DNA from: Dyella sp. AtDHG13
Lineage (GTDB): Bacteria; Pseudomonadota; Gammaproteobacteria; Xanthomonadales; Rhodanobacteraceae
DNA length: 64,000 nucleotides
NCBI RefSeq assembly: GCF_003201105.1
Contig: NZ_QICJ01000012.1
Location: 62,001 to 126,000 of the forward strand
Reading direction: 5' to 3'
Part shown: one piece after another, positions 1-64,000 of the stretch
How the letters are laid out: each line of letters starts with the position of its first letter
How positions within the stretch are numbered: the first letter of the stretch is position 1
Position numbers and translations under genes: made by a program
The notes under the pieces: generated by a model
What the model was told of the DNA's origin: nothing
The model's database searches: none
What the model saw: only the letters and a program-made list of their open reading frames with translations

Positions 1-1700
1 GTGGCCTGCAGCGGCGACATGTCCACCGCGCCGATCAGCAGCGAGGGGCTGGAGTTCACGCCGGTCAGCCCGAACGATTCGAGGAAGGCCTTGATGCGCG
101 ACACGCCAACGCTCATGCCGAGGTTGATCGTCGCCAGGTTCCACGAATGCACCAGCGCGTCGACCATCGGCACAGCACCGTGCACGTCGCCCTCGTCGTT
201 CTTGGGCGTCCAGAAGCTGCCGTCGGCCTGGCGCAGGCTGATCGGCGAATCCTCCACAGGACTGCCGAGGTTCCAGCGCCCGGGGTTGGTCAGCGCCACC
301 AGATACACCAGCGGCTTCACCAGCGAACCAATCTGGCGGCGCGCATCGAGCGCGCGGTTGAAGCCCTGGTCGCCCGGCACCTTGCTGCCGACGATGGCGA
401 GCACCGAACCGGTCTGCGCTTCGGTCACCACCGCGGCGGCCTGCGCCGCCTCACCGCGCTTGCCCAGGCCATTGGTGGTCGTGGTGATCGCCTGCTCGGC
501 GTAGATCTGCGCGGCGGGGTCCAGCGTGGTGAAGATGCTCAGGTTGCCCTTGGACAGGGTTTCGTCGTCGAAATCGCTGGTGATCTGCGCACGCACCAGC
601 TCCATGAAAGCGGGGAAGCGGTTGTGCGGCAGCTGGCCGTTGCTGACGATGCCCAGCGGCGTGGTCTTGAGCGCCGTTGCCTGCTCCGGCGTGACCAGGC
701 CGGTTTCCGCGAACTGGTCGATGACCAGGTTGCGGCGCGACAGTGCGCGGTCCGGATAGCGGCGCGGGTCGTAGTAGCTCGGCCCCTTCACCATGCCGAT
801 CAGCAGCGCCATTTCCTGCGGCTTGAGGTCTTCCATGCGGCGGCCGAAGTAGAACTCCGCCGCCGCGGCAAAACCGTGCACCGCCTGGCTGCCCTGCTGG
901 CCGAGGAACACTTCGTTGACGTAGGCCTCCAGGATGCGGCTCTTGTCGTAGTGCGCCTCGATCAGGATCGACATCAGCGCTTCGTTGAACTTGCGCGAGT
1001 AATGCTGCTCGCGATCCAGGAACAGGTTGCGCACCAGCTGCTGGGTGAGCGTGGAGCCGCCCTGCACCGTATGGCCCGCGCGCAGGTTGGCGAACGAGGC
1101 TCGGAGGATGGCCGACAGGTCGATGCCGAAGTGATGCTTGAAGTCGCGGTCTTCCACCGCCTGCAGGCCGGACAGCAACAGCGGCGGCACGTCGGTGAGG
1201 CGCACGATGCGGCGCTCTTCCTGCTGCGAGCCGTACACGGTGGCGATGCGCGCGGGATCCAGGTGCGCCAGCGCGACTGGCTTGTCGTTGGCCAGGTCCT
1301 TCACGCTGGCGACCTGCCCCTTGCCCAGCACGATGCGGATGCGCTTGGGTAGTTCACCGCCGTCGGGGCCGGCATAGCCGCGCGAGGAAACGGTGTAGGT
1401 GCTGCCCTGCTTGGCCCAGGTGCCGGCGACTTCGGCGCGGCCATCGTTGCTGTAGCCAGCGAAGGTCAGTTCCAGTTCCAGCGCGGCGGGCGTCATCGGC
1501 GTGCCGGCCGCCAGCGGCAGCGGCCGCGCGTAGACGCGCGTGGGCACGGCGAACACCAGATCGTTGAAGCGGTCCTGCACACGCTTGTTGAGCACCAGCG
1601 TGTACGGCAGCACGAAGCCGAACAGCACTCCCATGCAGACCCAGAACGGAATGCGGACCCAGGGCCAGACGGCACTGAAGATCGAGCGGAGGCGGGTCAT
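1..1700 (-). CDS. mrcB: Penicillin-binding protein 1B, bifunctional peptidoglycan synthase (C-terminus beyond window)
   Basis: About 566 N-terminal residues are visible; the 3' end lies beyond the left edge. The chosen start is the ATG at 1700, giving a protein that opens MTRLRSIF, followed by one membrane anchor (about residues 13-35). The glycosyltransferase family 51 domain is recognised by EDRDFKHHFGID, which carries the catalytic Glu, and by GGSTLTQQLVRNLFL. The transpeptidase domain shows the active-site SxxK box as IGSLVKP. Class A PBPs polymerise lipid II in the periplasm and cross-link the strands. The region between anchor and GT51 fits the UB2H domain typical of PBP1B, so PBP1B is favoured over PBP1A. 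It is the last gene of a leftward run after relA, a TPR protein and an oxidoreductase. There is no obvious Shine-Dalgarno sequence before the ATG. Confidence 0.93.
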   Translation of the reverse strand, partial: MTRLRSIFSAVWPWVRIPFWVCMGVLFGFVLPYTLVLNKRVQDRFNDLVFAVPTRVYARPLPLAAGTPMTPAALELELTFAGYSNDGRAEVAGTWAKQGSTYTVSSRGYAGPDGGELPKRIRIVLGKGQVASVKDLANDKPVALAHLDPARIATVYGSQQEERRIVRLTDVPPLLLSGLQAVEDRDFKHHFGIDLSAILRASFANLRAGHTVQGGSTLTQQLVRNLFLDREQHYSRKFNEALMSILIEAHYDKSRILEAYVNEVFLGQQGSQAVHGFAAAAEFYFGRRMEDLKPQEMALLIGMVKGPSYYDPRRYPDRALSRRNLVIDQFAETGLVTPEQATALKTTPLGIVSNGQLPHNRFPAFMELVRAQITSDFDDETLSKGNLSIFTTLDPAAQIYAEQAITTTTNGLGKRGEAAQAAAVVTEAQTGSVLAIVGSKVPGDQGFNRALDARRQIGSLVKPLVYLVALTNPGRWNLGSPVEDSPISLRQADGSFWTPKNDEGDVHGAVPMVDALVHSWNLATINLGMSVGVSRIKAFLESFGLTGVNSSPSLLIGAVDMSPLQA

Positions 1701-1841
1701 GAAGTCCAAGTAGGGAGGATCCTGAATGGGAAGCCCTCGGGATCATAGGGCTTGCTTCCCGGCGGGCATCTGAACGCCGGCCGGGGTTTGTGGCGTGCAT
1801 CGGGCGTGAAAGAGGCGCGCTTGGGGTCGTCGCGCCGCGGC

Positions 1842-2687
1842 CTACAACGGCGGCTGCGGCGTCCAGCAATTGGCGTCGGGCCTGAACGGGCGCTGCGTGA
1901 CGCCCAGCAGGCGTTGCAGCTCGCTGTTGTCGGCGATCAGGTCGGCTTCCAGCCGGGTCAGCGGACCGCGCAGGCGCGGCACCAGGCTCCGCCCCAGTCG
2001 CAGCAACGTAGCGGGGATCGGCACGGGCACCGTGGGCGTCGCCAGGCTGCGGCGCACGCGCGAAAACATCTCACCCGCCGTGAGTCGCTCGCCTCCGCCC
2101 AAGGGCAGGATGCGCCCGGCCGATGCGGGACAATCCAACGCCGCCACCACGGCGGCGGCGATGTCGTCCGCGTGCACGGGCTGGCGCAGGCCGCGACCCG
2201 CCGGCAGCGGGAATACGTGCAGGCGGCTCGCGCGCTGCGCGATGGGCGTCAGGCTCTTGTCGATGCCGGCGCCGTAGATGATGGTCGGCCGGAAGATGGT
2301 CCATGCCATGCCTTGCCGCTCACAGGCCGCCGCGATGCTTGCCTCGCCTTCGCGCAACGTCTGCGACAGCACGCGTTCGGCCGGCACGTCTGACGCCTGC
2401 TTGGATTCGGCGCTCATTGAGCTGGTGGCGATGATGCGCGTCGACGGCGGCAAGCCCGCCGAGGCCAGCCACTCGCCAAAGGGCTTGAGCGGACCGAAGC
2501 TGATCACCGCCGTCGGCTGCCCCACATTAGGAACGGCCCCGGGAAAGGCGCCCTGCAACCACTGCACGCCTTGCTGCGGCTCGCGCACCTTGCGGCTCAG
2601 CGCCAGCACGGACTCGCCGCGCGCGCGCAGGCGGGGCAGCAGGAAATGGCCAATCTGACTGCTGGCCCCGAACACCACGACCGTCAT
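1842..2687 (-). CDS. NAD(P)-binding oxidoreductase, atypical/extended SDR (NAD-dependent epimerase-like)
   Basis: A 281-residue protein beginning MTVVVFGASSQIGHF, a glycine-rich Rossmann loop (GASSQIG) at residues 7-13 that binds the dinucleotide. A YGAG segment near residue 138 lies where short-chain dehydrogenases often carry the catalytic Tyr, but the usual YxxxK spacing is not clear, so it may be a non-classical NAD(P)H-binding protein. No signal peptide or membrane segment is seen. It starts 10 bp after the stop of the TPR gene and is probably co-transcribed with it and with relA further upstream. The substrate cannot be deduced. Confidence 0.83.
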   Translation of the reverse strand: MTVVVFGASSQIGHFLLPRLRARGESVLALSRKVREPQQGVQWLQGAFPGAVPNVGQPTAVISFGPLKPFGEWLASAGLPPSTRIIATSSMSAESKQASDVPAERVLSQTLREGEASIAAACERQGMAWTIFRPTIIYGAGIDKSLTPIAQRASRLHVFPLPAGRGLRQPVHADDIAAAVVAALDCPASAGRILPLGGGERLTAGEMFSRVRRSLATPTVPVPIPATLLRLGRSLVPRLRGPLTRLEADLIADNSELQRLLGVTQRPFRPDANCWTPQPPL

Positions 2688-2697
2688 GCGCGCGCCC

Positions 2698-4422
2698 TCA
2701 GCCGCCTGACTGCAGTCGCGCCATCAAGGCCGCCAACCGCGGGTTGCCCGGCGCCAGCTTGCGCGCGCTGTCCAGCGCCTGCGCGGCGTTCGCGCGGTCA
2801 CCGTTCTGCAACTGCTGCTCGGCCTGATCCATCCACGCACCGGCCAGGCGTTCGCGCAGCACGCCCTGGTTCGTGTTGCCGGGCGACAGGTCGGCAAGGT
2901 CCGCCAGGCGATTGCCCGCCGCCGACAGGTTGCCGCTGGAAAGCGCCTGGTTGAACTGGGTGATGGCGAGGCCGGGCAGCGATTCCAGGCCCTGGCGCGC
3001 CACCGGGTTGTTGCCGTCCATCGCCAGCGCCTGGCGGTAGAGATCGTAGGCGCTGTCGCCCGGCGGCAGCATCAGGTTGCCCTGGCGGGCGGCGGTATCG
3101 GCGCGCTGGATGATGCGTGCCAGCTCGGCGCCCTGCTGCGGCGTGAGCGGAGGATGCTGCAGGTCGTCGCCGCCATTGTCGGCGGCCGCGTCGCTCGCGA
3201 CGTCGTTGGCCACCTGCGCGGCATTGGATTTACGTCCCTCGCCCAGGCGCGCGCGCGCCGCGGCCAGATCGGCCGAGTGCGGCGCGATGCCGGCCGCCTG
3301 ATCGAGCAATTCGCGGGCATGCGCGCTGTCGCCATGATCGAGCGCCGCATTGGCCTGCACGATCAATGCCTGCGCCACCTGCCCCATGCCGGCCTTGGCA
3401 TCGCCGTTGTCCGGATCGATCGCCAGCGCCGCCTTGAAATGCGCCTGCGCCGTGTCATCGCCGGGGCCGACCACGCGGCCCTCGCGCAGCGCATCCTGAC
3501 CCTGCTTGACCGCATCGGCGAGCGCGCCATTGTCCTGCTGGCTCACCTGCACCAGCGCGGCGCGCAGCGCGGGCAGCTCGCCGTAGTTCGGCAGCAGCAC
3601 GGCGAGGCGATCGACCAGCGACGAGGCCGTGGCGCGGTCGCCCGCGTCCAGCGCCTTGTGCACCTGCGCGGCAAGCGCATCGCCCACCTTGTCCAGGCCA
3701 TGCTTGGCAACAGCGTTGTTCGGATCGGCCGACAGCACACGGCGATACAGGTCGCCCGCGCCACCGTCGCCATCGAGCTTGCCGGCGTCGAAGGCCTGCT
3801 GCGCCTGCTCGATCAGGTGATCGGTCTGCACCGAACCGTTGCGCGCGGCGGCCACCGCCTGGGTGAGACGGTCCACGTCGCTGCCGCCACCCAGCAGTTC
3901 GCGGGCGGAAGTCAGTGCCTGGTCGGCCTCGTCGAGCTTGTGCGCCTGCAAGGCGGCATCGGCGCGGGCGATCTCGGCCTGCCCCACGTTGCGCAGGCCG
4001 TCGCGGGCTCGGTCGTTGTCCGGCTGCAAGGCGCGCGCGGCTTCGAACAGTTCGCGCGCGCTGGTGCCGTCGGTGCCGTCCAGATGCCCCTGCTGCAAGG
4101 CGGTTTCAGCGCGGCCCAGGATGCCGTCCAGCTCGGTGTTGGGCACCAGGCCGCGCAGCTTGTCCTGCCCGACCCACAGCGACGTGCCCACGCCGATGGC
4201 CACCAGCAGGGCCACCGGCACCAGCCATCCGCGGCGCCTGAACCGGCGCTGCTTCGGCGGCGGCGGGGTCGGCCGGACCATGTCCGGATCGATCGAGAAC
4301 TTGGGCAAACCGTCGTCCTGCCTGGACGTGGGCTCCTTGCCATCCAGGTTGTCGAGGTTCCCGAGGGTAGGCTCGGTGCGGCCGGCCGACCCGCGGTCGT
4401 TGTGATCGTTGCGTCCGTTCAT
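2698..4422 (-). CDS. Membrane-anchored tetratricopeptide-repeat protein
   Basis: A 574-residue protein. The first 65 residues are polar and rich in Asn, Asp and Pro (four prolines in a row before an Arg cluster). One transmembrane helix follows (about 69-88, GWLVPVALLVAIGVGTSLWV), giving an N-in/C-out topology. The rest is repeated helical units of about 35 residues with signatures such as ARELFEAARALQPDNDRAR and LYRRVLSADPNNAVAKHGL, typical of TPR/Sel1-like scaffolds. It lies 77 bp downstream of relA and 10 bp upstream of the oxidoreductase gene. TPR proteins bind other proteins; the partner is unknown. Proximity to PBP1B suggests, but does not show, an envelope role. Confidence 0.8.
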   Translation of the reverse strand: MNGRNDHNDRGSAGRTEPTLGNLDNLDGKEPTSRQDDGLPKFSIDPDMVRPTPPPPKQRRFRRRGWLVPVALLVAIGVGTSLWVGQDKLRGLVPNTELDGILGRAETALQQGHLDGTDGTSARELFEAARALQPDNDRARDGLRNVGQAEIARADAALQAHKLDEADQALTSARELLGGGSDVDRLTQAVAAARNGSVQTDHLIEQAQQAFDAGKLDGDGGAGDLYRRVLSADPNNAVAKHGLDKVGDALAAQVHKALDAGDRATASSLVDRLAVLLPNYGELPALRAALVQVSQQDNGALADAVKQGQDALREGRVVGPGDDTAQAHFKAALAIDPDNGDAKAGMGQVAQALIVQANAALDHGDSAHARELLDQAAGIAPHSADLAAARARLGEGRKSNAAQVANDVASDAAADNGGDDLQHPPLTPQQGAELARIIQRADTAARQGNLMLPPGDSAYDLYRQALAMDGNNPVARQGLESLPGLAITQFNQALSSGNLSAAGNRLADLADLSPGNTNQGVLRERLAGAWMDQAEQQLQNGDRANAAQALDSARKLAPGNPRLAALMARLQSGG

Positions 4423-4499
4423 GGGTTCACGAAGGTGAGAACTAACATCGCCAGCTTAACATCGCGCCGGCTCGCCACCCGGGCGATGACGCACGGTGT

Positions 4500-6638
4500 T
4501 CAGGCACCGCTGACGCGGCGCGCGTCGACCACGTTGGGCAATGCCACCAGCCGGCTGAGCAGCCCGGACAGCTGCTCGAAGTCGCGTACGCGCAAGGTGA
4601 AGCGCATTTCCACCTCGCCGGTCTGCGCGAACACGCGGCTGGACGAGGCGATGATGTGCGTGCCCATGTTGCTGATCAGGCTGGTGACGTCCTTCTGCAA
4701 GCCCTTGCGGTCGTAGCCGCGCAGCTCGATGTCCACTTCATAGGCCTGCGCCGCGGCCTTGCCCCACTCCACCTCGATCACGCGGTCCGGATCGCGCCGC
4801 GCCAGCCGCGCGAGGCTCGCGCAATCGGCGCGATGCACGGACACGCCGCGTCCGCGCGTGACGAAGCCGCGCACCGGGTCGCCCGGCAAGGGCTGGCAGC
4901 AGCGCGCCAGCGTGGTGAGCAGGTTGCCGATGCCTTCGATGCTGAGCGCGCTCTGGTCCCGCACCGCCTGGCGTGGCTGCGCGGCGCCGGTGGGCGGCGG
5001 TGGCGCGGCGGGCGCCGGCGCCGCGGCCTCCTGCAGCACACGGGCAATCTGCCCCGGCGCGACTTCGCCCAGCGCGAGCGCGACCAGCAGTTCGTCGTGC
5101 GTCTTCAGATGGAAATGCGCAGGCAGCTTGCCGATGTCGGCGGCCGGCAGGGCGAGCCGCTTAATCTCCTTTTCGAAGATCGCGCGGCCCGCCGCGAGAT
5201 TCGCGTCGTGCGCGATGCGGCGGAACCACGTGCGCACCTTCTCCTTCGCGCGCGAGGTGTGCAGGTAGCCGTGGTGCGACGAGAGCCAGTCGCGGCTGGG
5301 TTCCGCCACTTTCGCGGTGAGCACTTCCACGCGGTCGCCGCTGGTCGGCTGGAAAGTCAGCGGCACGATGCGCCCGTTGACCTTCGCCCCGCGGCAGCGA
5401 TGCCCCACTTCGGTATGCACGTGATAGGCGAAATCCAGCACCGTCGCGCCGCGCGGCAGGTCCACCACCTCGCCCTTGGGGGTGAGCACGTAGACGCGGT
5501 CTTCCAGCAGCTCGGTCTGCAGCTCGGCGGCGAGGTCGCCGTCGCTGTCGGGGCGCGGCTCCAGCAGGCGGCGCATCCAGGCGATCTTCGCCTCGAACTC
5601 GCTGTCGCCTGCGCCGCCTTCCTTGTAGCGCCAGTGCGCGGCGACGCCCAGTTCGTTGATGCGGTGCATCTGGTGCGTGCGGATCTGCACTTCCAGCGTC
5701 TTGCCGCGCGGGCCGATCACCGCCGTGTGCAGCGAGCGGTAGTCGTTGCCCTTGGGCCGCGCGATGTAGTCGTCGAACTCGCCCGGCAGGTGCGGCCACA
5801 AGGTATGCACCACGCCCAGCGCGCCGTAGCAGTCGCCGATGGAGTCGACCAGCACGCGCACGGCGCGGATGTCGTAGAGATCGGAGAACTCCAGCGCCTT
5901 GCGCTGCATCTTCTTCCAGATCGAATAGATGTGCTTGGGCCGCCCGGCCAGTTCTGCGCGAATGCCTGCGGCCTCCAGCGCGCCATGCAAGGTCGCCAGC
6001 GATTCGCGGATGAACTCCTCGCGGTCCACGCGGCGCTCGTCGAGCAGGCGCGCGATGCGCTTGTAGGTATCCGGTTGCAGGTAGCGGAAGCTCAGGTCTT
6101 CCAGCTCCCACTTCAGCTGCCAGATGCCCAGGCGATTGGCCAGCGGCGCGTGGATGTCGCGCGTGAGCCGCGCGAGCGGCTGGCGCTCGGCATCAGGCAG
6201 GCTGCTGGCCGCGCGCATGCGTGCCAACTGCCGTGCGAGCAGGATGAACACCACACGCAGGTCGCGGATGATCGCCAGCAGCAGGCGGCGCAGGCCCTCC
6301 GCGCCGTGGTCGGCGCCGTGTTGCGCATGCAGCGCCCACACGCGCTCGGCCGCCACCTGGCCGCCGACGAGCCGCTGCAATTCCGCGGGAAGCTGCGGCT
6401 CGCGCAGCGCCCACAGCGCGGGATCGATGCGCGACACCTCGAACCACAGCGCGGCCGCCTGCGTCTGGCTGTCGCAACCGAGCATGGCCAACAGCTCCAG
6501 CACGTCGACACACTCAACCTGGCTGATCGGCAGCAGCGCGCAGGTATCCAGCGCCTCGCCCAGCACGGGCGGCACGCTGCCGGCGCGTTCGCGCCACTCG
6601 GCCAGACCCGAGCTTGCGTTGAGGGCGGCTTGAACCAT
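4500..6638 (-). CDS. relA: GTP pyrophosphokinase RelA, (p)ppGpp synthetase
   Basis: A 712-residue RelA/SpoT homologue. The N-terminal hydrolase fold is degenerate: the HD pair that binds Mn2+ in SpoT/Rel is FE here (residues 66-67, ALWFEV), so ppGpp hydrolysis is not expected. The synthetase domain is intact, with GRPKHIYSIWKKMQRK (232-247), FSDLYDIRAVRV, the nucleotide-binding GNDYRSLHTAV and a YKEGG segment. A TGS domain (about 385-445) and a C-terminal ACT domain (about 635-710) follow, as in ribosome-associated RelA. The protein senses uncharged tRNA in the ribosomal A site and makes ppGpp. It heads the leftward run with the TPR, oxidoreductase and PBP1B genes, and is divergent from the small secreted-protein gene at 6758. 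Confidence 0.95.
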   Translation of the reverse strand: MVQAALNASSGLAEWRERAGSVPPVLGEALDTCALLPISQVECVDVLELLAMLGCDSQTQAAALWFEVSRIDPALWALREPQLPAELQRLVGGQVAAERVWALHAQHGADHGAEGLRRLLLAIIRDLRVVFILLARQLARMRAASSLPDAERQPLARLTRDIHAPLANRLGIWQLKWELEDLSFRYLQPDTYKRIARLLDERRVDREEFIRESLATLHGALEAAGIRAELAGRPKHIYSIWKKMQRKALEFSDLYDIRAVRVLVDSIGDCYGALGVVHTLWPHLPGEFDDYIARPKGNDYRSLHTAVIGPRGKTLEVQIRTHQMHRINELGVAAHWRYKEGGAGDSEFEAKIAWMRRLLEPRPDSDGDLAAELQTELLEDRVYVLTPKGEVVDLPRGATVLDFAYHVHTEVGHRCRGAKVNGRIVPLTFQPTSGDRVEVLTAKVAEPSRDWLSSHHGYLHTSRAKEKVRTWFRRIAHDANLAAGRAIFEKEIKRLALPAADIGKLPAHFHLKTHDELLVALALGEVAPGQIARVLQEAAAPAPAAPPPPTGAAQPRQAVRDQSALSIEGIGNLLTTLARCCQPLPGDPVRGFVTRGRGVSVHRADCASLARLARRDPDRVIEVEWGKAAAQAYEVDIELRGYDRKGLQKDVTSLISNMGTHIIASSSRVFAQTGEVEMRFTLRVRDFEQLSGLLSRLVALPNVVDARRVSGA

Positions 6639-6757
6639 ACGCCTATTCTAGGGCCTGTTAACGCTATTCGCGTGGCACGCGTATGAACCCGCGGTTCATG
6701 CCGTGTATGCTGCGCCCGCGATGTTCCATTCCCGTTGATCCCCAAGAGGATTGCCCC

Positions 6758-7234
6758 ATGCGTCTGGCCCGCCTGTTGCCGTTGCTGATGAGTGTCGCCC
6801 TTGCCGTTCCCGCGCTTTCCTTCGCCGCCGATCAGTACGTGCCGCTGCAGCAGCGCATGACGCCCGAGGAATTCAAGGCGGCGGGCCTGGACAAGCTGTC
6901 GCCGGACGAGCTGAAGAACCTCGACGCCTGGCTGAGCGGCCACGGCAAGGTGGTCACCAAGATGGTCGACGAGAGCGGCAAGCCGGTGTTCTATCCCAGC
7001 AGCGAGAAGGCCGGCCCGGTGAGCGGCCACGTGCAGGGCCACTTCAATGGCTTCAACGGCAACGGCCAGTTCACCCTCGACAATGGCCAGGTGTGGCAGC
7101 AGGCCGACTCCACCAAGATCGCCTGCCTGAGCGCCGACAATCCGAAGGTGACCATCCGTCGCTCGCTGATGGGCAACTGGATGATGGCCGTGGACGGTTG
7201 CAGCGACAACGCCACCGTCAAGCGCGTGAAGTAA
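6758..7234 (+). CDS. Small secreted protein of unknown function
   Basis: A 158-residue protein. The ATG at 6758 follows an AAGAGGA ribosome-binding site (6744-6750) and opens directly into a signal peptide (MRLARLLPLLMSVALAVPAL, probable cleavage after SFA). An upstream in-frame start at 6683 would put 25 residues before the signal and is rejected. The mature part contains a Pro/Glu segment (MTPEEFKAAGLDKLSPDELK) resembling short 'dimerisation-like' helices found in other Xanthomonadales exported proteins, then a Gly/Asn-rich beta region (GHFNGFNGNGQFTLDNGQVW). Two Cys residues could form a disulfide. No enzyme motif is recognised. It is a single gene, convergent with hrpA. Confidence 0.75.
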   Translation: MRLARLLPLLMSVALAVPALSFAADQYVPLQQRMTPEEFKAAGLDKLSPDELKNLDAWLSGHGKVVTKMVDESGKPVFYPSSEKAGPVSGHVQGHFNGFNGNGQFTLDNGQVWQQADSTKIACLSADNPKVTIRRSLMGNWMMAVDGCSDNATVKRVK

Positions 7235-7248
7235 CGCGCGAGTTGTCA

Positions 7249-7278
7249 CCGCGGGAGCGCACGGCTGCGCTCCCGCGG
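7249..7278. terminator. Candidate bidirectional terminator hairpin
   Basis: A perfect 13-bp GC-rich stem with a 4-nt loop (arms 7249-7261 and 7266-7278) fills the 48-bp gap between the convergent stops of the secreted-protein gene and hrpA. There is no T-tract on either side, so intrinsic termination is uncertain. It may instead protect both mRNA 3' ends. Confidence 0.5.
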
Positions 7279-7282
7279 AAGA

Positions 7283-10200
7283 TCAGGCGAGGTTCTCCAG
7301 CGCGCGGGTCAGGCGCTTGGCCGATACCGGCTCCGGCGTCTTCAGTTCCTGCGCGAACAGGGACACACGCCATTCCTCGATCAACCAGCGCAATTCGTCA
7401 AGGTCGGCGGTTCCCGCCGCGCGATGCTTGAGGTAGTCGCGCCAGAACGGCAGCACCTGCAACATGCGCTGCTGGTCCTTGGCCGGGTCCTGCCGCAGGC
7501 GCTCGGCGCGCAGGCGCATGGCCTTCAGGTAGCGCGGATAGTGCGCCAGCCGTGACGTCGGCAACTCGCGCAGAAAACCCGGCGTGAGCAGAGAATCCAG
7601 CTGCTCGCGCAGATCGTCGTAGCTGGCCCGCGCGAATCCCATCAGGGGCGGTTGCAGCCACGGCTTGAGCTCCGCCTGCGCCTCGATGATGGGCTCGGCC
7701 AGCTTCAGGCGTTCCACCGCCGCGCCGAACAGCTCGCGCGCCGCCTGCGTGTGCAAGGCCTCGAACGCACCAGCGGTACGCACGTCTAGCGCGTGGCGTT
7801 CGAGCAGATCCTGGAAGCCGCCTTCCACCAGGTCCTCGCGCAGGCCGTCCACGCCACCCAGCGGCGCGTACTTCAGCGCCAGGGGATTGCCCACGGGCAC
7901 GCGCCGACGCGCCTGCTTCATGTCGCTGGCCAGCGCATTGCGCAGCAGGCGGATCACGCCCTGCACGTGCGCCTCGCGCGCCTCGTCGCTGCGCTCGAAC
8001 ACGCGCAACGCCACCGCGTCGCCCAGGTCGACCAGCGCGGGGAAGGCCTGCAGCCCGCCAGCGGAGCGGACCTGGGCGGGAATGGCTTCGAAATCCCAGT
8101 TGGCGACGTCTTCGCGGGTCAGCTCGATGTCGGTCTTGCGCGAGAAGGCTTCGCGCGCCTGCCCTTCCCACTGCGCGCGCATCGCGGCCAGGTCGCGGCC
8201 GGTGGCCAGCGTCTTGCCGTTCTCGTCGTGCAAGCGATAGCGCATGCGGAAATGCGCCGGCAACTCCACGGTATCGAACTCGGCCGCCGAGATGTCGACG
8301 CCCGTGGTGCGCTTGAGGAACAAGGCCAGTGCCTTCGCCAACGGCTCGTCACGCGGCGCTTCGGCTTCGACGAACGCACGCGCGAAATCCGGTGCGGGCA
8401 CGAAATTGCGGCGCAGCGCCTTGGGCAGGCCGCGGATCAGCTCAGCCACCTTCTCCGCCAGCAGGCCCGGCACCAGCCACTCGCAGCGCGACGCGGGCAG
8501 CGCGTTCAACATGGCGAGCGGCAGATGGAGCGTGACACCGTCTGCGTCATCGCCAGGCACGAAGCGGTATTCAAGCCGGTACTTCTGCGATGGCATCTCC
8601 AACGAAGCGGGGAACGCCTTGGGATCAAGCCCGGCGCCACCGCTCATCACGTCGTCGAGCGACCAGCGCAGCGCGGCCTGCTCCGCCGGGCGCGCCTTGC
8701 GATACCACGCGTCGAGCGCGCGGCTGTCCGCGACGTCCTGCGGCAGCTTGCCCTCGAAGAAGGCGACCAGCTCATCCTCGCTGCGCAACAGGCCTTCTCG
8801 GCGCTGCTTGGCCTCGATGCCGCGCGCGTCTTCCAGCACGCGCTGGTTGGCGCGCACGAAATCGGTGCGCGCGTCGATATCGCAGCGCGCGAGAGCCTCG
8901 CGCAGGAAGATCTCGTGCGCGAGCGGCGGATCCTGCTTCTGGAACGTCACCGGTCGACGCTCCACCAGCGTGAGGCCGAACAGGCTCACCTGTTCGTACG
9001 CCACCACGTGCCCGCGCTTGCGCGACCAGTGCGCATCGCGACAGGAGGAACGCAACAGGTGGGCCGCCTGCTGTTCGATCCACAGCGGCTCCACGCGGGC
9101 GCACATCATGCCCCACACGCGTCCGCCGACATCGAGAATCTGCGCGGCGAAGATCCAGTTGGGCGGCACCTTGGACAACGCCGAGCCCGGAAACACCTGA
9201 AAACGGCGTTCGCGCGTGCTGCGGTAGACGCCCTTTTCGTCTTTGTGGCCGACCTGCGTCGGCAGGCCGGCGAGCAGGCTGCGGTGGAGGGCCTCGTACT
9301 GCTGCGCCGCTTCGTCACCTTCACTCCCTCTCCCCGCTGGGGAGAGGGCTGGGGTGAGGGGCGGGTGCTCGCGGGAAGGTTGCCTATCTCGTTTATTCGG
9401 GACAGCAACCGCCTTTTTCTTTGCAGACTGCGGCGAGGCTGCCCCCTCTCCCCGACCCTCTCCCACAGGGGGAGAGGGAGAAGTGCCGGCGTCGAGCTTC
9501 CACCCCAACTCCTGCACCACCAGCAACAACTGCCGGTGCAGTTCGCGCCATTCGCGCATGCGCATGAAGCTGAGGAAATGGCGCGAGCACCAGTCTCGCA
9601 GTTTCGACTGCGTCAGTTCCTCGTGCGCGTTGCCGTATTCGCGCCAGAGATTCAGCACGCCAACGAAGTCGGATTTCGGATCGGCAAACGCCGCATGCGC
9701 CGCATCGGCCTGCTGCCGCGCATCCGCCGGGCGCTCGCGCGGATCCTGGATGCTGAGGAAGGACACGATGGCGAGCAGCTCGCGCAGGCTGCGCCGCTCG
9801 TTGGCCTCCACCAGCATGCGCGCCAGCTGCACATCGATGGGCAACCGGGCGACGGTGCGGCCGATGGCCGTGAGCTTGCGTGCATCGTCGATGGCGGAGA
9901 TTTCCGCCAGGCGGCGATAGCCGTCCGCCACCACGCGCGGGTCGGGCGCATCGAGGAACGGGAACTCGTCCACCTCGCCCAGCTGCAACGACAGCATGCG
10001 CAGGATGACGTTGGCCAGCGACGAGCGCAGCAGTTCGGGATCGGTGTAGGCCGCGCGGCTTTCGTAATCCGCCTCGTCGTACAGGCGATAGCAAATGCCC
10101 GGGCCGACGCGGCCGCAGCGGCCCTTGCGCTGGTCCGCCGCCGCCTTGGACACGGGCTCGATATGCAGGCGCTCGAGCTGGCTGCGCTGGCTGTAGCGCT

Positions 10201-11344
10201 TGACGCGGGCCTGGCCGGAATCGACCACATAGCGGATGCGCGGCACCGTCAGCGAGGTTTCCGCCACATTGGTGGCGAGCACGATGCGCCGCTTGGGTCC
10301 GGGCTTGAACACGCGATCCTGGTCGCCGGCGGAAAGCCGCGCATACAGCGGCAGCACTTCGGTTTCGCGGTATTGGCGGCGCGACAGCACCAGATGCGCG
10401 TCGCGGATCTCGCGTTCGCCGGGAAGGAAGATCAGCACGTCGCCGCGCGGATCATCATGAGTGATCTCATCCAGCACCGCGGCCACATGATCGGCACCGC
10501 CCTGCTGCAGATCGCCGGCCCGCTGGCCGCGCCGCGCGGCCACCTCGTCCACGGAACGCCAACGCACTTCCACGGGATAGGTGCGCCCTTCCACCGACAC
10601 GATGGGCGCGTTGCCGAAATGCTCGGCGAAGCGCGCGGTATCGATGGTGGCGGAGGTGACGATGATCTTCAGCGACGGCCGCTTCGCCGCCAGCCGCTTG
10701 AGATAGCCGAGCAGGAAGTCGATGTTGAGGCTGCGCTCGTGCGCCTCGTCGATGATGATGGTGTCGTACGCGCTCAGCCACGGATCGCCCTGCGTTTCGG
10801 CGAGCAGGATGCCGTCGGTCATGAACTTGACCAGGGTGCGCTCGGACACCTGGTCGTTGAAGCGCACCTGGAAACCGACCTGATCGCCCAGCGGCGTGGC
10901 CAGCTCCTCGGCCACGCGTCGCGCGACGGAGCGCGCGGCCAGCCGGCGCGGCTGGGTGCAGCCGATCATGCCGGCCTCGCCACGGCCCGCAGCCAGGCAC
11001 AGCTTGGGCAACTGGGTGGTCTTGCCCGAGCCGGTTTCGCCGGCGATCACCACCACCTGGTGCTTGCGGATCAGTTCGACGATCTCGTCGGCGCGCGCCG
11101 TGATGGGCAGCGACTCGTCCAGGCGTATCGCCGGCTTCGCCTCGGCGCGCGCCTTGCGCCGGGCCACGGAGGCATCGATGTCCGCGCTCAGCGCGGCCAG
11201 CTTCTTTTCGTCGAAACGGCGCGTGAGTTCGCGCCACCGGCCAAGCAAACGGCCATAGTCGCGGCTGGAAACATCGTCGAGCGCCTGGCGCAACGGACGC
11301 AGACGCGCGTCGGTGGAGGCGGCGTGGGGTGCAGTCGGGGTCAT
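7283..11344 (-). CDS. hrpA: ATP-dependent RNA helicase HrpA (DEAH family)
   Basis: About 1353 residues from the ATG at 11344; a further ATG at 11356 and a TTG at 11380 are in frame, and none has a clear ribosome-binding site. Helicase motifs: GETGSGKTT (102-110, motif I), DEAH (199-202, motif II), SATID (motif III) and QRKGRCGRVGPG (motif VI), followed by the HA2, OB-fold and long C-terminal HrpA-specific regions. E. coli HrpA is about 1300 residues and helps rescue stalled or collided ribosomes. Between the segments ending ELGWK and beginning YEALHRSLLAGL lies an extra, low-complexity block of about 55 residues (about 620-673). It is encoded by two inverted hairpin repeats and reads SPSPPVGEGRGEG and PLTPALSPAGRGS. 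The reading frame is kept, so the helicase is probably functional. Confidence 0.95.
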   Translation of the reverse strand: MTPTAPHAASTDARLRPLRQALDDVSSRDYGRLLGRWRELTRRFDEKKLAALSADIDASVARRKARAEAKPAIRLDESLPITARADEIVELIRKHQVVVIAGETGSGKTTQLPKLCLAAGRGEAGMIGCTQPRRLAARSVARRVAEELATPLGDQVGFQVRFNDQVSERTLVKFMTDGILLAETQGDPWLSAYDTIIIDEAHERSLNIDFLLGYLKRLAAKRPSLKIIVTSATIDTARFAEHFGNAPIVSVEGRTYPVEVRWRSVDEVAARRGQRAGDLQQGGADHVAAVLDEITHDDPRGDVLIFLPGEREIRDAHLVLSRRQYRETEVLPLYARLSAGDQDRVFKPGPKRRIVLATNVAETSLTVPRIRYVVDSGQARVKRYSQRSQLERLHIEPVSKAAADQRKGRCGRVGPGICYRLYDEADYESRAAYTDPELLRSSLANVILRMLSLQLGEVDEFPFLDAPDPRVVADGYRRLAEISAIDDARKLTAIGRTVARLPIDVQLARMLVEANERRSLRELLAIVSFLSIQDPRERPADARQQADAAHAAFADPKSDFVGVLNLWREYGNAHEELTQSKLRDWCSRHFLSFMRMREWRELHRQLLLVVQELGWKLDAGTSPSPPVGEGRGEGAASPQSAKKKAVAVPNKRDRQPSREHPPLTPALSPAGRGSEGDEAAQQYEALHRSLLAGLPTQVGHKDEKGVYRSTRERRFQVFPGSALSKVPPNWIFAAQILDVGGRVWGMMCARVEPLWIEQQAAHLLRSSCRDAHWSRKRGHVVAYEQVSLFGLTLVERRPVTFQKQDPPLAHEIFLREALARCDIDARTDFVRANQRVLEDARGIEAKQRREGLLRSEDELVAFFEGKLPQDVADSRALDAWYRKARPAEQAALRWSLDDVMSGGAGLDPKAFPASLEMPSQKYRLEYRFVPGDDADGVTLHLPLAMLNALPASRCEWLVPGLLAEKVAELIRGLPKALRRNFVPAPDFARAFVEAEAPRDEPLAKALALFLKRTTGVDISAAEFDTVELPAHFRMRYRLHDENGKTLATGRDLAAMRAQWEGQAREAFSRKTDIELTREDVANWDFEAIPAQVRSAGGLQAFPALVDLGDAVALRVFERSDEAREAHVQGVIRLLRNALASDMKQARRRVPVGNPLALKYAPLGGVDGLREDLVEGGFQDLLERHALDVRTAGAFEALHTQAARELFGAAVERLKLAEPIIEAQAELKPWLQPPLMGFARASYDDLREQLDSLLTPGFLRELPTSRLAHYPRYLKAMRLRAERLRQDPAKDQQRMLQVLPFWRDYLKHRAAGTADLDELRWLIEEWRVSLFAQELKTPEPVSAKRLTRALENLA
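9325..9483. repeat. Pair of family-A palindromic repeats inserted in frame inside hrpA
   Basis: Left copy: stem CCCTCTCCCC/GGGGAGAGGG (9325-9334 and 9338-9347) followed by the tail CTGGGGTGAGGGGCGGGTGC to about 9372. Right copy: C-rich tail from 9441, then stem CCCTCTCCC/GGGAGAGGG (9456-9464 and 9470-9478) and AGAAG. The two copies are inverted, with stems outermost and tails facing each other across about 65 bp. The same arrangement flanks the DUF559 gene at 27.4-27.8 kb. The whole insert is open in the hrpA frame. Confidence 0.85.
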
Positions 11345-11538
11345 CGGACCGCACATGATAGCCGGTGTGGGGCTTTGCAAGCGCTGGCTTCACTCGCGCC
11401 CGCACATCGACCGGAATGACCGCATCGCGCCGGGCCATAGCTCCCGGCTATCGCCGGCATCGGAAGGATTCATTTCACCGAACGCAACCCGCTCACTACC
11501 CTGACCGCATGTTTCCCCACGATTCCAAGGAGTACGTC

Positions 11539-12006
11539 ATGGCCATTTCCATCGGCATCGCCAAGAAGGACCGGGAGCAGATCGGCGAGCACCTGTCCAA
11601 GCTGCTGGCGGACACCTATTCGCTGTACCTCAAGACCCACAGCTTCCACTGGAACATCACCGGGCCGCATTTCAACAGCCTGCACACCATGTTCGAGACC
11701 CAGTACAACGAGCTTTGGCTGGCCGCCGACGAGGTGGCCGAGCGCATCCGCACGCTGGACGTGTTCGCCCCGGGCTCCTACAGCCAGTTCGGCAAGCTCA
11801 CCTCGATCAAGGAGGAAGCCGGCGTGCCCGACTGGAAGGACATGGTCGGGCAACTGGTCGAAGGCCATGAAATCGCCGCCCATACCGCCCGCCAGGCCAT
11901 CAAGGTGGCCGACGGCGCCGGCGACGAGGGCACGGTGGACATGGTGACCGGCCGCCTGAAGGAGCACGAGAAGACCGCCTGGATGCTGCGCTCGCTGCTC
12001 AAATAA
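11539..12006 (+). CDS. dps: Dps family DNA-binding/ferritin-like stress protein
   Basis: A 155-residue protein of the Dps/ferritin-like family. The ATG at 11539 is chosen because AAGGAG (11527-11532) sits at ideal spacing; an upstream in-frame extension to 11365 has no such site. The ferroxidase signature typical of Dps is present: [17 protein letters not shown] (His ligands) followed by [19 protein letters not shown] (acidic ligands contributed across the dimer interface). Dps dodecamers oxidise and store iron using hydrogen peroxide and coat DNA in stationary phase. Monocistronic, between the divergent hrpA gene and the glucan synthase gene. Confidence 0.93.
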
Positions 12007-12024
12007 GCATCAGTCGGCACGCGC

Positions 12025-12049
12025 GGCCCGCCCGTTTCCGGGGCGGGCC
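12025..12049. terminator. GC-rich hairpin downstream of dps
   Basis: A 9-bp perfect stem, GGCCCGCCC/GGGCGGGCC (12025-12033 and 12041-12049), lies 19 bp after the dps stop codon. It is not followed by a T-run, so it is a weak terminator candidate or an mRNA-stabilising hairpin. Confidence 0.4.
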
Positions 12050-12227
12050 ACGATACCGACGCCCGCCATCCTCACGGCTTTTGAACAACTTCGCCTTTCC
12101 GGCGCGAAACCGCCGAAGGGCTGACCTCGGGCTGACCATCGGCCGGCCTCTTTATTGAGCGAAAAGCGCTCCGTGGTTAAGCTCAGCGGGCTTTTCGGCC
12201 TCGTGTGAGGCAGCCACGGGGATCGTT

Positions 12228-14867
12228 TTGAGCACGTCAAAGAGTGTGTCTTCATCTTCCAGCCACGACAGCCGGCACCCGCTGCTCGCCGCCGTGCTGC
12301 TCGCCCTGATCGTGGCGGCCATGAACATCGGCCTCTGGTGGTGGAGCAATCTGCCGAACGGCCCCGAGGACTGGAAGGGACCCATTGGCGGCTTCGCGCT
12401 TTCCGCGTTCCAGCGCTACCAGAACCCGCTGAAGAACGATTTCCCCTCCGACGACGAGATCGACGGCGACCTGAAGCTGCTCAAGCGCTACACCTCGCGC
12501 ATCCGCACCTACTCCACGCTGGAGAATCCGCAGGTCTACCGACTGGCCGAGAACGAAGGCCTGCAGGTGATGGCCGGTGCGTGGATCGACCGCCGCCTGG
12601 ACAACAACGAGAAGGAAATCGAGACGCTGATCGCGCAGGCGCGGCGCTACCCCAATTCGATCAACCGCGTGATCGTGGGCAACGAGGTGCTGTTCCGCAA
12701 CGACATCCCGCCCGAGCAGCTGATGGCCTATGCCGACCGCGTGCGCGCGGCCATCCATCAGCCGGTGTCCATCGCCGAGCCGTGGCACATCTGGGCGAAA
12801 TACCCGGAACTGGTCGACCACGTGGACTTCATCACGGTGCACCTGTTCCCCTACTGGAACGGCATCGCCGCCGTGGGCACCGGCAAGGACGGCGACCGCT
12901 TCCCCGCCATCCAGGATGCGCTCAACAGCTACAAGGAACTTCGCCGGCTGTATCCGAACAAACCGATCGTGATCGGTGAGATCGGCTGGCCGTCCAACGG
13001 TGACCGCTTCAAGTACGCCGACCCGTCCGTGTCGAACGAGGCGATCTTCCTGCGCACGTGGTTCAACGTGGCCAAGCGCGAGAACATCGACTACTACGTG
13101 ATGGAAGCGTTCGACCAACCCTGGAAGGAAGCGCTGTCGGGCCGCACCGAAGCGTACTGGGGCATGTTCAACGCCGATCGCCAGCCGAAGTTCCCGTTCA
13201 CCGGCCCGGTGACCGAGGACACCGCTTGGCCGTGGAAGGCGCTGGCCGCCAGCCTGCTCGCCCTGCTGCCGATGGTGTGGTTCGCCAGCCGCTACAGCCG
13301 CTTCAAGCTGATGGGCCGCTTCTTCTTCTGCGCGCTGATCCAGCTGGCCTGCGGCCTGATCGTGTGGTCGGCCACGCTGCCGTTCAACTTCTACCTGAGC
13401 TGGATCGACTGGACGATGCTGGTGCTGCTGTTCCCGGCACAGATCGCCATTCTCGCCATCCTGCTGATCAACGGCTTCGAGTTCACCGAAGTGCTGTGGC
13501 GCCGCAACTGGGTGCGCCATGCCGGCATGCTCACGCCGGACCCGGTGGAGAAGCAGCCGTTCGTGTCCATCCACCTGGCCTGCTACAACGAGCCCCCGGA
13601 GATGGTGATCATCACGCTCGACTCGCTGGCCGCGCTCGACTACGAGAACTACGAAGTCCTGGTGATCGACAACAACACCAAGGATCCGGCCATCTGGAAG
13701 CCGGTGCAGGAATACTGCGAGAAGCTGGGCCCGAAGTTCCGCTTCTTCCATCTGGAACCCTGGCCGGGCTTCAAGGCCGGCGCGCTCAACTTCGGCCTGA
13801 AGGAAACCGACCCGCGCGCCGACGTGGTGGCGGTGATCGACGCCGACTACGTGGTGCGCAAGGACTGGCTGGCCTCGCTGACGGGCTACTTCCACGACCC
13901 GAAGGTGGCCGTGGTGCAGTGCCCGCAGGCGCACCGCGACTTCGAGCACAACCGCTTCCGCCGCATGACCGCGTGGGAGTACGACGGCTTCTTCCGCATC
14001 GGCATGCACCACCGCAACGAGCGCAACGCGATCATCCAGCACGGCACCATGACCATGGTGCGCCGCTCGGCGCTGGAAGGCACCGGCGGCTGGTCTGAAT
14101 GGACCATCTGCGAAGACGCCGAGCTCGGCCTGCGCCTGATGCACGCCGGCTATGAGCTGGTGTACGTGGATGAGCTGATGGGCGTGGGCCTGACGCCCGC
14201 CGACTTCAAGGCATACAAGAGCCAGCGCTACCGCTGGGCCTTCGGCGCCATGCAGATCCTCAAGGGCCGCTGGAACTGGATGACGCAGAAGGGCCCGCTG
14301 TCCGCCGGCCAGCGCTTCCACTTCCTCACCGGCTGGTTCAGCTGGTTCGCGGACGCGCTGCACCTGATCTTCACCATGATGGCGATCTTCTGGACCGCCG
14401 GCATGGTGGCCTTCCCCACCGTGTTCAGCCTGCCGATGCAGCTGTTCCTGATTCCGGTGATCGGCTTCTTCTTCGCCAAGGCCATCTTCGGCATCGTGCT
14501 GTATCGCGCGCGCGTCCCCTGCGGCTGGTACGACACGCTGATGGCCTCGCTGGCCAGCATGGGCCTGTCGCACGCCATCGCGCGCGGCATCCTGCACGGC
14601 CTGACGCGCGAGAAGACCTCGTTCGTGGTCACGGCCAAGAGCCGGCGCCTGGGCGGCAGCAATTTCGCCGCGTTCGCCCCGGTGCGCGAGGAACTGCTCA
14701 TGGCCGTCGCGCTGGTGTGCTGCATCGTCGGCATGGGCCTGCGCTTCGGCACGCACTACGTGGAAGGCACGCTGTGGATGTTCATCCTGGGCGCGCAGTC
14801 CATTCCGTACGTGTCGGCCGTCATCGGCGCGTGGATCGCGCACCGGGCGGGCGACAAGGCGGGCTGA
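12228..14867 (+). CDS. Membrane beta-glucan synthase: GH17-like domain fused to a GT2 glycosyltransferase
   Basis: 879 residues. The only plausible start is the TTG at 12228 (preceded by GGGGA at 12218-12222), because the next Met lies inside the first membrane helix. Order: transmembrane helix (about 19-39); a periplasmic glycoside hydrolase family 17-like domain with both conserved glutamates (Glu153 in VGNEVLF, Glu251 in IGEIGWPS); two or more helices; a processive GT2 domain with DAD (VIDADYVVRKDW), the acceptor-site ED (TICEDAELGLRL) and QRYRW; then several C-terminal helices. The architecture matches NdvB/NdvC-type synthases of beta-1,3/1,6 glucans in Pseudomonas and Bradyrhizobium. These synthases make periplasmic glucans linked to osmoadaptation and biofilm tolerance. 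The exact linkage made here cannot be read from sequence. Confidence 0.88.
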   Translation: MSTSKSVSSSSSHDSRHPLLAAVLLALIVAAMNIGLWWWSNLPNGPEDWKGPIGGFALSAFQRYQNPLKNDFPSDDEIDGDLKLLKRYTSRIRTYSTLENPQVYRLAENEGLQVMAGAWIDRRLDNNEKEIETLIAQARRYPNSINRVIVGNEVLFRNDIPPEQLMAYADRVRAAIHQPVSIAEPWHIWAKYPELVDHVDFITVHLFPYWNGIAAVGTGKDGDRFPAIQDALNSYKELRRLYPNKPIVIGEIGWPSNGDRFKYADPSVSNEAIFLRTWFNVAKRENIDYYVMEAFDQPWKEALSGRTEAYWGMFNADRQPKFPFTGPVTEDTAWPWKALAASLLALLPMVWFASRYSRFKLMGRFFFCALIQLACGLIVWSATLPFNFYLSWIDWTMLVLLFPAQIAILAILLINGFEFTEVLWRRNWVRHAGMLTPDPVEKQPFVSIHLACYNEPPEMVIITLDSLAALDYENYEVLVIDNNTKDPAIWKPVQEYCEKLGPKFRFFHLEPWPGFKAGALNFGLKETDPRADVVAVIDADYVVRKDWLASLTGYFHDPKVAVVQCPQAHRDFEHNRFRRMTAWEYDGFFRIGMHHRNERNAIIQHGTMTMVRRSALEGTGGWSEWTICEDAELGLRLMHAGYELVYVDELMGVGLTPADFKAYKSQRYRWAFGAMQILKGRWNWMTQKGPLSAGQRFHFLTGWFSWFADALHLIFTMMAIFWTAGMVAFPTVFSLPMQLFLIPVIGFFFAKAIFGIVLYRARVPCGWYDTLMASLASMGLSHAIARGILHGLTREKTSFVVTAKSRRLGGSNFAAFAPVREELLMAVALVCCIVGMGLRFGTHYVEGTLWMFILGAQSIPYVSAVIGAWIAHRAGDKAG

Positions 14868-14890
14868 TCCAGCCCGCCGGAAAGCTCCGG

Positions 14891-14940
14891 AGCCCGCAGA
14901 TGCGCAGCACACGCCGCGCATCTGCGGGCTTTGTGCTTTT
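14891..14940 (+). terminator. Rho-independent terminator after the glucan synthase gene
   Basis: Stem AGCCCGCAGATGCGC/GCGCATCTGCGGGCT (14891-14905 and 14916-14930) with a 10-nt loop, followed by the T-rich tail TTGTGCTTTT. It sits 23 bp after the stop codon at 14867. Confidence 0.75.
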
Positions 14941-15090
14941 GGCGCCCTGGCGCCGTTCCATCTCACGCAGAGTGCATCAGACCATCCTCAAGTGGGCGCC
15001 ACATTCATGAGCCGGCCTCGACCCATGCGCTAAGCTTGGATGGCACGTGTCCACGGCGCGTGCACGCCGTTTTTTCCAGGATGGAACCGC

Positions 15091-16851
15091 ATGCGCCGAC
15101 TCCGACGCCTGATACTGCTGCCCTTGCTGCTGGCCCCGTGGCTGGCGCACGCGGGCGTGCAACTGGTGGTGGATGGCGTGGAGGATCCGCTCAAGCTTGC
15201 CGTCAGCTCCGGCGTGGACATCGCGCAGTACGCCAATCGCGACGTGACCGAGGCGCAGGTGCGTCGCCTGTACGAGCAGTCGCTGGACCAGGCGAAGACA
15301 GCCCTTGAGCCGTACGGCTACTACGAAGCGAAGGTGCAGGGCCAGCTCGATCCCGTGGGCGAGAACTGGCGCGTCACCCTGCACGTCACGCCGGGCGCGC
15401 CGGTGACGGTGAGCGCGGTGGACATCAAGCTCGACGCCACGGCCGCGAAGATCCCGGCGATCCGCCGCGCGCAGCGCGCCATCGAGAACCTCAAGGGGCA
15501 GACGCTCAACCACGGCGAGTACGACTCCGCGCGCGACGCGCTCAGCGGAGCGCTCACCGCCAACGGCTTCCTCGACGCCAAGCTCGTCACGCATCGCGTG
15601 GACGTGAATCGCGGCGAGCGCAGCGCGGTGATCCATCTCGCCTGGGAAGCCGGCCCGCGCTACAAGTTCGGCGAGGTGCATTTCGACGGCTCGCAGTTCA
15701 AGGACGGCTTCCTGGAACGCTACGTGCCGTTCAAGTCCGGCGACTACTTCGCGCAGGACAAGCTGCTGCAGCTCCAGCAGGCGTTGAATGGGGCAGATTA
15801 CTTTTCCGTGGTGAACGTGCTGCCTGATGTCGATACCAAGAAGAGCGGCGTGGTCGACGTGAAGGTGCAGCTGTCGCCGGCCAAGCGCACCATCTACACC
15901 GGCGGCCCGTTCATCGGCACGGATACCGGCTTTGGCGTGCGCGCCTCGATGGAACGTCGCTGGGTGAACCGCAGCGGCCACAAGTGGAAGAACGAGATCA
16001 TCCTCGCGCAGAAGCTCAAGACGCTCTCGACGCTGTACACCGTGCCCATGCCCGGCTCCAACCAGCGCAGCTTCAACTACGGCGCCACCTATCGCGATTC
16101 GAACACCGACACCTCCAAGTCCAAGACGCTGGAACTGGTGGCCAACGAAACGCGCCAATGGCACGGCTGGGTGCGCACCATCGGCGTGCATGCGCTGGAC
16201 GGCACCTTCACCGTGGGCCAGAAGGCGGGCGAGTCCGACAACACGCCGGGCCTGGAACACGGCCGCAGCAACCTGTTCTATCCGGAGGCCACGCTGTCGC
16301 GCAAATCGGGAGACAACCCGATCTTCGTGCGCAACGGCTGGTCGCTGACCTTCACCGCGCGCAGCACCGTCGGCTCGCTGCTTTCCGATGCAAGCTTCAG
16401 CCAGGTCACGGCCGACGGCAAATGGATCAATTCCTTCTGGGGCAACAACCGCCTGATCCTGCGCGCCTCGGCCGGCGCCACCTGGACCAACAACTTCGAC
16501 GACCTGCCGCCGCAATTGCGCTTCTTCGCCGGCGGCGACCGCTCGGTGCGCGGCTACAGCTACCAGAGCATCGGTCCCGAGAACGCCTACGGCCGCGTGA
16601 TCGGCGGCAAGAACCTGCTGGTGGGCAGCACCGAGGTCGAGCACTACTTCACGCGCCAATGGGGCATGGCGGCCTTCGTCGATGCGGGCAACGCGTTCGA
16701 TGGCACCGATTACCGCCCGAAGATCGGCGCCGGCCTGGGCGTTCGATGGCTGTCGCCGGTGGGTATGATCCGGGTAGACCTGGGCACGCCGGTGCACAAC
16801 CCGGACAAGCACGGCGTCGAGCTGCACGTCGTGATCGGCCCGGATCTGTGA
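15091..16851 (+). CDS. tamA: Translocation and assembly module subunit TamA (Omp85 family)
   Basis: 586 residues from the ATG at 15091, which opens straight into a signal peptide (MRRLRRLILLPLLLAPWLAHA); a 17-codon upstream extension to 15040 would mask it. POTRA-like domains occupy about residues 25-250, e.g. GEVHFDGSQFKDGFLERYVPF. The remainder is a beta-barrel with the Omp85 lid-lock region as FFAGGDRSVRGYSY and a final barrel segment GVRWLSPVGMIRVDLGTPV. TamA sits in the outer membrane and works with TamB in autotransporter insertion and lipid transport. The tamB start codon is 8 bp after this stop, so the two are one operon. Confidence 0.92.
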   Translation: MRRLRRLILLPLLLAPWLAHAGVQLVVDGVEDPLKLAVSSGVDIAQYANRDVTEAQVRRLYEQSLDQAKTALEPYGYYEAKVQGQLDPVGENWRVTLHVTPGAPVTVSAVDIKLDATAAKIPAIRRAQRAIENLKGQTLNHGEYDSARDALSGALTANGFLDAKLVTHRVDVNRGERSAVIHLAWEAGPRYKFGEVHFDGSQFKDGFLERYVPFKSGDYFAQDKLLQLQQALNGADYFSVVNVLPDVDTKKSGVVDVKVQLSPAKRTIYTGGPFIGTDTGFGVRASMERRWVNRSGHKWKNEIILAQKLKTLSTLYTVPMPGSNQRSFNYGATYRDSNTDTSKSKTLELVANETRQWHGWVRTIGVHALDGTFTVGQKAGESDNTPGLEHGRSNLFYPEATLSRKSGDNPIFVRNGWSLTFTARSTVGSLLSDASFSQVTADGKWINSFWGNNRLILRASAGATWTNNFDDLPPQLRFFAGGDRSVRGYSYQSIGPENAYGRVIGGKNLLVGSTEVEHYFTRQWGMAAFVDAGNAFDGTDYRPKIGAGLGVRWLSPVGMIRVDLGTPVHNPDKHGVELHVVIGPDL

Positions 16852-16859
16852 GCAGCGCC

Positions 16860-19800
16860 ATGACCGATACGACCGCACCTTCCACTCACGCACCGCGTCC
16901 ACGCCGCCGCTGGCTGCGCTGGACATTGCTGTCGCTGCTCGCGCTGCTGCTGGCGCTGCTCGCCTTCGTCGCGTGGCTGCTGGGTACGCCTTCGGGCCTG
17001 CGCTTTGCGCTGGCGCGCGCGGAAGGTTTCACGCAGGGCCAGCTCAGCGTGCAATCGGCGGATGGGCGACTGGTGGGCCCGCTCGATCTCACCGGCCTGC
17101 GCTACGCCGATGGCAAGGGGTTGGATGTCAAGGTGGCGAAGGCGCACCTGGACCTGCGCGTACCCGCCCTGCTGCGCAAGCGGCTGCACGTGCTCGATCT
17201 GAACGTCGATAGCGTGGACGTCACCCTGCCGCCGAGCGAACCGGAGCAACGCGAAAGCGAAAGCAGCTTCTCCTGGCAACCTCCGCTGGACATGGTGCTC
17301 GATCGCGCGCACGTGGGCACGGTGAAGATCACGCAGGCCGAGCAATCCGTCTTCGCTTCCGATTCACTGGACGTCGCCGGCAGCTGGACAGGCGCTCGCG
17401 GCATCGAGTTGCGGCAACTCGCGCTGCGTGCGCCGGACGGCCATGCCGACCTCACCGGCAACATCGTGGTCGGCAGCACGTACAAGGGCGAGAGCAAGGC
17501 CAGCTTCGCCTGGACGGCCAGCGGCACCGAGTACGCCGGCGAGCTCGCCGCGCGCGGCGACGGCAAGCAGGCGCACCTCGACCTGCAACTCACGCTGCCC
17601 ATGCCTGCGCGCCTGCAGTTGGACATGGCCCAGGGCGGGGATTACGCATGGCAGGCCACGCTGGATGCGCCACGCTTCGATCCCAAGCCATTTCTCGGCG
17701 AGAGCTCGCTCACTGGCCTGTCAGTCGCCATCACCGGCAAGGGCGATCGCCGCAGCGGCGTCGTCACCGGGCAGCTGGGCCTCAACGACTACCAGGTACA
17801 ACTGCAGCCGCTGAGCGCACGCTTCAGCGACGACCTCAACACGCTGACGCTGGAACAGCTCGGCATCGCGTCGCCGCAGTTCAAGGGCAGCGTCAACGCG
17901 CATGGTGTGGTACAGCTCGCCGCCAAGCCCTTGAGCGCCGACCTCACGCTGGACTGGAAGGACGTGGTGCTGCCGCAAGAGCTGGCCGGCCAGCTGCTGA
18001 TGAGCCACGGCACGCTCACCGCCAAGGGCTCCGCCGAACAGTTCCACGCGCAGGGCACACTCGCGCTCGGCCCGGAAAGCAAGCTCGCCGACGTCATGCT
18101 CGATCTGGACGGCACGCAGAAGCTCATCGACCTGCACGCACTGACCATCAAGCAACCGCAGGGCGATCTGCAGGCCAAGGGCACGTTGACCCTGCAGCCG
18201 GCGCTGGGCTGGCAGCTCGAAGCCACCGCCAACAAGTTCGATCCCGGGCATCTGCTGGCGAAATGGAATGGCTCGCTGGACTTTGACCTCGCCTCGCAAG
18301 GCAGCTTGCCGAAGGATCATCCGGACGTCACGGTGGAAATCCGCAAGTTCGACGGCCATCTGCGCGATCGCACCGTGCATGGCGATGGCAAGCTGCACCT
18401 GCCGCCCGAGGGCGTGGTGGACGGCAAGCTGCATCTGGTCTCCGGCGGCAGCGACGCGACCATCGACGCGAAGCCCGGCAAGGCCAACGACGTCAGCATC
18501 AAGCTCGCCATCGCCTCGCTGGGCGACTGGCTGCCGGAAGCCGCGGGCAAGCTGCAAGGCACCATCCAGGTGCGCGGCCTGTATCCCAAGCTCGCCGTCG
18601 ACGCCAATCTGCAAGGCAACGCGCTGAGCTATGCCGGCCAGCATGTGGACACGCTGCACCTGCTCGCGAACGTGCCCGACATCGCCCATCCCGGCGGCAA
18701 GCTGGATCTGCAGGCCGGTGGCGTGAATGCGGGCGGCCTCGCTTTCACGCAGGTCAATGTGCGCGGCGACGGCACGGCGGAACGGCACAATGTCATGCTT
18801 TCCGCGCACGGCTCACCGCTGTCCACCGAGCTGGCCTTGAGTGGCGGCCTCAAGGGCTCGGCATGGAACGGGGCGCTCTCCACGCTCAATATCGACTTCG
18901 CCGGACTGCCGCGCTGGCGGCTGCAGCAGTCCACGCAGGTCTCGTACAACGATGGCGCGCTCAACCTGTCCGAGCTGTGCCTGACGGCCGGCGAACCACT
19001 GCTGTGCGCCGCCGCGAAGCAGGACAAGGCCGGCAACCTCGATGCCAGCTATCGCCTGCACAGCCTGCCCATCGCCTTGATCATGAGCGCGGTGAGCACG
19101 AGCAAGCAGCCCATGCGCGTGGAAGGTTCGCTCGACGGCAGCGGCAGCGTCCGCCGCAATACCGCGGGTGCGCTCACGGGCAACGCCTCCATCACCTCAG
19201 CGCGCGGCTCCATCGCCTATGCCGATCGCGCCGACCAGCCGCTGGTCACCTACGACAACCTCGCGCTCACGGCCCAGCTCAACCCGTCCAGCCAACAGCT
19301 CGAACTGCATGCGGGCCTGACCAACAGCGGCCGCGTGGATGGCCAGGTGACCATCAGCGGTGCACAGCAATCGCTGGGCGGCCACGTCGGCATCCACGTG
19401 AGCAACCTGCGCCTGCTGGAAGTCTTCACCACCGAAGTGGTGAACCCCAAGGGCGCCATGAACGGCGACTTCAACCTGGCCGGCACCGTGTCGCAACCGG
19501 CCATCAGCGGCCAGGCCAACCTCACCGATTTCTCGGCGGAAATTCCCGCCATGGGGTTGAAGCTCAACCAGGGGCAGGTAAGCATCGGCACCACGGACGC
19601 GCAGCATTTCCGCATCGACGGCACGCTGCATTCCGGCGACGGCAGCATTACCCTGGCGGGCACGGCGGCGCTGGGCGCGGACGCGCAAAGCGTGTTGACA
19701 GTGAAGGGCAGCAACTTCCGCGCGGTCGACATCCCCGCCGCGAAGGTGGCGATTTCGCCAGATCTGGCGGTGACGCACAACGACAAGGGCCTGGACATCA

Positions 19801-20657
19801 CCGGCAGCGTCGCGCTCGACAGCGCCGACGTGAACCTCGACAAGCTACCCGGCGCGGGCGCCACCAAGGCGTCCTCCGACGTGGTCGTGGTGGACGAACA
19901 ACAGCCGCAGGAAGCCGCCAGCCAGATGCCGCTCGCCGCCACGGTCACGGTGAAGCTGGGCGACAAGACCCATCTGGTGGGCATGGGCCTGGACGGACGG
20001 CTGCACGGCCAACTGGTGGTCAGCGAGCGCCCCGGCCGCGCGACCACGGGCCAGGGGCAGATCGATGTCAGCGGCACCTACAAGGCCTATGGCCAGAACC
20101 TGCAGATCGACCGCGGCCAGCTGCTGTTCGCCAGCACGCCCATCGACAACCCCGGCCTGAACATTCGCGCCATCCGCAAGCTCAACCCCAACGCCACCAT
20201 CGACGACGGCCAGCAGGTGGGCCTCAACATCGCCGGCACCGCGCAACGTCCGGTGCTCACCGTGTTCTCGCAGCCGCCGATGGAACAGTCGGACGCCCTC
20301 TCCTACCTCATCACCGGCAAGCCGCTGTCGCAGGTCAAGGGCGGCGAAGGCAACATGGTCGGCGCCGCCGCGCAGGCGCTGGGTTCGGCCACCGGCAACC
20401 TGCTCGCCAAGAGCATCGGCTCGCGCCTGGGCCTGGACGACGTCGGCGTCAGCAGCAGCGACGCGCTCAACGGCAGCTCCGCCTTCACCGTAGGCAAATA
20501 CCTGTCGCCGCGCCTGTACATCAGCTATGGCGTGGGCCTGTTCGATCCCGGCCAGGTCATCACCCTGCGCTACCACTTCAACGCGCGCTGGAACTTCGAG
20601 GCGCAGAGCGCGACGGACTTCAACCGCGCGTCGCTCAATTACCGCATCGAGCGTTAG
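16860..20657 (+). CDS. tamB: Translocation and assembly module protein TamB (AsmA-like/DUF490)
   Basis: 1265 residues. The ATG at 16860 follows GAGCAGCGCC and lies 8 bp after tamA; an upstream extension overlaps tamA and is rejected. One N-terminal membrane helix (about 20-44, within WTLLSLLALLLALLAFVAWL) is followed by a very long periplasmic region of repetitive beta strands predicted to form a lipid-conducting groove. The conserved C-terminal DUF490/TamB domain ends in barrel-like strands (SPRLYISYGVGLFDPGQVI, YHFNARWNFEAQS). TamB spans the periplasm, contacts TamA, and belongs with YhdP and YdbH to the AsmA-like proteins needed for phospholipid transport to the outer membrane. The length is typical. 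Confidence 0.94.
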   Translation: MTDTTAPSTHAPRPRRRWLRWTLLSLLALLLALLAFVAWLLGTPSGLRFALARAEGFTQGQLSVQSADGRLVGPLDLTGLRYADGKGLDVKVAKAHLDLRVPALLRKRLHVLDLNVDSVDVTLPPSEPEQRESESSFSWQPPLDMVLDRAHVGTVKITQAEQSVFASDSLDVAGSWTGARGIELRQLALRAPDGHADLTGNIVVGSTYKGESKASFAWTASGTEYAGELAARGDGKQAHLDLQLTLPMPARLQLDMAQGGDYAWQATLDAPRFDPKPFLGESSLTGLSVAITGKGDRRSGVVTGQLGLNDYQVQLQPLSARFSDDLNTLTLEQLGIASPQFKGSVNAHGVVQLAAKPLSADLTLDWKDVVLPQELAGQLLMSHGTLTAKGSAEQFHAQGTLALGPESKLADVMLDLDGTQKLIDLHALTIKQPQGDLQAKGTLTLQPALGWQLEATANKFDPGHLLAKWNGSLDFDLASQGSLPKDHPDVTVEIRKFDGHLRDRTVHGDGKLHLPPEGVVDGKLHLVSGGSDATIDAKPGKANDVSIKLAIASLGDWLPEAAGKLQGTIQVRGLYPKLAVDANLQGNALSYAGQHVDTLHLLANVPDIAHPGGKLDLQAGGVNAGGLAFTQVNVRGDGTAERHNVMLSAHGSPLSTELALSGGLKGSAWNGALSTLNIDFAGLPRWRLQQSTQVSYNDGALNLSELCLTAGEPLLCAAAKQDKAGNLDASYRLHSLPIALIMSAVSTSKQPMRVEGSLDGSGSVRRNTAGALTGNASITSARGSIAYADRADQPLVTYDNLALTAQLNPSSQQLELHAGLTNSGRVDGQVTISGAQQSLGGHVGIHVSNLRLLEVFTTEVVNPKGAMNGDFNLAGTVSQPAISGQANLTDFSAEIPAMGLKLNQGQVSIGTTDAQHFRIDGTLHSGDGSITLAGTAALGADAQSVLTVKGSNFRAVDIPAAKVAISPDLAVTHNDKGLDITGSVALDSADVNLDKLPGAGATKASSDVVVVDEQQPQEAASQMPLAATVTVKLGDKTHLVGMGLDGRLHGQLVVSERPGRATTGQGQIDVSGTYKAYGQNLQIDRGQLLFASTPIDNPGLNIRAIRKLNPNATIDDGQQVGLNIAGTAQRPVLTVFSQPPMEQSDALSYLITGKPLSQVKGGEGNMVGAAAQALGSATGNLLAKSIGSRLGLDDVGVSSSDALNGSSAFTVGKYLSPRLYISYGVGLFDPGQVITLRYHFNARWNFEAQSATDFNRASLNYRIER

Positions 20658-20695
20658 GCCGGCGTAGCAGTCGACCCGCCAGGGCAGACCGCCTG

Positions 20696-21616
20696 TCAGC
20701 GCCGATAGCGCACGTACAGGCGCTTGAGCAGGTACAGCATGTGGCCAGCGATGCCCTTGTCCTGGGCCTGCAGCAACCGCGAATTTTCTTCGTACAAGCT
20801 CCGCAGCTGCGCATCGCGCTGGGCAATCAGCTGCCGCAGTTGCGCCACGTCAACCTCTGACAACGTGTATCCCGGCTGCACGCGCTCCGGCAGCTGGCCG
20901 TTGACGTAGTGCGTGGTGTGGCGGCCTGCCGTTTCCTGCTCAGGCCGTTCGGCACTGTAGAAATACAACGCCACCGATTTACGGCTGAGATGACGCTTGT
21001 CCTCGGGCTGGTCGATCGGATCGAATCCATGCCAGCTCTTTTCGTTGGTTTCGAAGATCACGCAACGGTTGAACAGCGGCGGCACCCGCACCTGCGGCGA
21101 CGCATCGGCGTAGGGGTCCCGATACAGATCGAACATGCCGCCCCATGCCGGATCCCACTCATGGTTGAGGTAGACGATCAGGTTCAACCGCCGGTGCCAG
21201 CGCTCGCTGGGGTGGTAGTTGAAATCGATGTGCGCCTGCAGGCCTTGCCCGTGGCGGTTCTCATGCGTGCCGCCACCCAGATAGAACGGATCGTAGATAA
21301 GCTGCTCGATGCCAGTGATGCGCCCGACGAAGTCGAGGAATTCCCGGGTCTTGATCACATCGTCCAGCTGCCGGTAGACCTCGCCCAGGCCTCGCACGCG
21401 ATCCACCGTCGACTTGCCGCCCGGCCGGCCATCGTCGCCGATGAAGTTGCCGCTTTCGAAGGACGGAAACGATGCCAGCAGCGCATCCGCCACTTCCGGA
21501 ACCAGGAAGTCGTCAATGATGACGTGCCGAAAGGGCTGGGCGGACGCGAAACGGGTTTGCCAGTCGTGCTCGCGGGCAAGCACGTCGCTGTTGACGAGAG
21601 AGCGGAGACCTTGCAC
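20696..21616 (-). CDS. 2-oxoglutarate/Fe(II)-dependent oxygenase (prolyl-4-hydroxylase type) with C-terminal coiled coil
   Basis: A 306-residue cytosolic protein. The iron-binding facial triad is visible as the His-x-Asp of LQAHIDFNYH and a distal His in EKSWHGFDP; the 2OG-anchoring Arg is probably that of HLSRKSVALY. The core begins RHVIIDDFLVPEVADALL, typical of P4H-like oxygenases. The last 70 residues (LSEVDVAQLRQLIAQRDAQ onward) form a predicted coiled coil, an addition often seen where such oxygenases sit beside glycosyltransferase or surface-polysaccharide genes. The substrate is unknown. It is convergent with tamB (38-bp gap) and divergent from the M13 peptidase gene. Confidence 0.85.
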   Translation of the reverse strand: MQGLRSLVNSDVLAREHDWQTRFASAQPFRHVIIDDFLVPEVADALLASFPSFESGNFIGDDGRPGGKSTVDRVRGLGEVYRQLDDVIKTREFLDFVGRITGIEQLIYDPFYLGGGTHENRHGQGLQAHIDFNYHPSERWHRRLNLIVYLNHEWDPAWGGMFDLYRDPYADASPQVRVPPLFNRCVIFETNEKSWHGFDPIDQPEDKRHLSRKSVALYFYSAERPEQETAGRHTTHYVNGQLPERVQPGYTLSEVDVAQLRQLIAQRDAQLRSLYEENSRLLQAQDKGIAGHMLYLLKRLYVRYRR

Positions 21617-21790
21617 TTTTTTCCTTCCCTGGCTGCGCGCGTATTCAAATTCCAGTCCGCAAGCCTACCGCATCCACCGCAAGTTTCAGCACACCGGACG
21701 CCGACGTCGCACCCATAGGCCATAGGTCATACCCGCGACAGGTGGCGGTGAGACTATCGTTACTGCTTTCCCCTACCTGGAGACCCGCCC

Positions 21791-23869
21791 ATGCGGAAAC
21801 TTCGTTGGATCCTTACGGCGGCGGCGATGACCACCACCTGCACGCTGGCGGCCGCGGCGACCCAGCCCGCGCCGGCCCACACCTCGGCACGCAGCCCCAG
21901 CGGCATCGACCTGGCTGGCATCGACCACTGCGTGTTGCCGGGCAACGACTTCGACAACTACGCCAACGGCAACTGGAAGAAAACCGCCGAGATCCCGGCC
22001 GACCGCTCCAGCACCGGCATCTTCCTGGAAGTGTTCCAGAAGGCCGAGAAGCGCAATGCCGACCTGATCCAGGCGGCAGGCAAGAGCAAGCCGGCGGCAG
22101 GCACCAACGAACGCAAGATCGCCGACTACTACGCGGCGTTCATGGACGAGGCCACCATCGAGAAGCGCGGCCTGGAACCGCTGCAGCCCGAGCTGAAGGC
22201 GATCGACGGCATCAGCAGCAAGGCCGACCTGGCCCGCGTGCTGGGCGAGGGCCTACGCGCCGATGTGGACCCGGTGAACGCCACCAACTTCCACACCGAG
22301 CACCTGTTCGGCCTGTTCGTATCGCACGGCCTGCAGGATGCCTCGCGCAACATCCCTTATCTGCTGCAGGGCGGCCTGGGCATGCCCACGCGCGACTACT
22401 ACCTGTCCAGCGACAAGGCCATGGTGGACACGCGCGGCAAGTACCAGGCGTATATCGCCGCCTTGCTGAAGCAGGCCGGCGTGGCCGATGCGGATGCAAA
22501 GGCCAAGGGCGTGCTCGATCTGGAAACCAAGATCGCCAAGGCGCAGGTCGACATCGTCGACAGCCAGGACATCCACAAGGCGAACAACCCGTGGGCGCTG
22601 GATGCGTTTGCCAAGAACGCGCCTGGCCTGGACTGGAACACCTACTTCAAGGCCGCCAGCCTGGACCAGCAGAAAGTCGTCGACGTGTGGCAGGTGCCGG
22701 CCATCAAGGCGCTCTCCGCACTGACCGCCAGCGAGCCGCTGCAAGCATGGAAGGACTACCTCACCTTCCACGCGCTCAACGAAAGCGCATCGCTGCTGCC
22801 CAAGGCCTATGCCGATCTCAACTTCGGCTTCTATGGCCAGACGCTCTCCGGCACGCCCAAGCAGCGCGACCGCTGGAAGCGCGCCGTGGCCAGCACCAAT
22901 GTCGCCCTGGGCGACGCGGTCGGCCAGATCTACGTGAAGGAATACTTCCCCGCCTCGTCCAAGCAGCAGGTCGAGCAGATGGTGAAGAACATCCTCGCCG
23001 CGTTCGATGAGCGCGTGGACCACCTCGACTGGATGACTCCCGCCACGCGCCAGAAGGCCAAGGCCAAGATCGCCAGCATCCGCGTCAGCGTGGGCTATCC
23101 GGAAACCTGGCGCGATTACGCCAAGCTCGACATCCGTGCCGACGACGCGCTGGGCAACCAGCAGCGCGCCGAGAAGTACGAATACGAACACCAGCTCGCC
23201 AAGCTCGGCCAGCCGGTGGATCGCGGCGAATGGTGGATGACGCCTCAGACCGTCAACGCGGTGAACCTGCCGCTGCAGAACGCGCTGAACTTCCCCGCCG
23301 CCATTCTCGAAGCGCCGTTCTTCGATCCGAAGGCGGATCCTGCCGCCAACTACGGCTCGATCGGCGCGGTGATCGGCCACGAGATCAGCCACAGCTTCGA
23401 CAACCTCGGCGCCGAGTTCGACGCGCAGGGCAACCTGGCCAACTGGTGGACGCCGGAGGACCAGGCGCATTTCAAGGCGGCGGGCCAGAAACTGGTCGAG
23501 CAGTACAACGCCTATGAGGCGCTGCCGGGCCTGCACGTGAACGGCCAGCAGACGCTGGGCGAGAACATCGCCGACGTGTCGGGCCTGACCATCGCCTACA
23601 TCGCGTATCACAAGTCGCTCGGCGGCAAGCCGGCACCGGTGATCGATGGCCTGACCGGCGACCAGCGCTTCTTCCTCGCCTTCGGCCAGAGCTGGCGCGA
23701 GAAGATCCGCGATGCGGCCATGCGCCAGCGCGTGATCGGCAACGAGCACGCACCGGGCCGCTTCCGCGCGCAGACCGTGCGCAACCTCGATGGCTGGTAC
23801 GACGCGTTCCAGCCCAAGGCAGGGGAAACGCTGTATCTGGCGCCGGCGGATCGCGTGAAGATCTGGTAA
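21791..23869 (+). CDS. M13 family zinc metallopeptidase (neprilysin/PepO-like), secreted
   Basis: 692 residues with an N-terminal signal peptide (MRKLRWILTAAAMTTTCTLA, cleavage after AAA). The peptidase M13 N-terminal cap domain starts with PGNDFDNYANGNWKK. The catalytic zinc site is HEISH (residues 530-534), with the third ligand in ENIADVSG about 60 residues later. The substrate-backbone motif normally NAYY/NAFY reads NALNFPA here, as in many bacterial homologues. The C-terminus ends RVKIW, keeping the terminal Trp of the family. It probably degrades oligopeptides in the periplasm or outside the cell. Single gene, closed by a good terminator at 23893. Confidence 0.94.
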   Translation: MRKLRWILTAAAMTTTCTLAAAATQPAPAHTSARSPSGIDLAGIDHCVLPGNDFDNYANGNWKKTAEIPADRSSTGIFLEVFQKAEKRNADLIQAAGKSKPAAGTNERKIADYYAAFMDEATIEKRGLEPLQPELKAIDGISSKADLARVLGEGLRADVDPVNATNFHTEHLFGLFVSHGLQDASRNIPYLLQGGLGMPTRDYYLSSDKAMVDTRGKYQAYIAALLKQAGVADADAKAKGVLDLETKIAKAQVDIVDSQDIHKANNPWALDAFAKNAPGLDWNTYFKAASLDQQKVVDVWQVPAIKALSALTASEPLQAWKDYLTFHALNESASLLPKAYADLNFGFYGQTLSGTPKQRDRWKRAVASTNVALGDAVGQIYVKEYFPASSKQQVEQMVKNILAAFDERVDHLDWMTPATRQKAKAKIASIRVSVGYPETWRDYAKLDIRADDALGNQQRAEKYEYEHQLAKLGQPVDRGEWWMTPQTVNAVNLPLQNALNFPAAILEAPFFDPKADPAANYGSIGAVIGHEISHSFDNLGAEFDAQGNLANWWTPEDQAHFKAAGQKLVEQYNAYEALPGLHVNGQQTLGENIADVSGLTIAYIAYHKSLGGKPAPVIDGLTGDQRFFLAFGQSWREKIRDAAMRQRVIGNEHAPGRFRAQTVRNLDGWYDAFQPKAGETLYLAPADRVKIW

Positions 23870-23892
23870 CGGATTGCCGATGCGTTGAAACG

Positions 23893-23922
23893 AAAAGCCA
23901 CGCCTTGAGGGGCGTGGCTTTT
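23893..23922 (+). terminator. Rho-independent terminator after the M13 peptidase gene
   Basis: AAAAGCCACGCC/GGCGTGGCTTTT hairpin (23893-23904 and 23911-23922), with A-tract and T-tract on opposite sides, so it could act in both directions. It lies 23 bp after the stop codon. Confidence 0.8.
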
Positions 23923-23960
23923 CATGCGACCGGCCATGGCATCTATTTGGGCAAGCCCAG

Positions 23961-24055
23961 CACCGTCATCCCTGCGAAAGCAGGGATCCAGTGCCTTTAA
24001 TACGTAGGGCTAGAACGAAAGACGCTGGATCCCTGCTTTCGCAGGGATGACGGTG
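23961..24055. repeat. Family-B inverted-repeat pair (REP/BIME-like)
   Basis: Two perfect 31-bp inverted copies (23961-23991 and 24025-24055) separated by 33 bp. Each copy is itself a hairpin (CATCCCTGC/GCAGGGATG type) ending in the shared CACCGTCAT / ATGACGGTG motif. Related elements occur at 30628, 54891 and 57971. No protein is encoded in it. Confidence 0.85.
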
Positions 24056-24102
24056 AGGAAGGCCACAGCGCGCGGAGAATGTAAGCACGCAATCAAGACG
24101 CT

Positions 24103-24567
24103 CTAACCGCTCTGGATCACCCGCGTCATGAACACACTGAACGGGTCATCCACGTAGTCTCCGAACGGTCCGCAATACGTGAAACCGAAGCGCGCATACA
24201 GCTGCCGGGCCGGCTCGAATGCGGCGGGCGCGCCGGTTTCCAGGCTCAGGCGCTGATAGCCGCGGCGTGCGGCCTCGTCGAGCAGGTGCTGCAGCATCCG
24301 CGCAGCCACGCCTTTGCGGCGATGCCGGTTCGACGTGCGCATGGACTTGATCTCGCCGTGCGTGGCGTCGAGTTGACGGATCGCGCCGCACCCCAGCAGT
24401 TCGCCGTTCTCCCACACGGTCCAGAAGGTGATCTCGGGCTGGCGCAGGCGTTCCAGGTCGAGTGCGTGGATGCTCTCCGGCGGCGACCATTGCGCCATGT
24501 CGTCGAGATGCTCCTGCAGCAGTGCAGCGACCGCGTCGCTGCGAAGGTCATCGACACGAATATCCAT
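24103..24567 (-). CDS. GNAT family N-acetyltransferase
   Basis: 154 residues. The start at 24567 (MDIRVDDLRSD) is preferred over the ATG at 24588 because the ribosome-binding site GGAGG lies between the two, at correct spacing for the inner ATG. The acetyl-CoA-binding motif A of the GNAT fold is RHRRKGVAARMLQHLLDEA (Q/RxxGxA type), preceded by the beta4 strand GEIKSMRTS and followed by LSLETGAPAAFEPARQLYARFGF. Many homologues are small-molecule or amino-group acetyltransferases; the substrate is not predictable. It is downstream of murD2 in the same direction (57-bp gap). Confidence 0.87.
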   Translation of the reverse strand: MDIRVDDLRSDAVAALLQEHLDDMAQWSPPESIHALDLERLRQPEITFWTVWENGELLGCGAIRQLDATHGEIKSMRTSNRHRRKGVAARMLQHLLDEAARRGYQRLSLETGAPAAFEPARQLYARFGFTYCGPFGDYVDDPFSVFMTRVIQSG

Positions 24568-24624
24568 GAGCTTGCCGCCTCCGATCATCCGCTAGAGTTA
24601 AACCCGCCCCACGACGGGCGCGCG

Positions 24625-25989
24625 TCAGGCGATGCCAAGACCTTCGATGCCGACGATGTCGTGCGCATCGAAACCGGCCATCTCCGCAAAGCGTTGGCCG
24701 CGATCGGCATAGTCGTGGAACTGGTCGAAACTCGGCGCGCCCGGCGACAACAGGATGGTGCCGCCCGGCGGCGTCAGCGCGCGCGCGCGCGCCACGGCGG
24801 TGGCCAGGTCCGTCGTTTCTTCCACCGTCACGCCCGCCTCGCGCAGCGCGCGCGCGATGCGTGGGCCGTTGGAGCCCTGCGCCACGATGGCATGCGGCGC
24901 ATGCGCCTTCATGGCAGCGACGAAGTCATGCCAGTCCAGGCCGCGATCATGGCCACCGACGATGACCGTGACCGCCTGCCCCACCAGGCTGCCCAGCGCG
25001 GCCAGCGTCGCCTGCGGCGTGGTGCTGATGGAGTCGTTGATCCAATGGAAACCGTCGTGCTCGCCCAATGGCTGCAGGCGATGCGGTAGCGGGCGGAACG
25101 TGGCGAGTGCCGGAGCGGCCTTCACCGCGTCGAAGCCCATGGCCTCCAGTGCCGCGAGTGCCGCGCAGGCGTTGAGCGCATTGTGCTCGCCCGGTGCGCG
25201 CAATGCGCTGGCGTCGAAGACCGGTCGCGTACCACGGCCGATGAAACCGCCGGCCACATGCCAGCCATCCTCGCTGCCGAACACGATGCGATGGGGATGG
25301 CCGGCCGTGCGTTCCAGCAAGGATGCCTGCGTGGCGTTGACCAGCAACTGCGTCGACACGCTCGCCAGCTTCAGCTTGTCCTCGATGTAGCGTTCGCGCG
25401 AACCGTGCCAGTCGAGGTGTTCTTCGTAGAGGCTGGTGATGACGCCAAGCTCCACCGGCCCCGCCTCGCCCGTCTGGAAGCTCGACAGCTCGATCGCCCA
25501 TAGTTCGGCGGATTGGCCCAGCAGTTCCAGCAAGGGCATGCCGATATTGCCGGCCAGCGCCGTGCGCACGCCCAGGCTGCGCGCCAGGTGCGCGAGCAAG
25601 GCGGTGGTCGTGCTCTTGCCCTTGGTGCCGGTCACGGCGACCACGCGCGCGTGCGGGTTCTCGGCAAACCACAACGCCGTGCCCGATGTGACGTGAATGC
25701 CCGACTCGCGCGCCGCGAGCAGGGCGGGCTTGTAGGCGGAGATGCCGGGCGATTTCACCACCACGTCGAACGGTGCGAAAGCGACGGCATCGGGCTCCTC
25801 GCCGCGCACCGTCAGCGTCGCGTCGAAGGTCCTGGCTGCGTCCGCTTCTCCCACACTGCAGAACAGCGTGAGCGGCAATGCAGGCAGGCGCGAGCGGATG
25901 GCCGCAATGGCCGCCTTGCCTTCGCGCCCGAAACCCCAGATCGCCACCCGCTTGCCGGCGAAGTCGGCGATGCGCAGTGGCGAGTTCAT
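24625..25989 (-). CDS. murD2: UDP-MurNAc-L-alanine--L-glutamate ligase MurD2
   Basis: 454 residues from the ATG at 25989 (MNSPLRIADFAGKRVAIWGF), which is 2 bp after the murL stop; a longer in-frame start at 26202 would overlap murL and is rejected. It is a Mur ligase: N-terminal Rossmann-like UDP-binding domain (GFGREGKAA), ATP P-loop GTKGKSTTT, the HNALNACAALAA segment and the C-terminal glutamate-binding domain (GGHDRGLDWHDF). In Xanthomonas, MurD2 adds L-Glu rather than D-Glu to UDP-MurNAc-L-Ala, and the neighbouring MurL then epimerises it. The assignment as MurD2 rather than a classical MurD rests mainly on this tight pairing with murL. Confidence 0.9.
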   Translation of the reverse strand: MNSPLRIADFAGKRVAIWGFGREGKAAIAAIRSRLPALPLTLFCSVGEADAARTFDATLTVRGEEPDAVAFAPFDVVVKSPGISAYKPALLAARESGIHVTSGTALWFAENPHARVVAVTGTKGKSTTTALLAHLARSLGVRTALAGNIGMPLLELLGQSAELWAIELSSFQTGEAGPVELGVITSLYEEHLDWHGSRERYIEDKLKLASVSTQLLVNATQASLLERTAGHPHRIVFGSEDGWHVAGGFIGRGTRPVFDASALRAPGEHNALNACAALAALEAMGFDAVKAAPALATFRPLPHRLQPLGEHDGFHWINDSISTTPQATLAALGSLVGQAVTVIVGGHDRGLDWHDFVAAMKAHAPHAIVAQGSNGPRIARALREAGVTVEETTDLATAVARARALTPPGGTILLSPGAPSFDQFHDYADRGQRFAEMAGFDAHDIVGIEGLGIA

Positions 25990-25991
25990 GC

Positions 25992-27335
25992 TCACGCGAA
26001 GAACGCCAGCGCCGGCAGCAGACGCTTGGGAATGCGCTGTTCCTCGGACGGCTGCAGCCACGGCTCCAGCGCCAGCTCGTTCGCGTCGAGCTGCGGCAGG
26101 ATCTCGCGGATAAAGCGCGCGACCAGCGTGTCTTCCTGCCATTCCGAGCGCTGGCTCAGCGCGTACATCGCGGCGCGCGCTTCCGCACCCTCGCCCACGC
26201 ATTCGAACGGCTTGTGGTCCTGGTATTCCAGCAGCGCGTCGAAGCCCGGCGCGAGGTTTTCGTCATCGAGCAGGTTGCGCCCGAAGATGGACAACAAGCG
26301 CGGCTTGGCCAGGAACGGCGCCAGCGCCAGGAACACGAAATGGCACTTGGGGCACTGCCCGCACCAGCGATCCGCCGGCTTGGGACCGAGGATCTTGAAG
26401 TTGCGGTTGCAGCTGGAAAACACGTCGAAGTACGGCGTGAGCTTGGAGAACGCGCGCGTCACCGCCAGTTCGGAGAATGGACGCAGCAGCGAGCAGTAGT
26501 CCAGGTCCGCCGCGACGTGCTGGTGCAGCCAGTCGCTGAGCAACTGCTCGAAGGCGTAGCCCTTGCTCCATTGGTGGTTCACCTGCTGGCCTTCGTACTC
26601 CAGCGTGGCCGCTGAGGCAGAACGCTCGTTGGCGAAGGCCACGCTGTCGAAGCCGTAGAGAATCGCCGCCACGGCGAGGATGGCGGAGTTCACCGCCGTC
26701 ACTGGGATATGGCCGTTCCACGCGCCAAGACGATTGAGCTCGAACAGCCCTGGCGCAAGTTCGCGCTGGATGTTGAGCATGGGCAGGCCGGTGCGCTCCG
26801 CGCACGCGGCGATCAGCGGCGAATTGCCGACCCACACGGCCGTGGCGTCGCCGCCGATGGACTTGATGGCTTCCACCGCCACCAGTGAATCCTTGCCGCC
26901 GCCGATGGGCACGAGGGTACGGTGCGGCAGGCCAAGCGCCTTCGCTTCCTGCAGCGTGGCGCCACCCCGAGGGAAGTTGATGCGACCACGCAGGTCCAAC
27001 CCGTTGCGATAGGCGAACTCGGCCAGGCCGTGCAGGTACAGCGCATCCAGCAGGTCGGCGGTGCTGTCGTCCAGCGGGCCACCCGCCACCTCGATGCGTG
27101 GCGGCACGCCGGCCTTGTAGTAGCTCACGCCGGCGATCAGGTGCAGCAGTTTCAGCGCCTGGTCGAAGGCCGCCTGGTGACCGGCCGGCAGCGCCGGCGC
27201 GTTCGGAAAGCGCACGCGCTCGATCAGCTCCTCGCCATGATCGAAGGCGTACACCAGCTCCGCCACGCCATCGGCATAGCTGCAGCGCACGAAGCGGAAT
27301 ACCTGGGTCAGGCGGGGGTTGATGTTGGTGGTCAC
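25992..27335 (-). CDS. murL: UDP-MurNAc-L-Ala-L-Glu epimerase MurL
   Basis: 447 residues from a GTG at 27335 (MTTNINPRLTQVFRFVRCSY), preceded by a GGAG-type site 8-9 bp upstream. It shows the features of the MurL family characterised in Xanthomonas oryzae: an ATP-pyrophosphatase-like loop (LVPIGGGKDSLVAVEAIKS, around 138-156) with Ala/Asn-rich partner segments, and the C-terminal CGQCPKCHFVFLALAPF with paired cysteines. The enzyme inverts the terminal L-Glu of UDP-MurNAc-L-Ala-L-Glu to D-Glu in an ATP-dependent reaction, replacing glutamate racemase MurI. The gene starts 3 bp after the DUF559 stop codon, so its translation may be coupled to that gene. Confidence 0.93.
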   Translation of the reverse strand: MTTNINPRLTQVFRFVRCSYADGVAELVYAFDHGEELIERVRFPNAPALPAGHQAAFDQALKLLHLIAGVSYYKAGVPPRIEVAGGPLDDSTADLLDALYLHGLAEFAYRNGLDLRGRINFPRGGATLQEAKALGLPHRTLVPIGGGKDSLVAVEAIKSIGGDATAVWVGNSPLIAACAERTGLPMLNIQRELAPGLFELNRLGAWNGHIPVTAVNSAILAVAAILYGFDSVAFANERSASAATLEYEGQQVNHQWSKGYAFEQLLSDWLHQHVAADLDYCSLLRPFSELAVTRAFSKLTPYFDVFSSCNRNFKILGPKPADRWCGQCPKCHFVFLALAPFLAKPRLLSIFGRNLLDDENLAPGFDALLEYQDHKPFECVGEGAEARAAMYALSQRSEWQEDTLVARFIREILPQLDANELALEPWLQPSEEQRIPKRLLPALAFFA

Positions 27336-27338
27336 GCC

Positions 27339-27734
27339 TCAGTCTCCATTGCCTGCTCCCTCTCCCCTCCATGGAGAGGGTCGGGGTGAGGGGTCGGGGC
27401 TGGCCAAAGCCTCCAGAATCGCCTCTAGCACGCTGTCAGTGTTCTTCAGTACGTCATTGTTCCAGAAACGCAGGAGCTTGTAGCCGGTGGCTTGCAGCTC
27501 CAACGTCCGGTGTTCGTCATAGATCACCTGGTCGCCATGCTGGCCGCCGTCCAACTCCACGATCAGGCCAGCATCAGGACAGACAAAATCGACGATGTAA
27601 TGGCCAATTTGATGTTGGCGGCGGAACTTCCAGCCCTGTAGCCGACGATCACGCAGGCGGTGCCAGAGCAACTGTTCTGCATCCGTTTGACCGGCCCGCA
27701 GGCTGCGGGCGCGATCTACATGCATGCGCTTCAT
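27339..27734 (-). CDS. DUF559 domain protein, predicted PD-(D/E)XK nuclease, with repeat-encoded C-terminus
   Basis: 131 residues. The DUF559 core (about 1-108) contains LWHRLRDRRLQGWKFRRQH, then the presumed catalytic segments YIVDFVCPDAGLIVELDGGQH (Asp, and the Glu-x-Asp) and a late LLRFWNNDVL, which is the Vsr-like endonuclease fold. Residues from about 110 on (ASPDPSPRPSPWRGEGAG) are not part of the domain: they are the translation of a family-A repeat. A second, inverted copy lies 27 bp upstream of the start codon. The gene sits between lysAC and murL, 3 bp before murL. The function of DUF559 proteins is not established; a nicking or DNA-repair role is inferred from the fold. Confidence 0.88.
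   Translation of the reverse strand: MKRMHVDRARSLRAGQTDAEQLLWHRLRDRRLQGWKFRRQHQIGHYIVDFVCPDAGLIVELDGGQHGDQVIYDEHRTLELQATGYKLLRFWNNDVLKNTDSVLEAILEALASPDPSPRPSPWRGEGAGNGD
27356..27400 (-). repeat. Family-A palindromic repeat, left flank of the DUF559 cassette
   Basis: Stem CCCTCTCC/GGAGAGGG (27358-27365 and 27373-27380) followed by the tail TCGGGGTGAGGGGTCGGGGC. It matches the copies in hrpA and at 27761 in stem and in the GGGGTGAGGGG tail, and is oriented with the tail facing the nuclease gene. It encodes the C-terminal residues of the DUF559 protein and ends about 20 bp before the murL start codon. Confidence 0.85.
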
Positions 27735-27760
27735 CCAGAGCGCTCCTTCTGATACGTCAT

Positions 27761-27820
27761 CGCGAGCACCCGCCCCTCACCCCGGCCCTCTCCCCGGAGG
27801 GGAGAGGGAGAAGTGAGGGA
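27761..27820 (+). repeat. Family-A palindromic repeat, right flank of the DUF559 cassette
   Basis: Tail CGCGAGCACCCGCCCCTCAC (27761-27780), then stem CCCTCTCCCC/GGGGAGAGGG (27786-27795 and 27799-27808) and AGAAG. The tail is near-identical to that of the copy at 30681 and to the reverse complement of the left hrpA copy. It ends 8 bp before the lysAC stop codon and starts 27 bp upstream of the DUF559 start. Confidence 0.88.
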
Positions 27821-27827
27821 CTGAGGT

Positions 27828-30446
27828 TTACTCCAGGATGATCTCTTCCGCCTCATCCCTGAGGTTGTACGGCGAGGACATCACCTTGCCGTAGGCGCCC
27901 GCCTGGGCCACCAGCATCACGTCGCCCTCCTGCGGCTCCGGCAGGCGGCGGTCGGTGCCGAGCACGTCGCCGCTTTCGCAGATCGGGCCCACCACCTGGA
28001 ACAGCGCCGTGGCGGGCTCGTCCAGCCGCGTGAGGTTCACAATCTCGTGCCAGGCCTCGTACAGCGCGGGGCGGATCAGGCTGTTCATGCCCGTGTCCAC
28101 GCCGAGGTAGCGGATCTGGCCGTTGCCCTTGCCCTTGGTCTGCGTGACCTTGGTGACGAGCACGCCCGCGTCGGCCACCAGATAGCGGCCCGGCTCCATC
28201 CACAGCTTGTAGTGCGGATAGGCTGCCTTGACCTCGCGCAGCACCTTGTCGAGCGCGGCGATGTCCAGCCGCGCCTCGCCCGGGTGCGAGGGCACGCCGA
28301 GTCCGCCGCCGATGTCCAGGAAGGTGACGCTGCCGATGCGCTCGGCCAGGCTGGCCAACTGGCCGTAGACCTCGCCCCAATGCGCGTCATCGAGAATGCC
28401 CGAGCCCAGATGCGCGTGCAGGCCACGCACGGTGACGCCATGCGTGTCGGCCAGGCGCAGGAAGGCATCCAGCTGTTCCACCGGCAGGCCGAACTTGCTG
28501 CCGCTGCCGCCGGTGCGCACTTTTTCGTGATGGCCGAGGCCGCGACCGAGGTCGAGGCGCAGCACCACTTCCTTGCCGCGGAACAGCTCACCCCAATTTT
28601 CCAGCTGGTAGAGCGAATCCAGCGACAGCGTGACGCGCGTGGTAAGCGCCCATGCGTAGTCCTCGCGTGGTGCGAAGTTGGGCGTGAACAGCAGTGGCGC
28701 GGAATCCGGTACCACCGCCATCACCGCCTTCAGTTCGCCCGGCGACACGCACTCGAAACCGAAGCCCTCTTCCGCCAGCGCCTTGAGGATGGCCGGATGC
28801 GTGTTGGCCTTCACCGCGTAGTGCAAGCGATCCACCGCCGCCAGCGTTTTCAGCTCGCGCGCCTGCTGGCGCACCGTGGGCAGGTGGTAGACGTAGCGCG
28901 GCGTGGCGCCCGCACCGATCTTGAGCAGATCCGCGCGACGCTCCTCGCGCCACCACGACGCGGCCGGCGGCAGTACCTCGCCGGTGCCGTACAGCGCCTG
29001 CCAGCTGGGACCGAACAGCGCGCTGTCGTCGGTGCGCAGCGCACCCGCCGTGATCAGCAGCTCGTGCAGATGAGGCAGCAGTTCGTCCACCACGTTCTCA
29101 TCCACTACGAAGGTGAGGTTGAGGTTGTTGGACGACTGCGAAATCATGTGCACGCGCAGCTGGCCGAACTCCGCCAGCACGGTGGACAGCGTGTGCAGCA
29201 TGGAGCGCATGCCGCGACCCACCAGGGTGATCGCCGCGCACGGCGCGATCACCTTCACGCGGCACACCTTGGCCAGGTCGCTGGCCAGCGCGGCGAGCGC
29301 GTCGGAGTCGAGCAGGTTTTCGGTGGGGTCCAGCGACACGGTCACGTTGGTCTCGGCCGAGCCGATCATGTCCACCGACAGGCCGTGCTGCTTGAACTGC
29401 GCGAACACGTCGGCGAGGAAGCCGACCTGCTGCCACATGCCCACCGATTCCATCGACACCAGGGTGATGCCCTTGCGCGCGCTGATGGCCTTGACGCTGG
29501 GCGCATGCTCGCGCACTTCCGGGCCGATCAGCGTGCCTTCCAGCTCAGGCCGGTTGGTGTCCTTGATCAGCAGGGGAACGCGCGGCTCGCGCAGCGGCGA
29601 GAGGCAGCGCGGATGCAGCACCTTGGCGCCGGTGGAGGCTATTTCCTGGGCTTCCTCGTAATCCAGTCGCTGCAGCAGGCGGGCACTGGGCACCTGGCGC
29701 GGGTTGGCGGTGAACATGCCCGCCACGTCGGTCCAGATTTCCACGCGCTGCGCCTTGAGCAACGCACCGAAGTACGAGGCGGAGGTATCCGAACCGCCGC
29801 GGCCGAGCAGCACCGTGCGGCCCTGCGATTCGCGCGCGATAAAGCCCTGGGTGATGAACACCTCGCCCAGCGCGGCGAGGCGCGCGTTCAGTGCCGGATC
29901 CGGCTTGGCCTCGACCATCGCCGAGAGCAGCTTGGTGCGCTCGTTCTGGTTGGGCAGCGCGATCGCCGAAAGGCAATCGCGCGCGTCCACCCACTGCGTG
30001 CTCAGGCCGCTGTGGGAAAGAAACGCCGCGCCCAGCGCGCTGGACATCAGCTCGCCGTGCGCCTGCACCAGCGCCGACCACGCCAGCTCGCCCAACTGCG
30101 ACGGGCCTTCGTCGGCCAGCTTCGCCAGCTCGGAGAGCCGCGCGCCGAGGGTGTCCGGAACCGCCAGCTGCATGTGATCGAGCAGGTCGTAATGACGCTG
30201 GGCGATCGCCTTGGCAGCCTCGATGCGTTTGCCCTTGTCTTCCTGCGCGCACAGTTGTTTGAGTGCGTCGGTGATGCCGGTGAGCGCGGACACGACCACC
30301 AGCACGCGGGCGCCTTCGGCGCGGCGGCTGGCAACGAGCTCACGGATGTTCTGCCAGCGCGGCAGGGTAGCGACACTGGTGCCGCCAAACTTCATCACGA
30401 TCCAGGATGCGTCGACAGGAAGCGACGCGGGGCTTTGCGGGTTCAC
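27828..30446 (-). CDS. lysAC: Bifunctional aspartate kinase/diaminopimelate decarboxylase
   Basis: 872 residues from a GTG at 30446. The N-terminal half is an aspartokinase (KFGGTSVATLPRW; GRGGSDTSASYFGALL) with regulatory ACT domains up to about residue 470. The C-terminal half (about 490-872) is a PLP-dependent diaminopimelate decarboxylase with the cofactor Lys546 in HYAVKANTHP, HAHLGSGI, the GGGLG phosphate loop, and ESGDVL carrying the substrate-binding Cys (ICESGD). The fusion joins the first and last steps of lysine synthesis and is a hallmark of Xanthomonadales. The aspartokinase part feeds meso-diaminopimelate to the peptidoglycan made by the neighbouring MurD2/MurL route. It is probably feedback-regulated through its ACT domains. 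Confidence 0.95.
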   Translation of the reverse strand: MNPQSPASLPVDASWIVMKFGGTSVATLPRWQNIRELVASRRAEGARVLVVVSALTGITDALKQLCAQEDKGKRIEAAKAIAQRHYDLLDHMQLAVPDTLGARLSELAKLADEGPSQLGELAWSALVQAHGELMSSALGAAFLSHSGLSTQWVDARDCLSAIALPNQNERTKLLSAMVEAKPDPALNARLAALGEVFITQGFIARESQGRTVLLGRGGSDTSASYFGALLKAQRVEIWTDVAGMFTANPRQVPSARLLQRLDYEEAQEIASTGAKVLHPRCLSPLREPRVPLLIKDTNRPELEGTLIGPEVREHAPSVKAISARKGITLVSMESVGMWQQVGFLADVFAQFKQHGLSVDMIGSAETNVTVSLDPTENLLDSDALAALASDLAKVCRVKVIAPCAAITLVGRGMRSMLHTLSTVLAEFGQLRVHMISQSSNNLNLTFVVDENVVDELLPHLHELLITAGALRTDDSALFGPSWQALYGTGEVLPPAASWWREERRADLLKIGAGATPRYVYHLPTVRQQARELKTLAAVDRLHYAVKANTHPAILKALAEEGFGFECVSPGELKAVMAVVPDSAPLLFTPNFAPREDYAWALTTRVTLSLDSLYQLENWGELFRGKEVVLRLDLGRGLGHHEKVRTGGSGSKFGLPVEQLDAFLRLADTHGVTVRGLHAHLGSGILDDAHWGEVYGQLASLAERIGSVTFLDIGGGLGVPSHPGEARLDIAALDKVLREVKAAYPHYKLWMEPGRYLVADAGVLVTKVTQTKGKGNGQIRYLGVDTGMNSLIRPALYEAWHEIVNLTRLDEPATALFQVVGPICESGDVLGTDRRLPEPQEGDVMLVAQAGAYGKVMSSPYNLRDEAEEIILE

Positions 30447-30578
30447 GGGTACCTACGTGGGTGGTTGGGGAAAACAATCCCGGCAGTGTTGCGCCGCAGC
30501 AGGCGGAATGCAACCGCTGCGCGGGGATAAGCGTTTGGATGGCTAAATGCGGGGGCGTATGGGCTTGCCGCAGAGACT

Positions 30579-30601
30579 CCCTCTCTCCGCTGGGGAGAGG
30601 G
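30579..30601. repeat. Family-A repeat, stem only
   Basis: CCCTCTCTCC-GCT-GGGGAGAGGG (30579-30601), the stem of family A with one mismatch and no recognisable C-rich tail. It forms the left end of an A-B-A repeat cluster between lysAC and fumarase. Confidence 0.75.
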
Positions 30602-30627
30602 AGCAACCTAGCCCCGCCGCTTATACC

Positions 30628-30669
30628 CCCTCACCGTCATTCCCGCCTTCGCGGGAATGACGGTGAGGG
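30628..30669. repeat. Family-B hairpin repeat
   Basis: Perfect 19-bp stem (30628-30646 and 30651-30669) with a CTTC loop; core CCGTCATTCCCGC/GCGGGAATGACGG extended by CCCTCA/TGAGGG. It lies between two family-A copies. Confidence 0.85.
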
Positions 30670-30680
30670 ATGGCAGGCTT

Positions 30681-30735
30681 GTCGCGAGCACCCGCCCCTC
30701 ACCCTACCCTCTCCCCAACGGGGAGAGGGAAAAAG
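30681..30735 (+). repeat. Family-A palindromic repeat with full tail
   Basis: Tail GTCGCGAGCACCCGCCCCTC (30681-30700), then stem CCCTCTCCCC/GGGGAGAGGG (30707-30716 and 30720-30729) and AAAAAG. Its tail is the closest match to the DUF559 right-flank copy. It ends 11 bp from the fumarase stop codon. Confidence 0.85.
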
Positions 30736-30745
30736 CGTGTGGTGC

Positions 30746-32260
30746 TTACGCAACCACCACGGGAATCTTGCCAATGCGCGCCTGCCATTCCTTCGGACCT
30801 GTCTGGTGCACCGACGTACCCGCGGAATCCACGGCCACCGTCACCGGCATGTCCTTCACTTCGAACTCGTAGATGGCTTCCATGCCCAGGTCGGCGAAAC
30901 CGACGACGCGCGAGGCCTTGATCGCCTTGGATACCAGGTAGGCGGCGCCGCCCACGGCCATCAGGTACACCGACTGGTGCTTCTTGATCGCCTCGATGGC
31001 GGCCGGGCCGCGCTCGGCCTTGCCGACCATGCCCAGCAGGCCGGTCTGCGCCAGCACCTGTTCGGTAAACTTGTCCATGCGGGTGGCCGTGGTGGGGCCG
31101 GCGGGGCCCACCACTTCGTCGCGCACGGGGTCGACCGGGCCCACGTAATAGATGAAGCGGTTCTTGAAATCGACCGGCAGCGGCTCGCCCTTGTTGAGCA
31201 TGTCCACCATGCGCTTGTGCGCGGCGTCGCGGCCGGTGAGCAACTTGCCGTTGAGCAGCAGCACTTCGCCCGGCTTCCAGCTCGCCACTTCTTCGCGGGT
31301 GACGGTGTCGAGGTTCACGCGGCGGCCCTTGCTGGCGTCGTAGGTGAGCTTGGGCCAGTGTTCCAGCGACGGCGGATCGAGCGCGACCGGGCCCGAACCA
31401 TCCAGCGTGAAATGCGCATGGCGCGTGGCGGCGCAGTTGGGAATCATCGCCACCGGCAGGTTGGCCGCGTGGGTCGGGTAATCCTTGACCTTCACGTCGA
31501 GCACGGTGGTCAGGCCGCCCAGGCCCTGCGCGCCGATGCCCAGCGCGTTGACCTTCTCGTACAGCTCGATGCGCAGCTCTTCGGCGCGGTTCTGCGGGCC
31601 GCGGGCGATCAGTTCCTGGATGTCGATGTGCTCCATCAACGATTCCTTGGCCAGCAGCATCGCCTTCTCGGCGGTGCCGCCGATGCCGATGCCCAGCATG
31701 CCCGGCGGGCACCAGCCGGCGCCCATGGTCGGCACGGTCTTGAGCACCCAGTCCACGATGGAGTCGGACGGGTTGAGCATGGCGAACTTGGACTTGGCCT
31801 CCGAACCGCCGCCCTTGGCGGCCACGATCACCTCGACGGTGTCGCCCGGCACGATGGACATGTTGATGACCGCCGGCGTGTTGTCCTTGGTGTTGCTGCG
31901 CTTGCCGGCCGGGTCGGCCAGCACGCTGGCGCGCAGCTTGTTGTCCGGGTCGTTGTAGGCGCGGCGCACGCCCTCGTTGACCATGTCTTCCAGCGACATC
32001 GTGGCGTCCCAGCGCACGTTCATGCCGACCTTGAGGAAGACGGTGACGATGCCGGTGTCCTGGCACAGCGGGCGATGGCCTTCGGCGGCCATGCGCGAGT
32101 TGATCAGGATCTGCGCCATCGCGTCCTTCGCGGCCGGCGACTCCTCGCGCTCATAGGCGGCGGCAAGGTTGGTGATGTAGTCGACGGGGTGGTAGTAGCT
32201 GATGTACTGCAGGGCGTCGGCGACGGACTGAATCAGATCGTCTTGCTTGATGGTGGTCAT
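30746..32260 (-). CDS. fumA: Class I fumarate hydratase (iron-sulfur, FumA/FumB type)
   Basis: 504 residues of the class I two-domain fumarase. The [4Fe-4S] cluster ligands are the cysteines in RPLCQDTG, GWCPPGMLGIG and NCAATRHAHF. The C-terminal domain carries the segments PVRDEVVGPAGPTTATRMDKF and AERGPAAIEAIKKH seen in the family. It hydrates fumarate to L-malate in the TCA cycle, and the cluster is oxygen-labile. It is a single leftward gene, divergent from the sedolisin gene across a 417-bp region. A family-A repeat follows its stop codon. Confidence 0.95.
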   Translation of the reverse strand: MTTIKQDDLIQSVADALQYISYYHPVDYITNLAAAYEREESPAAKDAMAQILINSRMAAEGHRPLCQDTGIVTVFLKVGMNVRWDATMSLEDMVNEGVRRAYNDPDNKLRASVLADPAGKRSNTKDNTPAVINMSIVPGDTVEVIVAAKGGGSEAKSKFAMLNPSDSIVDWVLKTVPTMGAGWCPPGMLGIGIGGTAEKAMLLAKESLMEHIDIQELIARGPQNRAEELRIELYEKVNALGIGAQGLGGLTTVLDVKVKDYPTHAANLPVAMIPNCAATRHAHFTLDGSGPVALDPPSLEHWPKLTYDASKGRRVNLDTVTREEVASWKPGEVLLLNGKLLTGRDAAHKRMVDMLNKGEPLPVDFKNRFIYYVGPVDPVRDEVVGPAGPTTATRMDKFTEQVLAQTGLLGMVGKAERGPAAIEAIKKHQSVYLMAVGGAAYLVSKAIKASRVVGFADLGMEAIYEFEVKDMPVTVAVDSAGTSVHQTGPKEWQARIGKIPVVVA

Positions 32261-32677
32261 GGCGATGGCTTCGACTCCGGGGGCTACGGGCGTCGAAAAC
32301 GGGGCTGTTGACGACGCATAACCCTTTTATTGTGCCGCAAATGGGCCTCGGGCCCGGAAATCGCCGCCAAGTCCTTATTTATGCGTCGGAAAAACGGCGC
32401 GGCGCCTGGCCCGTAGGCCAGAGGTTGTAGGCGCAATATATTGCGCATGCAAGGCAAGCGATGGCGCCATTTTCGCAATTTCTTTCGCAAAACAGCCACT
32501 TCCGGGATTTGACCGCCGGAGTTAGCTTTGACGGACCAGCGCGGGTTGTTGATCCAGGGGGCGGGCTGGCGTTTGGGGAGTGCGCACATCCGTCTGTGGC
32601 CATGCCGAAAAGCGTGCCGACGCGCAGGGGCGTCGTCATCAGCGCGGCCAGGGCCATATCTACCCTGGAGAAACCAC
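32261..32677. other. 417-bp divergent intergenic region (fumarase / sedolisin)
   Basis: No coding sequence supported. It is more AT-rich than its surroundings, with a TTGACG box (32308), an AACCCTTTTATTG stretch and an AT-rich run around 32430-32500 containing a perfect 16-bp palindrome. It must hold the promoters of both flanking genes; I cannot assign exact start sites. Confidence 0.6.
32431..32446. promoter_or_regulatory. Perfect 16-bp palindrome, candidate operator
   Basis: GCGCAATATATTGCGC is a perfect dyad in the fumarase/sedolisin intergenic region, about 170 bp from the fumarase start and 230 bp from the sedolisin start. The AT centre with GC arms looks like a dimeric repressor site. 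The regulator is unknown. Confidence 0.4.
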
Positions 32678-34603
32678 ATGCTCTCGACGTTGCATCGCAA
32701 GTCGCTCGCAGTCTCACTCGGCCTCCTGCTCTTCGGCGGCGCCACATCGGCGGCCATGGCGGCAGGCAGTTCGTCACCGGCAGACCTTGGACCCAGCAAC
32801 ACGAACGAGACCGTCAACGTCACGCTCGTGCTGGGGCTTCGCAATCAGGAAGCGTTGGAGAACTTCGTCTACAGCACGGTCACCCAGGGCAATCCCTCGT
32901 ATCACCGCTTCCTGACGACGGCGCAGTTCGCCGACCGCTTCGGCGCATCGGCCAGCGACATCGCCAACGTGCAGGCCTTCATCAAGCAGCAGGGCCTCAA
33001 GCAGGTGGAACTGTTGCCCAATCACCTCGCGATCAAGGTCAGCGGCACGATCGGGCAGTTCAACAAGGCCTTCCAGACGTCCATTCATGATTACCGAGAT
33101 GCTGACGGCAGCACGTTCCATCGGCCGAGTGCGACGCCGACGCTGCCCTCCTCCCTGTCGGGCACGCTGATCGTCGCCTCCGGCCTGAGCACGCAGGCGC
33201 GCTATCGCTCGCGCCGCGTGTCGGCCTTCCAGCCGAGCACGCCGGCTTCGGCTTCCACCATGAGCCCCATGGCGAAAACCGCCGCGGCGGCCGCACCCGC
33301 GACCACGCCCTGCACCGGCAACCCGACGGCAACTTGCACGCCGGGCTCGTTCACCGTGGGCGACGTGGCCAATCGCTACAACGTCAACCCGCTCTACAAG
33401 GCGGGCGTGAACGGCAAGGGTTCCACCATCGGCATCGCGACACTCGCCAACTTCGTGCCCGCCGATGCGTACACGTACTGGAGCACGATCGGTCTGGCGG
33501 TCAAACCCAACCGCATCACTCAGGTGCACGTGGACGGCGGCGGCGTGCTCAGCGGCCCTGCCGGCTCCGGCGAAACTTCGCTTGACGTCGAGCAGTCAGG
33601 CGGTCTGGCGCCGTGGGCGGACATCATCGTGTACGACGCGCCGAACACCGACGCCGGCTTCTTCGATGTGTTCAACCAGGCGGTGTCCGACAACAAGGTC
33701 GACAGCCTCTCGGTAAGCTGGGGTTCGCCGGAAATCTTCTACTTCCCGCAGTTGAATGGCGGCGTGGACTTCACCGACGAGCTGCGCGCCTTCCACCAGG
33801 TGTTCCTGGAAGCGGCCGCGCAGGGCATCTCGATGTTCGCCACGGCCGGCGACTCCGGCGCCTACGACACCGTGCGCGGATTGGGCGGCCTGCTGACCGA
33901 CCCGGTACCGCCGCCGCTGACCGCGGATGCGCCAGGTTCCGATCCGCTCATCACCACCGCCGGCGGCACCACCGTGCCGTTTACCTACAGCTTCAGCGGC
34001 GGTCCCAAGGCCACGCTGGACAAGGAGCGCATCTGGGGCTGGGATTACATCGCCAGCTACTTCCAGAGCAATTTCGGCGTGGACCTCACGCCCGAGGTGT
34101 TCGCCACCGGAGGCGGCGGCGGGGTGAGCGTGTTCTGGCCACTGCCACGCTATCAGGCATTCACCTCCGGCATTCGCAAGAGCGAGAAGAAGCAGACGCT
34201 GTCCCTGCCGGCCTATGGCATCAACTACACGCTGCCGGCGAACTACAAGGGCCGCAACGTGCCGGACATCTCGCTCAATGCCGACCCGGAAACCGGCTAC
34301 AGCTTCGTATCGTCCACCGATGGCAGCGGCCTGTTGACCTTCGAAGGCGGCACCAGCTTCGTGGCGCCGCAGCTCAACGGCATCAGCGCGCTGCTGAAGC
34401 AGGCCACGTATGGACGCATCGGTCTGTGGAATCCACAGATCTACGCCTTCCAGAATGTCTTCAGCTACGGGCCGTACTCGCCCTTCAACGACATCAGGGC
34501 CGGCGACAACTGGTTCTACCAGGGCGTGCCGGGATATGAACCCGGCGCGGGCATCGGCACGCTCAACGTGACCAACCTCGCGTTGTTCCTCTCGGTGTTC
34601 TAA
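32678..34603 (+). CDS. Secreted S53 family serine-carboxyl peptidase (sedolisin/pro-kumamolisin)
   Basis: 641 residues from the ATG at 32678 (CTGGAG at 32665-32670). Signal peptide (LAVSLGLLLFGGATSAAMA), then a pro-kumamolisin activation domain (about 40-165: LGLRNQEALENFVYSTVTQG, YHRFLTTAQFADRFG) and the peptidase domain. The sedolisin catalytic residues are all visible: Glu299 and Asp303 in GETSLDVE, oxyanion Asp392 in TAGDSGAYD and nucleophile Ser560 in GGTSFVAP. These enzymes self-cleave their propeptide and work best at acidic pH. The gene stands alone, ended by a strong terminator. A nutritional or inter-microbial role outside the cell is likely but inferred. Confidence 0.93.
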   Translation: MLSTLHRKSLAVSLGLLLFGGATSAAMAAGSSSPADLGPSNTNETVNVTLVLGLRNQEALENFVYSTVTQGNPSYHRFLTTAQFADRFGASASDIANVQAFIKQQGLKQVELLPNHLAIKVSGTIGQFNKAFQTSIHDYRDADGSTFHRPSATPTLPSSLSGTLIVASGLSTQARYRSRRVSAFQPSTPASASTMSPMAKTAAAAAPATTPCTGNPTATCTPGSFTVGDVANRYNVNPLYKAGVNGKGSTIGIATLANFVPADAYTYWSTIGLAVKPNRITQVHVDGGGVLSGPAGSGETSLDVEQSGGLAPWADIIVYDAPNTDAGFFDVFNQAVSDNKVDSLSVSWGSPEIFYFPQLNGGVDFTDELRAFHQVFLEAAAQGISMFATAGDSGAYDTVRGLGGLLTDPVPPPLTADAPGSDPLITTAGGTTVPFTYSFSGGPKATLDKERIWGWDYIASYFQSNFGVDLTPEVFATGGGGGVSVFWPLPRYQAFTSGIRKSEKKQTLSLPAYGINYTLPANYKGRNVPDISLNADPETGYSFVSSTDGSGLLTFEGGTSFVAPQLNGISALLKQATYGRIGLWNPQIYAFQNVFSYGPYSPFNDIRAGDNWFYQGVPGYEPGAGIGTLNVTNLALFLSVF

Positions 34604-34645
34604 CGTAGTTCTACGCAACCACGATTCGCCACGCGCGAATGACTC

Positions 34646-34675
34646 AAAAATCCCGGCGAAAGCCGGGATTTTTTT
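34646..34675 (+). terminator. Strong rho-independent terminator after the sedolisin gene
   Basis: AAAAATCCCGGC-GAA-AGCCGGGATTTTTTT: an 8-bp GC-rich stem flanked by an A-tract and a 7-nt T-tract, 42 bp after the stop codon. It separates the protease gene from the pilus operon. Confidence 0.9.
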
Positions 34676-34733
34676 CACGGGTCGTGCACCGCACAGCGCC
34701 TATGTTCCGCGCACAAAAATCGTCGACATACCA

Positions 34734-34747
34734 GCTACTTAAGTAGC
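34734..34747. promoter_or_regulatory. 14-bp perfect palindrome upstream of the pilus operon
   Basis: GCTACTTAAGTAGC is a perfect dyad 24 bp before the first pilus-operon start codon at 34771, downstream of an AT-rich CACAAAAATCG stretch. Its position between the terminator and the first gene makes it a candidate operator for the operon. Confidence 0.4.
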
Positions 34748-34770
34748 CATCGGCCGACGTGTGGGGACAC

Positions 34771-35061
34771 ATGAAACGACGCACGCACGCCTGGTGGATC
34801 ACCTGCTTCGCGCAGCTGTTGTGCATGGCGACGTGCACTGCTTCGGTGCGAACCACCACGCTGCAGTTGTCGGCGACCGTCGTCGACGAATGCAGCACGT
34901 CCCTTCCAACGCATATCGACGCGAACATCCACGAGCGCGCGCGTCCGGACGTCCATTGCAGCGCCCACACGCCGCACGCGATCGACATCGAAAGCGAGCA
35001 CGGCGAGCCTGCCACCCAGGCGAGGCAACCCGACACCGCCATAGCAACGGTCACCTTCTAG
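34771..35061 (+). CDS. Miniature spore-coat-U (SCPU)-like secreted protein, first gene of the pilus operon
   Basis: 96 residues from the ATG at 34771 (a GTG at 34759 is also in frame). Signal peptide (THAWWITCFAQLLCMATCTA), then TTTLQLSATVVDEC, which mirrors TATFTVQATVISDC of the next gene's pilin, a second Cys in VHCSAHTPHAIDIE (pilin: VSCTPGTTYTLSLD), and the terminal strand AIATVTF (pilin: TVTATISY). The central half of the SCPU domain is absent, so the protein looks like an internally deleted pilin: about 75 mature residues instead of about 140. It might be a short subunit, a terminator or anchor, or a decaying paralogue. It is 51 bp upstream of the pilin gene in the same orientation. Confidence 0.7.
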   Translation: MKRRTHAWWITCFAQLLCMATCTASVRTTTLQLSATVVDECSTSLPTHIDANIHERARPDVHCSAHTPHAIDIESEHGEPATQARQPDTAIATVTF

Positions 35062-35112
35062 CCGCACGCGGACAACGCGTGCCATCGCCACGTGGATCAA
35101 GGAGTCATCGCC

Positions 35113-35610
35113 ATGCCCAGTCCGCGACACCTCACCACTCTTGCTGCCGCATCACTTGCCCTGGCCATGCCGCACAGCGGCTGGTGCGCCACCAAGACGG
35201 CGACATTCACCGTGCAGGCCACGGTGATCAGCGACTGCTCGATCATCAGCGCGCCCAATATCAATTTCGGCAACGTCGGCGTGATGGCCGCCAACCTCGA
35301 CATCACCAGCACGTTGACGGTCAGCTGCACGCCGGGAACCACCTATACCTTGTCGCTGGATGGCGGTTCCGCGTCAGGTTCGACCGTGGCCAACCGCCTG
35401 ATGGCCCAGGGCGCCAATACCCTGCAATACCAGCTCTACAGCGATAGCGGACGTACGCAGGTGTGGGGCATGACGCCGGGTACCGACACCACGGGAGGCA
35501 CCGGCACCGGCAGCAACAGCGTCTACACGATCTATGCGCGCATGCCGCCGCAATCCACGCCACCCGTGGGCGTCTACACCAGCACCGTCACGGCGACCAT
35601 CAGCTACTGA
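35113..35610 (+). CDS. Spore coat U domain pilin subunit (CsuA/B-like)
   Basis: 165 residues. The ATG at 35113 is set by AAGGAG at 35098-35103; a GTG at 35092 would place that site inside the gene. Signal peptide (LTTLAAASLALAMPHSGWCA), then a single SCPU (PF05229) domain: ATFTVQATVISDC, NINFGNVG, the second Cys in LTVSCTPGTTYTLSL, and the C-terminal strand GVYTSTVTATISY. In archaic (Csu-type) chaperone-usher pili this domain forms the major rod subunit by donor-strand exchange. The chaperone gene follows 71 bp downstream. Confidence 0.9.
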   Translation: MPSPRHLTTLAAASLALAMPHSGWCATKTATFTVQATVISDCSIISAPNINFGNVGVMAANLDITSTLTVSCTPGTTYTLSLDGGSASGSTVANRLMAQGANTLQYQLYSDSGRTQVWGMTPGTDTTGGTGTGSNSVYTIYARMPPQSTPPVGVYTSTVTATISY

Positions 35611-35681
35611 TGCCGCGGCGCGCCATTGCGACCGCACGAACCTGATCGCAAACCTTCGACATCCACCTTCAGGGACAGCCC

Positions 35682-36407
35682 ATGAAAGCCTCCATGCTTC
35701 CCCTTGCCGTCGCCATCGCCGCGATTTGCGTAGCCGGTCACGTCATCGCCGCGGATACGGTCAGCCTTCACGTCAAGCCCACCACCGTCACCCTGGCGCC
35801 CGGCCAGAACGCCGCGGTGATCACCATCACCAACGAGGGCGGCACGCCAGTCAATGCGCAGATCCGCGTGCTGGGCTGGGACCAGTCGCAGGACAAGGAC
35901 CAGCTGAGCGAAACCAACAAGCTCGTCGCGAGCCCACCAGCCATCAACTTCGCGGCAGGACAAAGCCAGTCCATCCGCATCGTGCGCACGGACAAGTCGC
36001 CCGCCACGCATGAAGAGGCCTATCGCGTGCTGGTGGACGAAATCCCCGACAAGACCAGTGCGCCGCAGGTGGGCGTGCAACTGCGCATGCGCTATTCGCT
36101 GCCCGTGTTCGTGCAACCGAAGTCCGAATCGGCGCAGGGCAAGGTCGACATCAATGCACAGGTTCAAGGAAGCAACCTCGTGTTGACCGCGCAGAACAAC
36201 GGCGCGGCCCACGCGCAGGCCGCCGATGTGATGCTCGATTACGGCGGCCAGGCGTCGACGCCTGTCGTCAAGGGCCTGCTGGGTTATGTGCTGCCGGGCA
36301 AGCGTATGCAATGGACGCTGCCCATTCCATCGAATGCCGCCGCACAGGGCAAGGCCACGCGCGTCACGGCCAGCCTCAACGGGCAGCCCGTGGAAGTGGC
36401 GCTGTAA
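35682..36407 (+). CDS. Periplasmic pilus chaperone (PapD/CsuC family)
   Basis: 241 residues with a signal peptide (MLPLAVAIAAICVAGHVIA). Two immunoglobulin-like domains are present: the N-terminal one has VSLHVKPTTVTLAPGQNAAVITITN and the subunit-binding strand AGQSQSIRIVR, and the linker segment LRMRYSLPVFVQP is the family's signature. The C-terminal domain ends ASLNGQPVEVAL. It holds pilin and tip subunits in the periplasm by donating a strand before delivery to the usher. It precedes the usher gene by 89 bp; that gap holds a stable hairpin that may set the chaperone:usher ratio. Confidence 0.92.
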   Translation: MKASMLPLAVAIAAICVAGHVIAADTVSLHVKPTTVTLAPGQNAAVITITNEGGTPVNAQIRVLGWDQSQDKDQLSETNKLVASPPAINFAAGQSQSIRIVRTDKSPATHEEAYRVLVDEIPDKTSAPQVGVQLRMRYSLPVFVQPKSESAQGKVDINAQVQGSNLVLTAQNNGAAHAQAADVMLDYGGQASTPVVKGLLGYVLPGKRMQWTLPIPSNAAAQGKATRVTASLNGQPVEVAL

Positions 36408-36447
36408 CGTCCGCCGTCCGGCTACGCAGGAGGCTGTATCGCCAACA

Positions 36448-36467
36448 CGGAGCCCCAACGGGCTCCG
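36448..36467 (+). other. Intra-operon hairpin between chaperone and usher genes
   Basis: CGGAGCCC-CAAC-GGGCTCCG, a perfect 8-bp stem with a 4-nt loop, 40 bp after the chaperone stop and 29 bp before the usher start. It has no T-tract, so it is more likely an mRNA-stability element or processing barrier than a terminator. Confidence 0.5.
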
Positions 36468-36496
36468 CAGGTGCCGCGTAAAGGGATCGACCATCT

Positions 36497-38974
36497 ATGG
36501 GATTTGTGTCGCGGACCGCATTTCGTCGCTGGGGAGCGCTATGCGGGCTATGCGGCCTCAGCCCGGTGAGCTGGGCGGCCATGGCGCAATCGGCACCAGA
36601 CACGTCGCCCGCACCGGAACCCGCCAACGGCTCGTACTACCTCGCGGCATCCATCAATGGTCTCGACAAGCAGCTGATCGTCCGGCTGGATCGCATCGAC
36701 GGTGCCTTCTACATCGGCGCCGACGAACTGCGTGAGCTTGGCGTGCTGACGGCGGGGCTTTCCTTCGACGACAACCAGCGCATCGCCCTGAGCGCCATCC
36801 CCGACCTTCGGTACACCTATCACGCCGATAGCCAGCGCATCGACTTCTCGCTTCCCGCTGATCGATTGCAGGCGGAGATGATCGGCTATCGAAACCCGCC
36901 GCCGCCCACGCCCACATCGGGCACCGGCCTCGAACTCAATTACGCCGCCAACCTGCAAGGCACGCGCGTGAGCTACACGCAGCGCAATCAGGCACAACGC
37001 CTGCTCGCGCCCGCCCTTGGCGCGGGTTATTACGGCAGCGCGCCGCCTCTGAGCGAAAGCGAAGCCGCGGCCGCCTATGACGCGCTCAACCGCACGCTGG
37101 ACGTCGGCACGCAACTGACGTTCTTCTCGCCGCTCGGCCAGGTAAGCAATGCCGGATACACGACCGTGGAGAGCGGGCAGGTTCGCTATCTTCGCCAGGA
37201 CACCTACTGGAGCTATGCATCGACCGACTCCCTGCTGACCTACACGGCTGGCGACCAGGTATCTTCCTCGCTGTCGTGGTCGCGCTCGGTGCGCCTTGGC
37301 GGCTTCAGCGTCGCGCACAATTTTTCCGTGCGCCCCGACCTGGTCACGTTCCCGGTGCCTGCCCTCGGGGGCAGTGCCGTCGTGCCGACCACGGTGGATC
37401 TGTACATCAACGGGCTACGGCAATTCTCCGGCGAAGCCAACGGCGGGCCGTTCCTGGTCAGCACGCCGCCTGCGCTCACCGGTGCCGGCCAGGCCTCGCT
37501 GGTCTATCGCGACGAACTGGGTCGCGAACTGCGTATCAATGAATCCCTGTACGTGGATTCGCGCCTGCTCGCGCGGGGCCTGTCGGAATGGTCGTTCGAG
37601 GCCGGATATCCGCGCCTCCATTATGGCGCGCGTTCGTTCGACTACGCGTCTCGCCCGGCGGCCAACGGCACCTGGCGATACGGCGCCAATGACCAGTTCA
37701 CGCTGGAGGGTCATCTGGAACTCTCCAGCGGCCTGCACAATGTTGGCGCGGGCGGCCTGTTCTCGCTGGGCCGCTTTGGCGTGCTGAATGGCTCCGTCAC
37801 CTTCAATCGCGGCAATACGTCGGGTGAGCAGGCCAGCGCGGGATATCAGTACGTCTCTCCTCGCTTCAGCATCGACCTGCAAGGCATCCGTACCTACGGA
37901 GACTACCGCGACCTCGGCAGCATGAGCGGCGTCAATGTGCCCCGGCGACAACTGCATGCCTCCGTGAGTGTGGCCATCACGCCCCGGCAGAACCTGTCGC
38001 TGACCTATGCGCGCCAGGACGCCTCGATTCTGGGCGGCTCACGCATCCTTTCCCTGGGCTACAACGCCACGGTGGGATCCCGCGTGAACGTCTTCGCCAA
38101 TGCCTTCCGCGATCGCGACCAGCCGCACTCGGGAGGAATCTATGCGGGGCTTATCATCAACCTCGACCACCGCATCAGTGCGTCCGTCAGCGCCAGCCAC
38201 TATGGCAGCGCCAGCACCCTGTCGACGTCCGCCAACCAGCCGATCGACTACGACAAGGGCGGCTTCGGATGGAACGTGCTGGGCGAAGGCGGCAACGGCG
38301 GCTATCGCCATGCGCTGGGCCGGCTGGACTACCAGAGCGACATCGGCAACCTGTCGGCCCAGGTCGAGCACTCGTCGTTCGCCAATTCCAGCTTCACCAC
38401 GAGCTCGCTCTACGCGACCGGCTCGCTGGTATGGATGGACGGCGCCGTGCTGGCCTCGCGCCCGATCAGCGATGCGTTCGCCGTGGTCAGCACGGACGGC
38501 GTACCGGGCGTGCCGGTGCTGCGGGAGAACCGCGTGGTGGGCACGACCAACAGCGGCGGGCATCTGCTCATTCCCGACCTGCTTTCCTACAACAACAATC
38601 ACATCTCCATCGACACCCTGGATTTGCCCGCCGACGCCGAGGTCAAAACCGATCAGCTCGAAGTGGCTCCCCGCACCCGTTCGGGGGTATTGGCGCGCTT
38701 TCCTATCAGCCGCTACCAAGGCGCTGTCGTGGTGCTTACGGACGAACAAGGTCAAGCGCTGCCCGTGGGCACGCTGGTCGACGTGAAGGACGAAACGGCA
38801 CCACTGCCCGTAGGTTACGACGGCAAAGTGTTCATTCCGCACTTGCAACCGGGCGGCAACGAGATATCGGCCCGCGTCGGAGACGTCATGTGCAGCGCGC
38901 AGATCGCTTTCAGGCCCAGCGATGCCATGCACACCATCGGTCCATTCCCCTGCAGAAGGAACGCGACGCCATGA
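36497..38974 (+). CDS. Outer-membrane usher (FimD/PapC/CsuD family)
   Basis: 825 residues. N-terminal signal region, then the usher N-domain (SYYLAASINGLDKQLIVRLD, the chaperone-binding surface), the 24-strand barrel with plug (e.g. RLGGFSVAHNFSVRPDLVTF and VPTTVDLYINGLRQFSGEA) and two C-terminal domains. The last part reads VGYDGKVFIPHLQPGGNEI and finishes IGPFPCRRNATP. The usher receives chaperone-subunit complexes and extrudes the growing pilus. Its stop codon overlaps the next start codon as ATGA, implying translational coupling to the tip adhesin. A degenerate second copy of its last ~68 codons lies at 39941-40144. Confidence 0.93.
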   Translation: MGFVSRTAFRRWGALCGLCGLSPVSWAAMAQSAPDTSPAPEPANGSYYLAASINGLDKQLIVRLDRIDGAFYIGADELRELGVLTAGLSFDDNQRIALSAIPDLRYTYHADSQRIDFSLPADRLQAEMIGYRNPPPPTPTSGTGLELNYAANLQGTRVSYTQRNQAQRLLAPALGAGYYGSAPPLSESEAAAAYDALNRTLDVGTQLTFFSPLGQVSNAGYTTVESGQVRYLRQDTYWSYASTDSLLTYTAGDQVSSSLSWSRSVRLGGFSVAHNFSVRPDLVTFPVPALGGSAVVPTTVDLYINGLRQFSGEANGGPFLVSTPPALTGAGQASLVYRDELGRELRINESLYVDSRLLARGLSEWSFEAGYPRLHYGARSFDYASRPAANGTWRYGANDQFTLEGHLELSSGLHNVGAGGLFSLGRFGVLNGSVTFNRGNTSGEQASAGYQYVSPRFSIDLQGIRTYGDYRDLGSMSGVNVPRRQLHASVSVAITPRQNLSLTYARQDASILGGSRILSLGYNATVGSRVNVFANAFRDRDQPHSGGIYAGLIINLDHRISASVSASHYGSASTLSTSANQPIDYDKGGFGWNVLGEGGNGGYRHALGRLDYQSDIGNLSAQVEHSSFANSSFTTSSLYATGSLVWMDGAVLASRPISDAFAVVSTDGVPGVPVLRENRVVGTTNSGGHLLIPDLLSYNNNHISIDTLDLPADAEVKTDQLEVAPRTRSGVLARFPISRYQGAVVVLTDEQGQALPVGTLVDVKDETAPLPVGYDGKVFIPHLQPGGNEISARVGDVMCSAQIAFRPSDAMHTIGPFPCRRNATP

Positions 38975-39915
38975 ACAACGCGTGGCTTAACGGCTTGTTG
39001 TTGCTCATCCTGTTGGCATGGGGTTCGCCAAAGGCGTACGCACAGACATGTACGGCGACGTTTTCCAACGTCAACTTTGGTGCGATCAGCGTCGTCTCCC
39101 CCAATGCGAACGACGTTAACGCCAGCGCCGTGGTGAACTGCTCGGGTTTTGCAACAGCCTATGCGTATGTGTGCCTCAGCATCGCCCAGGAGGCTTTGCC
39201 AGGGCCCACGTCCACCAAGCTGGTGAATACGATGTACGTGGATTCCGCGCGCACCCAGGTCTGGGGAAGCGTGTGGGGCGGCCCCACGCAGACGTGGCTC
39301 ACCGCCACCATTCCGCTGTCGGGCGGAAAAGGTAGCGCCACCATTCCCTACTACCCTCGCGTTCCGGGCAATCAGGCCAATGCTCCCGCGGGTAGCTATT
39401 CCTATACGTACAGCGGAGGTTGGACGGGTGTCCAAGGGTTTGGCTTCAATTCGGGCACGCCCGCGCCCTGCACATCCTCGACGCAGCAGTACGGCGTATT
39501 CACTCTCACTGTCAGTGCCGTCGTGACCACCGACTGCCTGATTTCGGTGACCAATATCGACTTTGGACAAGTGGGCCTCATCAACAACCCTGTCAACAGC
39601 ACTGGCACCATCAACACAACGTGCACCGTGAATGCACCGTACAGCATCTCGCTGAGCGCAGGCCAAGGAGCGGGCGCCACTGTCAGCGCACGCAAAATGA
39701 CACGCAGCGGCGGCAGCGATGTCCTGGCGTATGCCCTTTATACCAATGCAGCTCGCAACAGTCTCTGGGGCGATGGGACCAATGGCACGAGCACGCTGTC
39801 CTCCACGGGCACGGGCGCGACGCAGAGCAACACCATCTATGCCAGCGTGCTCGCGCCAGCCTCCGTTCCACCCGGAACCTACGTGGACACGGTGATTGCC
39901 ACGATCACTTATTGA
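38971..39915 (+). CDS. Two-domain SCPU tip adhesin of the Csu-type pilus, copy 1
   Basis: 314 residues starting at the ATGA overlap with the usher stop. Signal peptide (NGLLLLILLAWGSPKAYA), an N-terminal binding domain starting QTCTATFSNVNFGAISVVS, then a second SCPU domain (LTVSAVVTTDCLISVTNIDF) ending YVDTVIATITY. Two-domain subunits like CsuE cap Csu pili and bind hydrophobic or abiotic surfaces through the N-terminal domain. Copy 2 at 40141 has the same layout, and the second domains are clearly more similar than the first. Upstream the gene is coupled to the usher; downstream it is followed by the usher-tail remnant. Confidence 0.9.
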   Translation: MNNAWLNGLLLLILLAWGSPKAYAQTCTATFSNVNFGAISVVSPNANDVNASAVVNCSGFATAYAYVCLSIAQEALPGPTSTKLVNTMYVDSARTQVWGSVWGGPTQTWLTATIPLSGGKGSATIPYYPRVPGNQANAPAGSYSYTYSGGWTGVQGFGFNSGTPAPCTSSTQQYGVFTLTVSAVVTTDCLISVTNIDFGQVGLINNPVNSTGTINTTCTVNAPYSISLSAGQGAGATVSARKMTRSGGSDVLAYALYTNAARNSLWGDGTNGTSTLSSTGTGATQSNTIYASVLAPASVPPGTYVDTVIATITY

Positions 39916-39940
39916 GCTCCGTTCACGGGCCCACCAGGGT

Positions 39941-40144
39941 GCCACTGACAAACCGCTTGGCCAAAGCGATAGTCATCTGGTGGGCTATGACGGAAAGGTG
40001 TTCCTTCCGCGCCTGCAGTTGGCCGGCAACCAGATATCAGCCCTCGTGGGAGACACCATGTGCAGCGCGGACATTCCATTCGGCAGCCATGACGTGATGC
40101 ACACCATCGGCCCATTCACCTGCAAAAGGAATACCGCGCCATGA
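39941..40144 (+). pseudogene. Duplicated remnant of the usher C-terminus
   Basis: 68 codons with no recognised start, reading VGYDGKVFLPRLQLAGNQIS, then VMHTIGPFTCKRNTAP. These correspond residue by residue to the end of the usher (VGYDGKVFIPHLQPGGNEIS; AMHTIGPFPCRRNATP). The stop codon overlaps the start of the second adhesin as ATGA, exactly as the intact usher overlaps the first adhesin. It is the scar of a tandem duplication covering the usher 3' end plus the adhesin gene. An in-frame ATG/GTG further upstream could still drive translation, so the remnant may survive as a coupling leader. Confidence 0.8.
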
Positions 40145-41103
40145 TTCGTCCATGGTGGATTGCCGTTCTGGTGTTATCGCTTTGCATGATGGCGCCCGCT
40201 GCATGGGCACAGAGCTGCAGCGGAAGCATGGCCAACATGAACTTCGGATCATTCAGCTCGATATCGCCAGCCGGTGCAACCGCGACCGGCAACGTCAATA
40301 TCAACTGCTCGGGCTTTGCCACGCCTTACGCCCGGGTCTGCGTCAGCATGGGGTTGCCCGCGAATTCCGGCACATGGTCCGCCCGCACACTACCCGGCCC
40401 TTCGGGGGCCACGCTGTCCTGGACGATCTATCAGGATGCCGATTTCACCAAGCCGTGGACCAGCGTCTACGACCAGAACGGTATATACGCCAACTACGTC
40501 GATATCCCGCTTTCCTCGGGCACCGGCGCGGCAGTCCTGCCCTATTACGCCAAGGTGCCCGGAAATCAGGGCGTGCCCGCAGGAGGCTACGCAGTCACCT
40601 TCGGCACCAACGACGCCATGCTGTCGTACGCGGGGTTCAGCTCCAATCCACCGGCATGTACGACGGCTCTCTCTTCCGCCGGCCGTTTCACTTTCACTGT
40701 CAACGCCACGGTGATCTCCGACTGCCTCATCTCCGCCACCAACATCGACTTCGGGCAAGTCGGCCTTATTACCATCCCGGCCAACAGCACCGGTACGATC
40801 ACCACGACCTGCAACAAGACAACGGCGTACAGCGTCTCGTTGGACGCCGGCGCAGGTGCCGGCAGCAGCGTGAGCTCGCGCAAGCTCACGCGCAATGGCG
40901 GCAATGAGACCCTTGCTTACGCGCTTTACACCGACGCCGCGCGCACCCGCCCCTGGGGAGACGGCAGTAGCGGCACCACCACTGTCTCGGGCACCGGCAA
41001 CGGCGCGGCGCAAACGAGCACCATCTACGCCAGCCTGCTCGCCCCCGCCGCCGTGCCGGCGGGCGTTTACGTGGATACCGTGATCGCGACGGTGACGTAC
41101 TGA
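40141..41103 (+). CDS. Two-domain SCPU tip adhesin of the Csu-type pilus, copy 2
   Basis: 320 residues beginning in an ATGA overlap with the usher-tail remnant. Signal peptide (WWIAVLVLSLCMMAPAAWA), first domain QSCSGSMANMNFGSFSSIS, second domain FTVNATVISDCLISATNIDF with the terminal strand YVDTVIATVTY. It is paralogous to copy 1; the C-terminal, polymerising domain is strongly conserved while the N-terminal, presumed binding domain has diverged. That pattern suggests that the pilus can carry alternative tips, or two tip subunits in series. Last gene of the pilus operon; a permease gene follows in the same direction. Confidence 0.9.
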   Translation: MIRPWWIAVLVLSLCMMAPAAWAQSCSGSMANMNFGSFSSISPAGATATGNVNINCSGFATPYARVCVSMGLPANSGTWSARTLPGPSGATLSWTIYQDADFTKPWTSVYDQNGIYANYVDIPLSSGTGAAVLPYYAKVPGNQGVPAGGYAVTFGTNDAMLSYAGFSSNPPACTTALSSAGRFTFTVNATVISDCLISATNIDFGQVGLITIPANSTGTITTTCNKTTAYSVSLDAGAGAGSSVSSRKLTRNGGNETLAYALYTDAARTRPWGDGSSGTTTVSGTGNGAAQTSTIYASLLAPAAVPAGVYVDTVIATVTY

Positions 41104-41176
41104 ACCGTGCCGCCGGGCTTGCCCTGGGCCCGCCCCAACCGCCATGCTCGCCGCAATTTCACGCAGCGGCGCATCC

Positions 41177-42502
41177 ATGAGCGACACCTCGACTTCCGGC
41201 GGCTACGTCCGTCGTCTCCGTCCGTGGGACGCGGCCCTTATCGTGGTCGGCGGATTGATCGGCGGCGGCATCTTCCTGAACCCCTATATCGCCGCGGGAC
41301 GCACGGAATCGGGGCTGGCCCTGCTGTTGGTGTGGGTGGGCGCGGGCGTGCTGACCCTCATTGGCGCGCTGTGCTACGCCGAGCTGGGCGCCCGCCGGCC
41401 CCATGCGGGCGGCAGCTACGTGTATCTGCGCGATGCCTTCGGGCCGCTGGCCGGGTTCCTGTTCGGCTGGACCATGCTGCTGGTGATCTATTCGGGCTCC
41501 AGCGCGGCGGTGGCCACCATCTTCGCCAGCTATGCCGCGGCGGTATTCGGCTTGCCGGCCACCATGATCACGCCGCTGGCCGCCGGTGCGCTGGCTTTCG
41601 TGGCGCTGATCAACCTGTTTGGCCTGAAGCTCGGCGCGCAGGTCCACAACCTGTTCACCCTGCTGAAGCTGCTGGCGGTGGCGGTGCTGGTGGTGTGCGG
41701 CCTGTTCCTCGCCGGCGCCGGCGGCAAGGATGTGCTCGCCCCCGACCCGGCCTTCGCGGGCGTGGGCTTCATGGGGGCGGCGCTGCCGGTGCTGTTCGCG
41801 TATTCCGGCTTCACCTACCTCAACAACCTCGCGGGCGAAGTGGCCGAACCGCAGCGCACCCTGCCCCGGGCGCTCTTCATCGGCATGGTGCTGGTGATCG
41901 CCGCCTATGCGCTGGTGAATCTCGCCTACCTGGCCGTGCTGGGCCACGACGGCCTAGCCGCCAGCCATACCCCGGCGGCGGACGTGATGCAGCGCGTGTT
42001 CGGCGGTGCGGGCGCCAAGGTCATGGCCATCGGCATCGCGATTTCCACGCTCGGCTTCTGCAACATCACCCTGGTATCGGGGGCGCGCGTGCTGCAGGTG
42101 ATGGGCGACGACGGCCTGTTCTTCCGCAGCGTGGCGCGCCTGCACCCGGTGCACCGCACGCCCAACGTCGCCCTGCTGCTGCTTTCGGGCTGGGCCATCG
42201 TGCTGGTGCTGTCCGGCAGCTACGGGCAGTTGCTCGATTACGCCACCTTTGGCGACTGGCTGGCCTGCGCGGTGGGCGTGGGCACGCTGTTCTGGTATCG
42301 CCGCCACGAGGGCGCGCAGGCCAGTTTCCGCGTGCCGGGGTACCCCGTGCTGCCCCTGGTGTTCATCGCCACGGTGGGCCTGGTGGTGGTGCAAAGCCTG
42401 CAGAACAGCCCCAAAAACACCGGCATCGGCCTGCTGATCATGGCCGCCGGCATCCCGGTCTACCTGGTGTGGCGTCGCCTGTTCAGCCGGGTTGCCTCCT
42501 AA
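41177..42502 (+). CDS. APC superfamily amino acid permease
   Basis: About 441 residues from the ATG at 41177 (an ATG at 41144 is also in frame; neither has a good ribosome-binding site). Twelve predicted membrane helices. The first helix contains the family's unwound substrate-binding motif (VVGGLIGGGIFLNP), and helix 6 contains PVLFAYSGFTYLNNLAGEV with the conserved EVAEPQRTLPRAL loop. The pattern is that of the LAT/APA-type antiporters and uptake systems for amino acids; the substrate cannot be told. It sits between the pilus operon and the IorAB-like genes with no overlap, so operon membership is uncertain. Confidence 0.9.
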   Translation: MSDTSTSGGYVRRLRPWDAALIVVGGLIGGGIFLNPYIAAGRTESGLALLLVWVGAGVLTLIGALCYAELGARRPHAGGSYVYLRDAFGPLAGFLFGWTMLLVIYSGSSAAVATIFASYAAAVFGLPATMITPLAAGALAFVALINLFGLKLGAQVHNLFTLLKLLAVAVLVVCGLFLAGAGGKDVLAPDPAFAGVGFMGAALPVLFAYSGFTYLNNLAGEVAEPQRTLPRALFIGMVLVIAAYALVNLAYLAVLGHDGLAASHTPAADVMQRVFGGAGAKVMAIGIAISTLGFCNITLVSGARVLQVMGDDGLFFRSVARLHPVHRTPNVALLLLSGWAIVLVLSGSYGQLLDYATFGDWLACAVGVGTLFWYRRHEGAQASFRVPGYPVLPLVFIATVGLVVVQSLQNSPKNTGIGLLIMAAGIPVYLVWRRLFSRVAS

Positions 42503-42553
42503 GAACCACGCTGCAATGCCACAATGAGCGGATTCCGAAGGAGCTTCGAACCG

Positions 42554-43087
42554 ATGGCGAACGCGCAAGACCAGATGCCGACACCCGGTACTAGCAACAC
42601 CATCACGCCCGAGAAGGTGCGCGAAGGTGTCGATCTGGAGATCAACGGCAAGAGCTATCGCCACACTGGCGACGACCAGATGCCCCTGCTGTGGTACCTG
42701 CGCGACGTGCTGCGCCTGACCGGCACCAAGTACAGCGGCGAGCATGGCGAAGGCGGCTACGACCTGGTGCTGGTCGACGGCAAGCTCGCCTCGGCCACCA
42801 ACCTGCCGGTCGTCAAGCTGGCCGGCAAGAAAGTGACCACGGTCGAAGGCCTTGCCGCCACCGACGGCAAGCTGCATCCGCTGCAGCAGGCGTTCGTCGA
42901 CGAAGACGCCATCGGCTGTGGCTACTGCACGCCGGGCTGGCTGATGGCCGCGCTCGACCTGCTCAATCGCCATCCGCAACCGAGCGACAACGACATCGAC
43001 CAGTTGCCCAATCTCTGCCGCTGCGGCTGCCAGACCCGCGTGCGCCGCGCCATCAAGCGCGCCGCCGCCAAGGGAGGCCGCGCATGA
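42554..43087 (+). CDS. IorA-like [2Fe-2S] subunit lacking the N-terminal cluster ligands
   Basis: 177 residues. The ATG at 42554 is fixed by GAAGGAG at 42537-42543, which lies inside the longer frame from 42524. The protein aligns without gaps to small subunits of the isoquinoline 1-oxidoreductase / xanthine dehydrogenase family (LLWYLRDVLRLTGTK; KVTTVEGL). However, the ferredoxin-like loop that should contain four cysteines reads YSGEHGEGGYDLVLVDG: the ligand positions are Gly62, Gly67, Asp70 and Thr82. The C-terminal helical cluster is kept (CGYC 122-125, CRC 155-157). So one of two clusters is predicted to be absent. It overlaps iorB-like by ATGA, indicating a coupled pair. Confidence 0.87.
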   Translation: MANAQDQMPTPGTSNTITPEKVREGVDLEINGKSYRHTGDDQMPLLWYLRDVLRLTGTKYSGEHGEGGYDLVLVDGKLASATNLPVVKLAGKKVTTVEGLAATDGKLHPLQQAFVDEDAIGCGYCTPGWLMAALDLLNRHPQPSDNDIDQLPNLCRCGCQTRVRRAIKRAAAKGGRA

Positions 43088-45348
43088 GCCGCGCCACCGA
43101 ATCCACCATGCAGCTTTCGCGTCGTCATTTTCTGAAAGTGCTCGCCGGCACGGCCGGTGCGCTGATCGTCGGCATTCCGTTCGCCGAGGCCGTCGATGCA
43201 CCGGTTCCACCCTCGATGCTGGGCGATACGCTCTATGGCCTGGGCGCCTACGTGCGCATCGACGCCGACGGCAACGTGGTCATCGGCATCCGCGACCCGG
43301 ACACGGGCACCGGCACGTCCACCTCGCTCGCCCGCATCATCGCCGACGAACTCGATGCCGACTGGACCCGCGTCAGCGTGGTGCCGCTAGGCCTGGGCGT
43401 GGAGGACAACAACGGCCAGCCGCGCTGGGTATACGGCCACCAGACCAGCGGCCTGGGCGATTCCATTCCGGCGGCATGGGCCGACCTGCGCGGCGCCGGT
43501 GCGCTGGCGCGCTGGCTGCTGATGCAGGCGGCCGCGCGCCGCCTGGGCGTTCCCGCCGATCGCCTGCGTTGCGAGGAAGGCCACGTCGTCGCGCCCGATG
43601 GCCGCCGCTTCGATTACGGCGCGCTGGCCGAGGCCGCGGCGAAAATCGCGCCGCCCGACGCGCCGGTGCCGACCAAGACGCCGGACCGCTACACCCTGAT
43701 CGGCCAGCCCGCCGGCGAGATCGACGCGCGCGCCATCGTCACGGGACAGACCGCCTACGCGCTCGACACCTACGTGGCCGAGGCGCTGGTCGCCGTGCTC
43801 TCGCACTGCCCGTGGCCCGACGGCAGCGTGGACAGCCTGGACACCACCGAGACGCTCGCCGTGAAGGGCGTGGTGAAGGTGGTGCAGATCAAGCCCGAAG
43901 CGGGCGTACCGCTGGGCCAGACCGTGCGTTCGCCCGCCGTGGCCGTGCTCGCCGAAAACACCTGGGCCGCCCTGCAGGGACGCGCCAAGCTCAAGCTGCA
44001 TTGGAAGGCCGGCGCGCAGAGCGAAAGCAGCGCCTGGTTCGAGCAGCAGGCCACCGACGTCATCAACGACAAGAGCGCCCAGCCGACGACGCGCGTGCGC
44101 AACGACGGCGATGTCGACGCCGCCGGCAAGAAGGCCAGCCGCCGCATCGAGGCGACTTACGTGCAACCGTGGCTCGCCCATGCCACGGCCGAACCCATGA
44201 ACTGCGTGGTGAAGCTCGACAAGGACCGCGCCGTGCTCGTGGTGCCGACCCAGGCGCCGCAGCAGGCATGGAAGGTCGTGCAGCGCCTCACCGGCCTGTC
44301 GCCCGCGCAGATCGACATCCGCGTGCCGCGCGTCGGCGGTGGCTATGGCCGCCGCCTGGATCACGACTACGTCGCCGAAGCCGTCATGCTCGCCAAGGCG
44401 GTGGAGCGGCCCGTCAAGCTCCTGTGGACGCGCGACGAAGACCTCACGCAGGACTACTACCGCTCCGCCAGCGTGCACAAGTTCAGCGCCACGCTGGACG
44501 GCAAGCGCCAGATCGTCGGCTGGAACCAGCGCATGGCCAGCGCCTCCGCACTGGCGCAGCGCGGCGTCCCCGACGATCGCCTGTGGACGTCCGAAATTGA
44601 CGCCCACCAGCTGCCCGCAGGACTCGTGCCCAACCTGCGCAGCGACTGGTACTCCCTGCCCTCCGCCATGCTTCGCGGGCCCTCGCGCGGCATGCCGCAC
44701 GTGAGCAACGCCTTCGCCGTCGAAAGCTTCGTCGACGAGATCGCCTACGCGCTCAAGGAAGATCCGCTGGTCACGCGGCTGCGCCTGATCGGCGAGCCGC
44801 GCATGATTCCGCTGGGCGATGGCCGCACGCTCGACACCGGCCGCCTGATCAACGTGCTGAAGCTGGTCGCCGACCGCATCGAATGGAAGAACTGGCTGCG
44901 CACCGTGAACGGCCTTGGCATCGCCTGCTGGCATGTCGATGGCGCCTACGTGGCGCACGCGGTGGAAGCCTCCCTGCAAGGCAACAAGCTCAACATCGAG
45001 CGCGTGGTGTGCGCCGTCGACGTCGGCCGCGCGATCAACCCCATGGGGCTCGGGGGCCAGGTGGCCGGCGCCACGCTCGATGCGCTGTCCGCCGCGCTCA
45101 ACCTGTCGGTGAGCTACAAGGACAGCCAGGTGCAGCAGCACAACTGGAAGGACTACCCGCTGGCAAGCATGGCGCAGCTGCCCGATACCACCGACGTGAT
45201 CATCGTGCCGGGGGATCGCGATCCCACCGGCGCCAGCTTCCTCGGCATGCCAACGGCAGCGCCGGCCCTCGCCAACGCGGTGTTCCGCGTGAGCGCCGTG
45301 CGCGTGCGCCGTTTGCCATTGCTGAAGGAAATGCTGCGCATGCTGTAA
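43084..45348 (+). CDS. IorB-like molybdopterin-binding subunit with altered active site
   Basis: 754 residues. The ATGA overlap with the small subunit fixes the start. A twin-arginine-like leader (LSRRHFLKVLAGTAGALIVG) suggests Tat export of the assembled pair. The protein follows the isoquinoline 1-oxidoreductase beta-subunit pattern, including RVPRVGGGYGRRLDHDYVAEA at the molybdenum cofactor and a C-terminal domain ending APALANAVFRVSAVRVRRLP. In IorB and xanthine dehydrogenases a Glu in GxGExG acts as general base. Here the aligned segment is ASFLGMPTAAP, with Phe719 at the Glu position. The pair may be a non-hydroxylating or strongly altered molybdoenzyme; the substrate is unknown. Confidence 0.87.
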   Translation: MSRATESTMQLSRRHFLKVLAGTAGALIVGIPFAEAVDAPVPPSMLGDTLYGLGAYVRIDADGNVVIGIRDPDTGTGTSTSLARIIADELDADWTRVSVVPLGLGVEDNNGQPRWVYGHQTSGLGDSIPAAWADLRGAGALARWLLMQAAARRLGVPADRLRCEEGHVVAPDGRRFDYGALAEAAAKIAPPDAPVPTKTPDRYTLIGQPAGEIDARAIVTGQTAYALDTYVAEALVAVLSHCPWPDGSVDSLDTTETLAVKGVVKVVQIKPEAGVPLGQTVRSPAVAVLAENTWAALQGRAKLKLHWKAGAQSESSAWFEQQATDVINDKSAQPTTRVRNDGDVDAAGKKASRRIEATYVQPWLAHATAEPMNCVVKLDKDRAVLVVPTQAPQQAWKVVQRLTGLSPAQIDIRVPRVGGGYGRRLDHDYVAEAVMLAKAVERPVKLLWTRDEDLTQDYYRSASVHKFSATLDGKRQIVGWNQRMASASALAQRGVPDDRLWTSEIDAHQLPAGLVPNLRSDWYSLPSAMLRGPSRGMPHVSNAFAVESFVDEIAYALKEDPLVTRLRLIGEPRMIPLGDGRTLDTGRLINVLKLVADRIEWKNWLRTVNGLGIACWHVDGAYVAHAVEASLQGNKLNIERVVCAVDVGRAINPMGLGGQVAGATLDALSAALNLSVSYKDSQVQQHNWKDYPLASMAQLPDTTDVIIVPGDRDPTGASFLGMPTAAPALANAVFRVSAVRVRRLPLLKEMLRML

Positions 45349-45577
45349 ACGACGGCGCCGCATCGGCCCCGTTTTTCTTTTCGGGCGCCGATGCCTTGCG
45401 TGTTGGCGCGGCACTCGCGCAGACAGCTTTGTGACGAATGCGTAGAGACGTTTCGGGGCTCGTCACGCCACCGCGTCTAAGCAATTTTACCAACGCGCGA
45501 ATCCGTTTTCTGACTTACGATGCCCTGACTTCGGCGTTGCCTGCGCGGTGTCGCCGTTCTCTAGGATGGGGGTGGTG

Positions 45578-47827
45578 ATGCGTTGTATGTTCGCGTTGGT
45601 GGTCCTGCTGTGCCTGTGTGTCGCCATGCCCGTGCTCGGGCAATCCGCACCTGCTGAATCGCCCCGTTGCATCGGTCTCGTGCTTGGCGGCGGCGGCGCG
45701 CGGGGCGCGGCGCACATCGGCGTACTCGAGGTACTCGAACGCGAGCACATCCCCATCTGCCGCGTTTCCGGCACCAGCATGGGCTCCATCGTGGGTGGCA
45801 TGTATGCGGCCGGCTACACGCCGGAGGAAATGGACCACATCATCACCACGCTGGACTGGAACGATCTGTTCTCGGACAACCCCGCGCGCATCGAATTGCC
45901 CATGCGGCGCAAGGACGCCGATTACCGCTACCTGCTCAATTTCGAAGTCGGCTACAAGAACGGCCACATCATCACGCCCGCCGGCGTGGTGCAGGGACAG
46001 AAGCTGCTGTTGCTCCTGCGCCGACTGCTGATCTCCACCTGGAACGTGCACGATTTCGATCAGCTGTCGATTCCGTTCCGCGCGGTGGCCACGGATATCG
46101 TGGCCGGCAAGCCGGTGGTGTTCGGCTCGGGCGACCTGGCGTTGTCGATCCGTTCCAGCATGTCCGTGCCGGGCGCGTTCGCGCCCACCAATGTCGACGA
46201 CCAACTGCTGGTCGACGGCGGCCTGATGGACAACGTGCCCATCGACATCGCGCGCAACATGGGTGCCCAGCAGCTCATCGTGGTCAACGTCGGCTCGCCG
46301 CTGGCGACGAAGGCGGAACTGAGCAACCCCGTCGCCGTGCTCAACCAGATGGTCAGCGCGCTGATGGAGGAGAAGACGCAACGGCAGCTGGATACGCTGG
46401 GCCCCGACGACATCCTGATCACGCCCGCGCTGGGCAACATGAGCGCGGCGGAATTCAACCGCGGCGCGGAAGCCATCGCCATCGGCAAGGCCGCCGCCGA
46501 GGCCGCGTTGCCGCGCCTGAAGGCGTTGTCGGTGGGCCCGGAGCAATGGGAGGCGTTCGTGGCGCACCATCGGCAGCGCGTCTTCGATCCGGCGCTGGTG
46601 GCGTTCCTCAAGGTCGACGGCGCGCACACCGACACCGCCAAGTACGTGGCCGAACGCCTGGCGAAGGACGTGGACAAGCCGTTCGATCCGACCAAGCTGG
46701 AATCACAGATCGGCAGCATCTACGGCCAGGGCAATTACCAGCAGATCGACTACCGCCTGCAGGAGGACAACGGCAATCGCGGGCTGCTGATCATTCCACG
46801 CGACAAGCCGTGGGGGCCGGTCTACGGCAAGCTGGGCTTCGAGCTGGACGACGATTTTGCCGGGCGCAGCGAATACCTGATCTCGGGCGAAGTTCGCGCC
46901 ACCAACATCAACAAGCTCGGCGCCGAATGGCGCAGCACAGCGTGGATGGGTCGCATCGGCGGCCTGGCCACGGAGTTCTACCAGCCCTTCGGCCAGGGCG
47001 CTTCCACCTATGTGATGCCCTACGGCCTGCTGCGCAACGAAGACTTTCCTGTCTTCACCTCGGACGGCGAAAAGCAGCTGGCCGAGTACCGCGTCAAACG
47101 CAGCTACATGGGCTTCGAGACTGGCTGGTCGCCCCTGCCCTATTTGCGCATCCTCGGTTCCTATACGCGCGGCCGCGACAAGGGCGACCTGCGCATCGGC
47201 AATCCCGAAGACTTCTTCAGCGAAAAACAGGAATACAGCCTTACCAAGGTCGGCGCGGACTGGGACACCCTGGACGATGCCCAATTCCCTTCCAAGGGCG
47301 CGCGCGTCTCCTTCAACTACAACATGTACCGGCCGTGGCTGGGCGGCAGCCAGACGGGCGACGTGGCGCAACTGAAGGCCGACTGGGTGCCGGATTTCGG
47401 CCTGGCCGAAACCCGCTATCACGTGCTGCTCGGCATGTGGGCCAGCAGCGCGCTGGACCATGACAAGCAGATGGACAAGTTCTTCGAGGCGCAGAGTTTC
47501 CTGGGCGGGTTCCTGAACCTGTCGGGTTATCCCGAACGCTCGCTGCACGGCGATCAGTCCATCCTGGGCCGGGCCGTGGTGTACCGGCGCACCGGAAAGA
47601 TGGATGCCATCTTCTCCACGCCGGTCTACGTCGGCGCCAGCCTGGAGGCGGGCAATACCTGGCAGAGCAGGAGCGACGTGCGGCTCGACTCGCTGATCTA
47701 CGCCGGCAGCCTGTTCCTGGGCGTCCAGACCCCGCTCGGCCCGCTGTTCCTGGGCTATGGCTATGCGCAGGGCGGCCACAATTCGGTCTACCTGACCTTC
47801 GGCTCGCTGCTGCGACCCACGCCCTGA
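45578..47827 (+). CDS. Patatin-like phospholipase fused to an Omp85 barrel (type Vd secretion, PlpD-like)
   Basis: About 749 residues from the ATG at 45578, directly before the signal peptide MRCMFALVVLLCLCVAMPVL; the ATG at 45566 and GTG at 45548 are alternatives. The patatin domain (about 30-330) has the oxyanion loop GGGGARG, nucleophile Ser67 in SGTSMGS and the catalytic Asp213 in VDGGLMDN. A POTRA-like linker (about 345-410) and a 16-strand barrel follow (ending YAQGGHNSVYLTFGSLLRP). This is the arrangement of Pseudomonas PlpD, which exports its own phospholipase A1 domain through the barrel. It is rightward and probably monocistronic. Confidence 0.92.
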   Translation: MRCMFALVVLLCLCVAMPVLGQSAPAESPRCIGLVLGGGGARGAAHIGVLEVLEREHIPICRVSGTSMGSIVGGMYAAGYTPEEMDHIITTLDWNDLFSDNPARIELPMRRKDADYRYLLNFEVGYKNGHIITPAGVVQGQKLLLLLRRLLISTWNVHDFDQLSIPFRAVATDIVAGKPVVFGSGDLALSIRSSMSVPGAFAPTNVDDQLLVDGGLMDNVPIDIARNMGAQQLIVVNVGSPLATKAELSNPVAVLNQMVSALMEEKTQRQLDTLGPDDILITPALGNMSAAEFNRGAEAIAIGKAAAEAALPRLKALSVGPEQWEAFVAHHRQRVFDPALVAFLKVDGAHTDTAKYVAERLAKDVDKPFDPTKLESQIGSIYGQGNYQQIDYRLQEDNGNRGLLIIPRDKPWGPVYGKLGFELDDDFAGRSEYLISGEVRATNINKLGAEWRSTAWMGRIGGLATEFYQPFGQGASTYVMPYGLLRNEDFPVFTSDGEKQLAEYRVKRSYMGFETGWSPLPYLRILGSYTRGRDKGDLRIGNPEDFFSEKQEYSLTKVGADWDTLDDAQFPSKGARVSFNYNMYRPWLGGSQTGDVAQLKADWVPDFGLAETRYHVLLGMWASSALDHDKQMDKFFEAQSFLGGFLNLSGYPERSLHGDQSILGRAVVYRRTGKMDAIFSTPVYVGASLEAGNTWQSRSDVRLDSLIYAGSLFLGVQTPLGPLFLGYGYAQGGHNSVYLTFGSLLRPTP

Positions 47828-47925
47828 GGCGGTGCGGCGGCTATCGCGAAGTCTCCACGATCCCCGCCGCACAATCACCTGGCCGCCCACCCGTCGGGGT
47901 GGGCCTTCACCAGGGAGCCATCGCC

Positions 47926-48507
47926 ATGAAAGCGTTGCGTCTGTTCGCCATTGCGGCCGGTCTTGTGCTGTGCGCGTGTTCCAGTGTCAGCATCACCAAC
48001 CAGTGGCGCGATCCGTCATGGCCAGGACCGCCGGCCAGCCGCGTGGTGGTCGTGGGCATCTCGCGCAGCGACACGATGCGCCACGTCTTCGAAGACACCT
48101 TCTCGCAGCAGTTGCAGGCGGCCGGCATCCAGGCCGCACCGAGCTACACGCAGATTCCCGCCGGGACCACGGGCGCCATCGGGCTGCGTGACCTGGTGAA
48201 GTCCAGCGGTGGGCAGGTCGTGCTGGTCACCCGCGTGCAGAGGGTGGAACAGAAGACCAGCGTGACGCCGAGCGGCCCGATGTACGGCGGCTTCTATGGC
48301 TGGTACGGCGGCGCCTGGGCCTCCGTGCCCGACGTGCAGCAGTACGACGTGGTGACGCTGGAAACCAGCGTGTGGGATCCGCGTTCGGAGAAGCTGGTGT
48401 GGACAGTGACCACGCAGGGCATCGGCAACAAGGACATCCCCAAGGCCACCACGCAGCTGGCGCAGACGCTGATTCCCAAGCTCAAGACCGACGGCATCCT
48501 GCGCTGA
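47926..48507 (+). CDS. Outer-membrane-type lipoprotein, DUF4136-like
   Basis: 193 residues. The ATG at 47926 follows AGGGAG. The signal peptide ends in a lipobox LCAC, so lipidation would be on Cys18. The mature part starts SSVSITNQWRDPSWPGPPAS and resembles DUF4136 lipoproteins. A Gly/Tyr-rich loop (MYGGFYGWYGGAWASVP) precedes a conserved-looking YDVVTLETSVWDPRSEKLVW. The role is unknown. It lies 98 bp after the patatin gene and may be co-transcribed with it; it converges on the gene at 48536. Confidence 0.75.
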   Translation: MKALRLFAIAAGLVLCACSSVSITNQWRDPSWPGPPASRVVVVGISRSDTMRHVFEDTFSQQLQAAGIQAAPSYTQIPAGTTGAIGLRDLVKSSGGQVVLVTRVQRVEQKTSVTPSGPMYGGFYGWYGGAWASVPDVQQYDVVTLETSVWDPRSEKLVWTVTTQGIGNKDIPKATTQLAQTLIPKLKTDGILR

Positions 48508-48524
48508 GCGCAGGTGCCGTCATC

Positions 48525-48551
48525 AGGGTTCCGGCCTAGCGCCGGAACCCT
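48525..48551. terminator. Candidate bidirectional terminator hairpin
   Basis: Perfect 11-bp stem AGGGTTCCGGC/GCCGGAACCCT (48525-48535 and 48541-48551) with a 5-nt loop. It covers the stop codon of the leftward gene and lies 18 bp after the stop of the lipoprotein gene. No T-tract. Confidence 0.5.
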
Positions 48552-51082
48552 CCGTGAAAGCCGCCGAAGTGGCCGCCACCGAATGAGGGGCGGAAGCCAC
48601 CCATCTGTCCGCGGAAGTGGTTGTCGTAATTGCCGCGGTCGAACTGCTGGCGCTGGGGTCGATCGAACGACTGCCCGTCACCGCCGCGGTCGCGCGCCAT
48701 GCGGTCCTGTTCCGTATTGACGCTGTCGGGCGAGGCCACGCGGTTGAAGTTGCCGCCGGTATCAGCCTTCTGCCAGCCCTGGCCTGGGTCGTAACGGTAG
48801 ACGTTGCCATCGCGACCGGCATACACGTGGTCGTCCACGTTGACGACACCGCCGTGGTTCACCTGGCCGGTCTCGCGGTTGTAGTTCACGTAGCCCGCAC
48901 CGCGCGCATCGCCACCGATGCCCTGGGTGTTGAACGTACCGGCAGCGCCCGCGCCCTCGTTGGTGCGGCCGGCCACGCCAGCTTCGTGGGTCACGCGGCC
49001 CGTGTTCGTGTTCACCACCGTGCGCTCGCCAGCAGCGGCGGCGTTGCCGGTGTAGGGATTCACCGCGGCGCCACCGTGGCCCGCCACCACGCGGCCGGTC
49101 TGCGGGTTGTAGCGGATGCCGCCGGCCTGGCCGGTGGTCACGCCCGTGTAGGCATTGGTGTTGTGCCCCGCGTAGCCGTAGCCGTGGCCGCCGGTGACGG
49201 TGTTGTAGTAGCTGCCGCGACCGGCGGCGCCGTAGTTGCCCGTCCAGGGGTTGGACCATGCCACGCCGCGGCCCGAGACCACGCTGTTGCCCCAGCGGCC
49301 ATAGACGTTCGCCGCCGAGATGGCGCCACCCCAGTAGCCAGGATAGTAGCCGCCGCCCCAATAACCCCACGGCCCCCACCACGGGCCGTACCAGGCCGAC
49401 GCCCACGCCGCGCCCCAGGCGAAACCGAAGCCCCAGCCAGCCCACGGCGTCCAGCCGAACGACACGTCGAAGCCGTAGGTGGCCGGACAGCCGTACCACT
49501 CATTGCCCACCCACGAGTCGCAGGCATAACCGGTGCCGTAGACCACCACGCCGTCGCTGCTCACCGTGCCGTAGTAGCCCGGCGAATAGCCCACGTAGAC
49601 CTGATCGTCGGCATGGCCGTAGACGTACATGTAGGTGACGTAATGCAGCGGCGAGCTCGGCGGAATGGTGTAGATCACCGATGGCACGTCCAGGGCCACC
49701 GACCATGGGCCGTTCGCCGTCACCGCGGTGAACCACACGCCGTTCTGCACGGCGTAGTAAGCATCGGCATTCACGCGGATCACCGGCACCGGCGTGTTCC
49801 ACGCATAGGAAAGCGCGGTACCGTCGATGGGCTTGAACTGCGCGGGGCCGTCATACGACAGGTGCAGTTGCGTGGTTCGCATGTTCACCGTCGCCGTCTG
49901 CGGAATGCTGTTGGCGATCAGCGATTCGCGCGCTTCGGGCGTGCCCGGCACCGAGGCGAGCACCGCGCTCTTGGGGCTGTCCGAAGGGATCTTCGCGAAG
50001 TCGGCGGGAAGATCCTTGCCGGCCACATAGCGCCACGGCCCCTGCGTGGAACTGGCGGTGAACCAGCGTCCGGAGATCAGCACGTACCACGTCGAGTCCT
50101 GGGTCTGGTCGACGAACACGTCCTCGGACGTGTTGGCGACGTAGGCCAGCTGGGTGCCGGGAATGGCTTCGAACTGCGGATCGCCGTCCACCATGATCAA
50201 TTCGGACGGCTGCGTGCGCACCACGATGTCCGGCAGCTTGCCCGAGGCCAGCACCTGCTTGAGCGCGTCGGACGGTGTATCCAGCGGATCGACCTGCTTG
50301 GCCTTCTCCGCCGCTTCAGCCGCCTGCAGCACGGAGGATGGCGGCTGCTTCACCGCCGACCACGGGCCATCCAGCGTCGATGATTTCACCCAATGGCTGG
50401 CGAACAGCAGGTAGTACTGGCCACCGTCCTGCAGCAGCAGCGAGCGCGTGTTGACGATGCGGCTCACGCTGCCCTTGCCGGTGGGATGCGCCACGGGCGT
50501 GCCGTCGATGAGCACCAGCAAGGCGGGCTTGAAGGAAAAGACGATCTGCGGCGGATCGTTGCGCACGGCGACGTTCTTCACCTCGCCCTGCGCCTGGCTG
50601 ATCGCCAGCGAGGCTTCTATGGTGTCGAGGTCGGCCACCTGGCTGCCGCGACCGGCAGCGTTCTGCAGCAGGGTTTGATAGCGCGCCTGCTGCGCGGTGG
50701 CGGTGGGAAACGACACCTTGTCGATGGTGACGTTGGACAGCGTGACCTGCCGCAGGGTCTTGTCGGTCACCGTGCGTGCGGTGAACCACGCCACGCCGTA
50801 ATCCAGCACATCGTGCGGCTTGCCATCGGCACCCACCTGCGTGCCGGTCTTCACCGAAACGGCGAGGCGGCCCTTGAGCAGGTGGCCGTCCCAGCTTTCG
50901 AGCTGCGGATGGTGAAGCACCAGTTGCGTGCCATCGACGTCGAAACTGTGCGGCCAGGCACGGGAGTCGATGTTGGCCTGCGACGACGCGGCAAAGGTGG
51001 GAGTGTTCTGCTGGGCGCGGCCCGGGTCGTTCATGACCAGGCCGAGCGCCAGTACCAGACAGGACCAGCGAACTGCTTGCAT
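48536..51082 (-). CDS. Large secreted protein with Trp/Tyr repeats and a Gly/aromatic-rich region; function unknown
   Basis: 848 residues from an ATG with GAGG 6 bp upstream, opening in a signal peptide (SCLVLALGLVMNDPGRAQQ). The first 500 residues contain at least three copies of a unit of about 23 residues with the pattern YYxxxxxxW..SS..GPW (near 219, 329 and 439, e.g. WYVLISGRWFTASSTQGPW), spaced by about 110 residues. A segment of about 70 residues (520-590) is extremely rich in Gly, Trp and Tyr (e.g. AWYGPWWGPWGYWGGGYYP). The C-terminal 200 residues are Gly/Asn-rich (YNPQTGRVVAGHGGAAVNPYTG type repeats) and end in Gly-Phe-Arg. Homologues in other proteobacteria are annotated as carbohydrate-binding-like, but no function is shown. 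It resembles a surface or matrix protein. Confidence 0.8.
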   Translation of the reverse strand: MQAVRWSCLVLALGLVMNDPGRAQQNTPTFAASSQANIDSRAWPHSFDVDGTQLVLHHPQLESWDGHLLKGRLAVSVKTGTQVGADGKPHDVLDYGVAWFTARTVTDKTLRQVTLSNVTIDKVSFPTATAQQARYQTLLQNAAGRGSQVADLDTIEASLAISQAQGEVKNVAVRNDPPQIVFSFKPALLVLIDGTPVAHPTGKGSVSRIVNTRSLLLQDGGQYYLLFASHWVKSSTLDGPWSAVKQPPSSVLQAAEAAEKAKQVDPLDTPSDALKQVLASGKLPDIVVRTQPSELIMVDGDPQFEAIPGTQLAYVANTSEDVFVDQTQDSTWYVLISGRWFTASSTQGPWRYVAGKDLPADFAKIPSDSPKSAVLASVPGTPEARESLIANSIPQTATVNMRTTQLHLSYDGPAQFKPIDGTALSYAWNTPVPVIRVNADAYYAVQNGVWFTAVTANGPWSVALDVPSVIYTIPPSSPLHYVTYMYVYGHADDQVYVGYSPGYYGTVSSDGVVVYGTGYACDSWVGNEWYGCPATYGFDVSFGWTPWAGWGFGFAWGAAWASAWYGPWWGPWGYWGGGYYPGYWGGAISAANVYGRWGNSVVSGRGVAWSNPWTGNYGAAGRGSYYNTVTGGHGYGYAGHNTNAYTGVTTGQAGGIRYNPQTGRVVAGHGGAAVNPYTGNAAAAGERTVVNTNTGRVTHEAGVAGRTNEGAGAAGTFNTQGIGGDARGAGYVNYNRETGQVNHGGVVNVDDHVYAGRDGNVYRYDPGQGWQKADTGGNFNRVASPDSVNTEQDRMARDRGGDGQSFDRPQRQQFDRGNYDNHFRGQMGGFRPSFGGGHFGGFHGGFRR

Positions 51083-51183
51083 AGATACCTCGAAGGGGAA
51101 GTGCTCTTCGTCAACGCTGCGCGATGCCCCGCGAGCATGCGGCTCGATAGGCGGGCCCGGTAGCGCAAATTGTCGAACGACAC

Positions 51184-51201
51184 CTAGGTAGATTTACCTA
51201 G
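51184..51201. promoter_or_regulatory. Inverted repeat, candidate operator
   Basis: CTAGGTA-GATT-TACCTAG (7-bp perfect arms, 4-bp spacer) is 102 bp upstream of the start of the 848-residue secreted protein gene and just beyond the stop of the 144-residue gene. Candidate regulator-binding site. Confidence 0.35.
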
Positions 51202-51210
51202 CGCTCGCGC

Positions 51211-51645
51211 CTATTCGTCCTTGCTGATGGTCAGCTCGCCGACGGTGATGCCCATTTCCACGCCATGTCCCACGCCGGCGATGGCCAGCGACACCGGCCC
51301 CTTGGTGAGCACCTGCGCGTCGCCGGCCTTGAGCACTGTGTGCGCGTTGAGATCGGCATACGTGCCGGGCACGTCGGCAATCGAGCGCAAGGCGGTGAAG
51401 TCGCCATGGCCGTCGTCGACCTGCGAGCTGCCGATGGACAGGCCGCCGCCACGGGCCTCCAGCTTCACCTTCATCGACTGTCCGTTGTTGCAGGTGACCA
51501 CGCCGTGGCCGCTGACGTGCTTGTAGATCAGCGACCAGCTGCTCAGGTCGAAACGAAGCTTGCAGCTCAGGTCCTCGCTGGCGTGCGCGCTGGTGGCCGC
51601 GAGCGGTGCCGCCAAGAGCAGGAAGGCGATCAGATAGTTCTTCAC
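51211..51645 (-). CDS. Small secreted protein of unknown function
   Basis: 144 residues with a clear signal peptide (MKNYLIAFLLLAAPLAATSAHA). The mature protein starts SEDLSCKLRFDLSSWSLIYK and has two cysteines (Cys28 and Cys52), likely disulfide-bonded, followed by a beta-rich Gly/Val region (VKLEARGGGLSIGSSQVDDG). I recognise it only as a family of exported Xanthomonadales proteins without known function. It lies between the TonB-like gene and the large secreted protein gene, all leftward. Confidence 0.75.
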   Translation of the reverse strand: MKNYLIAFLLLAAPLAATSAHASEDLSCKLRFDLSSWSLIYKHVSGHGVVTCNNGQSMKVKLEARGGGLSIGSSQVDDGHGDFTALRSIADVPGTYADLNAHTVLKAGDAQVLTKGPVSLAIAGVGHGVEMGITVGELTISKDE

Positions 51646-51757
51646 GTGTCACGTCCTCGATCAAAACGTGGAAGCGTGACTATGAGAGCCTCTGTTCCGC
51701 CAGCGCACTTCTACGGCGCCGATGGCTGATGAACTACGTAAGAGGATGCCTAGGGCA

Positions 51758-53677
51758 TCAATGGAACTGGTCGCTCGCCGGAATCCACGTGGTGGCGCTG
51801 CGCGCGGGGCCTGTGGGCACCGTGGTGGTATCGGCAGGGCAGCCCGGCGGTGGCGGACCGCCGGCAACGCGGGCCGCCGCGCACTGGGCGCTATTGTCCA
51901 GCTTGACTGTCGCCATCGTGGGCGTCGCGCTGACAGGTGCCGGCGGCGGCACCAGCGGGTTGGTGGGCGCGAGCTTCATCTTGTCGTACACGACATCGTC
52001 CACCGGCTGCGGCGGGGGATTGCCGTCGCCGCAACCGAACAGCGCCATCGGGAACAACGGCATCACCACGCATTCCACGCGCACGCCGCGCGGCAGGTGA
52101 AAGGTGTGCCGCATGGTGGTCTTTTCCACGGCATGGCGCAGCGCGGTGTCGATAGAGCTCTCGCCTTCCGGCGTCCAGTCCTTCTCGAAGCGCGTCGCCT
52201 GATAACCGATGTTGGGCGTGCCGTGGGACATGATCTCCGTGTTGCCATGCGGCTTGAGCTGCACATAGGTGCCCACCGCGCCCTCCTGCTCGCCCTGCCC
52301 CTTGCCGCCCTGGCTGCTGCCGTTGCCCTGGCCGGGCGGCAGCGACAGGTTGAGTCCCTTGCCGCCCGTGGTGCTGGGCGATTGCGCCACGCCGTTCGGC
52401 TGCCCCGGCGTGCCGGCGCGGCTGCCCTGCGGCGTCGCATTGGGCGCGCTGCTCTCGCCGCTTTCACGGGATGGCGCACTCGACTCGCTGCTGGCCGTGC
52501 TCGCCTGCGCACTCGATGCGCTTTGGGATGAGGCCTGCGACGCCGATGGCGTGGCCGCACTCTGCGTCGGCGAGGCTTCCGCCGGTGTTTCGGACAACTG
52601 CGGGCGCTCGATGGACGGTTTGTTGTCCAGGGCGATGGCCTTGGGCGCGGCCACTTCCACGTGCGGCGCCTGCGGGTGTTCGACCGTCGGCTGCGGATTG
52701 GGCGGCAACGGCACCGCTTCGAGCTGCGGCTTTTCCGCTACGCGAATGGCGGGCGACTCGATCCTGGGCTGCTCGCGTGGCACCACCGGGGCCACCGTCG
52801 TCGGCTGCGGCTGCAGGTTCACTGTCGGCGCGGCCTGCGCCGGCATGGGCACTTCCTGCAGTTCGGGTTCGGGTGGCGACGCGGGCGTTTCCGGACGCGA
52901 TACCGGCGCAATGCTGGGGCGCGCTTCCGTGGGCACGGCCTTTTCCATGGCGACCGTCGGCGGCGTCACGACCGGAGCGGACTGCGCGGGTACTTCCGGC
53001 AGCGCCAGCGAGGCCGGCGGCGGCATGGGCTGGGTGCCTTCCACCTGTGGCTTGCGCACGGGCTCGGGCTGGAACGTGGGAGGCACCGGTTTCTCGACCG
53101 CCGGAGTCTCCACCGCCACCTGCGGCGGTTCCGGCGCCACGGGCACCGGCTGCACCTGTTCGGCGGGCGCGGGCTTGGGCACCGTCACCGGCGGCAGCGG
53201 CGCGGCGGTGACTTCCGGCTTGGGCGCCGTCGCCTTGGGTACGTCAGTCACCACCGGCGTCTGCATTGCCGGCACAGGCACCGGCGCCAGGTCGCTGCTG
53301 GTGCGGGTGGACGAGCTGCTCTGGCGCGCCGTGTGCGGCGCGTTGTTCGCATTGCCCTTGTGCACCGGCCCCACCTGCTTGGGCGGCGTGCCGCGCACCG
53401 GCGGCGGCGGTGGGGGTTCTTCCTTGGGTTCCTCGATCAGGCGCACGACCAGCGGCGGCGACTCGTCGTTGAGTTCTTCCATCTCGTAGGCCGGGCCCAG
53501 GATGGCGCCGAACAGGAACACCAGATGCACCAGCAGTGCGCCGACCAGCGCCAGGATGCGCAGCCAGCGATCGCGCGGACGCTCGGCCCGCCGCCGACGA
53601 TAGACGGCCGCGCTCTCCGCCGCCGACTTCGGCGATGGTAGCGACACGGTCAGTCGGCCTGCGGATTCCCTCTCCAT
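51758..53677 (-). CDS. TonB-like proline-rich inner-membrane protein, paralogue A
   Basis: 639 residues from the ATG at 53677. Cytoplasmic Arg-rich N-terminus, one transmembrane helix (39-60), a very long Pro/Val/Glu-rich periplasmic stretch (about 65-410), a Ser/Ala/Gly-rich linker, and a compact C-terminal domain (about 490-560) with ATRFEKDWTPEGESSIDTAL, HTFHLPRGVRVEC and FGCGDGNPPP. It continues to a Cys pair in QCAAARVAGGPPPPGC. The last part is shared with the next gene. The layout imitates TonB (anchor, proline rod, C-terminal domain), but the TonB C-terminal fold is not recognisable. An upstream in-frame start at 53821 has no site and is rejected. Confidence 0.82.
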   Translation of the reverse strand: MERESAGRLTVSLPSPKSAAESAAVYRRRRAERPRDRWLRILALVGALLVHLVFLFGAILGPAYEMEELNDESPPLVVRLIEEPKEEPPPPPPVRGTPPKQVGPVHKGNANNAPHTARQSSSSTRTSSDLAPVPVPAMQTPVVTDVPKATAPKPEVTAAPLPPVTVPKPAPAEQVQPVPVAPEPPQVAVETPAVEKPVPPTFQPEPVRKPQVEGTQPMPPPASLALPEVPAQSAPVVTPPTVAMEKAVPTEARPSIAPVSRPETPASPPEPELQEVPMPAQAAPTVNLQPQPTTVAPVVPREQPRIESPAIRVAEKPQLEAVPLPPNPQPTVEHPQAPHVEVAAPKAIALDNKPSIERPQLSETPAEASPTQSAATPSASQASSQSASSAQASTASSESSAPSRESGESSAPNATPQGSRAGTPGQPNGVAQSPSTTGGKGLNLSLPPGQGNGSSQGGKGQGEQEGAVGTYVQLKPHGNTEIMSHGTPNIGYQATRFEKDWTPEGESSIDTALRHAVEKTTMRHTFHLPRGVRVECVVMPLFPMALFGCGDGNPPPQPVDDVVYDKMKLAPTNPLVPPPAPVSATPTMATVKLDNSAQCAAARVAGGPPPPGCPADTTTVPTGPARSATTWIPASDQFH

Positions 53678-53732
53678 GACGGAAGTGTAGCGGGCGGCGA
53701 CGACTTTCTGAGAAGTCCTTGGCCGCGTCGAC

Positions 53733-54656
53733 TCATTGGCCGTCCTGATTCGCCGGATGCGATGCGCGCTCCTGCATTTCCGCGTCGACCGAGCGCGTCG
53801 GCGTATCGACGGGGCAGCCATAGGGCAGCGGCTTCTGCGCGCGATAGATGGCGATGCATTCCTCGACGCTCGGCGCCTTGGGTGGCTGCGAAACCGGTGC
53901 CAGCTGGCTGGCCGGCGCCATGCTCATGCGCATGTCGCCGTCGTTGGGCGGCGGTGGCGCTGGTGGATCGCCGACGCCACAACCGCCGGCAAGCGCGGCA
54001 AGGGTGATCGCGCAGTGAATGCGTACGCCGGGCGCGACATGGAAGGTGTGCTTGACCGTGCTCTTGTCCACCGCCTTCTGCAATGCGTCGTCCACCGAAC
54101 TGCCACCACCCTTTTGCCAGTCCTTTTCAAAGCGCGTGGCCTTGTACGGTACCGACGTGGTGTGTTGCATGATGCTGGAATCGCCCTGCGGCATCTTCTG
54201 CACGTAGCCTGCCTCGGGTGCAGGCGGCGCCGTGCTCGCCGCGGCGGGCAACGCGGCGAGTCCGTTGTGGTTGTAGAGATCCGTCGTCGGCGCGGGTGGA
54301 CTGGAGGTGGCCGGCGCCGGTGGCGTGGGTGGCAGGCTCACCGTCATCGCGTTCTTCGCCGGCGGCTCGTGCACGACAGGCTTGTTGACAGGACGCGGCG
54401 GTGGCGCGGATTCCGGCGGTGGCAGCGTCGGTTCCGCCGGCGCGGGCGCACCTGCCGGCGTGGCCGCGCGTGGAATCAGTCGCACCTGCAGCGCGCCTTC
54501 GCGCGCATAGCGGGCCGAGTCCGACGCCTTCCTCACCTGCATTTCATGCCATGTGAACCATCCGAACAGGACGTGCAAGGCCAGCACGATGCCCAGGGCC
54601 AGCCAGCGACGCCCGCGGTGAGGCGGGTCCTTTCGCCAGCGCAGCTCATGCAGCAA
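53733..54656 (-). CDS. TonB-like proline-rich inner-membrane protein, paralogue B
   Basis: 307 residues counting from a TTG at 54656. One transmembrane helix (about 19-35, LALGIVLALHVLFGWFTW), a short Pro/Ala-rich periplasmic stretch (65-155) and the same C-terminal domain as paralogue A: KATRFEKDWQKGGGSSVDDA, HTFHVAPGVRIHC, GGCGVGDPPAPP, then ECIAIYRAQKPLPYGC. Upstream in the same frame the sequence stays open for 34 more codons (…APLDGPTRTLLHELRW) without ATG or GTG. The true start may therefore be further upstream at a non-standard codon. Tandem and probably co-transcribed with paralogue A (55-bp gap). Function unknown. Confidence 0.78.
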   Translation of the reverse strand: MLHELRWRKDPPHRGRRWLALGIVLALHVLFGWFTWHEMQVRKASDSARYAREGALQVRLIPRAATPAGAPAPAEPTLPPPESAPPPRPVNKPVVHEPPAKNAMTVSLPPTPPAPATSSPPAPTTDLYNHNGLAALPAAASTAPPAPEAGYVQKMPQGDSSIMQHTTSVPYKATRFEKDWQKGGGSSVDDALQKAVDKSTVKHTFHVAPGVRIHCAITLAALAGGCGVGDPPAPPPPNDGDMRMSMAPASQLAPVSQPPKAPSVEECIAIYRAQKPLPYGCPVDTPTRSVDAEMQERASHPANQDGQ

Positions 54657-55263
54657 GGTGCGCGTGGGTCCATCAAGGGGAGCCAGCCCGCGCGAGTGGG
54701 CGTCCGGCGGCGTCCAGCGATGGTGTTCGACCTGCTCGGTGTGCTCGATGGGGATTCCCTACTCGGCTCGGGGAAGTGCGCAGGCTGGACAGGCCGGCCT
54801 GCGGTGCGGGGATGGGACTTCTGCAGACAAGCGTTGCCCCTGCGGGGTTCCCGTAAGCCCGCTCAAGCTGCGTGAAGTTCATTCCCCTCACCGTCATTCC
54901 GGCGCAGGCCGGAATCCAGTGGCGAAGGTCGCCGCTTATCGCGCGATGTCAAAGCGTCCAGCTCTTCGGCGAAAACCGTGCCGTGAAGCCACTGGATTCC
55001 GGCCTGCGCCGGAATGACGGCCAAAATCGGCGCTCACGGGAGACCTTGAACAGCTCTTACACCGCACTGCAACTTGACCCGCGCGGCGTATCGCGAAAAC
55101 CTAGCCGAACGGCCGCTCCGGCCGTATCCGCCATGACCGCCCCCGCGTCCCGCACGCCTGGACGACCATGACGGCCCGCCATCGTCAGCCGCTTGCGCGG
55201 CTTCGTGCGGCGCCGCAGGTCACGTCGGCACGATCCCGCGCCCAACTATGGGAGGGTCGCATC
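54657..55263. other. 607-bp intergenic region (TonB-like B / EF-G-like)
   Basis: It holds a perfect 33-bp inverted-repeat pair (54891-54923 and 54988-55020) and, on the leftward strand, the untranslated or N-terminally extended part of paralogue B up to a TAG near 54765. A 74-codon leftward frame starting in the repeat has no ribosome-binding site and is not supported. The 5' part of the EF-G-like gene transcript must begin here. Confidence 0.6.
54891..55020. repeat. Family-B perfect 33-bp inverted-repeat pair
   Basis: Arms 54891-54923 and 54988-55020 are exact reverse complements; each is a hairpin (CATTCCGGC/GCCGGAATG) ending CCAGTGGC. The spacer is 64 bp. It is the same family as 23961-24055 (which also ends ATCCAG) and 30628-30669, but with GGCGCAGGCC at the loop instead of CGAAAG. 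Confidence 0.85.
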
Positions 55264-57303
55264 GTGTCGTACACCACGGAAAGCATCCGCAACATCGCGC
55301 TCGCCGGACATGCCGGCGCCGGCAAGACCACGTTGTTCGAGGCACTGCTGCATGCCGGCGGCGTCATCCAGACCCAGGGTTCGGTAGAGCGCGGCTCCAC
55401 GCAATCGGATACCGACGAGCAGGAGAAGGCACGCGGCCATTCCATCGACACCGCCATCGCCAGCATCCCGTTCGGCCACTGCCACATCAACCTGATCGAC
55501 ACCGCCGGCTACGCCGATTTTCGCGGCCCCACGCTGTCCGCCTTCGCCGCGGTGGAAACCGTGGCCATCGTGGTCAACGCCGCCAACGGCATCGAGTACG
55601 GCACGCGCCGCATGATGGAGCGCGCCGCCGAGCGCAAGCTGGCCCGCGTGCTGGTGATCAACAAGATCGACACCGAAGGCTCGCGGCTGGCCGCGCTGGT
55701 GGACGCGCTGCGCGAGGAATTCGGCACGCAGTGCCTGCCGGTGAATCTTCCCGCCGAGGGCGGAAAACAGGTGCTGGACTGCTTTTTCCACTGCGAGGGC
55801 GCCACCGATTTCTCGTCGCTCGCCGAAGCGCACCAGCGCATTCTCGACCAGGTGGTGGAGATCAACGAAACCGTGATGGGCCACTACCTCGATTCGGGCG
55901 AAGGCGAACTGAGCCCGCAGGAACTGCACGATGCCTTTGAACAATGCCTGCGCGAGGGGCATCTGGTTCCGATCTGCTTCGTGAGCGCGCGCAGCGGCGC
56001 GGGCGTCAAGGAGTTCCTGGAACTCGCCGACCGCCTGCTGCCCAACCCGGCCGAAGGCAACCCGCCGCCGTTTCTCAACGGCGATGGCGAGGAGATCACC
56101 GTCAACGCCGATCCGTCGCAGCACGTGATCGCGGACGTGTTCAAGATCGTCAACGATCCGTTCGTGGGCAAGCTTGGCGTGTTCCGTGTGTGGCAAGGCA
56201 CCGTGCGGCGCGACACGCAGCTGTTCATCGATGACAGCAAGAAGCCGTTCAAGGTGGGCCATCTGTTCCGACTGCGCGGCAAGACGCACGAAGAGATCGA
56301 ACAAGCCATTCCCGGCGACATCGCGGCGGTGGCGAAAGTGGAGGAAATCCACTTCGATGCCGTGCTGCACGATTCGCACGACGAGGACCGCATCCATCTG
56401 GCGCCGATACGTTTCCCGCAACCCATGTTCGGCCTGGCGCTGGAACCCAAGCACAAGGGGCAGGAACAGAAACTCTCCCAGGCCATCGGCCGGCTAGCGG
56501 AAGAAGACCCCTGCTTCCGCATGGAGCATCACAAGGAACTCAACGAAACCGTGGTGCGCGGATTGTCCGACCTGCACCTGAAGATCATGCTCGAACGCAT
56601 GAAGGATCGTTACAGCGTCGAGGTGACCACGCATCCGCCGCGCATCGCCTATCGCGAAACCATCGCCGGCCACGCGGAAGGCCATCATCGCCACAAGAAG
56701 CAGACCGGCGGCGCCGGTCAGTTCGGTGAGGTGTTCCTGCGCGTGGAACCGCTGGAGCGTGGCGCAGGCTTCGAGTTCGTCGATGCGGTGAAAGGCGGCG
56801 TCATTCCCGGCCAGTTCCTGCCCGCCATCGAGAAAGGCATACGGCAGGCGCTGGACGCGGGTGCGATTGCCGGCTATCCGATCCAGGACGTGCGCGTCAC
56901 CGTCTACGACGGCAAGTACCACCCGGTCGACTCCAAGGAAGTCGCCTTCATCAGCGCGGGCAAGAAAGCCTTTCTCGACGCCGTGGGCAAGGCGCGGCCC
57001 GTGGTGCTGGAGCCCATCGTCGATGTGGAAGTGGCCATCCCGGAGGCCAACGTGGGCGACGTCACCGGCGGCCTGGCGGGCAAGCGCGCGCGCATCATGG
57101 GCACCGACTCGCTGCGCGGCGGGGAGATCGTCATCAAGGCGCAGGCGCCGCTGGCCGAGCTCACCGACTACCCCACCGAGCTCAAGGCCATGACCGGAGG
57201 GCGCGGCCGCTACAGCCTCGATCTCAGCCACTACGAACCCGTGCCGCCGCCGGTGCAGAAGCAGCTCACCGAGGCGTGGAAGCCGCGCGCGGACGACGAT
57301 TGA
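55264..57303 (+). CDS. Elongation factor G-like translational GTPase (EF-G2/FusA2 type)
   Basis: 679 residues. The GTG at 55264 is chosen for GGAGGG 7 bp upstream; a longer frame to 55168 adds an Arg-rich tail unlike the family. All five EF-G domains are present. The P-loop is GHAGAGKTT (15-23); the switch region reads KARGHSIDTA rather than RGITI; G3 is DTAGYADF, so the catalytic His of EF-G (DTPGH) is Tyr83; G4 is NKID. Domain IV has GGVIPGQFLPAIEKGIR. Such EF-G-like proteins are co-resident with genuine FusA and their role is not settled (specialised translocation, ribosome rescue or recycling). It is 132 bp upstream of greB. Confidence 0.92.
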   Translation: MSYTTESIRNIALAGHAGAGKTTLFEALLHAGGVIQTQGSVERGSTQSDTDEQEKARGHSIDTAIASIPFGHCHINLIDTAGYADFRGPTLSAFAAVETVAIVVNAANGIEYGTRRMMERAAERKLARVLVINKIDTEGSRLAALVDALREEFGTQCLPVNLPAEGGKQVLDCFFHCEGATDFSSLAEAHQRILDQVVEINETVMGHYLDSGEGELSPQELHDAFEQCLREGHLVPICFVSARSGAGVKEFLELADRLLPNPAEGNPPPFLNGDGEEITVNADPSQHVIADVFKIVNDPFVGKLGVFRVWQGTVRRDTQLFIDDSKKPFKVGHLFRLRGKTHEEIEQAIPGDIAAVAKVEEIHFDAVLHDSHDEDRIHLAPIRFPQPMFGLALEPKHKGQEQKLSQAIGRLAEEDPCFRMEHHKELNETVVRGLSDLHLKIMLERMKDRYSVEVTTHPPRIAYRETIAGHAEGHHRHKKQTGGAGQFGEVFLRVEPLERGAGFEFVDAVKGGVIPGQFLPAIEKGIRQALDAGAIAGYPIQDVRVTVYDGKYHPVDSKEVAFISAGKKAFLDAVGKARPVVLEPIVDVEVAIPEANVGDVTGGLAGKRARIMGTDSLRGGEIVIKAQAPLAELTDYPTELKAMTGGRGRYSLDLSHYEPVPPPVQKQLTEAWKPRADDD

Positions 57304-57435
57304 CGCGCGCTCCACGTGGCCTGAACGGGTGCGGCCGGCGTCGCGCCCAAGCGCCTGCATTGGCTTGAGGCGCGCCAACACGCCGCCATGTCATCTCAAG
57401 GACGCGCCGATCTGGCGGCGCGCAGGAGGCACGCA

Positions 57436-57939
57436 ATGAGCCGCTCCTTCGTGAAGGATGCGGACGAATCCGTCGGCGAACGGCTGCCGGATATCCCGCT
57501 GAGCGAACACCCCAACTACGTCACGCCCCACAGCAACGCGCAGCTGCGCGAGCGGCTGGTGGCGCTGCGCGAGCGGCGCGACGCCTTGCGCGCGGCGGCG
57601 GACACGCTGCTGCAGCAACGCGAACTGGCCGAGGTGGAGCGCGAGCTCAAGTGGCTCAATGCGCGCGTGGGCAGCGCCATCGAAGTGGATCTGGCGCAGC
57701 AGCCGCGCGACCGCGTGGCGTTCGGCGCGCTGGTGACCGTCGACAGCGACGAAGGGGAAGCCCGCTACCGCATCGTCGGCGAGGACGAGGCGGACGTGGA
57801 GCATGGGCGGGTCAGCTATGTCTCGCCGCTGGCCAGGGCCCTGCTCGGCGCGCGCATCGGCGACGAAGTGGTGTGGCAGCGGCCGGCGGGCGATCTCAGC
57901 GTCGAGGTGATAGGGATCGACTATCCGGCCGATCCCTGA
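57436..57939 (+). CDS. greB: Transcription elongation factor GreB
   Basis: 167 residues; AGGAGG at 57424-57429 fixes the ATG at 57436. It has the Gre N-terminal coiled coil (LRERRDALRAAADTLLQQRELAEVERELKWLNARV), with the acidic tip residues that sit near the RNA polymerase active site, and the globular FKBP-like C-terminal domain (GALVTVDSDEGEARYRIVGED; ISYVSPLARALLG type). GreB stimulates cleavage of backtracked transcripts by RNA polymerase. The length and the sequence PHSNAQLRERL match GreB rather than GreA. Confidence 0.93.
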   Translation: MSRSFVKDADESVGERLPDIPLSEHPNYVTPHSNAQLRERLVALRERRDALRAAADTLLQQRELAEVERELKWLNARVGSAIEVDLAQQPRDRVAFGALVTVDSDEGEARYRIVGEDEADVEHGRVSYVSPLARALLGARIGDEVVWQRPAGDLSVEVIGIDYPADP

Positions 57940-57970
57940 CGCGTGGGCCTTGCGAATACCTCGAACCATC

Positions 57971-57997
57971 CGTCATTCCCGCAAGACAGGAATGACG
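57971..57997. repeat. Degenerate family-B hairpin
   Basis: CGTCATTCC-CGCAAGACA-GGAATGACG (57971-57997): a short, single copy of family B 31 bp after the greB stop and 18 bp before the SET-gene stop, where it separates two convergent genes. Confidence 0.7.
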
Positions 57998-58015
57998 ACG
58001 GGGCTGCGACGTCGC

Positions 58016-58483
58016 TCAGCGCTTGGACTTCAGCAACGTACCCGTGCAGTTCTTGGAACCGCACAGGCACTTCCACAGCTTCTTCAGGCGCGCGGTGTGC
58101 GGCACGTCCAGCACGATGCCGTAGTCGTAGGTCAGCTCTTCGCCGGGCTTGATGTTGCGGATGGCTTCGATCAGCACGCGGTCCTTGCGCGGGTTGCCGT
58201 CGGTGTTTTCCTCGATCACCGCCTGGCAATTCGGATCGCAGCTGTGGTTGATCCAGCGCGCCGTGTTGCCCTTGCGGTTGGCGTCGATCAGCAGCTCGTC
58301 GTTGAGCGTGAACAGGAACGTGTGCCCGGTTTCGCCGCCGTCGCCGTACAGCTCGTCAGCTTCGGCATGCGTCATCAGCGTGCCCTTGTATTCGATGATT
58401 TCCTCACCCTTCTTGATCGGGGCTACGGCGAACACGCCATTGCCATGGATGGGGGAACGGCGGGCAACGATACGTCGGGTCAT
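58016..58483 (-). CDS. SET domain protein-lysine methyltransferase
   Basis: 155 residues from the ATG at 58483 (MTRRIVARRSPIHGNGVFA); a longer in-frame start at 58591 adds a low-quality N-terminus. The sequence is a full SET domain: RRSPIHGNGVFAVAPIKKGE, the catalytic-site NHSCDPNCQA and ELTYDYG, then a post-SET cysteine cluster KCLCGSKNCTGT that would bind zinc. It is thus a stand-alone SET/post-SET enzyme using S-adenosylmethionine. Bacterial SET proteins are of eukaryote-like type; the substrate is unknown (histone-like protein or ribosomal protein are possibilities). It lies beside greB, convergent. Confidence 0.9.
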   Translation of the reverse strand: MTRRIVARRSPIHGNGVFAVAPIKKGEEIIEYKGTLMTHAEADELYGDGGETGHTFLFTLNDELLIDANRKGNTARWINHSCDPNCQAVIEENTDGNPRKDRVLIEAIRNIKPGEELTYDYGIVLDVPHTARLKKLWKCLCGSKNCTGTLLKSKR

Positions 58484-58620
58484 GAGCGGCAGGCTGAAAA
58501 GGGAACGAGCCCGCGATGATGCCTGCTGCGTTGCGCAATGGGAACCTCCGCGCGTTCCGGGTATCTCTGACGCAGGCGTGATCGCATGCACGCTGAGATC
58601 CGGATGCCGGCCCTGCCCCG

Positions 58621-58651
58621 TGGACAGAGGCCGGCGTCCTCCTGCTAAGAT
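58621..58651 (+). promoter_or_regulatory. Candidate sigma-70 promoter for the lipoprotein/acyl-CoA dehydrogenase genes
   Basis: TGGACA (58621-58626, five of six -35 matches) and TAAGAT (58646-58651, four of six -10 matches) are separated by 19 bp. The spacing is longer than ideal. The downstream PsrA-like site would overlap the start of transcription. Confidence 0.4.
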
Positions 58652-58652
58652 T

Positions 58653-58666
58653 CAAACAATCGTTTG
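58653..58666 (+). promoter_or_regulatory. psrA box: Candidate PsrA-type operator
   Basis: CAAAC-AATC-GTTTG (5-bp inverted arms around 4 bp) fits the PsrA-binding consensus [G/C]AAAC-N(2-4)-GTTT[G/C]. It ends 10 bp before the lipoprotein start codon and is immediately downstream of the candidate -10. PsrA is a TetR-family repressor released by long-chain acyl-CoA or fatty acid, and the second gene here is an acyl-CoA dehydrogenase. Confidence 0.5.
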
Positions 58667-58676
58667 AGGTCCATCC

Positions 58677-59159
58677 ATGAAACGACTCCTCGGCTGTATG
58701 ACGCTCCTCGTGCTGGTGGCCAGCCTGGTGGCCTGCGGGCCGCCGAAGAAGAGCGTGTTCCCGCCGACCGTGAGCATCCAGGAAATGGCCACCCGGCCCG
58801 ACGGCCAGTGGCGCCTGACGGTGCGCATCCAGAACAACAGCTACGGCTCGATGGATTTCCACTCGCTCGACGGCCAGTTCAAGGTCGGTGAGAACGTCCC
58901 GGTGCGCCTGCATGCGCGCTTCGACCTCGACATCCCGGCCTTTGCCGCGGACGTGACCCAGGTGGACATCCTGCCCACGCCCGAGATGACCGCCGCGCTC
59001 AAGGCCGCAGCGGTCAAGGGCAGCGCAGGCAGCGTGCCCTACAGCGTGGCCGGCAATGCCAACGCCAAGCCCGAGCAGGAAAAGGAAGCCCGCGATTTCA
59101 GTTTCCACGGCAATGACTGGCTCTCGCCGGTGCCGGGAATTCCCAACACCTGGCGCTGA
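58677..59159 (+). CDS. Lipoprotein of unknown function upstream of the acyl-CoA dehydrogenase
   Basis: 160 residues with a lipoprotein signal (MTLLVLVASLVACGPP; Cys20 lipidated after the LVAC box). The mature part starts PKKSVFPPTVSIQEMATRPD and then has WRLTVRIQNNSYGSMDFHSL and VPVRLHARFDLDIPAF, a pattern like the LEA-14/WHy-type beta-sandwich found in some bacterial lipoproteins. That fold suggestion is tentative. The conserved C-terminus reads DFSFHGNDWLSPVPGIPNTW. It is 36 bp upstream of the acyl-CoA dehydrogenase and shares the candidate PsrA-controlled promoter. Confidence 0.8.
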   Translation: MKRLLGCMTLLVLVASLVACGPPKKSVFPPTVSIQEMATRPDGQWRLTVRIQNNSYGSMDFHSLDGQFKVGENVPVRLHARFDLDIPAFAADVTQVDILPTPEMTAALKAAAVKGSAGSVPYSVAGNANAKPEQEKEARDFSFHGNDWLSPVPGIPNTWR

Positions 59160-59195
59160 TTCCAGTGCCTGCATGACCCACGAAGGAACTTCGCC

Positions 59196-60971
<1,776 letters not shown>

Positions 60972-60987
60972 TGTGATGCACCGAAGG

Positions 60988-61014
60988 GCCCCTCCTCGCG
61001 GAGGGGCTTTTTTT
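60988..61014 (+). terminator. Rho-independent terminator after the acyl-CoA dehydrogenase gene
   Basis: GCCCCTCC-TCGC-GGAGGGGC (60988-61007) followed by seven T residues. Canonical intrinsic terminator 16 bp after the stop codon. Confidence 0.92.
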
Positions 61015-61114
61015 GTGAGCGCGGCGCGGCCTTCTTCACGCTTCCGGGACTACCGCCGCCGCGCCGCTGGGTGTAGAAACGACGAACTTCTCTCGCCAAG
61101 CCGGTTGTTTCCGC

Positions 61115-61588
61115 ATGAGCGACGCCACGTACATGATTCGTCTGGCCGAGGACGACGACGACTTCATCCTTGGTCTGGTGCCCCGTTTCGTGGACTTCAC
61201 CCTGCCACCGTGGCGACGGCGCCACGAATGCATCGAAGGCATCCGCAACGACCTGCGCCGCCATCTGGACGAACAACCAGCCAACAGCTTCCTGTTCGTG
61301 GCCGAGGATGACGATGGCGAACCGGTGGGCTTCATCCACCTGCAGAAAACGCAGGACTATTTCACCGGTCGCAACAACTGCCATATCTCCGATCTCGCCG
61401 TCGCCGCCGATTACGAAGGCCGCGGCGTAGGCCGGGCGTTGCTCGAACACGCGGAAACCTGGGCGCGCGAACATCGTTGCCACCTGGTGACGCTGGCGGT
61501 GTTTCCAGGCAACCAGCGCGCGCTGTCGGTGTACGAAAGCGCCGGGTACGCCGCGGACCTGCTGCGGCTGGCCAAGCCCGTCCGCTGA
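61115..61588 (+). CDS. GNAT family N-acetyltransferase
   Basis: 157 residues; ATG at 61115 (MSDATYMIRLAEDDDD), with an alternative ATG at 61133. GNAT fold: beta4 segment NCHISDLAVAADYEG, acetyl-CoA loop GRGVGRALLEHAETWARE (R/QxxGxG/A) and the C-terminal NQRALSVYESAGY. The N-terminal half (FVDFTLPPWRRRHECIEGI) is unusual for small metabolic acetyltransferases. No neighbour points to a substrate. It follows a strong terminator, so has its own promoter. Confidence 0.9.
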   Translation: MSDATYMIRLAEDDDDFILGLVPRFVDFTLPPWRRRHECIEGIRNDLRRHLDEQPANSFLFVAEDDDGEPVGFIHLQKTQDYFTGRNNCHISDLAVAADYEGRGVGRALLEHAETWAREHRCHLVTLAVFPGNQRALSVYESAGYAADLLRLAKPVR

Positions 61589-61640
61589 ATCACGAATCCG
61601 GCCGCGCACGAGCGCGGCCATCGCATGACCGGAGGCCGTC

Positions 61641-62342
61641 ATGAGCGAACCGTTGCACAGCACTCGATTCCCCGGCGAAAGCCACGCCTACCGCGTCGCG
61701 CGGGATCGGCTGCTGCGCGCCGAGATGGAACTGCGCCGGCAAACCGAAGCCATCGCCGCCCTGCGGCGCGCGTTGCCGCTGGGCGGTGTGATACCCGTGG
61801 ACTATCCGTTCGATGACGAAGGCGACACGCCGCTGGATACCGACATCGAGCGGCAGACGCGCATGTCGGACCTGTTCGCCGACAAGGACACGCTGGTCAT
61901 TTACAACTTCATGTTCGGCCCGGCGATGGCGGCGCCGTGCCCGTCGTGTTCGTCGATACTCGATGCGCTCGACGGCGAGATGCCGCACCTGCGCCAGCGC
62001 GTGAACGTGGCGGTGGTCGCGCGCTCGCCCATCCAGCGCATCCGCCATTTCGCGCGCGAACGCGGCTGGCGCCACCTGCATCTGCTGTCGTCCGCGCACA
62101 ACACGTACAACGCCGACTACCACGGCGAAACCGCCGATGGCCGGCAGATGCCTGCGCTCAACGTCTTCCTGCGGCGCGACGGGCAGATCCATCACACCTG
62201 GGGCAGCGAACTGATGTTCGTGCCGGCCGAGCCGGGCCAGGATCCGCGTCACGTCGATCCGATCTGGCCGCTATGGAACGTGCTGGACTATCTGCCGGAA
62301 GGCCGTGGCGACTGGCGGCCGAGCCTGACGTACGACGACTGA
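61641..62342 (+). CDS. DUF899 family thioredoxin-fold protein
   Basis: 233 residues; GGAGG at 61631 precedes the ATG. Members of DUF899 have a thioredoxin-like fold with a CPxCSS motif, seen here as APCPSCSSILDALDGEM (about residues 95-111). The family segments VVARSPIQRIRHFARERGW and LLSSAHNTYNADYHGE follow. The N-terminus has a short helical region (YRVARDRLLRAEMELRR). A redox role is likely from the fold but not proven. It is about 50 bp after the GNAT gene and may be co-transcribed with it. Confidence 0.88.
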   Translation: MSEPLHSTRFPGESHAYRVARDRLLRAEMELRRQTEAIAALRRALPLGGVIPVDYPFDDEGDTPLDTDIERQTRMSDLFADKDTLVIYNFMFGPAMAAPCPSCSSILDALDGEMPHLRQRVNVAVVARSPIQRIRHFARERGWRHLHLLSSAHNTYNADYHGETADGRQMPALNVFLRRDGQIHHTWGSELMFVPAEPGQDPRHVDPIWPLWNVLDYLPEGRGDWRPSLTYDD

Positions 62343-62358
62343 CGCCATCCTCGAGGCA

Positions 62359-62389
62359 GACGCCATGGCACCTTGCGTGCCATGGCGTC
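62359..62389. terminator. Candidate bidirectional terminator hairpin
   Basis: Perfect 13-bp stem GACGCCATGGCAC/GTGCCATGGCGTC with a 5-nt loop, between the convergent stops of the DUF899 gene (62342) and sapC-like gene (62396). No T-tract. Confidence 0.55.
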
Positions 62390-62395
62390 AGGTCA

Positions 62396-63160
62396 TCAGT
62401 TCTTCAGGGCGGTCGCGGCTTCTTCGACCTGCTCGCGTTCGCTGAGGCGCTGCGAAACGCGGTCGATGTTGGAGAGCGACAGCAGGTGCGCGTAGATCCA
62501 GCCCAGCACGCCTTCGCGCAGGAATTCGTGCGTGGTCTTCTCGTCGAGCTGGCGCAGCTTTTCCTCGTTGACCACGAACAGGCCGTTGAGGTTGATGCTC
62601 TTGCCGTCCTTCTCGAGGCGGATGTTGCGCGGCTCGAGCAGGTTGTGCTTGCGCAGCTGTTCCATGAACCACTGCGTGCGCGCCACGTGCTGCTGGTATT
62701 CGCCGAGGAAGCGCACGGCGTTGCTCAGCACTTCGGTCTCGCTGCCGTCGTCCTTGAACAGGGCTTCGCCCTCGGTACGGTCGAAGCCTTCATAGGCTTC
62801 GTCGAGGAACACGGTGAAGTCGTCGCCTTCCGCACCGGCCGGCTTTTCGGCCAGCACGAACGGGTAGCGGCGCACGAAGGCGGGGATGTACGTGTTCGCC
62901 ACCCAGCGGCCTTCGGCATCGATGAACAGGTTTTCGTTCTCGCGCAGGCCGAGCAGGGCCAGCGGGCCGGCGCTCTCGACCGTCAGGCCGCCGAACAGGA
63001 TCGGCAGGTCGCGCGCGGCTGCGGGAAACTCGACGCCGGTCAGCGGCACCGAATGCACTGCGCTCGCGAACTTCAGGTTCGGGATCGGCTTGATGCGCAG
63101 ATCCTTGTGTTCGGTGCGGTTGAGCGGAACAGGACGCTCGTAGAAAAGGACTTCAGCCAC
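62396..63160 (-). CDS. SapC family protein
   Basis: 254 residues beginning MAEVLFYERPVPLNRTEHKD. The SapC (PF07277) pattern is clear: VHSVPLTGVEFPAAARDLPI, LALLGLRENENLFIDAEG, WVANTYIPAFVRRYPFVLAE. The first described member was linked to Campylobacter S-layer biogenesis, but cytosolic SapC-like proteins of other proteobacteria have no confirmed function. No signal peptide is seen. Single leftward gene with a 256-bp intergenic space before the HNH gene. Confidence 0.9.
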   Translation of the reverse strand: MAEVLFYERPVPLNRTEHKDLRIKPIPNLKFASAVHSVPLTGVEFPAAARDLPILFGGLTVESAGPLALLGLRENENLFIDAEGRWVANTYIPAFVRRYPFVLAEKPAGAEGDDFTVFLDEAYEGFDRTEGEALFKDDGSETEVLSNAVRFLGEYQQHVARTQWFMEQLRKHNLLEPRNIRLEKDGKSINLNGLFVVNEEKLRQLDEKTTHEFLREGVLGWIYAHLLSLSNIDRVSQRLSEREQVEEAATALKN

Positions 63161-63416
63161 GTTGACTACCTCTGCCCGGCCGCGCCGGGGTTGCCACCCA
63201 GGCTCCCCCTCCCAAACCCGGCCTCGGGTCTACAGATGAACGGACACTATATCAGCGCTCCCGCCGGCGCGAGAACACCCCAGGACTTAAGCCTATCTCC
63301 TGCCCTGACAGTCATTTGCGTGTGTTCTGTCATGGATTTGGTCTATCCTCGGCCTCGTTACGAGCATCGTTGCAGCGCCCGAACGTTCATTCCCCTGGGT
63401 TGAAGGACGGTTTTGC

Positions 63417-64000
63417 ATGCTGATGGAAGTACCTGGCCGCGTTGTCGACCTCCACTCGACCCGCGTGCTGTCGCTGGATGCCGCCGGCCGGATTCTTGAC
63501 TGGATCAGCTGGCAGGAAGCGGTTTGCCTCTATGTGCGCGACGCGGTCGCCTGGACGCTGGGCGATCCCTGCATCACCGTGCACGGCGGCCACAACCGCG
63601 TGAGCGGACTGCAGAGCACGCTGTCCCTGCATCCCATCATCGCCAGCACCGGCCACTGCCGCGACCACGCCATCGATCCCTCGCCCGCGCTGACCAACAG
63701 CGCCCTGTTCGCCCGCGACCGCTACCTGTGCATGTACTGCGGCGAGCGCTTCAGCCGGGGCGAGCTGACCCGCGACCACGTGCTGCCGATCTCCAAGCAC
63801 GGCAAGGACACCTGGGAGAACGTGGTCAGCGCCTGCCTGGCCTGCAACCTGCGCAAGAGCAACCGCACGCCCCAGCAGGCCAATATGCCGCTGCTGGCGG
63901 TGCCGTACCGCCCGAGCTGGGTGGAGCACCTGATCCTGTCCAACCGCAACATCTTGGCTGACCAGATGGAGTTCCTGGTCAACCACCTGCCGCGCGACCG
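63417..64000 (+). CDS. HNH endonuclease domain protein (C-terminus beyond window)
   Basis: The visible 194 residues start at the ATG at 63417 (GAAGGA at 63402-63407). The N-terminal part resembles the DUF-type extension of bacterial HNH proteins (VDLHSTRVLSLDAAGRILDW). The nuclease motif is RYLCMYCGERF, then TRDHVLPISKHGKDTWENVV and CLACNLRKSN: zinc-binding CxxC pairs around the DH-H-N active site. Many such proteins are housekeeping HNH nucleases of unknown biological role in Xanthomonadales. The frame is open to the window edge. Confidence 0.9.
   Translation, partial: MLMEVPGRVVDLHSTRVLSLDAAGRILDWISWQEAVCLYVRDAVAWTLGDPCITVHGGHNRVSGLQSTLSLHPIIASTGHCRDHAIDPSPALTNSALFARDRYLCMYCGERFSRGELTRDHVLPISKHGKDTWENVVSACLACNLRKSNRTPQQANMPLLAVPYRPSWVEHLILSNRNILADQMEFLVNHLPRD

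Follow-up and report, generated by a model that had tools for sequence, protein, structure and literature searches.

The hairpin-DUF559-hairpin cassette found in Dyella sp. AtDHG13 probably represents the coding version of a repeat family that pairs a nuclease with matching tailed hairpins of the PIT/TM type; DUF559 is likewise a likely partner in the dispersal of these hairpins. The observations comprise linkage of gene and hairpins, their matching by clade, a clade-matched copy number, a shared inner end, duplication of the unit, and variable occupancy at orthologous sites. As a genomic association, the RAYT-like partnership with an unrelated enzyme that had been suggested for the locus has good support; as a mechanism it is unproven.

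The cassette and its hairpins

The window, i.e., the whole 64,000-nucleotide stretch of DNA analyzed, carries on its minus strand an ORF of 131 amino acids (positions 27339 to 27734) that matches the DUF559 profile (PF04480; Vsr-like PD-(D/E)XK nuclease family) with an E value of 1.3e-41 in Pfam, MTES_1575 being a further, subthreshold Pfam match of the protein and Y1_Tnp not being matched. Its closest named relatives are from Dyella (77 to 81%), catalytic-type residues are conserved, and the fold matches 3hrl, I-Bth0305I (3r3p), and Vsr (1cw0, 1vsr). The neighbors, also on the minus strand, are murL (25992 to 27335) and lysAC (27828 to 30446), the latter encoding a bifunctional aspartate kinase/diaminopimelate decarboxylase.

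As the preliminary description had stated, the gene is bracketed by mutually inverted hairpins, CTCCCTCTCCCCTCCATGGAGAGGGTCGGGGTGAGGGG (27356 to 27393) and CCCCTCACCCCGGCCCTCTCCCCGGAGGGGAGAGGGAG (27773 to 27810), with the stems outermost and the tails pointing to the gene. The left tailed hairpin (27356 to 27393, plus strand), on the 3′ side of the gene, consists of a degenerate stem (27356 to 27380; 3′ arm ATGGAGAGGG, two changes) and the tail GGGGTGAGGGG, and it encodes about 20 C-terminal codons of the gene. The right one (27761 to 27810, minus strand), on the 5′ side, comprises the inner end CGCGAGCACCCGCC, the tail CCCTCACCCC, and a stem at 27786 to 27808. The hairpin arms of the cassette are 85% complementary across 52 nt; relative to shuffled sequences, the folding z score was −2.40 for the right hairpin and −0.46, i.e., no better than the shuffles, for the left. 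Consensus matching found no terminator-like or promoter-like pattern in positions 27200 to 27950, and a role of the hairpins as terminator or promoter near the gene was rejected on this ground. Also rejected were an antiphage defense gene (the PADLOC matches were weak only: DpdF, 3.6e-5; mREase_II, 0.003) and phage or plasmid cargo (matches were confined to 3 phage records and 45 plasmid-collection records, several of the latter chromosome sized).

Judged by motif, the repeats belong to the PIT/TM intrastrand-triplex motifs already described, the same motif being present in Table 1 of PMC4666352, e.g., CCCTCTCCCTGTGGGAGAGGGCCGGGGTGAGGGC in Escherichia coli K-12. In the parts of that report drawn on here (Holder et al. 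2015, PMC4666352), the PIT/TM motifs are described as intergenic, with tandem inverted pairs, and the TM loci as unstable in E. coli; its authors found no mobility gene adjacent to the motifs, an earlier study is said to have seen no promoter or terminator activity of PIT motifs, and the triplex is given as stable in vitro, a stable triplex in vivo being unsupported. Across 418 hairpin units, the tail is predicted to fit the third strand of a purine-motif triplex, with a mirror score of 0.756 versus 0.680 for swapped tails (0/200); reading the tail as directly repeating the stem gave a poorer fit (0.711 versus 0.756 for the mirror, or triplex, arrangement) and was discarded. A score of at least 0.9 was reached by just 49% of the 418 units, and in several types the tail is preceded by another small hairpin. 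The pyrimidine-purine stem with a mirror-compatible third-strand tail is present here too, more weakly so in the degenerate left copy of the window.

E. coli K-12 itself has 23 reported TM copies and one DUF559 gene, ycjD (1351407 to 1351760), from which TM no. 9 (1351204 to 1351239) is 167 bp away. A degenerate TM motif adjoins the 3′ end of ycjD; none was seen on the 5′ side, the motifs there being 3′ only. Between ycjD and TM no. 9 lies a partial copy of the ycjD 3′ end (L401/L404), and a degenerate TM-like sequence stands beside each copy of this 3′ end, as though the cassette had been partially copied. The gene is present in 3365/5426 E. coli genomes and, according to the portion of PMC12817139 used, occurs where the eef operon is absent.

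Dispersed hairpin pairs

Beyond the cassette, the window contains four hairpin copies arranged as two pairs, in keeping with the at least four additional copies previously noted. The first REPIN-like inverted pair, with the same hairpins as the cassette, occupies positions 9324 to 9483 (copies at 9324 and 9443) in hrpA (7283 to 11380, minus strand; HrpA model match in two stretches), where it is in frame and lengthens the encoded protein; the flanks of the homologous hrpA pair were found in 6/7 same-genus genomes compared, the sequence of the seventh not covering the region. The second pair is at 30576 to 30736 (copies at 30576 and 30694), its left member having lost the tail and another palindrome family being inserted between the members. 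This unrelated family (GTCATTCCGGCGCAGGCCGGAATCCAG type) occurs in the window at 23961 to 24055, 30639 to 30669 (the copy between both hairpins of the 30.6-kb pair), and 54886 to 55020, and palindromes like it are also seen at the decayed lysAC-murL site of L349 and L350.

The host genome (5.1 Mb) has one DUF559 match and 49 exact copies of the tail-stem core CCCTCACCCNNNCCCTCTCCC versus none of a reversed control pattern, by which a chance origin of the repeats was rejected; with up to two mismatches allowed there are 74 core copies, some of the two-mismatch ones looking spurious. A profile search gave no match to Y1_Tnp (PF01797) in the host genome, and a RAYT was accordingly rejected as the mobilizer there.

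End types were read on 36 distinct units, from 30 core loci of the host genome plus the window, 33 of them outside the cassette. By eye, 12/33 noncassette units bear the inner end GCGAGCACCCGCC, or a variant differing by 1 to 2 bases, beside the tail, 20/33 have a AAGANTGGCC-like end, and 1/33 has neither; a stricter scripted rule recognized the GCGAGCACCCGCC-type end in 10/36 units. One end of each kind is combined in seven of the pairs seen in the host genome. On its 5′ side the cassette has the GCGAGCACCCGCC-type end; its 3′ inner end is coding and merely resembles the AAGANTGGCC-like type. On these end types, the dispersed pairs look like gene-less derivatives of the cassette, and the paired hairpins elsewhere are probably noncoding, REPIN-like derivatives sharing its ends.

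Linkage, clade matching, and occupancy across genomes

Inverted flanking repeats were detected de novo at 105/133 DUF559 loci (27/29 in the host's own family, 63/76 in named genomes, and 15/28 in a phylum sample) and at 52/59 loci of a second own-family set. In this test, the 250 bp to the left of each profile-located DUF559 domain were aligned with the reverse-complemented 250 bp to its right, and scores of >15 were taken as positive, this cutoff being the 99th percentile for 380 displaced flank pairs drawn from these loci; five loci had been dropped before the count (four with short flanks, one with runs of N). The controls gave 0/28 for ParE (2 of 30 skipped) and 1/23 for Y1_Tnp (7 of 30 skipped), the latter being mixed Y1 transposases and not a proper RAYT positive control. 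The prediction that such hairpins flank DUF559 more often than other genes was hence borne out.

Positive named records were from Pseudomonadota and from metagenome-assembled genomes (MAGs) labeled Kuenenia, Chloroflexi, Nitrospiria, Aminicenantes, Gastranaerophilales, Binatia, Desulfobacteraceae, and Syntrophales, labels that may be wrong for MAGs; negative loci included L072, L091, L100, L109, L115, L128, L140, L141, L146 to L148, L151 to L155, L163, L164, and L168. A crude scripted orientation rule, which misses outward layouts, decided 95/158 loci, 94 of them with tails inward. The opposite layout, tails outermost, was seen by eye in at least nine loci (L077, L079, L083, L088, L090, L120, L135, L144, and L167). 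Many units, those of Alphaproteobacteria among them, have an additional small hairpin that separates the stem from the tail, e.g., GGGAGAAGGTGGCGCGCAGCGCCGGATGAGGG (L273, L319, L326, L158, L166, L096, and L097); they may be related to the rhizobial RIME elements.

Hairpin type follows the DUF559 clade. Over 78 family loci that have flanking repeats, hairpin similarity correlated with protein identity (Mantel rho 0.48; 0/500 permutations). Of 78 within-genome contrasts, 70 had the hairpin closer to that of the most similar protein in another genome and 8 had it closer to that of the own-genome paralog. In the DUF559 tree, A hairpins (tail GGGGTGAGGGG) go with an A clade, B hairpins (stem arm GGGAGAGGGG, tail GGGGWGAGGGT) with a B clade, and CCTGC..GCAGG stems with a further group, the A and B limits having been drawn with the hairpin types in view. 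The matching is nonexclusive, A-pattern hairpins occurring also at genes outside the A clade (e.g., L233, L241, L292, L311, and L317).

Repeat numbers were compared in 147 family genomes, the presence of a DUF559 gene being scored among the matches listed. A repeats had a median of 33 in the 39 genomes with an A-clade gene (zero in none) and of 1 in the 108 without a listed one (zero in 53); for B repeats the medians were 5.5 in 32 genomes with a B-clade gene (zero in 2) and 0 in 115 without a listed one (zero in 87). Within-genus permutations equaled the association with the matching clade in 0/5000 cases for A and 0/5000 for B. Of the cross-tests, A repeats against the B gene gave 2241/5000, and B repeats against the A gene gave 7/5000, so this second cross-control is not clean. 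Within the host genus, the four B-gene genomes have 13, 5, 19, and 5 B repeats, and the other eight have 0.

The possibility that the repeats are equally abundant without DUF559 is mostly refuted by this clade-tracking copy number, with clear exceptions such as G021 and G124. Many A repeats without a listed A-clade gene were counted in G021 (238), G091 (112), G124 (73), G040 (70), G131 (57), and G051 (56). Several A-repeat-rich genomes of this kind have another DUF559 gene bearing A-pattern hairpins; the gene of G021 belongs to a different clade and is flanked at one end by an A-pattern hairpin, and G124 has only a DUF559 remnant at lysAC-murL (by eye). B repeats without a listed B gene were found in G053 (39), G066 (35), G098 (24), and G024 (22), G068 being excepted as it has a B gene. 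In the phylum sample minus the own family, at least 5 TM copies were present in 31/77 DUF559-positive versus 6/219 DUF559-negative genomes (Fisher 2.5e-15, not phylogeny corrected), counted with a TM pattern that also matches simple CT repeats (high controls: G200, G204, G208, G292, and G335).

All 39 A-clade loci (39/39 among the matches listed) fall in one flank cluster, lysAC-murL, whereas 20/33 B-clade loci share one common site and the others are spread over seven clusters, as defined by single linkage on flanks of about 0.5 to 1 kb; other sites were named hpd, hmgA, acnD, and prpF by eye. With all 39 genes at lysAC-murL, the A cassette is passed on mainly by vertical descent and subsequently decays, and the gene-hairpin association at this site is partly a matter of common descent. 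The cassette had been proposed to mobilize repeats; the DUF559-hairpin association is indeed strong, specific, clade matched, and copy-number coupled, with a RAYT/REPIN-like layout in which dispersed pairs share the inner end of the cassette, but a freely mobile cassette is at odds with the 39/39 A-clade genes at a single site.

The lysAC-murL junction was surveyed by eye in 27 family genomes for which the matches listed include no intact A-clade gene. A broken DUF559 was found in 7/27 (L349, L350, L353, L361, and L363 to L365), a hairpin alone in 3/27 (L354, L355, and L357), a pair that includes a B-type hairpin in 1/27 (L352, whose genome carries 108 B repeats and a B-clade gene), and no such element in 8/27 (L351, L356, L358 to L360, L362, L366, and L367). 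In the remaining 8/27, all of genus g26, lysAC abuts murL within about 100 bp in 6/8 (L368 to L373) and 2/8 have another arrangement (L374 and L375); two further g26 members, L038 and L043, carry a filled site. Filled, empty, and decayed states are therefore all present, and the cassette is not fixed at this locus, empty sites such as the abutting genes of g26 being among those that the preliminary description had proposed to look for. G029 has the entire cassette three times in tandem, as a 501-bp unit with copies 92 to 100% alike.

Hairpin occupancy also varies between same-genus genomes over about 60 kb around lysAC, compared in seven genomes that are 80 to 85% identical (about 28 kb only for G102). 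At one hairpin site of G049, G064 and G090 have a gap of 10 to 11 bp; the flanks of this one filled/empty site are too diverged for a target-site duplication to be read, and none was found. The 30.6-kb site has A-type hairpins in six genomes (G000, G090, G049, G035, G064, and G102) and a B-type hairpin at the same intergenic place in the B-gene carriers G013 and G078, while the third B-gene carrier, G035, has A-type hairpins instead.

Dispersal, alternatives, and known systems

Tentatively, DUF559 and its clade-specific, triplex-tailed hairpins might constitute a separate, RAYT-independent class of repeat-spreading system in many bacterial phyla, in which a Vsr-fold nuclease would recognize the triplex or hairpin and spread REPIN-like pairs by cutting and repair copying; it might then supply the dispersal engine that has been missing for PIT/TM repeats, those of E. 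coli K-12 (ycjD) among them. The cut-and-repair-copy route itself is offered with slightly more reserve. As the likeliest mechanism, the nuclease would recognize its own hairpin or triplex, probably in single-stranded DNA of the fork, which lets stem and tail fold as a triplex, and nick or cut beside it; repair would copy the hairpin pair into the cut or into an unoccupied site. As with RAYTs and REPINs, the repeats would then spread while the gene kept, for the most part, to a single site inherited vertically. Such a route would explain a stationary gene with repeats that change in number and type.

Long-term vertical gene positions and conserved catalytic-type residues would suit a resident host nuclease of Vsr-like repair, with hairpins kept to regulate or insulate the gene (e.g., autoregulation by binding) and dispersed by some other cause; in the part of PMC12907096 drawn on, the DUF559 protein VsrA of Caulobacter has an implied role in DNA repair/SOS, with a link to a cytosine methylase. 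This explanation nevertheless leaves both the clade-tracking copy number and the pairs elsewhere with the cassette inner end unaccounted for, and regulation is disfavored by the lack of terminator-like or promoter-like patterns in 27200 to 27950 and by the inactivity of PIT motifs in the earlier study (as cited in the parts of PMC4666352 used); we consider it unlikely. A little less probable is a domesticated pair, in which the hairpins serve the nuclease as substrates for maintenance, for recombination, or for processing of the fork, and gene conversion slowly spreads the repeats outside any selfish cycle: clade-specific copy-number expansion and gene decay in several genomes better fit a selfish or semiselfish cycle, even if vertical inheritance at a single site, the in-place replacement of hairpin type at the 30.6-kb site (six genomes with A, G013 and G078 with B), and the instability of TM loci in E. 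coli (same parts of PMC4666352) speak for it. That DUF559 is a passenger caught between two copies of repeats moved by another enzyme (RAYT/IS200 type) or by none is very improbable given the clade matching of gene and hairpin across genomes, the 0/28 for ParE, also a small mobile family, and a host genome with no Y1_Tnp match, although some repeat-rich genomes have no intact matching gene and tandem cassettes (G029) could arise by recombination between hairpins.

If the DUF559-hairpin partnership is real, associations of the REPIN kind between repeats and nucleases arose at least twice, with unrelated enzymes; DUF559 proteins "of unknown function" would acquire a role, and DNA triplex structure a possible biological reader. 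A partner gene also makes repeat dispersal testable in E. coli K-12, with its ycjD and 23 reported TM copies.

RAYTs are REP-associated Y1 tyrosine transposases that go with REP pairs. Like a RAYT, the DUF559 gene stands between inverted copies of a dispersed repeat: in both systems there are one or few genes per genome between inverted hairpins, dispersed pairs with stems outermost, gene-repeat matching by clade, and a mostly vertically inherited gene. They differ in the enzyme, which has a Vsr/PD-(D/E)XK fold in DUF559 and is HUH in RAYTs, and in the hairpins, those of DUF559 having pyrimidine/purine stems and a triplex-type tail. Further RAYT features, including a GTAG/CGTC tetranucleotide at the hairpin foot, were taken from parts of PMC3733652; by eye, this tag is absent from the 36 host-genome units. 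Since an HUH gene and the GTAG/CGTC tag were both sought and not encountered, the DUF559 system is not a RAYT/REPIN member.

Among Vsr-fold relatives, the very-short-patch repair endonuclease Vsr (1cw0, 1vsr), a repair enzyme that nicks T:G mismatches beside a 5mC methylase site, shares the fold and is not repeat flanked; the homing endonuclease I-Bth0305I (3r3p) is encoded in a phage intron and lacks dispersed hairpins; and NGO0050 (3hrl) is a DUF559 protein of Neisseria gonorrhoeae to which the structure entry assigns no function. TnsA of Tn7 acts with TnsB and, unlike DUF559, belongs to a long transposon with different ends. Of the two ends that a MITE would share with its transposon, the dispersed pairs have the 5′ inner end of the cassette; the 3′ one is coding and resembles the second type only. 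No paper linking DUF559 to PIT/TM repeats was found in the literature searched, a scope outside which subscription papers and preprints fell. The PIT/TM repeats themselves were already known; in contrast to the earlier report on them, what is new here, within that literature, is DUF559 as their linked gene, including K-12 ycjD by TM no. 9.
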